From an uncultured Neomegalonema sp. (GTDB taxonomy: Bacteria; Pseudomonadota; Alphaproteobacteria; Rhodobacterales; Rhodobacteraceae), in NCBI GenBank assembly GCA_937958625.1, contig CALGNO010000057.1, forward strand, positions 1-32,520: DNA of 32,520 bases, in the 5' to 3' direction. A program made the translations under genes and the position numbers. This document shows, in pieces, positions 1 through 32,520 of this stretch. Each line of letters begins with the position of its first letter. Position 1 is the stretch's first letter. A model generated the notes under the pieces. It saw only the letters and a list, made by a program, of their open reading frames with translations. It did not search any database and was not told the DNA's origin.

Positions 1-649
1 TGGCATAGCGTACCGGAATCACCTCGCGGTCAGCGACCGGCAAGGCCAGCCCTGCCCGTTGCAGCAACCCGCCAAGGTCGCGCAGATCGGCCATCGGCGC
101 GATGCGCGGGCTGAGGCCCCCGGTCGTCTCGACCTCCGCCCGGGTCAGGTGCGCACGCAGTTCGGTGAGGGTCTCGCCCCCGAACATCGCCGCCAGCAAC
201 AGCCCGTCTGGCCGCAGGGCGCGGCGCATCTGGATCAGGGTCCCGGGCAGGTCGTTGGTCCAGTGCAGGGTCAGCGGCGCGACGATCAGGTCGAGGCTCG
301 CTTCGCCGAAGGGCAGGTTTTCCTCATCGGCGACCAGTGTTTTCGCAAAGGGCGCGGCAGCCTCGGCCAGCTTTGCCATGGCCGGGGCGGCGTCGATCTG
401 GGTCAGCCGCTCGATCCCGAACTGACCATGCAGCGCCTGCGCCATCGCCCCCGTGCCCGCCCCGACGACCGCCGCATCGGGGAAAACCCGCTTTACATCA
501 CCAAGACGCTCCGCCAGCCGCTCGACTACTTCTGCCAGCAGGAAATCAGCCTCGCCGATTGTCCGCGCCGCGCGGTCTCGCCGTTGTCGCCATAGGGCGC
601 GGTCAAAGGGGCCAAAGGTTTCGCCGGTTTTTTCGTGCGGTATTTTCAT
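1..649 (-). CDS. SAM-dependent methyltransferase, NDUFAF5-like (3' end outside window)
   Basis: The reading frame stays open on the minus strand from the ATG at 649 to the window edge, giving 216 codons without a stop; the C-terminus lies outside. The protein begins MKIPHEKTGETFGPFDRALW. A class I methyltransferase glycine motif (VVGAGTGAMAQAL) lies near residue 65. The segment LHWTNDLPGTLIQMRRALRP followed by FGGETLTELR and GGLSPRIAP closely resembles the family of human NDUFAF5, a complex I assembly factor, and bacterial BioC-like methyltransferases. It would use S-adenosylmethionine in the cytoplasm; the substrate cannot be read from sequence. It diverges from comF, whose start lies about 40 bp away, an arrangement I recall as common in Rhodobacterales. 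The family call is solid; the NDUFAF5-like function is inference. Confidence 0.85.
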   Translation of the reverse strand, partial: MKIPHEKTGETFGPFDRALWRQRRDRAARTIGEADFLLAEVVERLAERLGDVKRVFPDAAVVGAGTGAMAQALHGQFGIERLTQIDAAPAMAKLAEAAAPFAKTLVADEENLPFGEASLDLIVAPLTLHWTNDLPGTLIQMRRALRPDGLLLAAMFGGETLTELRAHLTRAEVETTGGLSPRIAPMADLRDLGGLLQRAGLALPVADREVIPVRYA

Positions 650-691
650 GACCGACAGGATAGGCTTCGGGAGGGAAAAAGGGAGGCTTTC

Positions 692-1441
692 TTGGCACAG
701 ATCGGGGGATCGGTGTTGCGCGGCGTCGCGGATGCGTTGTTTCCGCCGGTTTGCATGGTCTGCGCGGTGCCGGTGGCCGATGCACGCACGCTCTGCACGC
801 CTTGCTGGGGCGCGGCGCATCTGATCGGCGGCACGGTCTGCGACGGCTGTGGCACGCCGATGCCGCTCAGCCTTGGCCGGGGCGAGAGCATCCATTGCGA
901 CACCTGCCGCGCGGGCGGCACCCCTTGGGACCGGGGCAGGGCGGCGGCGTATTATGCCGAAAGTGCGCGGGCGCTGGTTCTGGCGCTGAAACATGGCGAC
1001 CGGCCCGACATCGCCCGGGCGCTGGGCCACTGGATGACCCGCGCCGCCGCCGATCTTTTGCCCGAGACCGACGCCATCGTGCCGATTCCCCTGCACTGGC
1101 GGCGCTTTATGAGCCGCCGCTACAACCAGTCCGCCGAACTTTCGCGGGCGATGGCACGGGAATCGGGTGTCCTTCATGCGCCCGACATGCTGCGCCGGAT
1201 GCGTCCGACGGAGATGCAGCGCGCCCGCTCCGCCGCCGCCCGCGCCCGCAATGTCGAGGGCGTGTTTGCGGTGCCGCCGCATATGCACCGCGCCGTGCGC
1301 GGCCAGCGTATACTGCTGGTCGATGATGTTCTGACCACCGGCGCGACCCTCTCCGACGCCACCCGCGCCTTGCGGGCCGCCGGGGCATCGCAGGTCAATG
1401 TCGTGGTTTTCGCGCGGGTCGAGGCAAACCGCGACAGATGA
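692..1441 (+). CDS. comF: ComF family phosphoribosyltransferase-like protein
   Basis: The protein has an N-terminal zinc-ribbon-like cysteine set (CMVC, then LCTPCW, CDGC and CDTC) and a C-terminal phosphoribosyltransferase domain with the PRPP-binding motif ILLVDDVLTTGATL. YNQSAELSRAMA is also typical of ComF/GntX proteins. ComF is linked to DNA uptake in naturally competent bacteria and is a conserved housekeeping gene elsewhere. I chose TTG at 692 because GGGAGG lies 5 nt upstream and the resulting N-terminus (AQIGGSVLRGVADALFPPVC) matches the family. A GTG at 635 is in frame but would overlap the divergent methyltransferase start. Length is about 249 residues, normal for ComF. The gene leads a plus-strand run with the glutaredoxin and amidase genes. 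Confidence 0.88.
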   Translation: MAQIGGSVLRGVADALFPPVCMVCAVPVADARTLCTPCWGAAHLIGGTVCDGCGTPMPLSLGRGESIHCDTCRAGGTPWDRGRAAAYYAESARALVLALKHGDRPDIARALGHWMTRAAADLLPETDAIVPIPLHWRRFMSRRYNQSAELSRAMARESGVLHAPDMLRRMRPTEMQRARSAAARARNVEGVFAVPPHMHRAVRGQRILLVDDVLTTGATLSDATRALRAAGASQVNVVVFARVEANRDR

Positions 1442-1493
1442 TGCAACGGACGCCTCCGCGCCCTATATGAGGGCGCAAAGGAGACTCACCCGA

Positions 1494-1751
1494 ATGGCAA
1501 ATGTCGAAATCTATACGAAATACACCTGCGGTTATTGCATGATGGCCAAGCGGATGCTGGCCTCGAAGGATGTCAGCTTTACCGAGACTGACATTCTCAA
1601 ACACCCCGAAAAACGCGCCGAGATGATCGAGCGCGCAGGCGGTCGCCAGACCGTGCCGCAGGTCTTTATCGACGGCCAGCATATCGGCGGGTTCGATGAT
1701 CTGAGCGGGCTGGAGATGGCGGGCAAGCTCGACCCGCTGCTGGCCGCATGA
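1494..1751 (+). CDS. grxC: Glutaredoxin 3 (GrxC type)
   Basis: This is an 85-residue single-domain glutaredoxin that reduces disulfides and glutathionylated proteins with glutathione in the cytoplasm. The active site is TCGYC, with Gly where Pro is commoner (CPYC) but still two cysteines, so a dithiol enzyme is expected. The TVPQVFI segment holds the cis-proline glutathione-binding motif, and GGFDDL is the second glutathione-binding patch. ATG at 1494 is preceded by AAAGGAGA with good spacing; longer in-frame extensions do not match the family. Its stop overlaps the start of the amidase gene (ATGA), which suggests translational coupling and a shared transcript. Confidence 0.95.
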   Translation: MANVEIYTKYTCGYCMMAKRMLASKDVSFTETDILKHPEKRAEMIERAGGRQTVPQVFIDGQHIGGFDDLSGLEMAGKLDPLLAA

Positions 1752-2590
1752 TGCTGCGCGCGGCTGTCATCCAGACCAATGCCACCGGCGACATCGCGCG
1801 CAATATCGACCGCGCGTCGGCGCTGATCCGGCAAGCGGCGGGCGAGGGCGCGAGTTTCATCCAGACGCCCGAGGTTACGAACATGATCCCGCCCACGGGT
1901 GATGACCTGCTGCGCCTGATCCGGGATGAGGATACGGATGAGACCCTCGCCGCGATGCGCGCGCTTGCCGCCGAATTGGGCGTGACCCTGCATATCGGTT
2001 CGCTGGCGCTGACATCCGAAGACCCGGCGCGCGCAGCCAATCGCGGTTTTATCGTCGGTCCCGATGGCGGTATCCGCGCGCGCTATGACAAGATCCACAT
2101 GTTCGAGGCGGACCTCGGAGATAAAGGCAAGTTCCGCGAGGCCGCCCGCTATCGCCCCGGCGACCGGGCGGTGCTGGCCGAGGCGGCGGGCACGCAAATC
2201 GGCATGGGCATTTGCTACGACATGCGCTTTCCCGGCCTCTTCCGTGATCTGGCCCAGGCGGGGGCCGCGATCCTGACCGCGCCCAGTGCCTTTACCGTGC
2301 CGACGGGCAAGGCCCACTGGCATACGCTGCTTCGCGCGCGGGCCATCGAGAACGGCTGTTTCATGCTCGCCGCCGCCCAATGGGGCGAACATGGCGGACG
2401 GGACGAAAGCGCCATGCGCGAAAGCTATGGTCATTCGCTGATTGTCGATCCGTGGGGCAAGGTACTTGCCGATGCGGGGGAGGGCGAGGGCGTGGCGATG
2501 GCCGATCTCGACCTTGATCTCGTGACCCTCTGCCGCGCCCGCATCGGCTCGCTGTCCCAGAGCCGCGCCTATGACGTGACGAACGGCTGA
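1748..2590 (+). CDS. Carbon-nitrogen hydrolase (nitrilase superfamily, Nit1/Nit2-like amidase)
   Basis: The 280-residue protein carries the three catalytic residues of the nitrilase superfamily: Glu in QTPEVTN near residue 42, Lys in RYDKIHMFE near 115, and Cys in GMGICYDMRFPGLFRDL near 157. Length and motifs fit the Nit branch, which hydrolyses amides such as deaminated glutathione or 2-oxoglutaramate in metabolite repair. The overlap with the glutaredoxin gene fits a glutathione-related role, but that is inference. The start at 1748 is the first of two adjacent ATG codons; 1751 is equally possible. The exact substrate is not shown by sequence. Confidence 0.9.
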   Translation: MMLRAAVIQTNATGDIARNIDRASALIRQAAGEGASFIQTPEVTNMIPPTGDDLLRLIRDEDTDETLAAMRALAAELGVTLHIGSLALTSEDPARAANRGFIVGPDGGIRARYDKIHMFEADLGDKGKFREAARYRPGDRAVLAEAAGTQIGMGICYDMRFPGLFRDLAQAGAAILTAPSAFTVPTGKAHWHTLLRARAIENGCFMLAAAQWGEHGGRDESAMRESYGHSLIVDPWGKVLADAGEGEGVAMADLDLDLVTLCRARIGSLSQSRAYDVTNG

Positions 2591-2669
2591 CCTGACCGGA
2601 TTGTGAGCGCAGGGGGTGGAACAACCGCCGCCCTGCGCCATTCTTGGGGCATCACCCAAGGAGAAGCTG

Positions 2670-3794
2670 ATGCCCCGTCTGACCGCCCTCGCCGCTCTGT
2701 TCGCCTTCACTTTGCCGATGCAGGCGCACGCCTTCAGTGTGACCGGCACCAACGGTACACAGTTGAACGCCGCGGTGATCGAGACCTTCTCCGAACCCTG
2801 GGCCATGACCTTCCTGCCCGATGGCCGCGCGCTGGTGACGGAAAAGACCGGCACGATCTGGCTGACCGACCGGCAGGGGCGAAAACTCGGCACGATCTCC
2901 GGCGTTCCGCAGGTTTCCGCGCGTGGGCAGGGCGGTCTCGGCGACATCATCCTGCACCCGGACCATGCCAGCAACGGCATCGTCTATATCTCGTATGTCG
3001 AGCGCGATCCGGGCAATGACAGCCTCAGCGGCGCAGCGGTCATGCGCGCCACGCTCACGGCGGGTGCAAATGGCGGTTCTCTGTCGGGCGGCGAGGTGAT
3101 CTGGCGGCAAGCGCCGAAAGTCACCGGCAATGGTCATTACGGGCATCGCATGGCGTTCTCGCCCGACGGCCATCTGTTCATCACCTCGGGTGAGCGACAG
3201 AAATTCACCCCGGCCCAGAATATGGCGATGAACCTCGGCAAGGTCATTCGCCTGACCGATACCGGGGCCGTCCCCGCCGATAACCCGTTCGTGGGACAAG
3301 GCGGCGTGACCGCGCAGATCTGGTCCCTCGGCCATCGTAACCCGCTCGGCATCGACTTTGACGCCAGCGGCCAGCTTTGGGCGCATGAGATGGGGCCGCG
3401 CGACGGCGACGAACTCAACCGCATCGTCCGGGCCGAGAATTACGGCTACCCCGAGGTTTCTGACGGCAAGCATTACAGCGGCGCGCCGATCCCTGACCAC
3501 GCGACCGACCCAACCTACAAGGCCCCGGCAAAGTCGTGGGTGCCCGCAATCAGTCCGGCGGGCTTCGTCATCTATGACGGTGCAGACTTCCCGGAATGGA
3601 ATGGCAATGGCTTGATTGGCGGTTTGTCCTCCCGCGCCCTCGTCCGCGTCACCTTGGCCGACCGCGCCACGGAGGCCGAACGCTTTAACTGGGGCGAGCG
3701 CGTCCGCGAGGTCGAGCAAGGCCCGAACGGCGAGCTTTACGTGCTGGAGGATGGCGCGCAGGGCCGGCTCATTCGCTTGCGACCAGCGCGGTGA
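2670..3794 (+). CDS. Periplasmic PQQ-dependent sugar dehydrogenase (soluble aldose dehydrogenase type)
   Basis: The protein is about 374 residues with a Sec signal peptide (MPRLTALAALFAFTLPMQAHA). The body is a six-bladed propeller of the soluble glucose/aldose dehydrogenase family (YliI/Asd), which oxidises sugars with PQQ and calcium. Family motifs visible in order are WAMTFLPDGRALVTEK, GGLGDIILHP, GHYGHRMAFSPDGHLFITSG (with the conserved His), SLGHRNPLGIDFD and HEMGPRDGDELN, an acidic segment expected at the calcium/PQQ site. ATG at 2670 has AAGGAGA 5 nt upstream; a longer reading frame to 2616 would hide the signal peptide. It lies 79 bp after the amidase gene and probably has its own promoter. 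It converges on the PIN-like toxin gene 12 bp away. Confidence 0.9.
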   Translation: MPRLTALAALFAFTLPMQAHAFSVTGTNGTQLNAAVIETFSEPWAMTFLPDGRALVTEKTGTIWLTDRQGRKLGTISGVPQVSARGQGGLGDIILHPDHASNGIVYISYVERDPGNDSLSGAAVMRATLTAGANGGSLSGGEVIWRQAPKVTGNGHYGHRMAFSPDGHLFITSGERQKFTPAQNMAMNLGKVIRLTDTGAVPADNPFVGQGGVTAQIWSLGHRNPLGIDFDASGQLWAHEMGPRDGDELNRIVRAENYGYPEVSDGKHYSGAPIPDHATDPTYKAPAKSWVPAISPAGFVIYDGADFPEWNGNGLIGGLSSRALVRVTLADRATEAERFNWGERVREVEQGPNGELYVLEDGAQGRLIRLRPAR

Positions 3795-3806
3795 CCCACG
3801 GGCGGA

Positions 3807-4208
3807 TCAAAACCGTATCGCCCGATACTTGGCGGTTTTATTGAGCGGGAGCCAGTATGCGCCGCGCTCTTGCAATGAGACCAGCTGATCAATGGCGTGC
3901 CAGTGCCAGAGAATTGTCGCGGTTTGTTGCAAGACAGGGAGCTTGCACACCGCTGGCCTCAGGAAAAATCCCGTCAGATTGGCGGCGAAATAGGCGTTTC
4001 GTTCGACGGGGTTCTTCAGAATCTTCATGTCGCCAGAAAATATCGTCCACCCGCCCTCGCGACCGAGGGTCGAAATCCATTCCGTATCTGCGGTTTTCGG
4101 AGAGAACTTGTCGCGCTTGCAGATCGCCGAAGACCCATCAGGGTCAACAACGACATTGATCGCACGGGCCATGAAGGGAGAGAGGTTATGGTCGAAAAAG
4201 GCTTTCAC
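3807..4208 (-). CDS. PIN-like (DUF5615-type) putative toxin
   Basis: This 133-residue protein begins with FFDHNLSP and has ADTEWISTLGREGGWTIFSGD followed by MKILKNPVERNAYF. That pattern of spaced acidic residues belongs to the PIN-like DUF5615 family, presumed RNases that act as toxins. The start is GTG at 4208, overlapping the stop of the upstream DUF433 gene by four bases (GTGA), so translation is probably coupled to the antitoxin. It converges on the PQQ dehydrogenase gene. Base composition is clearly lower in GC than the neighbours, fitting recent acquisition. The toxin role rests on family and pairing, not on direct evidence. Confidence 0.72.
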   Translation of the reverse strand: MKAFFDHNLSPFMARAINVVVDPDGSSAICKRDKFSPKTADTEWISTLGREGGWTIFSGDMKILKNPVERNAYFAANLTGFFLRPAVCKLPVLQQTATILWHWHAIDQLVSLQERGAYWLPLNKTAKYRAIRF

Positions 4209-4885
4209 GCCGCAAGGTTTTGCTCGAACGCGACAGCATCACGAATTTGAGATACCGGAACATCGAAATACTTTGCGACAGCCTTTTCCGATCCTTCGGC
4301 CTCGACACTGCGGGCAATCGCGTCGGTCGGAATATCAAAGGCTGCGAGAACCGGTTTCCCAAAGGCGATCTTCGGGTCGAGGACGATGGTTCGTTTCCGT
4401 GGTTGCGGCCAGAAACGCTCTGCATTGCGTTCGCCGTATTCGATTGACTTCAAAACCGGCGAAATCGTTTCGCGGAAGACGGTCTGACCTCGATTGCGCC
4501 GGGAAACAGTCAGTACACCGTCGGGCAGGTCGAGAAAGACGTCATTGCCCGCCGTTTTGAAGTCACTGGTGGAAAAGGGACGCTCATCCCCGATCTGCAC
4601 CCGCGCATAATCCATGGTCCCGCGCAATTCCTGCAACGAAAAGCCTGCTTTACGAAGAGCGTGGACCACGCGGGCCTCCATCAGGTCTCGAAAACCCATC
4701 AAAAAGCCGTCGAAGTTCGTGCTGTGCTGTGATTGCCAAAGACGATCATTACGCGCGGTGCCTTGCATCCAACGGCGCAGGCTACTCGCGGGGATGCGGG
4801 TGAGGCGCTGTGCCTCAGCCGGTGAATAAACACCGATTCCCACACCCTTGAGCGCAGAATCTGCCATTGTTTGCGTACCATCCAT
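4205..4885 (-). CDS. HTH/DUF433 putative antitoxin
   Basis: The 226-residue protein has a MerR-like helix-turn-helix near residues 18-42 ([20 protein letters not shown]) and a C-terminal DUF433 domain near 167-222 ([19 protein letters not shown], then [19 protein letters not shown]). DUF433 proteins are commonly encoded just upstream of PIN-like DUF5615 proteins as the antitoxin and probable autorepressor; here the two genes overlap by four bases. The start is uncertain: ATG at 4885 or ATG at 4867, neither with a strong ribosome-binding site. It is divergent from aroC, with only 54 bp between starts, so its operator may affect aroC transcription. GC by hand is about 53 percent over 4201-4320. 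Confidence 0.75.
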
Positions 4886-4939
4886 GGCGTCAGTGAATCA
4901 GGTTGGATAGAGTACCGCAAGACCGATTCCGGAGTCCCC

Positions 4940-6262
4940 ATGTCGTTCAATACCTTCGGCCATCTTTTCCGCGTCACCACTTGGGGTGAGAGCCACGGGC
5001 CTGCACTGGGTTGCACCGTTGACGGGTGCCCGCCGGGGGTGGCGGTGGATGAGGCATCGATCCAGCAATGGCTCGACCTGCGCAAACCCGGCACCAGCAA
5101 ATACGTCACCCAGCGGCGGGAGCCGGATCAGGTGCGGATTCTCTCCGGCGTCTTCGAGGGCCAGACGACGGGCACGCCGATCCAGTTGATGATCGAGAAT
5201 ACCGACCAGCGGTCCAAGGACTACGGCGAGATCAAGAACCAGTTTCGCCCCGGCCATGCCGACTACACCTATTTCACCAAATACGGCATCCGCGACTATC
5301 GCGGCGGCGGGCGGTCTTCGGCGCGGGAGACCGCGGCGCGGGTCGCGGCGGGTGGCATTGCGCGGGCGGTGCTGGCCGAGATGCTGCCCGGTGCGCGCGT
5401 GCGCGGCGCGCTGGTGCAGATGGGCGAGCGCCATGTGGACCGGGAACGCTGGGACTGGGATCAGGTGAGCCAGAACCCGTTCTGGTGTCCCGACCCGGTC
5501 GCGGCCACGGAGTGGGAGACCTATCTCGACGGCATCCGCAAGGATCACGACTCCGTCGGCGCGGTGGTCGAGGTGGTGGCGACGGGCATCCCTGCGGGTC
5601 TCGGCGCGCCGGTCTATGCCAAGCTGGATACCGATCTGGCGGCGGCGATGATGTCGATCAATGCGGTCAAGGGCGTCGAAATCGGCGACGGTTTCGCTTC
5701 CGCCGCCCTGCGCGGGTCGGACAATGCCGATGAGATACGGATGGGCGACGACCTCGTTGAATGGACAGTTCAATCAGCGGGGGTCACCGAAAGTGGCGTT
5801 TACACAGCAGAAATCTCCCGGACTGATGGTAGAATCGAGAGATGTTATCTTGAGGCGCACCAAGTCGAATTCGTCTGCGAGAATTCAGATGGCAGCGTGA
5901 CGGTGCATCTGCTCCGAGACGAACTTGAACGGCGAAAGGTCGAAAACCGAGGACTCGATATCATTAGGTCGGGTGAACCCGTTTTCGGCTCGAACCATGC
6001 GGGTGGCATCCTCGGCGGCATATCTTCGGGTCAGGATCTGGTGGTCCGCTTTGCGGTCAAGCCGACCTCCTCGATCCTCACCCCGCGCCAGTCCATCGAC
6101 CGTTTCGGCAAGGAAGTCGAGATCGTCACCAAGGGCCGCCACGACCCCTGTGTCGGCATCCGCGCGGTGCCGGTCGGCGAGGCCATGGCCGCCTGCGTGA
6201 TTCTCGACCACCTGCTGCTGCATCGCGGCCAAGTGGGCGAGAATCGCGGTGTGTTAGGCTGA
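4940..6262 (+). CDS. aroC: Chorismate synthase, with an in-frame insert of about 75 residues
   Basis: AroC converts 5-enolpyruvylshikimate-3-phosphate to chorismate using reduced FMN, the last common step of aromatic biosynthesis. Signatures are intact: [19 protein letters not shown] at the N-terminus, [52 protein letters not shown] and [12 protein letters not shown] at 4940 has GGAG 6 nt upstream. The product is 440 residues against about 365 for the family. The excess is one block, about residues 270-344 (about 5747-5971), between DEIRMG and [12 protein letters not shown], where relatives have only a short loop. The insert keeps the frame and has no stop. Its composition is 52 percent GC by hand (104 of 200 at 5761-5960) against 60-67 percent in flanking 60-base lines. 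It has no recognisable intein motifs. Confidence 0.95.
5747..5971 (+). other. In-frame insert within aroC
   Basis: This is the segment of aroC not accounted for by the chorismate synthase family. It encodes about 75 residues including [33 protein letters not shown] and [17 protein letters not shown], which alternate in a way that suggests beta strands followed by a charged helix. It has no Cys/Ser start or His-Asn end of an intein and no clear flanking duplication. A short dyad (TTGAA at 5757, TTCAA at 5769) lies near its left edge. Boundaries are estimated from the family motifs to within a few residues. Confidence 0.75.
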
Positions 6263-6267
6263 CGGTT

Positions 6268-6281
6268 CCGGCCATTGCCGG
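6268..6281. terminator. Small hairpin between convergent aroC and csp
   Basis: The arms CCGGC and GCCGG enclose a CATT loop in the 37-bp gap between the convergent aroC and cold-shock genes. It has no U-rich tail on either strand, so it is at best a weak terminator. Confidence 0.3.
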
Positions 6282-6299
6282 TCAAATCGACCGCGCCGG

Positions 6300-6509
6300 T
6301 CAGTCCATCATCTGAAGTTCACCGGCGGAGCTGCGTCCCCGGCGGTCTTCGACCATCTCATACTGAATCTTCGCGTTTTCGGTGAGTGTCCGCATCCCTG
6401 CGGCCTCGACCGCCGAGATATGTACGAAGACATCGCCGCCGCCGGTATCGGGCTGGATAAACCCGTATCCCTTCTCGGAGTTGAACCACTTTACCGTTCC
6501 GGTTGGCAT
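6300..6509 (-). CDS. Cold-shock family protein (CspA-like)
   Basis: This 69-residue protein is a single cold-shock domain. It carries both RNA-binding motifs: KGYGFIQP (RNP1-like) and DVFVHISAV (RNP2-like), after the typical start [13 protein letters not shown]. Such proteins bind single-stranded RNA or DNA and act as RNA chaperones. The start ATG at 6509 has GGGAG about 10 nt upstream. It is the last gene in a long minus-strand run, but 122 bp separate it from the preceding gene, enough for its own promoter and leader. The C-terminus ([14 protein letters not shown]) is a little more polar than in E. coli CspA, as in alphaproteobacterial members. Confidence 0.95.
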
Positions 6510-6631
6510 GTTTGCCGCTCCCTAGCTCATTCGCTACTGCAACGTCGCGGGAAACGCGGTCAGGTCCGTCGTTCCCTGTACGACGTAGTTCGACTTACCA
6601 TAAACGCGAGCAACAGGCGACGGCTTTCTCG

Positions 6632-6850
6632 TTAGAGGATAAGCCCGACCACCAGACAGCCGAGGCCGAGGGACGCGATACCCACGGCGGCCATGTTGAC
6701 GGCAACCAGTGTTTGCAGTTCGGCCTGACCGTTTTCGGGGTCCGCCCCGCGCCGGATGGCCACTGCGCGCCAGATGCACCAGCCGAGCATGGCAAGGCCA
6801 ATAACGGCAAGCGCGCTGCCTCCCCAGATCATTCCGCTCGTCAGGGTCAT
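6632..6850 (-). CDS. Small two-helix membrane protein, unknown function
   Basis: The 72-residue product has two hydrophobic helices, roughly residues 7-31 (MIWGGSALAVIGLAMLGWCI) and 49-71 (VAVNMAAVGIASLGLGCLVV), joined by a polar loop with RRGADPENGQAELQ. It should be an inner-membrane hairpin protein. ATG at 6850 follows GAGGATGCC, a good ribosome-binding site, and lies 7 bp after the dehydrogenase stop, so it belongs to the same transcript as the pqi genes. I do not recognise a named family. Confidence 0.75.
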   Translation of the reverse strand: MTLTSGMIWGGSALAVIGLAMLGWCIWRAVAIRRGADPENGQAELQTLVAVNMAAVGIASLGLGCLVVGLIL

Positions 6851-6857
6851 GGCATCC

Positions 6858-7547
6858 TCAAAACGGCATCGCCGCGCCGGTATAGGTCTCGAAAACCCCG
6901 GTGGTTTCCAGCGACAGCACCTCGAACCGGTCGAGCAGGCCCCGGGCGCTTTCTTCTGCCGACAGATCGGCCCCGTCGCCGCCCATATCCGTGCGCACCC
7001 ATCCCGGATGATAGGAGCCGACGGCGATGCCGCGTGGCTTTAACTCGGTCGCGAGGTTGCTCGCCACATTGGTCGCCCCGGCCTTGGAGGCGCGATACGG
7101 ATAAGCATTGCCGCCCGCGCGCGCATTCGATCCCATTTGCGAGGAGATGATGGCGATGCGCGGATTGGTGCCGCGTTCGAGGTTGGGCAGAATCGCCTGT
7201 GCCGTCAGGAACGGCCCGGCGACATTGACCGTCAGCGCGTGTTGCCACGCTGCCAGATCATGCCCCTCATCCTCGACACCGCCGCGCGCGGTCATCACCC
7301 CGGCATTGAGAATGGCAAGATCAATCGGCTCAGGCGTCTCGGCTGCAAAGGCCAGCAGGCTGGCAGTATCGGCGACATCGAGCGCCCGCACGCTCAGGTC
7401 GTTTGTGATCCGCGTCATCGCGTTCAGCGCGGTCGCGTTTTCCGGGTCGCGCGCCGTGGCGATGACCGTATGGCCATCGGCAAGGGCAAAGCGCGTCATT
7501 TCGAGGCCGATGCCCCGGTTTGCGCCGGTAATCAGGATGGTGCTCAT
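6858..7547 (-). CDS. Short-chain dehydrogenase/reductase (SDR)
   Basis: This is a 229-residue Rossmann-fold oxidoreductase. Visible motifs are the cofactor glycine motif TGANRGIG near residue 7, the structural LNAGV motif near 84, the catalytic Ser in IISSQMG and the YRASK catalytic Tyr/Lys pair. The Arg in ATARD after the second strand suggests NADP(H). The region resembles the C-factor/CsgA-type SDR branch, but the substrate is not identifiable. ATG at 7547 has TGAGGA upstream overlapping the end of pqiC; a longer frame to 7712 runs through pqiC and is rejected. Its place directly behind pqiC suggests co-transcription, not necessarily a role in lipid transport. Confidence 0.9.
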   Translation of the reverse strand: MSTILITGANRGIGLEMTRFALADGHTVIATARDPENATALNAMTRITNDLSVRALDVADTASLLAFAAETPEPIDLAILNAGVMTARGGVEDEGHDLAAWQHALTVNVAGPFLTAQAILPNLERGTNPRIAIISSQMGSNARAGGNAYPYRASKAGATNVASNLATELKPRGIAVGSYHPGWVRTDMGGDGADLSAEESARGLLDRFEVLSLETTGVFETYTGAAMPF

Positions 7548-7554
7548 GGCTTCC

Positions 7555-8133
7555 TCAGGAATTGGCGGCGGTGATGCGCAGGGCGATCTCTTCGGCCAGC
7601 TTGGCGATGGCGCGGGAATGGGCCTCGGCCAGTGCCTTGTATCCCGGCGCATCGATGGGGATGCGATAGGTAAAGCTGCTCTGGTCGCCGTCACCGCCCC
7701 CGGCACGCACAATGCGATATTGGCCGCTGAGTTCGAGGGTGCCGCCGGTCAGGTCGCCGATAAAGCGGTCCACGGCAACATCGACACGCACCGCCGGGGT
7801 GACCGTCGCGGGCCAAGGCTCGGCCACCAGCGGCGCACCGGTGAGTTGTTTCAGCGCCGCGACCAGCGCGCGGGTGGCGGCGCGGGGCGGTTCGTCAGCC
7901 CAGCGGTTCGAGTCAGAGACATCAACCGACCCGTCCTCGTTCAACGAGGCGAATTCCAGCAGGCGGGCATAGAGCGGCAACTCCATCTCGCGCACCGCAA
8001 TCGTGCCGCCGGTGAAGGGCGTTCCCGCCGATACTTCGGGCGTTGGCAGCAGATAGTAGGAGGGCAGCGCCGTCTCGGCACAGCCGGCCAACGTGACCAG
8101 TGCCCCGAGGGCCAAGGCTCGCAATCGTCTCAT
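7555..8133 (-). CDS. pqiC: ABC-type transport auxiliary lipoprotein, PqiC-like (DUF330)
   Basis: The 192-residue protein has a lipoprotein signal peptide, MRRLRALALGALVTLAGC, with lipobox LAGC, followed by PSYYLLPTPEV, a typical start for the PqiC/DUF330 family. In E. coli, PqiC is an outer-membrane lipoprotein that forms a ring contacting the end of the PqiB needle. ATG at 8133 begins one base after the pqiB stop, with GGGGAAATAGG upstream, so it is tightly coupled to pqiB. Gene order (pqiA, pqiB, pqiC) supports the call more strongly than the diverged sequence. Confidence 0.88.
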   Translation of the reverse strand: MRRLRALALGALVTLAGCAETALPSYYLLPTPEVSAGTPFTGGTIAVREMELPLYARLLEFASLNEDGSVDVSDSNRWADEPPRAATRALVAALKQLTGAPLVAEPWPATVTPAVRVDVAVDRFIGDLTGGTLELSGQYRIVRAGGGDGDQSSFTYRIPIDAPGYKALAEAHSRAIAKLAEEIALRITAANS

Positions 8134-8134
8134 C

Positions 8135-11050
8135 CTATTTCCCCAGCAAGAGTACATTGGGCCGCCGCTCGACGGTCGAGGCCAGCGTGGTAATCGCCCG
8201 CGCAGCATCGCGCACTTCGCGCAGGGCGGTCACGGCCTCATAATTCAGTTCAGACCCGACCTCGACCGAGGACAGCACCGAATCGACGCGATCCGCTACC
8301 GAGGCCAGTCGCGGGATCAGGATGGCGAGATTGCGGGTCAGGGCCTGGAAGGACTCGCCCGCCCCGGCCACGGAAACCAGCGCGCCGTTTACATTGGTCG
8401 CCGTGCCGCTCTGGCGCAGCTCGATCACCAGCGAGCGCACCTGATCCAGCGCGGCGGTGATCGAGCCGGGGATTTGCTCGGCCCCCGGTGCACGCAGAAT
8501 GCGGTCTGCGTCCTGCATCACCATGGTGGTCGAGGCCAGCAGCCCTTCGATAGGCAGGGCATTGGCCTTGTCGGCAAGCTGAGTCAGGCGCGCGGTCAGG
8601 GCCGGGATGCCCGCAATCGCCGTGCCTGCGCTGTCAGCGGCTCCGCGTGCGGCGACCAGCGCATCGGCCAGCTTTTGAGCGGTATCGGCTCGTTCCAGAT
8701 CGACCATCAGGGCGCGGGCGGCGTTAAGCGTATCGGCGAGGGCTTGCGGCGCGGCCTGCATCCCGTCGCTGGCCACCAACGAATTCGCATCGGCAATCAG
8801 GCTCTCGACCGAGGCGACGACGTCGTTCAGGGGCAGGTTCTCGACATTCGCGGCGATGGCATTGAAACGCCCGATCAGTTCCGGCGTGCCCTCGGCGGCG
8901 CGGCTGAAGGCGGTGGCGGCATCGCGGGCGGCTTGCAAGGCTTCGGACAGGTTTTGCGCCGCGTTTGCGTCTTTCAGATCGACCAGCAGGGCGCGCGCCG
9001 CATCAAGGGTCTGGGCCAGTGCCTCCGGTGCCTGTTGCATCCCGTCGCTGGCCATCAGGCGATCGGCATTCTCGACGATGCTGGTGGCGGCGAGGATCAG
9101 ATCCTCCAGCGGCAGCTCGTTTACGGTATCGGCGATGCCGGTCATCGTGCTGACCATGCCGGGGATGTTCACCGACGCTGCCGTGACGGTATTCGCCGCC
9201 TCGCGCGAGGCAATCAGAACGGATTCGAGGGTCTTCGCCGTCTCGGCCTCGCGCAGGCCTTCGAGGATTTCACGCAGGTTGCGGATGCTGGCATTCAGGT
9301 TGGCCGGGATTTCGGCCATGCCCTCGGCAGCGACCACCTTGTCGGCGTTGTCCAATAGGGTCGTCGCAGTACTGACGAGATCGGTCAGCGGCAACTCGGT
9401 CAACTCGGTCGACAGCGCCGTGGCCGAAGCGAGGAAAAGCGGCACCGTTTCGGTCGCGGTCGTGATTGCCTGCGCCGCCGCGCTCGCATCCTCCAGCGCG
9501 GCTACGAGGGCCTCAGCCGTTCCCGCGTCGCGAACCTGTTCCATCAACTCGCGGGCGGCGGCGAGGGTCGCGGCCAGATCAACCGGCGCTTCGCGCAAGC
9601 CGGGGCTGCCGATAAGATCGCGCGCATCCTGCAACAGATCGGAGACCTGACCGGGAACGGCGGCAGTGGATTCTGCACTGGCGAGGGCATTGAGATTGCG
9701 CAACAATTCCGTCGCCGAATACATCATGTCTTCGATGGGCAGATTGTTGATCCGGTTCAGCACGCCCTCGGCAGAAGCCGTGAAATCCTCGAAATCCGAC
9801 GGAACGCTCGGCATTCGCGGATGGGGTTCGGCGAGTTCATCCAGCAGGGCGACATCGGCGTTCGGCTGTTCAACCAATTCGACGAAAAGCGACCCGGTCA
9901 GAAGGCTGGCACTTTTCAGCCGCGCGCGCAGGCCCCGGCGCACGGCGCGCTGCATGAAAGCGATGGAATCCTCGCGCTGATTGGCTTCAAAGCCGAGCCG
10001 GGCAGGCGAAATCACGATGGTCACGATCAGCGAGATGGCCTGATCGCCGTCGGTATCATTGCGCAGATTGGCGGCAACATTCGTCACCTCGCCGATGCGC
10101 AACCCGCGATATTCGACCGGCGCGCCGATATCGAGACCGCGCACGGAGCTTTCGAATTCGACGCTGAGGCGCAGTTGCGAGCCGGGTTGATCGACAAAGG
10201 CACTGCGCCGCGCCTCTTCTTCGCCCTGATAAAGCACGAAGGAATGGAGCGGCTCCAGCGGCGCGCCATCGGTTGTCACCGTCTCGAAGGACACGCCCCC
10301 GCGCAGCAGGGAGGCGAGGGAATCGACCTTTAACTGGGCGCCATTGGTGCCGATTTCGACCGCGACGGCGGAGCGCATCCAGAACCGCGTCGCAGTGGTC
10401 AGCAGCTTGTCATAGGGGGCATCGACGAAGATGTCGAAATCGACCCGCTCGCCATCCTCGGACAGTTTCTTGCTCTCGACCCGCCCGACCTCGATGCGCT
10501 TATAAAGGATCGGCGCGCCCACGGTCATCGACCCGCCATCGGCGGCGCGCAGACGCAGGCGGATGCCGTCGTCGCTGGGTTTCGATAGTGGTGCGGTTTT
10601 CAGAGCGGTGAATTTGCGGCGCGGCTTGCCCCGCTCGGAATCCCACGAAACCTCAAGATACGAGCCGGACAGAACGGTATCGAGGCCGCTGATGCCACGC
10701 GCCGTCACTTCGGGCCGCACGACCCAGAACGCGGCGGATTGGTCCAGATAAGGCGCGATTTCGTTTTCGACCCGCACTTCGGCGCGGACTTTTTCGAGGT
10801 TGTCGGTAAAGCCGATATCCTCGACGACGCCGACCTCGACATCCTTGTGCTTCAGCACGGTCTTGCCCGCTTCCAGACCCGAAGCGCTTTCGAGGATGAC
10901 CTCGACCAGCGGCCCCTTGTTCGACCACGAAGACCACGCAATGCCCAGCGAAATAGCGAGGGCGATCAGGGGCGCGAGCCAGACCATCGACAGGCGACCG
11001 CCGGATTGGGTTTCGCGCACGGGTTCGGCGACGCCGTTCGGATCACTCAT
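8135..11050 (-). CDS. pqiB: PqiB-like MCE protein with a repeat-extended C-terminus
   Basis: The 971-residue protein has one N-terminal transmembrane helix (about residues 22-41, SMVWLAPLIALAISLGIAWS), then three MCE domains near 46-145, 162-255 and 292-395; each has the pattern of a V-x-Y/H-K/R-G/D segment followed by I/V-G-x-V (KHKDVEVGVV, LYKRIEVGRV, EYRGLRIGEV). E. coli PqiB has the same plan in about 546 residues and forms a hexameric tunnel that carries lipids between the membranes. Here the region after residue 430 is about 540 residues, mostly Ala/Leu-rich helices with a 93-residue repeat. The gene overlaps pqiA2 by 8 bases and abuts pqiC. Family identity is clear; the length is unusual. 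Confidence 0.93.
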   Translation of the reverse strand: MSDPNGVAEPVRETQSGGRLSMVWLAPLIALAISLGIAWSSWSNKGPLVEVILESASGLEAGKTVLKHKDVEVGVVEDIGFTDNLEKVRAEVRVENEIAPYLDQSAAFWVVRPEVTARGISGLDTVLSGSYLEVSWDSERGKPRRKFTALKTAPLSKPSDDGIRLRLRAADGGSMTVGAPILYKRIEVGRVESKKLSEDGERVDFDIFVDAPYDKLLTTATRFWMRSAVAVEIGTNGAQLKVDSLASLLRGGVSFETVTTDGAPLEPLHSFVLYQGEEEARRSAFVDQPGSQLRLSVEFESSVRGLDIGAPVEYRGLRIGEVTNVAANLRNDTDGDQAISLIVTIVISPARLGFEANQREDSIAFMQRAVRRGLRARLKSASLLTGSLFVELVEQPNADVALLDELAEPHPRMPSVPSDFEDFTASAEGVLNRINNLPIEDMMYSATELLRNLNALASAESTAAVPGQVSDLLQDARDLIGSPGLREAPVDLAATLAAARELMEQVRDAGTAEALVAALEDASAAAQAITTATETVPLFLASATALSTELTELPLTDLVSTATTLLDNADKVVAAEGMAEIPANLNASIRNLREILEGLREAETAKTLESVLIASREAANTVTAASVNIPGMVSTMTGIADTVNELPLEDLILAATSIVENADRLMASDGMQQAPEALAQTLDAARALLVDLKDANAAQNLSEALQAARDAATAFSRAAEGTPELIGRFNAIAANVENLPLNDVVASVESLIADANSLVASDGMQAAPQALADTLNAARALMVDLERADTAQKLADALVAARGAADSAGTAIAGIPALTARLTQLADKANALPIEGLLASTTMVMQDADRILRAPGAEQIPGSITAALDQVRSLVIELRQSGTATNVNGALVSVAGAGESFQALTRNLAILIPRLASVADRVDSVLSSVEVGSELNYEAVTALREVRDAARAITTLASTVERRPNVLLLGK
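8276..9763 (-). repeat. Tandem protein repeats of 93 residues in PqiB
   Basis: The anchor proline of an LP-x-x-D/G motif occurs at residues 438 (NLPIED), 554 (ELPLTD), 647 (ELPLED), 740 (NLPLND) and 833 (ALPIEG). The last four are spaced exactly 93, 93 and 93 residues; the first interval is 116. A second anchor repeats in phase: SDGMQQAPEALAQTLDAARA at 668 and SDGMQAAPQALADTLNAARA at 761, with weaker forms at 575 and 854. The units are helical and diverged, so this is an old protein-level duplication rather than a fresh DNA repeat. Confidence 0.9.
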
Positions 11051-11690
11051 CGCTTGGACCTTCTTCGATGGAATCCCAGATCAGTCGCGGATCGAGGCTT
11101 TGTGCCGCCAGCATCGTGAAAATGACCGACAGGGCAAAGCTGACCGCCGCCAGCCCCGGATTGACGCTGGCGACAAAATCGAGCTGAACCAAGGCAACGA
11201 GGATCGCCACGACAAAAACGTCGATCATCGACCAGCGCCCGATGAACTCGGTAATCTCGTACAAATGCAGGCGCGCATGGGGGTCGAGGGGCCATGCGCG
11301 GCGAATGCTGGCCACCAGCAGGCCGATCACGACAAACTTGGCCACGGGAATGACGATGCTGGCCACACCGACCACGATGGCGACGAAGTAAGAGCCGTAA
11401 TTCACCAGCTCGATCACCCCGCCGATGATCGTGTTCTTCTCTTCCCGGCCCAGGGTCCGGGTGATCAGCATCGGATAAAGATTGGCAGGGATGAAGCAGA
11501 CAATCCCCGCCGCCAGCCATGCGAGGGTGCGCTGGATCGAATCCGGATAGCGACTGCTCAGGGTGGCTCCACACCGGGCGCAGACCAGTCCTGCCCGGTC
11601 AAGCCGGCCACAGGTCGTGCACGCAATCAGCCCCGCCTCGCGGGCCGTCAGACCGTGCTGTCTTGTCCGAGTATTCGCCAAATTGTCCAT
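11043..11690 (-). CDS. pqiA2: PqiA-family membrane protein, second half
   Basis: The 215-residue protein has a zinc-ribbon-like pair (CTTC, then CARC) near residues 24-40, followed by four hydrophobic segments, starting with TLAWLAAGIVCFIPANLYPM. IPANLYPM is a signature of the PqiA domain. E. coli PqiA is one protein of about 417 residues with two such domains; here the halves are separate genes. The inner-membrane complex is thought to deliver or receive lipids at the PqiB tunnel. The start ATG at 11690 lies inside the 3' end of the preceding gene (43-base overlap) and the end overlaps pqiB by 8 bases. Confidence 0.9.
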   Translation of the reverse strand: MDNLANTRTRQHGLTAREAGLIACTTCGRLDRAGLVCARCGATLSSRYPDSIQRTLAWLAAGIVCFIPANLYPMLITRTLGREEKNTIIGGVIELVNYGSYFVAIVVGVASIVIPVAKFVVIGLLVASIRRAWPLDPHARLHLYEITEFIGRWSMIDVFVVAILVALVQLDFVASVNPGLAAVSFALSVIFTMLAAQSLDPRLIWDSIEEGPSDE

Positions 11691-12277
11691 CTACAGAAAT
11701 TGTGGTTCTCGAGCACCAGCACCGCGACCATCGCGACCAGCATCCAGAAGGCCGGTCCAAGGGATACTTCGGCCATCCCGGCGACCTTTACCAGCGCCAC
11801 GACGACGCCGATGATGAAAATCTCGGCCATTGACCAGGGTTTGAGCGAGTTCGCGAAGCGGAATGCGCGCGCCGCGTGCCGGTAAGGTCTTCGCCCGAAA
11901 CGCAAGGGCCAGAGCGTATAGCAGAGCGCGCCCGCACGCATCAGCGGGATGATCACGATAAACGCCGCGACCACCAGCACCAACGGCGCAGTCAGCCCGC
12001 CGCCAAAGGCAGAGAGGGCATCGACCAGCGTTGCATTCTGGCGAGAGCCCGCGCCCTCGAGCTTGATGAATGGAAAGAACAGCGCGCCGATGATCAGGAT
12101 GACATTCGTTGCCGCCGAGGCCAGCGTGCGGTCGATGGCCTTCGGGCGGCTCGATTCCAGCACCGTGCGGCAGCGGGCACAGCGGATGCGCTCGCCATCC
12201 TGCGCCGAGCGCGCGCTATGCAGCAGGTCGCACATCGGACAGGCGATCAGCCTTGAAGGATCAATCGCAGCGACCAC
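11648..12277 (-). CDS. pqiA1: PqiA-family membrane protein, first half
   Basis: The 209-residue protein begins with a CPMC...CARC cysteine pair (residues 13-34) and continues with four hydrophobic segments (for example NVILIIGALFFPFIKLEG, LVLVVAAFIVIIPLM). The layout repeats that of the next gene, so the two correspond to the two domains of E. coli PqiA. The start is GTG at 12277, preceded by AAGGAAGAGG. It is the first gene of the minus-strand pqi run and follows manC by 34 bp, so it may be transcribed from the manC promoter. Confidence 0.88.
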   Translation of the reverse strand: MVAAIDPSRLIACPMCDLLHSARSAQDGERIRCARCRTVLESSRPKAIDRTLASAATNVILIIGALFFPFIKLEGAGSRQNATLVDALSAFGGGLTAPLVLVVAAFIVIIPLMRAGALCYTLWPLRFGRRPYRHAARAFRFANSLKPWSMAEIFIIGVVVALVKVAGMAEVSLGPAFWMLVAMVAVLVLENHNFCRWTIWRILGQDSTV

Positions 12278-12311
12278 AGCCTCTTCCTTTTGCGCGGGAG
12301 AGGCCGGGTGA

Positions 12312-13736
12312 TTACTTCACCGGCTCGCCGACGCGGTTATAGACATCTTCGAAACGAACGATGTCATCTTCGCCAAGATAGCTCCCCGATTGCACCTCGA
12401 CCATGGAGAGCGGTACTTTTCCCGGATTTTCAAGGCGATGTGTTGCTCCGAGAGGGATATACGTGCCCTCATTTTCGGTCAGCAGCAGGATTTCATCGTC
12501 CCGCGTGACCCGTGCCGTGCCCTTCACGACGATCCAGTGCTCGGCCCGATGATGGTGCATTTGCAGGGACAGGGCCGCGCCGGGGTTGACGCAGATATGC
12601 TTCACCTGATGGCGCTCGCCGATATGGATGCCCTCGTAATACCCCCAGGGGCGATAGCATCGCTGGCCATTCATCTGTTCATCGCGGCCCTCGGCGGTCA
12701 GGCGCTCGACGATTTTTTTGACGTCCTGCGCCCGGTCCTTGCGCGTGACCAGCATCGCGTCGGGGGTGGAGACGATCACCAGATCCTCGACCCCGACGGC
12801 AGCGACCAGCTTATGTTCGGAGCGGACATAGCAACCGGAGGCGTCCTCGAGCAGGGTATCGCCCACCGTGACATTGCCGCTCGCATCTTTCTCGCCGACA
12901 TCCCAAAGCTGTGACCATGACCCGATATCGGACCAACCGAGATCGCAGGGCGCGACCGCCGCCCGGTCGCATTTCTCCATCACCGCATAGTCGATGGAGT
13001 CCGACGGGCAGGCGAGAAACGCCTCGGCATCCGGGCGGATAAAGTCGAGATCGGCGGCGGCCCCGTCCATTGCCGCGCGGCAAGCGGACAGGATTTCGGG
13101 CGCGTGGCGCTCCAGTTCTTCGAGATAGCGGTCGGCGCGGAACAGGAAGATACCGGCATTCCAGCGATAGCCGCCCTCGGCCAGAAAGCCCTCGGCGGTG
13201 GCCAGATCGGGCTTTTCGACGAATTTCGCCACCGGATTGACACCGGGTGCGACCTCGCCCGTACCGCTGCGGATATAGCCATAGCCGGTGCTGGGATGGT
13301 CCGGTTCAATGCCGAAGGTGACGAGATGACCCTCTGCCGCTGCCGTTGAGGCGCGCTCGACGGCCTCGCGGAAGGCCGCGCCGTCGCGGATCAGGTGATC
13401 GGCGGACAGCACGAGCAACAGATCGTCGGGATTGGCATGAAGCGCCGCCAGCGCGACGGCTGGGGCGGTATTACGCCCCTCGGGTTCCAGAATCAGGCCG
13501 CCATGGGCCAACCCGGCCTCCTGCAACTGTGCCGCGACCAGAAAGCGATGGTCGGTATTGCACAGCAGGATCGGGGCAGCGAAGCGGGTACTGTCGCCGA
13601 CACGGTCGACGGTTTCGAGCAACATGGATTGTTCGGAAACCAGCGGCAGCAGTTGTTTGGGGAAAAGTGCGCGGGAAGCGGGCCAAAGCCTCGACCCGAC
13701 GCCTCCGCAGAGGATTGCGGGAATAATCTTGCTCAT
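12312..13736 (-). CDS. manC: Mannose-1-phosphate guanylyltransferase / mannose-6-phosphate isomerase
   Basis: The 474-residue bifunctional enzyme makes GDP-mannose for surface polysaccharides. The N-terminal nucleotidyltransferase has GGVGSRLWPASR at residues 11-22 and FPKQLLPL after it, KFVEKPDLA in the middle and WNAGIFLFRAD. The C-terminal cupin isomerase-type domain has RPWGYYEGI and the metal-binding histidines of QMHHHRAEHWIVVKGTARV. Length matches the AlgA/XanB/CpsB family. ATG at 13736 is the family start. It is next to a polysaccharide export lipoprotein, supporting a capsule or exopolysaccharide role, although a terminator lies between them. Confidence 0.95.
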   Translation of the reverse strand: MSKIIPAILCGGVGSRLWPASRALFPKQLLPLVSEQSMLLETVDRVGDSTRFAAPILLCNTDHRFLVAAQLQEAGLAHGGLILEPEGRNTAPAVALAALHANPDDLLLVLSADHLIRDGAAFREAVERASTAAAEGHLVTFGIEPDHPSTGYGYIRSGTGEVAPGVNPVAKFVEKPDLATAEGFLAEGGYRWNAGIFLFRADRYLEELERHAPEILSACRAAMDGAAADLDFIRPDAEAFLACPSDSIDYAVMEKCDRAAVAPCDLGWSDIGSWSQLWDVGEKDASGNVTVGDTLLEDASGCYVRSEHKLVAAVGVEDLVIVSTPDAMLVTRKDRAQDVKKIVERLTAEGRDEQMNGQRCYRPWGYYEGIHIGERHQVKHICVNPGAALSLQMHHHRAEHWIVVKGTARVTRDDEILLLTENEGTYIPLGATHRLENPGKVPLSMVEVQSGSYLGEDDIVRFEDVYNRVGEPVK

Positions 13737-13820
13737 GGCTTCTGCTCCGGGTTCCGACCGTCTGGTCAGATTACGGTGCTATGGTAGCGAAGCGGTAAAC
13801 GCGACAAAACCCGAAAATAG

Positions 13821-13857
13821 AGCGACCCGGCGGATGCAGCACACCCGCCGGATCGCT
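13821..13857 (-). terminator. Rho-independent terminator of the export lipoprotein gene
   Basis: Arms AGCGA-C-CCGGCGG and CCGCCGG-A-TCGCT pair over 12 bp with one C-A mismatch around an 11-nt loop. On the minus strand it is followed by a U-rich stretch (CTATTTTCGGGTTTTG). It starts 9 bp after the stop at 13866 and separates this gene from manC. Confidence 0.7.
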
Positions 13858-13865
13858 GCGTTATC

Positions 13866-15644
13866 TTACGCGCCGAGGCGTGCGGCAGACACGAGGCTGT
13901 TAAAGGTCGGCACCAACTGGGTGATGAACCGGCTCCAATTCGTGATCGCGCGCGGCATGACCAGCACGTAATCGTCGGGGCGCATCTCGAACATGGTCAT
14001 CGCCGGCGTATTGGCCAGATTGCCGCCATCGAAGTGGAAAATGTAGGATTCCACGGTGTTGGCGACGCTGGATTTCACGCGCACCACATAGACACGCGAC
14101 GGATCACCGGTGATCGGCTCGATCCCGTTCGAGCCGTAGATTGCTTCGGCGAGGGTGAAGTGACGTCCGAACGGCATCGTGACCGTTCTCTGCTGGCCGA
14201 CTTCACCGGCGACGAAGATACGGTCCTGTCCTTCGATACCGAGATCGATGCGCGTGCGAGCCAGATCGCGGCCTGCATTGCCCGAATTGAGGGTCAGGGC
14301 GCGGTCGGCACGGGCGCTGTCAGCCTCGGAAAGCTGCAACTGGCGGCTGGCGCGCTGTTCCGCGGTGTTTGCTCGCTGTTCAGCGGCGAGGGCGCGGCTT
14401 TCGGCAGCTTGACGCCGGGCCTCGTCGGCGTTGGCGCGGGCTTCGGCGGCCCGAGCGCGCGCTTCGGCGGCCTGGGCGCGGGCCTCGTCGCGGTCGCGGC
14501 GGGCCTGTTCAAGCTGTTCACGCGAATCGGCACGCTGGGCGCGGGCTTCGGCGGATTCGGCAATCTGTGCATTGCGCTGGGCGATGCGAAGCTGTTGCTC
14601 GGCCCGCACGGCATTGTCGCGAGCGAACTGGGCCTGTTCATCGGCACGGCGCTGTTGCACCTCGAATTGCTCTTGTTCGACTTCGAACCGGCGCTGGGAG
14701 CGCTCGGCTTCCTGGCGGCTGAATTCGGCTTGGCGCAGGGCGAGTACGTCACCGGAAACGGCGGCGGTCTGATAGTCGCGCAGCAGCTCGTCGAAAATCT
14801 GGATTTCGTCGCCATCGCGCAGGAAGACGTCATAACCGTAGGTCTTGCGCAAGACATCCGCCGCGCGGATCGAATAGTTCTGGCCCTCGCGCCGCATCAC
14901 GACAATCTGGCGCTTTGCATCGGCGTCGATGCCGCTGGAGAATCGCAGATAGGCATCGCGCAGGGTGATCGGCGTATTGGTCACCGGCAGAAAAGTCGTC
15001 GGCTTGCCCGGCGAAGACACCAGAACTTTCTGACTGTTAAAGCCCGTCACGGTGGCTGAGCCGTTGGCCGACAGCCGCGCATCCCGGAAGCGGTCCGCGA
15101 TGGTCTGGCGGGCCTCGGCCACGGTCTGTCCGAGAACATTCACCTCGCCGACATCGGTCAGGAAGACGTTACCGGCATAGTCCACCGTCGAGGTCCGCTG
15201 ATAGGCGCTCGGCCCGTTGACCGCGCCGACCGATTCGATGGTCACTGTAAAGACATCGCCGACGCCAACGCGATAGGGGCGAGCGGGGCTGGGCGGAGGA
15301 TTGGACAGATCGGCCAGACTCTCGAAATCATCGACATTCTGCGCAACGACCTGGGCGATCAGATCGTTTTCGCCAAAGGTCGTGGCCCGCGACACGAGCG
15401 TTCCGCGCGGGGCGGCATTCGACTGCAAACCGGCGGGAACCGGGCGCGGTGCATAGGACCAGAGCCGGTTTGCCTCCATCGCCGCTGACGGCGTCAGGGG
15501 CACGACGGTAAAGTCGTAGGAATCGTTGTTATACGTGGTCGTCAGGGGGGAATACGGCACGATCTGTGTCGGATAGACCGCCTGACACCCCGCAAGGGCA
15601 ACGATCAGCGCGGCGGGTGCCAAGGTCGATTTCAGAAACGTCAT
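13866..15644 (-). CDS. Outer-membrane polysaccharide export lipoprotein (Wza/OPX type) with coiled-coil insert
   Basis: The 592-residue protein has a lipoprotein signal with lipobox (TFLKSTLAPAALIVALAGC, Cys20). A Poly_export domain follows at about 122-205 (YRVGVGDVFTVTI, YAGNVFLTDVGEVNVLGQT), then an SLBB domain to about 290 (RDGDEIQIFDE). Residues 300-450 are a highly charged Ala/Glu/Arg/Gln helix, followed by a second SLBB domain at about 473-555 (IFVAGEVGQQRTVTMP, LVMPRAITNW). Such proteins form the outer-membrane channel for capsule or exopolysaccharide; ordinary members are about 380 residues and lack the long helix. I start at ATG 15644; a GTG at 15656 is in frame but adds residues before the signal. 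It is divergent from gcdH, with about 217 bp between starts. Confidence 0.9.
   Translation of the reverse strand: MTFLKSTLAPAALIVALAGCQAVYPTQIVPYSPLTTTYNNDSYDFTVVPLTPSAAMEANRLWSYAPRPVPAGLQSNAAPRGTLVSRATTFGENDLIAQVVAQNVDDFESLADLSNPPPSPARPYRVGVGDVFTVTIESVGAVNGPSAYQRTSTVDYAGNVFLTDVGEVNVLGQTVAEARQTIADRFRDARLSANGSATVTGFNSQKVLVSSPGKPTTFLPVTNTPITLRDAYLRFSSGIDADAKRQIVVMRREGQNYSIRAADVLRKTYGYDVFLRDGDEIQIFDELLRDYQTAAVSGDVLALRQAEFSRQEAERSQRRFEVEQEQFEVQQRRADEQAQFARDNAVRAEQQLRIAQRNAQIAESAEARAQRADSREQLEQARRDRDEARAQAAEARARAAEARANADEARRQAAESRALAAEQRANTAEQRASRQLQLSEADSARADRALTLNSGNAGRDLARTRIDLGIEGQDRIFVAGEVGQQRTVTMPFGRHFTLAEAIYGSNGIEPITGDPSRVYVVRVKSSVANTVESYIFHFDGGNLANTPAMTMFEMRPDDYVLVMPRAITNWSRFITQLVPTFNSLVSAARLGA
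14295..14747 (-). repeat. Heptad-repeat coiled coil within the export lipoprotein
   Basis: Residues 300-450 lack proline and are rich in Ala, Glu, Arg and Gln. Within them seven perfect-length heptads follow one another at residues 385-433: RDEARAQ, AAEARAR, AAEARAN, ADEARRQ, AAESRAL, AAEQRAN, TAEQRAS. The underlying DNA repeats are GC-rich and create a long open frame on the opposite strand (14034-15059), which I treat as a shadow. Confidence 0.9.
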
Positions 15645-15861
15645 GTCTTCAACCACGTTATGAGGGACAGGGCCACAAGGGCACTAACATTAATAAGAAG
15701 TTACCCGCGCACACAGCCGGGTGCAACAAAATGTCATGGTTAACGTCACTGTTGCCGTGAATCCGTGTTTTCCTGTGACATCGGCCCGCGCGGCCTTGAC
15801 CCTGCGATCACCGCCGTACAAGTGATGACCAAACCCGCGCTATGTCCACGAGGAGCCTTCG

Positions 15862-17070
15862 ATGAACGTTATGTCCGAAACGAAACCCGCCCGCGTCGTT
15901 TTTGACTGGGCCGATCCGTTCTTGCTGGAAGATCAGCTATCGGACGAAGAGCGGATGATGCGCGACGCGGCAAGCGCCTATGCCGCCGACAAGCTCGCCC
16001 CGCGCGTGATCGAGGCGTACGAAAACGAGACCGCCGCGCCGGAGATTTTTGGCGAGATGGGGGAGATGGGCCTGCTCGGCATTACGGTGCCCGAGGAATA
16101 TGGCGGCCTGGGCGGCAGTTATGTCACCTACGGTCTTGTCGCGCGCGAGATTGAGCGGGTCGATAGCGGCTATCGCTCGATGATGAGCGTGCAATCCTCG
16201 CTGGTCATGTACCCGATCAACGCCTACGGGTCCGAAGAACAACGCAAGAAATACCTGCCAAAACTGGCCACTGGCGAGTGGATCGGCTGTTTCGGCCTGA
16301 CCGAGCCGGATGCCGGGTCAGACCCCGCCGGGATGAAGACCACCGCGAAAAAGGTCGATGGCGGCTATGTCATCAACGGCGCGAAGATGTGGATTTCCAA
16401 CGCGCCCTTCGCCGATGTCTTTGTCATCTGGGCGAAATCCGATGCCCATGGCGGCGCGATCCGGGGATTTGTGCTCGAAAAGGGCATGAAAGGGCTGAGC
16501 GCGCCGAAAGTGGGCGGCAAGCTCTCCCTGCGCGCCTCGACCACCGGCGAGATCGTCATGGAGGGCGTCGAGGTCGGCGAGGATGCGTTGTTGCCCGATG
16601 TGGAGGGGCTGAAAGGCCCGTTCGGTTGCCTCAACCGCGCCCGTTATGGCATTTCATGGGGTGTGATGGGGGCGGCGGAGGATTGCTGGCACCGGTCACG
16701 CCAATACGGCCTCGACCGGACCCAGTTCGGCAAGCCGCTGGCGCAGACCCAGCTTTTCCAGAAAAAACTCGCCGATATGCAGACCGAGATCGCGCTTGGC
16801 CTGCAAGCGTCGCTGCGCGTCGGACGCTTGTTCGATGAGGGGCAAATGGCGCCGGAAATGATCTCCATCGTCAAGCGCAACAACTGCGGCAAGGCCCTCG
16901 ACATCGCGCGTCAGGCCCGCGACATGCACGGCGGCAACGGCATCCAGATCGAATACCACGTCATGCGCCATGCCCAGAATCTGGAGACCGTGAACACCTA
17001 CGAAGGCACCCACGACATCCACGCCCTGATCCTGGGCCGCGCCCAGACCGGTTTACAGGCGTTTTTCTGA
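15862..17070 (+). CDS. gcdH: Glutaryl-CoA dehydrogenase
   Basis: This 402-residue acyl-CoA dehydrogenase oxidises and decarboxylates glutaryl-CoA to crotonyl-CoA in lysine/tryptophan breakdown, passing electrons to ETF. Family features are [18 protein letters not shown] at the N-terminus, [49 protein letters not shown] and the C-terminal [17 protein letters not shown], which contains the catalytic Glu (about residue 381). These match the GcdH branch rather than short-chain acyl-CoA dehydrogenases. ATG at 15862 has GAGGAG upstream. It appears to be a single-gene transcript converging on the DUF3422 gene. Confidence 0.95.
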
Positions 17071-17096
17071 GGGAAGGGAGCGAGGATGCTCGGGTT

Positions 17097-18407
17097 CTAG
17101 CCCGTCGCATCCTTGATCGCCCGGGCCTTTACGCTGCGCACGAAGGCCCAGACCAGTAGGACCACCGGCACCACGACCAGTGCCTTGGTCAGAGTCTCCG
17201 AAACGCCGACCTGCGTCGCGACCGGGGCCAGTAACTGCGATAGCAGCCCCACGGCATAGTAACTGATTGCCACGACCGAGAATCCCTCGACGGTTTCCTG
17301 TAACCGCAACTGCGTCGCGCTGCGTTCGTTCATCGAGGCGAGCAGGGCGCGGTTTTGCTCCTCCAGCGCCACGTCGATGCGGGTCCGCAGCAGGGTCGCG
17401 GCGCGGGTCGCGCGTTCGGAGAGGGTGCCGAGGCGGGATCGTGTCGCCTCGATGCTGTTCATCGCCGGGTCATAGCGCCGGGTCATGAAGGCGCGCAGGT
17501 CGATCAGCCCCGCAATAGGCTGTGCCGACAGCACCTCGATCCGCCGCCAGACGATGGACGAATAGGCCCGCGCGGCATCGAACCGGAAAGCGTGCTTGGC
17601 CGTGATCTTTTCGATTTCCGCCGACAGATTCGTGATCCGGTCCAGCACCTCGCGCTCGGCTTCGGGTTCCTTGCCGCCGATACTGCTGGCGGCCTCGGCC
17701 AGGGCAGCGTCGATCTCGTTCAGGCGCGGCCATATCCCCCGAGCCTCTGAAAGGCCCAGCATCGACGCGGCGCGATAGGTTTCGACCTCGATCAACCGCT
17801 GGACGACCCGGCCCAGTAGGGCTTCATTGAAGCCTTTGGTGCACTGCACCGCAAAACGCATGAAGCCGTCTTCGTGGATGCGAAAATCGCCCCAGAACCG
17901 GGCATCGTCGTCAAACACGCTGCCCCCGATCAGGCTTTGCCGATTGAAGAGCGGGTCGAGATGGGAGGGAACGCGCAGGTCTCGCGCATCGAAAGTCTCG
18001 CCGCGCAGCTCCACATGCACATGGATCGCGGCCAGCACCGCGCCGGGCAGGGCATCGAGCCAGTCCTTCGGCAGCAAATCGACAGCGGGGGCGTCAAAGG
18101 CGATTTTGCCCTCGGGCGCGGGGCCGGTCATGATGGTCAGGGCAATGAACTCGGTATGCTGTTCCCACTTGACCTGAAACCGCCCGAAATTCGCCAGCAG
18201 TTGCGGCGCGTCCTTTGCCGGATGCGGGGCACCGAAACGGTCGCATAGCTCCGTCAGATGCGCGCGCTGTTCGGCGATGGCTTCAGCGGACGACGTCATC
18301 GCCAGATACGACACCCGGCACGGCGATTCGAGAAGGGCAAAGGGCCGTGCATGCAACTCATTCGCGAGTGCTATCCGTGTCGGGTGATTGGTTGAGAGTG
18401 TCTGCAT
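17097..18407 (-). CDS. DUF3422 family membrane protein
   Basis: The 436-residue protein begins with NHPTRIALANELHARPF, the characteristic opening of the DUF3422 family of unknown function. A soluble N-terminal part of about 360 residues includes a helical region (ITNLSAEIEKITAKHAFRFD; LLRTRIDVALEEQNRALL), and two C-terminal transmembrane helices follow near 372-396 and 406-427 (LVVVPVVLLVWAFVRSV). It is probably anchored in the inner membrane with the bulk in the cytoplasm. ATG at 18407 has only a weak GGGA upstream. The 190-bp AT-rich gap before it, after mutL, probably holds its promoter. Confidence 0.88.
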   Translation of the reverse strand: MQTLSTNHPTRIALANELHARPFALLESPCRVSYLAMTSSAEAIAEQRAHLTELCDRFGAPHPAKDAPQLLANFGRFQVKWEQHTEFIALTIMTGPAPEGKIAFDAPAVDLLPKDWLDALPGAVLAAIHVHVELRGETFDARDLRVPSHLDPLFNRQSLIGGSVFDDDARFWGDFRIHEDGFMRFAVQCTKGFNEALLGRVVQRLIEVETYRAASMLGLSEARGIWPRLNEIDAALAEAASSIGGKEPEAEREVLDRITNLSAEIEKITAKHAFRFDAARAYSSIVWRRIEVLSAQPIAGLIDLRAFMTRRYDPAMNSIEATRSRLGTLSERATRAATLLRTRIDVALEEQNRALLASMNERSATQLRLQETVEGFSVVAISYYAVGLLSQLLAPVATQVGVSETLTKALVVVPVVLLVWAFVRSVKARAIKDATG

Positions 18408-18597
18408 CGGTTCCCATCGCTTTCAGCGCACAGATAGACCATTGGCGGCGGGAAGCCACGTGTTCATTTCTGACGCTAAAGTCATGAAACAAAAGTAAAA
18501 CATTAGTGTAAAATCGCGCATCTGGTGTGGATAATTTTAGATATTAGCGGAACAATTAACGATTATTTAACGAACATAACTGAAAAATTAATGACTC

Positions 18598-20400
18598 TCA
18601 ACGCCTTGCGAAGAGATGTTCAACTTCCGCCAGAGACAGCGCGACCGAGGTGGGCCGCCCGTGATTGCAGGTGGCTGAATTGGGGGTCGCCTCCATTTCG
18701 CGCAGCAGAGCATCCATCTCCGCAAGGCTCAGTCGCCGACCCGCGCGCACCGATCCGTGACAGGCCATCGTCGCGCAGACATGGCGCAGGCGCACATCGA
18801 CGGCATGGGCATCGCCAAGGGCTTCGGGCGCATCGGCGAGGTCTCGGATCAGGCCGGCCACATCCAGCACGCCCAGCATTGCCGGGGTTTCCCGCACGGA
18901 GACGGCCCCCGCGCCAAAGCCTTCGATGACTAGCCCGAACCGTTCCAGCATCTCGGCCTCGGCAAGCAGGGCCTCGGCATCGCCGGGGGGCAGCTCAATG
19001 ATTTCGGGAATGAGCAACACTTGCCGCGCCACGCCGGACGCCGCCAGCGCCGTTTTCATTCGCTCATAGACAAGGCGCTCATGGGCCGCGTGCTGATCGA
19101 CCAGCACCATGCCGTTGCGGGTCTGCGCGATGATATAGGTCTCGTGAATCTGCGCCCGCGCCACGCCGAGGGGCAGGTCGATCTCGGGGGCGGCTTGCTC
19201 CAGTTCCGTGGCGGTTTCCGGCGCGGCCCAGCCGCCCACGTCCATCTCGGCTTGTGGACGCTGAAACGCCGTCGCGGCTTCGGCGAGGGCGGGGGAGGGC
19301 CGCGGGGACGGATTGTAACCGCCGCGCCACGGGGCACTGCTGCCGCTGGTCGCGCCAAGCGAACCGATCTGTGCCAGTGGCGGCGCGCGGTGGCCGGACC
19401 CGGCGAGGGCTTGTCGCAACGCCCCGACAATCAGGCCGCGCACGGCCCCGGCATCGCGAAACCGCACTTCGGTCTTGGCCGGATGCACGTTCACATCGAC
19501 ATAACGCGCATCGAGATCGAGGAACAGCACCAGCGCCGGATGCCGCCCGCGCGGCACCACATCGGCATAGGCCCCCCGCGCCGCGCCCACGACCAGCTTG
19601 TCGCGCACGGGCCGCCCGTTGACATAGAGATGCTGAGCCGTGCCCGTGCCCCGGTGGTCGGTGGGGGCCGAGGCATGGCCGCTCAGGCGCATTCCGTCGC
19701 GCTCGGCGTCGATGGTCAGGGCGGTTTCGGCAAAGCCCTTGCCCATTACCGCCGACAGCCGCGCGCGCCGCGCCTCGAACAAATCGCCGGTCTCGACCCC
19801 GGCGCGAAATACCTCGCGGGTGCCGTCACCGAGGGAAAAGGCCGTGCCGGGATGCGCCATGGAGAGGCGGCGCACGACCTCGGCGATGGCCTGACTCTCG
19901 GAGCGTTCGGATTTCAGAAACTTGAGCCGCGCCGGGGTGGCAAAAAACAGATCGCGGACCTCGACCGTGGTGCCCGGCGGATGCCCCGCCGGTTCGACCG
20001 CACCCATCTCTCCGGCCTCGACCCGCAGGCGCACGCCCTCGGCATCGGCGCGGCGCGAGGTCAGGCTCAGCCGTGCAACCGAGGCGATGGAGGGCAGGGC
20101 CTCGCCGCGAAAGCCGAAAGAATGGATCGCGAGCAGGTCCGCGCCATCGGTCTTTGAGGTCGCATGGCGGGTGAGGGCAGGGGGCAGGTCGGCGGCGCCC
20201 ATGCCGTGCCCGTCATCCGTGACCCGGATCAACGTCCGCCCCCCGTCCCGCGCGACGACGTCAATGCGCGTGGCCCCGGCATCGAGGGCATTTTCGACCA
20301 GTTCCTTCACCACCGCCGCCGGACGCTCGATAACCTCCCCCGCCGCAATGCGATTGACGACGCCCTCGGGCAACTGGCGGATGGTCGGGGGATGGGTCAT
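18598..20400 (-). CDS. mutL: DNA mismatch repair protein MutL
   Basis: The 600-residue protein has the GHKL ATPase domain (IRQLPEGVVNRIAAGEVIER, ELVENALDAGATRIDV, DDGHGM, TSKTDGADL, SFGFRGEALPSI), a proline-rich linker around residues 340-400, and a C-terminal dimerisation/endonuclease domain. The endonuclease motif DQHA-x2-E-x4-E is present as DQHAAHERLVYE, so this MutL should nick DNA, as expected in a bacterium without MutH. ACHGSVRAG and CNHGRPTS near the end are further conserved parts of that site. ATG at 20400 is the family start. It is in the same direction as the DUF3422 gene but 190 bp away. Confidence 0.96.
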   Translation of the reverse strand: MTHPPTIRQLPEGVVNRIAAGEVIERPAAVVKELVENALDAGATRIDVVARDGGRTLIRVTDDGHGMGAADLPPALTRHATSKTDGADLLAIHSFGFRGEALPSIASVARLSLTSRRADAEGVRLRVEAGEMGAVEPAGHPPGTTVEVRDLFFATPARLKFLKSERSESQAIAEVVRRLSMAHPGTAFSLGDGTREVFRAGVETGDLFEARRARLSAVMGKGFAETALTIDAERDGMRLSGHASAPTDHRGTGTAQHLYVNGRPVRDKLVVGAARGAYADVVPRGRHPALVLFLDLDARYVDVNVHPAKTEVRFRDAGAVRGLIVGALRQALAGSGHRAPPLAQIGSLGATSGSSAPWRGGYNPSPRPSPALAEAATAFQRPQAEMDVGGWAAPETATELEQAAPEIDLPLGVARAQIHETYIIAQTRNGMVLVDQHAAHERLVYERMKTALAASGVARQVLLIPEIIELPPGDAEALLAEAEMLERFGLVIEGFGAGAVSVRETPAMLGVLDVAGLIRDLADAPEALGDAHAVDVRLRHVCATMACHGSVRAGRRLSLAEMDALLREMEATPNSATCNHGRPTSVALSLAEVEHLFARR

Positions 20401-20502
20401 GGGGATGGTCTAGCGCACAGGATGCTGGCCGTGAACCGCGAATGGATCAATGCTGTGCTGGTTCGGGGCCTGATGCCGTTCAGGCAAGAAACTCGATCAC
20501 CA

Positions 20503-22077
20503 TCAGCCGAGAATATAGCGCAAGATATTACCGAGCTGGCTCAATATACCCATGCCGAGAACGCCAGTGATTTCGGCTGCATAGTCATGGATGAATTTGC
20601 GCGCGGATTTTTTGATGGTGGAGAGGAACTCGCGGCCTTCGTCGCGAATGAATTCCGAGGGTATTGCGGATTCTGCCGCTTGCATCGTGATAACAAGCAC
20701 GTTCCGCACGCTCATATAGAAGCCGTAGGCCGTTTCCGGGTTGTAGGCAGCACTCTCTGCAAGGCTGACGTAGAGTTCGTCGAGCATTGCAGGAATGTGT
20801 TCGTCGAACAACTCGCCGGACCATTTCCGAAAGCCGTCGAGCATGGTTTTCGTGGCCTCGGCCACCGATGCGACCTCTTCGGCGGATACAGGATGCAGCG
20901 CTGCTTTTTCGATATGGCTGCGCCAATCTTCAAGCCGCATGACGAAGAGATCGAGGTTAGCGGAGAATCCCTGCAAGCGAGCGGCGGGATCGGGCATCAG
21001 TTCTTCATTCGCCGTCTCTGCGCGAGAGGCGAGGGGTTTGGAATGGCACCCGAGCATAAGGGCATCGACGCCATCAAATGACGCCCCAAGTGCCCGTTGC
21101 ACATTCGTGACCATGGCGCTGAGGCCGGGATGCTGGCCTGAGACATCCTCCAAGAGTCCTGCCGCCTCGCCGATCAGATACGCGTGGATGCGTGCCATAT
21201 CGGCTTCGCTCGCAGGGCTTTCCGGGTCGCGACGCTGGATCAGACCGCCGCTGATTTCGGCGACCACAGGGGCTGGTTCTTGTGGTGGTGCAGACGGTGC
21301 GACCTCCGCCGCAAACTCCGCCTGCAATTTCCGAATCTGCCGATTCACATACTTCGGCCCTGCCTTCCAGACCTTATCAGGAATCAGAACAATGGCGCGT
21401 TCGAGGTCTTCGTTTGGGGTCACCCCGTTCAGGCGGTCCTCGTACCAGTCAATCCAGAAGCGCCAGTCTTCGTCCTCGGCGGCGAGCAGATGGGTTTTCA
21501 GCGCTTCCCAATCTTTAGCCAACCGCTCCGGCAGTGGTTCCGCCTTCAGTGGGTTGTCCTTGCCTGCTGGCGGCACGGCGAACCAAAGCGGCGCCGAGGC
21601 GAGCGCCGATACCGTCCAATTTCGCTCTAGCATCGTGGCGTCGGCGGCGGAGGCGGCGTCGGCGGTGGCGTAGGAGGCGGCGGTGGTGGCGTAGGAGGCG
21701 GTGGCGGTGGCGGCGGCGGTGGAGGCGGCGGCGGCAGCGGCTTTCGCGGGGGCGTCGGCGGCGAAGGAGGCGGTGGCTGGGACGTAGGAGGCGGCGTCGG
21801 CGGCGTAGTAGGCGGCGTGGGAGGCGGTGGCGGCGGCGGCGTACGAGGCCGCATCAACATCGCGGGTCGATCTCACCGCCGCGACCCGCGATGTCGACAG
21901 CGCACGAAACACACGCAAGATCAAGGCTTCGCGCGGTTCTCCGAAGCGTGTGCTGAATATGTCGACCGTTCGGGGCAAGACGCGCATCGCTGCTCGGGAG
22001 GCAATGACGATGGCATCGGACCGCTCGCGCCCCTCGAGCCACACCCTCACATCATTCCGGCTCTCAAACTCAACCAC
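20503..22077 (-). CDS. Unknown protein with Ala/Ser/Tyr-rich tract
   Basis: The product is about 524 residues. The N-terminus (VVEFESRNDVRVWLEGRERS) leads into a helical region (DAIVIASRAAMRVLP), then an Ala/Ser/Thr/Tyr tract of about 75 residues, then a segment with WIDWYEDRLNG, AIVLIPDKVWKAGPKYVNRQI and a C-terminal half of charged helices ending in a hydrophobic stretch (ITGVLGMGILSQLGNILRYI) that could bind a membrane. I recall similar Ala-rich plus WYEDRL architectures in other alphaproteobacteria, but know no function. GTG at 22077 has GAAGG 6 nt upstream; TTG at 22083 is also in frame. It sits between mutL and phaR without evident functional link. Confidence 0.75.
   Translation of the reverse strand: MVEFESRNDVRVWLEGRERSDAIVIASRAAMRVLPRTVDIFSTRFGEPREALILRVFRALSTSRVAAVRSTRDVDAASYAAAATASHAAYYAADAASYVPATASFAADAPAKAAAAAASTAAATATASYATTAASYATADAASAADATMLERNWTVSALASAPLWFAVPPAGKDNPLKAEPLPERLAKDWEALKTHLLAAEDEDWRFWIDWYEDRLNGVTPNEDLERAIVLIPDKVWKAGPKYVNRQIRKLQAEFAAEVAPSAPPQEPAPVVAEISGGLIQRRDPESPASEADMARIHAYLIGEAAGLLEDVSGQHPGLSAMVTNVQRALGASFDGVDALMLGCHSKPLASRAETANEELMPDPAARLQGFSANLDLFVMRLEDWRSHIEKAALHPVSAEEVASVAEATKTMLDGFRKWSGELFDEHIPAMLDELYVSLAESAAYNPETAYGFYMSVRNVLVITMQAAESAIPSEFIRDEGREFLSTIKKSARKFIHDYAAEITGVLGMGILSQLGNILRYILG
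21634..21858 (-). repeat. GCC-type trinucleotide-rich tract coding for Ala/Ser/Tyr
   Basis: On the plus strand the DNA reads as imperfect repeats of GGC/GGT/GGA with recurring GTAGGAGGCGG units. In the coding frame it gives about 75 residues, mostly Ala, with AASYA or TASYA recurring near residues 78, 97, 128 and 135 (numbered from 22083). Neighbouring frames read as polyproline (minus) and poly-Arg/Gly (plus), which are artefacts of the repeat. Confidence 0.85.
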
Positions 22078-22083
22078 GATCAA

Positions 22084-22259
22084 CCTTCATATGTTCCTAT
22101 GTCGAACAAGGCTCAAGCGACCGACCGGGGGAGGGGGTGGGCCGCGCTGTGCGCGGAACGCGCCTTCGCTGGGGGGAGGTCGGTCGCGTGTCGCCGCTAC
22201 GCGGCTCCGGGGCTGAAGAGCGAGAAACTGTGGTGGATCGTCTTCCGAACGCCACCCCC
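22084..22259. other. Intergenic G-rich region with long-range inverted repeat
   Basis: Between phaR and the Ala-rich gene, GCGACCGACC at 22117-22126 and GGTCGGTCGC at 22178-22187 are perfect inverted copies. The 51-nt loop has G-runs on the plus strand (GGGGGAGGGGGTGGG at 22126-22140 and GGGGGG at 22171-22176). A smaller hairpin, GCCGC-TAC-GCGGC, follows near 22193-22205. It may combine the phaR terminator and the downstream promoter. No gene is supported here. Confidence 0.5.
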
Positions 22260-22895
22260 TCACTCGCCCTTCTTGTCCATCGCCTCCAGCGTCTTGCGCA
22301 TCTGTTCCATTTGCGCGCGCAGGTCGTTGAGTTCGTCGGTGCTGGCCTTGGGGGCTTGGGCATCGGTCTTGGTTTCCGGGGACGATCCGGCCCCAAAGCC
22401 CACGGCTCCGGCCCCGAAGGGCTGGAACATCTGCATCGCGTTCTGGAAGATGGCGGCGTTTTTCTCGGTCATGGTTTTCATGGCGTTCAGCGCCGCCTCG
22501 CCGCCAAAGGCGCGGCCAATTTCGGTCTGTTGCTTGGCGAGGTTTTCGAGGCTCATTTCCAGATAGCTGGGCACGAATCCGCCCATGCCGTTGCCGTAGA
22601 ATCCGATAAGCTGTCGCAGGAAGTTGATCGGCAGCAGGTTCTCGCCCTTTGCCTCTTCCTCGAAAATAATCTGGGTCAAGACCGAGCGGGTGATGTCCTC
22701 GCCGCTTTTGGCGTCGAACACCGAGAATTCCTCGCCATCCTTGACCATTTGCGCGAGGGAATCGAGGGTAACATAACTACTGGTTGCAGTGTTATACAGC
22801 CGCCGGTTCGCATATTTCTTGATCGTGGTCGGCGCGGGCTTGCCCGTGTCATCCGCAGACTCGCCCGTCGATCCGTCTTTTGCCGCAGCCGCCAT
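22260..22895 (-). CDS. phaR: Polyhydroxyalkanoate synthesis repressor PhaR
   Basis: The 211-residue protein has the PhaR N-terminal DNA-binding region, TIKKYANRRLYNTATSSYVT, followed by the PHB-accumulation regulatory domain (FDAKSGEDITRSVLTQIIFE, LLPINFLRQLIGFYG). The C-terminus has a helix typical of PHA-binding regulators (LRAQMEQMRKTLEAMDKKGE). PhaR binds DNA upstream of phasin and synthase genes and is released by PHA granules. ATG at 22895 has GGGGGAGAA upstream; the upstream extension of the frame to 23309 belongs to the divergent gene's shadow. The PhaC-like gene starts divergently about 155 bp away. Confidence 0.95.
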   Translation of the reverse strand: MAAAAKDGSTGESADDTGKPAPTTIKKYANRRLYNTATSSYVTLDSLAQMVKDGEEFSVFDAKSGEDITRSVLTQIIFEEEAKGENLLPINFLRQLIGFYGNGMGGFVPSYLEMSLENLAKQQTEIGRAFGGEAALNAMKTMTEKNAAIFQNAMQMFQPFGAGAVGFGAGSSPETKTDAQAPKASTDELNDLRAQMEQMRKTLEAMDKKGE

Positions 22896-23050
22896 AAGAT
22901 TCTCCCCCGAAATGGTGCGACGCTTATAACGGGTAATCCCTTGCAATAATAGGGCAGTGCAAAGGATGTGAACGCAAGTGCAGCATGGATTGTCGCTCTC
23001 CAGGGCTGTGATCCGCGTGCGCCGGGCGGATGCTTGCGATAGAAGGAGGC

Positions 23051-24229
23051 ATGGGGAACCCGCAACCAGACTTTGCCGCCGCGCCGCATCCCGCGATGAC
23101 GGATCAGGGCAGGCCCGCCCCGGCCTATCGCTGGGACGGGGCCTATGCGCTGCTGGTCTATCTCCACGCCCAGACGATCCGGCAGGCGGCGCTGGATACG
23201 CCGACGCCCGACTTCGATGCGGCGCGCTTGGCCCTGCGAGAGGCGTCCGAGGTGATGGAGGGGATCGAGCGATACCGCCGCCATCCGTTCCTGCGCTATG
23301 CCCCGGCAAAGCCCATCGTCTGGTCGCGCGGCAGCGTCCGGCTGTTGGATTTCGGCGGCAAGGGACCGCCGGTGCTGGTGATTCCGTCGTTGATCAACGG
23401 CTCGCAAATCATGGACCTTGCCCCCGACCTCTCGCCCCTGCGCTGGATGGCGCGGCAGGGGTTTCGCGTGTTCAAGATCGACTGGGGTAAACCGGGGGTC
23501 GAGGAGCGGCGGTTTTCGTTAGCCGATTACCTCGAACAGCGCCTGATCCCGGCCCTCGGCGCGGCGGCGCGGGTGACCGGAGAGGCGGTCAATCTGGTCG
23601 GCTATTGCATGGGCGGCCCGCTGATGCTGGCCCTCAGCCGCGCCTGCCCGGATCAGGTGCGGCGGGTTGTGACGCTGGGCGCGCCTTGGGAATTTTCCGC
23701 CTTTCCCGAACATGACGCGATGCGAGAGCGCCGGGGCGAGGTGATGCAGATGCTCTCCAGCGTCGAAGCACTGTTCGGCGTGATCCCGCCGCAGATCACC
23801 CAGTCGTTCTTTGCGATGCGCGATCTGTCCTCGGGTGCGACCAAGTTTCGCCGCTTCGCACAGCTCGACCCCGCCAGTGCCGAGGCAAAGCGGTTTGTCG
23901 CCGTCGAGGACTGGCTGAATGACGGCGTGCCGCTTGCGCCGCCTGTGGGGCGCGAGTGCTTTCTGGAATGGATCACGGATAACGCGCTGGCGCGGGGCAA
24001 GTGGTCGCTGGGGGGCACGGCCTTCGATGCCTCGCAGATCCGGCACCCGGCGCTGGTGGTTTCGGCCCAGCGCGATACGGTCGTGCGGCGGGCGGCGTCG
24101 GAACCGCTGGCCGATGTGCTGCCCGATGCCCGCCTGCTGAAAGCGCCGGTGGGGCATATCGGCATGGTGGTCGGGGCCGGGGCGCTGGATGCGGTCTGGC
24201 GGCCCGTGCATGGATTTTTGTCCGCCTGA
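23051..24229 (+). CDS. PhaC-like alpha/beta hydrolase (PHA synthase family)
   Basis: The protein is about 392 residues, with the alpha/beta-hydrolase core in the second half. VLVIPSLINGSQIMDL is the typical PHA synthase strand and oxyanion region, and NLVGYCMGGPL is the nucleophile elbow with Cys in place of Ser (G-x-C-x-G-G), as in PHA synthases. The Asp (SAQRDTVV) and His (APVGHIGMVVG) complete the triad. Its size resembles class III PhaC rather than the roughly 600-residue class I enzyme, so it may be a PHA synthase, a depolymerase-like hydrolase or a granule-associated thioesterase. The start is uncertain: ATG 23051 sits only one base after GAAGGAGG; ATG 23030 or 23096 are alternatives. 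Divergence from phaR supports a PHA role. Confidence 0.82.
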   Translation: MGNPQPDFAAAPHPAMTDQGRPAPAYRWDGAYALLVYLHAQTIRQAALDTPTPDFDAARLALREASEVMEGIERYRRHPFLRYAPAKPIVWSRGSVRLLDFGGKGPPVLVIPSLINGSQIMDLAPDLSPLRWMARQGFRVFKIDWGKPGVEERRFSLADYLEQRLIPALGAAARVTGEAVNLVGYCMGGPLMLALSRACPDQVRRVVTLGAPWEFSAFPEHDAMRERRGEVMQMLSSVEALFGVIPPQITQSFFAMRDLSSGATKFRRFAQLDPASAEAKRFVAVEDWLNDGVPLAPPVGRECFLEWITDNALARGKWSLGGTAFDASQIRHPALVVSAQRDTVVRRAASEPLADVLPDARLLKAPVGHIGMVVGAGALDAVWRPVHGFLSA

Positions 24230-24356
24230 TCGGCCCTGGGCGCAATTCATATAAAGTGACGCGGCTCTTGTGCTTGCTCCGGCGGCGGTATCGGCTACAT
24301 TCCCGGCAAAGCCGCCGCAGCGAGTCTGCGGAGCCTCGGATAGCAAGGAGTTCCAA

Positions 24357-25910
24357 ATGTCCGACAATTCTGCAAAGCCCATCCTGATCGCGGGGGCCGT
24401 CGGCACTGTTGCCCTTCTCGGCGTCGCATGGAACTTTACGGCAAATGTCAGCGAGCAGGCCGTGGTCGACGCCCAGCAATTCGCCGAACAGAACAGCAGC
24501 CCCGTCGTCGCGGAACTGTCGACGATGCCGGAAGAACCTGCCCTGCCCGAGCCGGAGGCCGAAGAAGTCGCTGCCACCGAGGAGGCCGCCGCCGAGGAGG
24601 TAGAGGTCGCCGAGGAAGCCGCGCCCGAGGTGCCCGCCGATGCTGAACAGGAAGAAGTTGCCGAAGCGCCCGCCCCCGAAATGGTGGTTGGAACGGCCCC
24701 CCGGACGGTCGAAGAAAAGCCGAAAGACGAAGCCGAGGTGACGGACATAGAGGTCGTTCCGGCTGACGACGACACCGAGGTCGCCGAAGCAGAAGCGGCT
24801 CCGGCGGAAGAAGCCGAAGTTGCCGAGGCGGAGGAAGCCCCCGCTGACGAAGCCGACGTCGCAGAAGCGGAAGAGACTCCGGCTGCGGAACCCGAGGTTG
24901 CCGAGGCAGAAGAGGCGGCCCCCGAAGAAACCGAAACGGCGGCGAATGAAACCGCCCCTGCCGGTCTCTTGGCAAGCATCGAAGGCGATGCCGCCGCCGG
25001 TAAAAAAGTGTTCCGCAAATGTCAGGCGTGTCATCAGGTTGGCGACGGCGCGAAAAACCGCGTCGGGCCACAGCTCAACATGGTCATGGGCCGGGTCATG
25101 GCCAGCGTCGAAGGCTTTAATTACAGCGATGGTTTCGTGGCCGCCAACGAAGAAGGCCGCGTCTGGACCGTCGCGGAAATGGATGCGTGGCTGGAAAAAC
25201 CCCGCGACTTCATGCCGGGCACGAAAATGGCCTTCGGCGGTCTTCGCAAGGAAGCCGATCGCGTCAACGTCATCGCCTATATGGCCGAAGAGGGCGGCGT
25301 GACCGAGATGAAGGAAGCGTCGGCGGCTGAGGCCGAGGAAACCAAGGTCGCCGCTGCCGAAACCCCTGCCGCCGCAGAGCAAGCCCCGGCTGAAACCGCC
25401 GAAGCCGAGTCTTCGGAAGCCGTTGAAGACGCTGCCGAAGCTGAGGCCGCAACCGAAGAAACCACCGAGGTTGCCGAAGCGGAAGCCGAGCCTGCCGAGG
25501 AAGTCGAGACCGCTGCCGCAGAAGAAGCCGCGCCTGAGGAAGCCGCCGCCGCTGCTGCCCCTGCCGCCGCGACGGAAGTTGCCAGCATCGACGGCGATGC
25601 GAAGGCGGGCAAGCGCGTTTGGCGTAAGTGTCAGGCCTGTCACAAGATGGGCGACGGCGCGAAGAATGCCGTCGGACCGCAGCTCAATAATATCATCGGT
25701 CGCACCATCGGCAGCGTTGACGGGTTCAAATACAGCGACGGCTTCGTGGCCCTGAACGACGAGGGCAAGGTGTGGACGGTCGAGGCGCTGGACGCCTGGC
25801 TGACAAAACCCCGCGATTACATCGCCGGTACGAAAATGGCCTTTGGCGGCTTGCGCAAGGAAGACGACCGCAAGAACGTCATCGCCTATATGGCCGAAGA
25901 GGGACAGTAG
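24357..25910 (+). CDS. Membrane-anchored two-heme cytochrome c with acidic linkers
   Basis: The 517-residue protein has an uncleaved N-terminal helix (residues 7-26, KPILIAGAVGTVALLGVAWN), an acidic Ala/Glu/Pro linker (about 48-200), a class I cytochrome c domain (heme site CQACH, residues 222-226; Met291 in GTKMAFGG as probable sixth ligand), a second acidic linker (about 313-407) and a second cytochrome c domain (CQACH at 425-429, Met494). The two domains are near duplicates (KCQACH...GDGAKN...VGPQLN...YSDGFVA). The plan resembles Rhodobacter cytochrome c-y, which is tethered and carries electrons from bc1 to oxidases, but that has one heme. ATG at 24357 has AAGGAG 6 nt upstream. It would face the periplasm. 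Confidence 0.9.
   Translation: MSDNSAKPILIAGAVGTVALLGVAWNFTANVSEQAVVDAQQFAEQNSSPVVAELSTMPEEPALPEPEAEEVAATEEAAAEEVEVAEEAAPEVPADAEQEEVAEAPAPEMVVGTAPRTVEEKPKDEAEVTDIEVVPADDDTEVAEAEAAPAEEAEVAEAEEAPADEADVAEAEETPAAEPEVAEAEEAAPEETETAANETAPAGLLASIEGDAAAGKKVFRKCQACHQVGDGAKNRVGPQLNMVMGRVMASVEGFNYSDGFVAANEEGRVWTVAEMDAWLEKPRDFMPGTKMAFGGLRKEADRVNVIAYMAEEGGVTEMKEASAAEAEETKVAAAETPAAAEQAPAETAEAESSEAVEDAAEAEAATEETTEVAEAEAEPAEEVETAAAEEAAPEEAAAAAAPAAATEVASIDGDAKAGKRVWRKCQACHKMGDGAKNAVGPQLNNIIGRTIGSVDGFKYSDGFVALNDEGKVWTVEALDAWLTKPRDYIAGTKMAFGGLRKEDDRKNVIAYMAEEGQ
24498..25577 (+). repeat. Acidic Ala/Glu linker repeats of the two-heme cytochrome
   Basis: Two linkers, at about 24498-24956 and 25293-25577, code for short repeats such as VAEAE, APAEEAEVAEAEE, APADEADVAEAEE and TPAAEPEVAEAEE. 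Between them lies the first heme domain. They are strongly acidic and presumably extended. The repetitive DNA creates long shadow frames on the minus strand (for example 23973-25643). Confidence 0.85.
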
Positions 25911-25918
25911 GCCCCGCG

Positions 25919-26650
25919 ATGCAGATCGGTATCCTGCAAACCGGCACGGTCCCGGGGGAATTGCTCGGCCAGTATCCGACCTATGCGGGCATGTTCGGCG
26001 CTTTGTTGCAGAGCGCCGATCCGGCCTTTTCCGTCAAGAACTGGAACATCAACGAGGCGATGGACATCCCCGCCTCGCCCGGCGATGCCGATGGCTGGAT
26101 CATCACCGGCTCGCGCCACGGCGTCTATGAAGATCACCCGTGGATCGACCCGCTCAAGGCGTTTCTGCGTGAGGCTCATGCCGTGCAGGCCCCGCTTGTC
26201 GGCATTTGTTTCGGCCATCAGATCCTCGCCGATGCCCTCGGCGGCAAAGTGGTGAAGTCGGACAAGGGCTGGGGCTGCGGCATCCACAGCTACACCCTCC
26301 GCGAGTCCAAGGGCTGGATGGACGATGCGGCCCCGACCCTCGCGATCCATGCCATGCATCAGGATCAGGTGGTCGAGGTGCCGCCCGGCGCGCGGGTCTT
26401 TATGGAGTCGCCATTCTGCCCCAATGCGGGCCTTGCCTATGGCGAGACGGCAATCTCGGTACAGCCGCACCCGGAATTCGACGCGACATTCGAGCGAACG
26501 GTGATCGAAACCCGGCGGGGGACGATCATTCCCGAACAGGTTGCCGATGCGGCGCTGGCGGGGGTCGACGGCCCGACGGACTCGGCGATGTTCGGGCGGT
26601 GGATGGTGAATTTCTTCCGTCATGCGGCGGCGCAGCCAAAAGCGGCCTGA
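25919..26650 (+). CDS. Type 1 (class I) glutamine amidotransferase-like protein
   Basis: The 243-residue protein has the class I amidotransferase triad: the Cys nucleophile in VGICFGHQILADALGG (about residue 97) and His/Glu in SVQPHPEFD (about 181-183). DGWIITGSRHGVYEDHPWI upstream is typical of the stand-alone GMP-synthase-like amidotransferases that act on small molecules such as gamma-glutamyl compounds. No synthase domain or partner is visible, so the acceptor is unknown. ATG at 25919 follows the cytochrome stop by 8 bp and lacks a strong ribosome-binding site, which suggests co-transcription and coupling with the cytochrome gene. Confidence 0.9.
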   Translation: MQIGILQTGTVPGELLGQYPTYAGMFGALLQSADPAFSVKNWNINEAMDIPASPGDADGWIITGSRHGVYEDHPWIDPLKAFLREAHAVQAPLVGICFGHQILADALGGKVVKSDKGWGCGIHSYTLRESKGWMDDAAPTLAIHAMHQDQVVEVPPGARVFMESPFCPNAGLAYGETAISVQPHPEFDATFERTVIETRRGTIIPEQVADAALAGVDGPTDSAMFGRWMVNFFRHAAAQPKAA

Positions 26651-26656
26651 AACGAA

Positions 26657-26685
26657 AACGCCCGCGGCACGGGGCGGCGGGCGTT
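26657..26685 (-). terminator. Rho-independent terminator between convergent genes
   Basis: Arms AACGCCCGC (26657-26665) and GCGGGCGTT (26677-26685) form a perfect 9-bp stem around an 11-nt loop. Read on the minus strand, the stem is followed by TTTCGTTT, so it terminates the DUF465 gene. It may also stop transcription from the amidotransferase gene on the plus strand, where the tail is A-rich. Confidence 0.75.
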
Positions 26686-26709
26686 GAAAAGTCGGTGTGA
26701 TCTGCGGCC

Positions 26710-26874
26710 TTAGGAGGCCAGACGCCTGATCTCGTCCTTGAGTTTCAGCTTTTTGCGCTTGAGTGACAGAACTTCGAGATGGTCAGTGCCGGGACTGCGC
26801 TCGACGGTCTCAATCTGTGTGTCCAGGGTGCGATGTTTCTTGCGGAGTTCCTCTACGTGGGAAATCATGCTCAT
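26710..26874 (-). CDS. DUF465 (YdcH) family small protein
   Basis: This 54-residue protein reads MSMISHVEELRKKHRTLD, then TDHLEVLSLKRKKLKLKDEI and RRLAS to the stop. The spacing of EL..KH..LD and L..LK..KL.LKDEI is the DUF465/YdcH signature, a short helical hairpin of unknown function found widely in proteobacteria. ATG at 26874 has GAGGAGG upstream with about 8 nt spacing; a second ATG (26868) is less well placed. It is divergent from ubiX (111 bp between starts) and ends just before a terminator. Confidence 0.9.
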   Translation of the reverse strand: MSMISHVEELRKKHRTLDTQIETVERSPGTDHLEVLSLKRKKLKLKDEIRRLAS

Positions 26875-26985
26875 TCGTCATCCTCCTCTGTTGCGGAACC
26901 TAGATGACACCACAGATTCGGAGGCTTGTCATCTGCTATTCGCACACGCATCTGCACAAACGTTTACAAATTGTTGAAAAGTCCT

Positions 26986-27579
26986 ATGAACGAACCAAGT
27001 AAACCGAGACTGATCGTCGGTATTTCCGGCGCTTCCGGCGTCGTCTATGGCGTGCGCGTGCTTCAAATCCTGCGCGATATCGGCGTCGAGAGCCATCTGG
27101 TCGTGTCCCAGGCCGGTCGCCTTACTGCCCATTATGAACTGGGTATGGATGCGAAGGATTTATCGGCGCTGGCCGATCACACCTACGGTGCCGGAGATGT
27201 CGGGGCGGCCATCAGTTCCGGGTCGTTCAAGACCCTCGGCATGATCGTCGCGCCCTGTTCCATGAGCAGCCTGTCCCAGATTGCCAGCGGCGTGACCACC
27301 GGCCTGCTGACCCGGGCGGCGGATGTGGTGCTGAAGGAGCGCCGCAGGCTGGTGCTGATGGTCCGCGAGACGCCGCTGCATACCGGCCATCTGCGCTCGA
27401 TGACGGCTGCGAGCGAAATGGGCGCGATCATCTATCCGCCTGTTCCGGCATTCTACTCCGAGCCCGAAACGGTGGATGATATCGTCAACCAGACCGTAGG
27501 CCGCGCCCTCGACCTTTTTGGCCTCGATGCCCCGGTCACGAAACGCTGGGGCGAGGATCTGGAAAAAGGGCGGCGATAA
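26986..27579 (+). CDS. ubiX: Flavin prenyltransferase UbiX
   Basis: The 197-residue protein makes prenylated FMN, the cofactor of UbiD-type decarboxylases in ubiquinone synthesis. Family motifs are IVGISGASGVVYGVRVLQ at the N-terminal FMN/Rossmann fold, SGSFKTLGMIVAPCSMSSLS with the conserved APCSM, and ERRRLVLMVRETPLHTGHL, which binds the prenyl phosphate. FYSEPETVDDIVNQTVGRAL near the C-terminus also fits. ATG at 26986 gives the normal family length; the upstream extension to 26926 does not match. No ubiD is visible in the window, so the partner lies elsewhere. Confidence 0.95.
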   Translation: MNEPSKPRLIVGISGASGVVYGVRVLQILRDIGVESHLVVSQAGRLTAHYELGMDAKDLSALADHTYGAGDVGAAISSGSFKTLGMIVAPCSMSSLSQIASGVTTGLLTRAADVVLKERRRLVLMVRETPLHTGHLRSMTAASEMGAIIYPPVPAFYSEPETVDDIVNQTVGRALDLFGLDAPVTKRWGEDLEKGRR

Positions 27580-27789
27580 CCGTCTTTTTGTAAAGCTTTC
27601 AAGATAAGCGGATACCGGTTCTCGCCCGAAAACGCGATAAAACAAGGAAAGCGGGGGGTGAAAACGACGATCAATCGTGGATTCATCTATAGTGTATCGT
27701 ATTTGATCTATTCGATGGTCGTTCTTAAACAAGAGATCAAGATCGTTGATCTACGCTGATCGTATTCTCTCATTGCGATTGGCGATCCG

Positions 27790-28698
27790 ATGCTTGTTTC
27801 AGAACTCCTCTTTGAAAAGAACAGCATCGGCATCAAGATGGTATCGCCGGACACCCCGTTGTCGGATATGGCGGTGCGGTTACAGCGCTATAATGTCGGC
27901 GTTCTGGTTGTCATGGACGCTCAGGAGCAGCTGGTCGGCATCGTCTCCGAACGCGACCTCGTGGCCGTCGTTGCCGCCGGCGGACGGGATTTTTCGGCGT
28001 TGCTGGTTCGCGATATCATGACAACGGATGTCCTGACATGCGTTGCGACGGATGAAGTCGCCGAAATCCTGGACCTGATGAACCAACGAAACATTCGCCA
28101 CATGCCGGTTGTCGAAGCGGGCGTTCCGAAAAACATCCTCAGCATCAAGGATTTCCACTACGCCTATCAGGAATTGCAGGTCGAGGCGCGCACGGATCAC
28201 CTGACCGGCCTCGCGAACCGGCGGCGGTTTCTGGAACTGATGGATCAGGAGAAGAACCGGTGTCGCCGGTTCGGGTCACCGCTGTCGCTGGCGGTCCTCG
28301 ATATCGACCGGTTCAAGTTGATCAACGATACCTATGGCCATGATGCGGGCGACGAGGTCTTGCGCGAGTTTTCAGCCCTGTTGTTGCACGAGCTGCGCAT
28401 CTATGACGGGATCGGACGGCTGGGCGGCGAGGAATTCGCGGTGCTCTTTCCCCATGCGGATCTTGACGGGGCCGCCGTCGCCTGTATGCGGATCATTGAC
28501 GCCCTGCGCCGCACTATCATGCGGATCGACGATCAGGATATCCGCGTGACCGCCAGTATCGGTCTTGTCCAGATGGCCCCGACCGGAGACACCGTCGAGT
28601 CGATGCTGAACCGCGCCGATGGCTTGCTTTACCACGCAAAGAACACGGGCCGGGACCGGCTGGTGGTCGAGGAATCCGCGTGTCAGTCGGTTGCGTGA
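27790..28698 (+). CDS. CBS-pair GGDEF diguanylate cyclase
   Basis: The 302-residue protein has two CBS motifs in the N-terminal half (about residues 15-60, VLVVMDAQEQLVGIVSERDL, and 73-125, RDIMTTDVLTCVATDEVAEI with MPVVEAG), then a GGDEF domain at about 130-295. The active site is GGEEF (212-216) in GRLGGEEFAVLFPH, with DHLTGLANRRRF at its start and DIDRFKLINDTYGHDAGDEV for metal and substrate. RIYD (203-206) lies five residues before GGEEF, matching the RxxD product-inhibition site. It should make c-di-GMP, with the CBS pair likely sensing an adenosine nucleotide. No transmembrane segment is visible, so it is cytoplasmic. ATG at 27790 lacks an obvious ribosome-binding site. Confidence 0.93.
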   Translation: MLVSELLFEKNSIGIKMVSPDTPLSDMAVRLQRYNVGVLVVMDAQEQLVGIVSERDLVAVVAAGGRDFSALLVRDIMTTDVLTCVATDEVAEILDLMNQRNIRHMPVVEAGVPKNILSIKDFHYAYQELQVEARTDHLTGLANRRRFLELMDQEKNRCRRFGSPLSLAVLDIDRFKLINDTYGHDAGDEVLREFSALLLHELRIYDGIGRLGGEEFAVLFPHADLDGAAVACMRIIDALRRTIMRIDDQDIRVTASIGLVQMAPTGDTVESMLNRADGLLYHAKNTGRDRLVVEESACQSVA

Positions 28699-28727
28699 GC
28701 CGACCGTCAGGCGCATGGGCATCGGCG

Positions 28728-29054
28728 TTATTCCGGCAGCTCGACGGTAATTTTGAGCGATGAATACCACTTCGCGGCGGCTTTCATATCGTCGCGGGTC
28801 AGGTCTTCGGCGATGACCGACATGACCTCGTGCGCGCGCTTGCCGGATTTGTAATCCTTCAACTGCTGCTCGAGATAGCCGCGCGATGTGCCCGCGATAT
28901 GCGGCGCTGTGGGGATGCGGGCGAGGCCGTTAACCCCGTGACAGGTCTTGCACTGGTCGATGATCTCCGGCGGCTCGGCGCTGGCGGTCGTGGCCGCGGT
29001 CAGGCCAACGAAGGCGGCGGCGAGGGCAAGCCATGCAACGGCTGAAATTCGCAT
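28728..29054 (-). CDS. Periplasmic class I cytochrome c (single heme)
   Basis: The 108-residue protein has a Sec signal peptide ending in ATTASA (about residue 26), heme-binding CKTCH (residues 35-39) and Met78 in HEVMSV as the likely axial ligand. HGVNGLARIPTAPHIAG and YLEQQLKDYKSGKR are typical of the small cytochrome c-553-like family. It lies 70 bp downstream of the PQQ dehydrogenase gene in the same direction and is its probable electron acceptor, as in other PQQ dehydrogenase/cytochrome pairs; this pairing is inferred from position. A hairpin in the gap may set the ratio of the two. Confidence 0.92.
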   Translation of the reverse strand: MRISAVAWLALAAAFVGLTAATTASAEPPEIIDQCKTCHGVNGLARIPTAPHIAGTSRGYLEQQLKDYKSGKRAHEVMSVIAEDLTRDDMKAAAKWYSSLKITVELPE

Positions 29055-29082
29055 CGAGGGCGCTCCGGCAAGTCAAACAGGT

Positions 29083-29110
29083 GCCCCTTCCCGGTAATCC
29101 GGCAAGGGGC
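29083..29110 (-). terminator. Intercistronic hairpin between PQQ dehydrogenase and cytochrome c
   Basis: Arms GCCCCTT-C-CCGG and CCGG-C-AAGGGGC enclose a TAAT loop: an 11-bp stem with one C-C mismatch. On the minus strand it is followed by ACCTGTTTGAC, only mildly U-rich, so it may attenuate rather than fully stop transcription into the cytochrome gene, or stabilise the upstream message. Confidence 0.5.
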
Positions 29111-29124
29111 GGTTTTCGGGGCCG

Positions 29125-30372
29125 TTACTTGGTGTAGGAGATGCGATAGATCGCACCGGCCAGATCGTCCGAGACCAGGATCGACCCGTCGCGCAGCATC
29201 GCCACATCGACCGGACGGCCCAGATACTCGCCGGTTTCCTCGTCCAGCCAGCCCTCGGCGAACGGCACCATCGTCGCATTGCCCTCGTCGTCGATGGACG
29301 TGAACATCACCCGTGCGCCCACCGGTTCGGTGCGGTTCCATGACCCGTGCTGGGCCGAGAAGATACCGTTGCGGTATTTCTGCGGGAACTGACGACCGGT
29401 ATAGAAGGCCATGCCGAGATCGGCGGCGTGGGCGACGGTTTCGACGACGGGATGCACCACCTCGACCGGCACTTCCTCGTCCTTGTATTCATTGGTGCGC
29501 GTCGTGCCGCCACCGAACCACGGATGGCCGAAATGCTGGCCTGCTTCGGTTTGGCGGTTCAGCTCGCCGGGCGGAATGTCATCCCCCATGCCGTCGACCT
29601 GATTGTCCGTCCACCACAGCTCGCCGGTCTCGGGATGGAAGTCCTGACCGACCGAGTTGCGCACGCCATAGGTATAGACTTCGCGGTTCTTGCCGTCGCG
29701 GTCCATGCGGATGATGCCGCCGATACCAACCTCGTTATAGAGGTCCAGTTTCTCGGGCGGGGCCACGTTGAACGGCTGTCCCAGCGAGATATACAGCTTG
29801 TTATCCGGGCCGATGTCGCAGACGCGGGCGGTGTGGTTATAGCTTTCCTCGTCCTCGGGGATCAGCTCGCCCTGGGCGACCACGTTGAAGGCGGCGACAT
29901 CCGGTCCCTCGTAGAAAAACTCGGCGGCGGGGAACAACAGCACGCGGTTTTGCTCGACGACGTAGAGAAACCCGTCCTTCGAGAAGCACACGCCGTTCGG
30001 GATTGCGAAATCAATCGAGGGCGCGAAGCGTTTCACGTCATCGGCCACGCGATCCTTGTCGCGGTCGGTCATGACATAGACTTCGTTCTTGCGGGTGCCG
30101 ACGAAGGCGGCGACGCCTTGCGGGCCGACGGCAATATGCCGCGCATCGGGCACGATGGCATAAAGGTCGATCTTGAAGCCGTCGGGCATCTCGATCTTTT
30201 TAAGGATCTCGCGGATCGCGGCGGCATTGCTGCCATCCTGCGGAATCGGCTCCATCATCGCGGTGCCGGTGGATTTGAACGAGCTGAGTTTTTCAAGATT
30301 GCCCTGGGCCAGTGCCGGGGTCGCGGTTGCAAGCCCAAGCCCGAAGGCGGCGAGCATGAAGTGCCGGATCAT
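29125..30372 (-). CDS. PQQ-dependent dehydrogenase, L-sorbosone/aldose dehydrogenase type
   Basis: The 415-residue protein has a Sec signal peptide (MIRHFMLAAFGLGLATATPA, cleavage probably after ALA) and a soluble propeller domain of the GDH/sorbosone dehydrogenase group. Visible motifs are VPDARHIAVGPQGVAAFVG, AIPNGVCFSKDGFLYV, YISLGQPFNV, YGVRNSVGQDFHPETGELWW with TDNQVDGMGDD, and the C-terminal AQHGSWNRTEPVG and GRPVDVAMLRDGSILVSDD. The substrate is unknown; sugars or sugar lactones are likely. ATG at 30372 has GGAGG 7 nt upstream; an upstream ATG at 30417 is not preferred. It is distinct in sequence from the PQQ enzyme at 2670 and is followed by a cytochrome c gene. Confidence 0.9.
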   Translation of the reverse strand: MIRHFMLAAFGLGLATATPALAQGNLEKLSSFKSTGTAMMEPIPQDGSNAAAIREILKKIEMPDGFKIDLYAIVPDARHIAVGPQGVAAFVGTRKNEVYVMTDRDKDRVADDVKRFAPSIDFAIPNGVCFSKDGFLYVVEQNRVLLFPAAEFFYEGPDVAAFNVVAQGELIPEDEESYNHTARVCDIGPDNKLYISLGQPFNVAPPEKLDLYNEVGIGGIIRMDRDGKNREVYTYGVRNSVGQDFHPETGELWWTDNQVDGMGDDIPPGELNRQTEAGQHFGHPWFGGGTTRTNEYKDEEVPVEVVHPVVETVAHAADLGMAFYTGRQFPQKYRNGIFSAQHGSWNRTEPVGARVMFTSIDDEGNATMVPFAEGWLDEETGEYLGRPVDVAMLRDGSILVSDDLAGAIYRISYTK

Positions 30373-30434
30373 TCTGTTTCCTCCAAAAAATTGAAAGGGG
30401 TCTTCCGCCCCATGCATGAACGATGAAGGCCCTA

Positions 30435-30447
30435 TGACGTTACGTCA
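30435..30447. promoter_or_regulatory. Palindrome upstream of PQQ dehydrogenase
   Basis: TGACGT-T-ACGTCA is a perfect 6+1+6 palindrome about 63 bp upstream of the dehydrogenase ATG. On the minus strand it overlaps a possible -35 (TTGACG), although the matching -10 is poor. A dimeric regulator could bind here; none is identified. Confidence 0.45.
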
Positions 30448-30687
30448 AGTCGGAGGGTGTCGTGGGGCAAGACGGCGGTGGCGAGATGTTAGCCCGCCTG
30501 GCGCGTTGCGAAAGGGAACGGTTCTGCGACGGTTTTTGGCCTCGGCAGAATTGAGGGGTTAGTTGTCGCGAAACCTAGTCGCAAAACGAATGGTCAAAAT
30601 TCCTGTTTTTGGAGGGTCGTAGAACTCAATTCCGCGCTTCCCACCATCTTGATCGCAAAATTAAGTCATAGCGTATTGAAGGTGTAA
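30448..30687. other. Intergenic region left of the HEPN-like module
   Basis: Together with the dehydrogenase leader, this makes a 341-bp stretch without a supported gene (30373-30713). GC falls towards the right. It contains TGTCGCGAAACC at 30564-30575, repeated on the far side of the two-gene module, and GTCGCAAAAC at 30578-30587. I see no convincing promoter hexamers. Confidence 0.6.
30564..30575. repeat. 12-bp direct repeat, left copy
   Basis: TGTCGCGAAACC occurs here and again at 31508-31519, on either side of the two lower-GC genes. The left copy is followed by a related half-copy, GTCGCAAAAC, in direct orientation; at the right side the related sequence is inverted and forms a hairpin. 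Confidence 0.6.
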
Positions 30688-30708
30688 CCCGAAGATGCCA
30701 TCTTCGGG
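30688..30708 (+). promoter_or_regulatory. Perfect hairpin at the start of the HEPN-partner gene
   Basis: Arms CCCGAAGAT and ATCTTCGGG pair perfectly over 9 bp around a GCC loop. The hairpin ends 5 bases before the ATG at 30714, where a ribosome-binding site would be expected, so it could be an autoregulatory operator or an RNA structure controlling translation. Confidence 0.65.
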
Positions 30709-30713
30709 TGACC

Positions 30714-31034
30714 ATGGCCAATTTTGATAATGAGATTTCGGACGAGACTAAAGCCCTCATTGAGGACGTGGTGCGCGATCACCTTAACGGCTTCAATGTT
30801 AGCCCTTGCGAGATTGTGTCGTTCGAAAACCACGATGGTGAAGCGTCCATCTCGGTGGGAATTTGCTATCTTGACGCTGCGAAGGCGATCAGCCCGACTA
30901 TCACGATAAAATTGGTTACCGAGCTGCGCGCTAAGTTAGTCGATGCTGGCGATCAACGGTTTCCTTACGTCCGCCATTACTTTCAGGAAGAGCAAGAAAT
31001 CGTCGGGGTAGAGCATGCATGCGGCGCTGCTTGA
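30714..31034 (+). CDS. Small acidic protein paired with HEPN-like gene, unknown function
   Basis: The product is 106 residues: MANFDNEISDETKALIEDVV at the start, then SFENHDGEASISVGICYL, a short strand-rich middle, and GDQRFPYVRHYFQEEQEI near the C-terminus. I recall similar small proteins encoded before HEPN-like genes, but cannot name the family; an antitoxin-like partner role is inference. I start at ATG 30714; a GTG at 30708 is in frame but lies within the hairpin. GC is lower than in the neighbours (28 of 60 bases at 30781-30840). It overlaps the next gene by 20 bases, indicating coupling. Confidence 0.7.
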   Translation: MANFDNEISDETKALIEDVVRDHLNGFNVSPCEIVSFENHDGEASISVGICYLDAAKAISPTITIKLVTELRAKLVDAGDQRFPYVRHYFQEEQEIVGVEHACGAA

Positions 31035-31494
31035 TAGCGCACTAAAGCTTGCTTGCGAGGGCGGAGGCGGAGAGCCCGCTTCCCAGTCTGATCTCCGACG
31101 CTCTATCAGCACGGCATACTATGCTGGGTTCCACTTCATTCTGGAAGAGTGCGCGAACCTGTTGACGTGCGATGAAGGCGGGGCTGACATAAATCGAGCA
31201 TGGTTGCATGTCTATCGCAGCGTCGCTCATGGAGCGGTCAAAAAAGCCTGCAATAAAGCCACAGACAGTACCATGTCGTTTCCGACAGAAATTCGCGAGT
31301 TCGCTGTCTCGTTTGTCCTATGGCTTGAATCCCGACATGAAGCTGATTACGACCCTTCAGCCAGCTATTCAGCAGTTGATGCGCTCGCAATTGTTGGCGA
31401 GGTTGAAACGGCAATTATTGCATTCAAGACGGTAGAAAAAAAGCATCGGCAAGCGTTCGCGATATTGATCGCTTGCGGTAAGCCACTCGGGTGA
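31015..31494 (+). CDS. HEPN-like domain protein, unknown function
   Basis: The 159-residue all-helical protein contains LRRSISTAYYAGFHFILEEC near residues 28-47, a typical HEPN helix, then HVYRSVAHGAVKKAC around 64-78 and a long final helix (AVDALAIVGEVETAIIAFKT). HEPN proteins are often RNase toxins, but the canonical R-x4-6-H motif is not clear here: the nearest is RSVAH, with three residues between Arg and His. So a catalytic role is uncertain. The start ATG at 31015 lies within the preceding gene. A hairpin starts 14 bp after the stop. Lower GC (31 of 60 at 31081-31140) suggests acquired DNA. Confidence 0.68.
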   Translation: MHAALLDSALKLACEGGGGEPASQSDLRRSISTAYYAGFHFILEECANLLTCDEGGADINRAWLHVYRSVAHGAVKKACNKATDSTMSFPTEIREFAVSFVLWLESRHEADYDPSASYSAVDALAIVGEVETAIIAFKTVEKKHRQAFAILIACGKPLG

Positions 31495-31507
31495 AATCAG
31501 CCCACCC

Positions 31508-31535
31508 TGTCGCGAAACCCATCGGTTTTGCGACA
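31508..31535 (+). terminator. Hairpin downstream of the HEPN-like gene (right repeat copy)
   Basis: TGTCGCGAAACC and GGTTTTGCGACA form a 12-bp stem (one G-U wobble) around a CATC loop. It could act as a terminator although no U-run follows directly. The left arm is the same 12 bases as at 30564-30575. Confidence 0.55.
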
Positions 31536-31598
31536 CTCGATTTGTGCTGCACCGCCAGACTTGGCAATATTGCGCTCACGAAGTCCACACGGAACATA

Positions 31599-31631
31599 TT
31601 GACAACATTTATACGTCATTGTAGACGTTGT
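31599..31631 (+). promoter_or_regulatory. Possible promoter/operator of the following gene
   Basis: TTGACA at 31599-31604 is a consensus -35; the -10 at 17-bp spacing is weak (TAGACG). The region also holds two dyads, ACGTC-N6-GACGT (31613-31628) and ACAAC/GTTGT (31602-31606 and 31627-31631), so regulation by a repressor is plausible. Confidence 0.4.
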
Positions 31632-31662
31632 GTCGGTTATAGATCACGGAGACGGCGACGAG

Positions 31663-32313
31663 ATGGATTGGGAACGGGCGATACGGCAGGGCAGGGGAGA
31701 GCTGTTGCGGCTGGTCCTTTGGATGCTGGTTCGGGCCGGGTCCGGGGTCGTTTCCAAAGATGTTCATCTGGAACTGCTGCGCATGGTGCGGGTGGCGGAA
31801 TCGGGATTTCGGCGGTTGGTGGTGATGGCGGCGCGGGGGGTGTCTGTGCGCCTTGTGCCGACGAGACGTGGGCCGGGGGTTGTCGAGCGCCGGAGAACGC
31901 TCCCGCGCAGGCCGCCTGTGCCTTTGTTCGATCGGCGCAAACGGTTCGGGGTCGCCGGTATTGGCCGGGCGGGTGACCCGCGCGTGACCGTGATCGGCCT
32001 TGATGACTGGCAGGGCAGGACGGTTGCCGGGGGTGCCGTTGAGCGGGAGCTTAATCCGCTGCGCCTGCGGCATCGTCTGCTGGCTCTGCAAGCCGGTCTT
32101 GGCGATGTACCAAAACATGCCCTGCGCCTTGCGCGATGTCGCGCGCGGCGGGCGCAGGCCACTGCACGGGGCGGTAAAGCCTTGCCCATCAGTCCGATGC
32201 GCCCGGGCTGGCCCCCGGGCTATCGGATCAATGGGCAGGAGGCGGTGCATGAGATGCTGCTCGGCCTGGATTCCCTTGCGCGACGGGCCGATGCGGCGGC
32301 GGTGGCCCGGTGA
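31663..32313 (+). CDS. Conserved-looking protein of unknown function
   Basis: The product is 216 residues from ATG 31663 (MDWERAIRQGRGELLRLVLW); GTG at 31630 would add 11 residues. After a hydrophobic-leaning N-terminal helix comes an Arg-rich middle and the C-terminal segment PMRPGWPPGYRINGQEAVHE followed by MLLGLDSLARRADAA, which looks like a structured conserved end. I recall hypothetical proteins of this type in Rhodobacterales but no function. GC returns to the high level of the chromosome backbone. Several overlapping frames are open here; this one was chosen for its TTGACA-containing upstream region and its protein-like C-terminus. Confidence 0.6.
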   Translation: MDWERAIRQGRGELLRLVLWMLVRAGSGVVSKDVHLELLRMVRVAESGFRRLVVMAARGVSVRLVPTRRGPGVVERRRTLPRRPPVPLFDRRKRFGVAGIGRAGDPRVTVIGLDDWQGRTVAGGAVERELNPLRLRHRLLALQAGLGDVPKHALRLARCRARRAQATARGGKALPISPMRPGWPPGYRINGQEAVHEMLLGLDSLARRADAAAVAR

Positions 32314-32397
32314 CGGGGTCTGTCTACATTTTACATTTTTGATACGTTAAAATCTCGGACGGCGATGCAGGGTTTACGCAGATTCAGGGATTGCCCG

Positions 32398-32416
32398 CCG
32401 TTCGGATTGCGAACGG
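32398..32416 (+). terminator. Hairpin after the unknown gene
   Basis: CCGTTC and GAACGG pair around GGATTGC, 84 bp after the stop at 32313. No U-run follows directly, and its right arm overlaps the promoter -35, so its role is uncertain. Confidence 0.35.
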
Positions 32417-32435
32417 GCCTTCGCTGCGCTATATT
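32407..32435 (+). promoter_or_regulatory. Sigma-70-like promoter at the right edge
   Basis: TTGCGA (32407-32412) and TATATT (32430-32435) are separated by exactly 17 bp, a good vegetative promoter. It would drive a gene starting near the window end. Confidence 0.6.
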
Positions 32436-32480
32436 GTGAGGGTCCGGCAGTGATCGACTGTCTCGCTTCGCGCCGGTACA

Positions 32481-32520
32481 GTGGAGGTGGAAACTGACAA
32501 TCCAACGCGAAAGCGGCGTG
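32481..32520 (+). CDS. Probable 5' end of a gene cut by the window edge
   Basis: A plus-strand gene probably starts here, about 45 bp behind the promoter at 32407-32435. From GTG 32481 (or 32487) the frame reads VEVETDNPTRKRR and stays open to the end. GGAGG at 32483-32487 would also suit a start at 32494, but that codon is CTG. Too little is visible to name it. Confidence 0.3.
   Translation, partial: MEVETDNPTRKRR

Follow-up and report, generated by a model that had tools for sequence, protein, structure and literature searches.

The window, the whole stretch of 32,520 nucleotides that was analysed, holds one chorismate synthase gene, aroC, whose reading frame starts with an ATG at 4940 and closes with a stop codon ending at 6262. 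Chorismate synthase is strongly conserved and essential in most bacteria. The features of the gene are as follows:

4940..6262, + strand: aroC, chorismate synthase with an insert, 440 residues (Pfam PF01264, E 9.2e-134; above the cut-offs of NCBIfam PRK05382 and TIGR00033)
4991..4996, + strand: Ser18-His19 (GESHG), invariant in 15 aligned AroCs
5255..5257, + strand: His106 of RPGHAD, invariant in 15 aligned AroCs
5711..5746, + strand: 12-residue 5' flank of the insert, colinear with insertless relatives by sequence comparison
5747..5971, + strand: in-frame insert of 75 residues, an orphan, predicted to be a small beta-rich domain by models of moderate to low confidence
5972..6019, + strand: 16-residue 3' flank, aligned with xDGPxFxSNHAGG of most insertless relatives
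6143..6145, + strand: Asp402 of GRHDP, invariant in 15 aligned AroCs

Two genes on the - strand (3807-4885) encode a PIN_10-domain protein and a MerR-like/DUF433 protein, in an arrangement like that of a toxin-antitoxin pair, and sit between the GSDH gene and aroC. In four members of the genus (L007-L010) GSDH lies next upstream of aroC, and the PIN_10 and MerR-like/DUF433 genes were not found in the flanks available. Further along, at 8135-11050 on the - strand, is the gene of a 971-residue protein that has MlaD domains and whose long C-terminal part by eye resembles degenerate repeats of about 90 residues.

At the site of interest the window reads NADEIRMG, then 75 residues without a stop in the aroC frame, then a 12-residue stretch on the DGP/SNHAGG side; insertless relatives mostly read NADE-x-x-MG-xDGP-x-F/Y-x-SNHAGG. 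The AroC match breaks off at residue 266-269 and restarts at 349 in the three PDB alignments shown; with Pfam and NCBIfam the best stretch runs on some residues into the insert, to 286-289. An earlier sequence-only reading had described a 440-residue AroC with an open, in-frame segment at 5747-5971, and had placed all of the excess in a turn that is short in relatives. Both descriptions hold: the coordinates are confirmed, profile and PDB matches break at the turn, and 28 insertless loci have it short.

We surveyed 61 genomes of relatives, the window's own (G000) included. AroC was matched in 53 of them and, by a count of the survey rows, a single contig holds both sides of the site in 51. There is no room for the insert at the site in 49 of these 51, as read directly from the sequence in 28 and judged from the distance between two matched pieces in the remainder. 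The possibility that most related AroCs share the segment is thereby refuted. The two carriers are G000 and G001 (Rhodobacteraceae bacterium MAG-169, JAHDDY010000065.1), which belongs to the same genus; locus L082 has the G001 insert and is the same record as G001, not a third witness. A search of 14 genomes of the genus gave a concordant count, with the site present in 12 and the insert in two of the 12; one other genome lacked an AroC match and one had only a 37-residue fragment. Both carrier genomes are drafts (G000, 258 contigs, 87% complete; G001, about 300 contigs, 98% complete). The G001 insert, which the sequence-only reading did not mention, has 76 residues and occupies the identical site. 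The aroC gene of G001 (L108, around 7288-8616) has a different neighbourhood, with FtsW-like and MurG-like genes by eye and GSDH not adjacent.

Genome contigs were also scanned for the two AroC motifs spaced 216-276 bases apart, a design that detects only inserts of about 65-85 codons and may omit the window's own record. With a short gap the same motifs recover 19 of the 28 insertless AroCs (L007-L034), so that perhaps two thirds of AroCs are visible to the scan. It returned 25 stretches, 18 of which read as AroC in frame: one with the homologous insert (L082), seven with an acidic insert from Lachnospiraceae, one with another insert (L089), and nine with the first motif upstream in the gene and a short turn. 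In the other seven the first motif lies outside the AroC frame. No homologous insert beyond L082 was found among the 18 in-frame stretches. The turn that precedes (S/T)NHAGG is thus enlarged in eight Lachnospiraceae loci too. The acidic type (L070, L073, L075, L077, L080, L083 and L090; five of the seven from Oribacterium) has a D/E content of 38% in L070 and 35% in L077, the two that were measured, and the insert of L089 is of a different, repetitive type. Aligned with the window insert, L070, L077 and L089 score within the range of shuffles. By sequence comparison, at least three unrelated segments have settled in the AroC turn, indicating that the turn tolerates insertions. Tolerance in the window is therefore unsurprising, and the conservation of its insert as protein is the more interesting property.

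That conservation is seen in the comparison between G000 and G001. Their inserts are 33% identical, in the same register and placed after the same residue. The local alignment score is 65, against 24.9 +- 4.7 for shuffled sequences (maximum 55; none of 5000 as high), and on this evidence the two inserts are homologous. The 72 codons that align show identities of 0.46 at position 1, 0.56 at position 2 and 0.29 at position 3; random re-pairing of the codons gives 0.31, 0.26 and 0.26, with standard deviations near 0.05. Positions 1 and 2 are thus conserved above chance and position 3 is not, indicating that the insert has been kept as protein. At the 48 sites where the residues differ, hydropathy is correlated as well (r 0.48; three of 5000 shuffles as high). 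These results, from two sequences only, point to protein-level selection on the insert, either inside AroC or in its donors. Selection while in AroC is what we infer, and the conservation could have built up in donors. One reverse frame of the two inserts scores 52 versus 65 for the coding frame; it was taken for a shadow of the coding frame, since it contains 3 and 1 stops.

Both inserts differ in base composition from their own host genes. The G000 insert has a GC content of 0.52 versus 0.664 in the remainder of aroC, in agreement with the 52% counted in the sequence-only reading, and its GC3 is 0.52 versus 0.827. None of 291 stretches of 75 codons in the G000 core is as low (minima: GC 0.60, GC3 0.72). 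Across the window as a whole, 4.4% of 225-nt windows have a GC content of 0.52 or less, so the contrast is strong inside aroC and not rare within the window. In G001 the insert has GC 0.623 and GC3 0.724 versus core minima of 0.662 and 0.893 (292 stretches). Atypical composition in both carriers fits the foreign origin proposed earlier, for which no donor was found.

Next, we examined whether AroC is likely to work with the insert in place. The catalytic Ser, His, His, Ser and Asp are presumably S18, H19, H106, S127 and D402 of the window protein; we take His106 to be equivalent to the FMN-protonating His110 of S. pneumoniae and Asp402 to Asp367 of N. crassa. All five are present in the window AroC and invariant in the 15 aligned AroCs. 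A review describes His110 of the S. pneumoniae chorismate synthase as the FMN-protonating histidine, and a role for Asp367 of the N. crassa enzyme (PMC3509576). Of the 158 columns at which 28 insertless AroCs agree without exception, each carrier deviates at a single one: in G000 this is residue 346, which lies in the realigned junction, and in G001 an L to M change at 359. By comparison, each insertless AroC departs from the other 27 at 0-10 columns. TIGR00033 found one AroC gene in G000 and one in G001, the former count leaving some room for a second copy in a genome 87% complete, and EPSP-synthase-family genes are present in both. Intact catalytic residues in the only AroC found fit an active enzyme. 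Activity with the insert in place, as the sequence-only reading supposed, is probable.

Structure prediction gave a picture of low to moderate confidence. An AF2 model of the whole protein (15 sequences) has a mean pLDDT of 80.3 and a pTM of 0.78, with the insert at 61-71 per ten-residue block. The block directly after the insert (351-360), containing the SNHAGG motif, has a pLDDT of 56, and residues 354-357 fall under 50; the model therefore gives no assurance that this flavin-side motif is undisturbed. A second model, of the insert with short flanks (two sequences), has a mean pLDDT of 63.2. The two runs agree on the order of elements in the insert: five strands, a short helix and a last strand. 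This suggests, with moderate to low confidence, a small beta-rich domain. In the whole-protein model strands 266-268 and 347-349 bracket the insert, and they would pair as a hairpin carrying it at the tip. A fold search with the insert-alone model (pLDDT 63) returned nothing significant in the PDB (best E 0.26, TM 0.21) or BFVD (best E 0.027, TM 0.48). Several small phage proteins with a fold probability near 1 were not counted, their E values being 0.03-0.2.

Relatives of the insert were then sought by sequence. Searching the 75 residues against protein families, as the sequence-only reading had proposed, gave no significant match: none in Pfam at E <= 10, none in NCBIfam for the window insert, and best E values of 0.038 and 0.16 in PHROGs. 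The best PDB match by sequence has E 0.24. DUF896 matched the G001 insert at E 0.014, with 15.4 bits versus a cut-off of 112, and was taken as chance. Peptide-pattern scans gave 104 stretches in genome contigs and 157 in viral contigs, of which none was confirmed; phages searched with the G000 insert and plasmids searched with the G001 insert gave no match. Neither carrier genome yielded a second copy, each containing one significant copy. The G000 insert alone matched 84 of 394 family genomes at E <= 1, and a two-row profile at E <= 0.05 matched five of 394 family and nine of 385 class genomes (own genome included in each count), with 12 matches outside its own genome. We read these 12 loci and seven of the E <= 1 loci, 17 of the 19 being readable (not L036 and L038). 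Judged by eye, the readable loci comprise RuvB, IF3, a PAS histidine kinase, an ABC ATPase, antisense frames and others, and they were rejected as relatives of the insert; L106, promising at first, is antisense to an apparent membrane-protein gene. IF3 was matched twice, at E 0.005 over profile positions 22-74 and at E 0.011 over positions 38-77 of 79, and was judged to be a chance match because the start of the insert is uncovered and Pfam gives no match. A duplication of AroC's own sequence was rejected as well, since shuffles scored as high as the insert against its own core in 282 of 500 cases (G000) and 442 of 500 (G001). A literature search on chorismate synthase and in-frame insertions, poor in its coverage of subscription journals, gave no paper on inserts in the AroC turn among the matches listed.

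Our preferred reading, to which we give a probability of about two in three, is that the insert is an accessory domain in a permissive turn of a working AroC, and that selection acts on it as protein in both carrier species of the one rhodobacterial genus. A small domain would have inserted into the turn (MG^xDGPxF), to be translated as part of a functional chorismate synthase with an unchanged catalytic core and to stand at the tip of a short hairpin or turn. It would most likely be a surface module that binds a partner, a ligand or a subunit of the tetramer, or that tunes stability; any such function is a guess, since no relative outside the two AroCs was found. The sequence-only reading had left the choice between a segment merely tolerated and one used, and two diverged copies conserved at the protein level favour use. 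The insert is probably a selected, lineage-restricted addition to a known enzyme, and the extra segment a working part rather than an error.

The accessory-domain reading is independent of whether the insert was gained once and lost two or three times, or gained twice. A protein tree built from 30 AroC cores places the two carriers in separate subclades, and the insert needs two changes on it. Both nucleotide trees make G000 the first branch of its five-member subclade (support for the other four members 98.8/100, and 93.4/91 from codon positions 1+2) and G001 the first branch of its seven-member subclade (85.3/80 and 79.9/73), the position of G001 being unresolved in the protein tree. First-branch placement of both carriers fits an old gain followed by losses. 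Rooted on L018, the nucleotide trees join the G001 subclade to insertless L033 and L016 of other genera (95.7/94 and 99/99), which would raise the losses required by a single gain to three; in the protein tree the G001 subclade is instead paired, with weak support, with the long-branched L031 (85/41). The carrier cores are 80% identical, versus 33% for the inserts, and this difference, together with insert compositions outside those of their own genes, fits later acquisitions. On either side of the insert, the adjacent flanks group by identity with the subclade of their carrier. Far upstream, in core columns 120-180, the carriers are slightly closer to each other than to their own subclades (0.90 and 0.78 versus 0.63-0.84). 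No private residue shared by the carrier cores was found within the genus, and there is thus no sign of co-adaptation between core and insert.

The same site in different subclades, atypical composition in both carriers, an insert divergence far above that of the host, and the two or three losses needed by a single old gain also suggest a bolder account, in which the inserts belong to a new family of small mobile protein-domain cassettes that enter this one turn repeatedly and in frame, stay unspliced and become working parts. We consider it unlikely. Improbable, too, is that foreign DNA entered the permissive turn in frame and persists as debris without a role. Such an origin would explain the low, atypical GC in both carriers, the absence of the insert from 49 of 51 relatives, the lack of a family match, and a turn that elsewhere takes unrelated, partly repetitive inserts. 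It does not readily explain why a second species carries a homologue of the insert at this site, conserved above all at codon positions 1 and 2. Debris would not keep its register, stay free of stops and match in hydropathy at 33% identity unless the conservation predates the insertion.

A mobile in-frame element that targets the AroC site and was acquired at least twice (an intein remnant, a ShiLan-like element or another homing cassette) seems to us equally unlikely. Such an element would fit one site occupied in two subclades, inserts far less alike than their cores, atypical composition in both genomes, a clean turn in insertless relatives, flank identities that follow each subclade, and nucleotide trees that make a single old gain costlier by joining one subclade to two other genera. 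The best PDB fold match is an intein (NpuDnaE), at values that are not significant and with a low-confidence model. In G001, five short two-copy direct repeats occur, three of which, imperfect, touch or flank an insert end; none is matched in the window, and we read them as probably due to chance. The window insert has no direct repeats at its ends, and a single 11-nt inverted pair (82% complementary) lies in the conserved flanks. Inteins start with Cys or Ser and end in HN followed by Cys, Ser or Thr. The inserts start with D (G000) or R (G001) and end in IRS|G and HGA|G, so that junction residues are absent from both, as had been reported for the window, and no Hint-type profile in Pfam or intein model in NCBIfam matches the insert. 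Further against mobility, no other frame is stop-free in both copies, neither genome has a second copy, all 12 weak profile matches (394 family and 385 class genomes) are unrelated by eye, and nothing was confirmed in viral contigs, in phages (G000 insert) or in plasmids (G001 insert).

A self-splicing intron or other RNA element, suggested by the size of the segment (about 225 nt) and its position in a conserved coding site, is very unlikely given the open frame and protein-level conservation in both species; in window 3500-8500 Rfam has two matches at E <= 1, both outside aroC and both to families other than introns. An assembly or sequencing artefact, conceivable in a draft of 258 contigs, is least probable of all, because a diverged in-frame homologue occupies the same site in a separate genome.

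Bearing signs of selection, such a natural insertion of a domain would show where chorismate synthase can be extended. With insertless close relatives as controls, it also offers a testable case of an orphan domain joining a housekeeping enzyme. Compared with chorismate synthases of known structure (PDB 5z9a, 4lj2 and 1qxo), the window AroC has the whole core and the checked catalytic residues in common; the turn is a few residues long in the aligned PDB proteins and in the 28 insertless loci of the genus, family and class, and has 75 extra residues in the window. AroCs of Oribacterium and related Lachnospiraceae have inserts in the same turn, but of unrelated, acidic or repetitive sequence. 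Inteins and mini-inteins likewise interrupt a conserved site of an essential enzyme in frame, but their splice-junction residues and family match are absent from the window insert, which is shorter than any intein known to us. It also differs from the dispersed in-frame repeats of the Rickettsia type, there being one significant copy each in G000 and G001. In behaviour, the published analogue nearest to the window insert is the ShiLan element, which is in frame, stop-free and without intein or intron features like the window insert, but hides an HNH endonuclease in another frame and has a phage methylase as its host, where the window insert has a housekeeping enzyme (PMC11855218).
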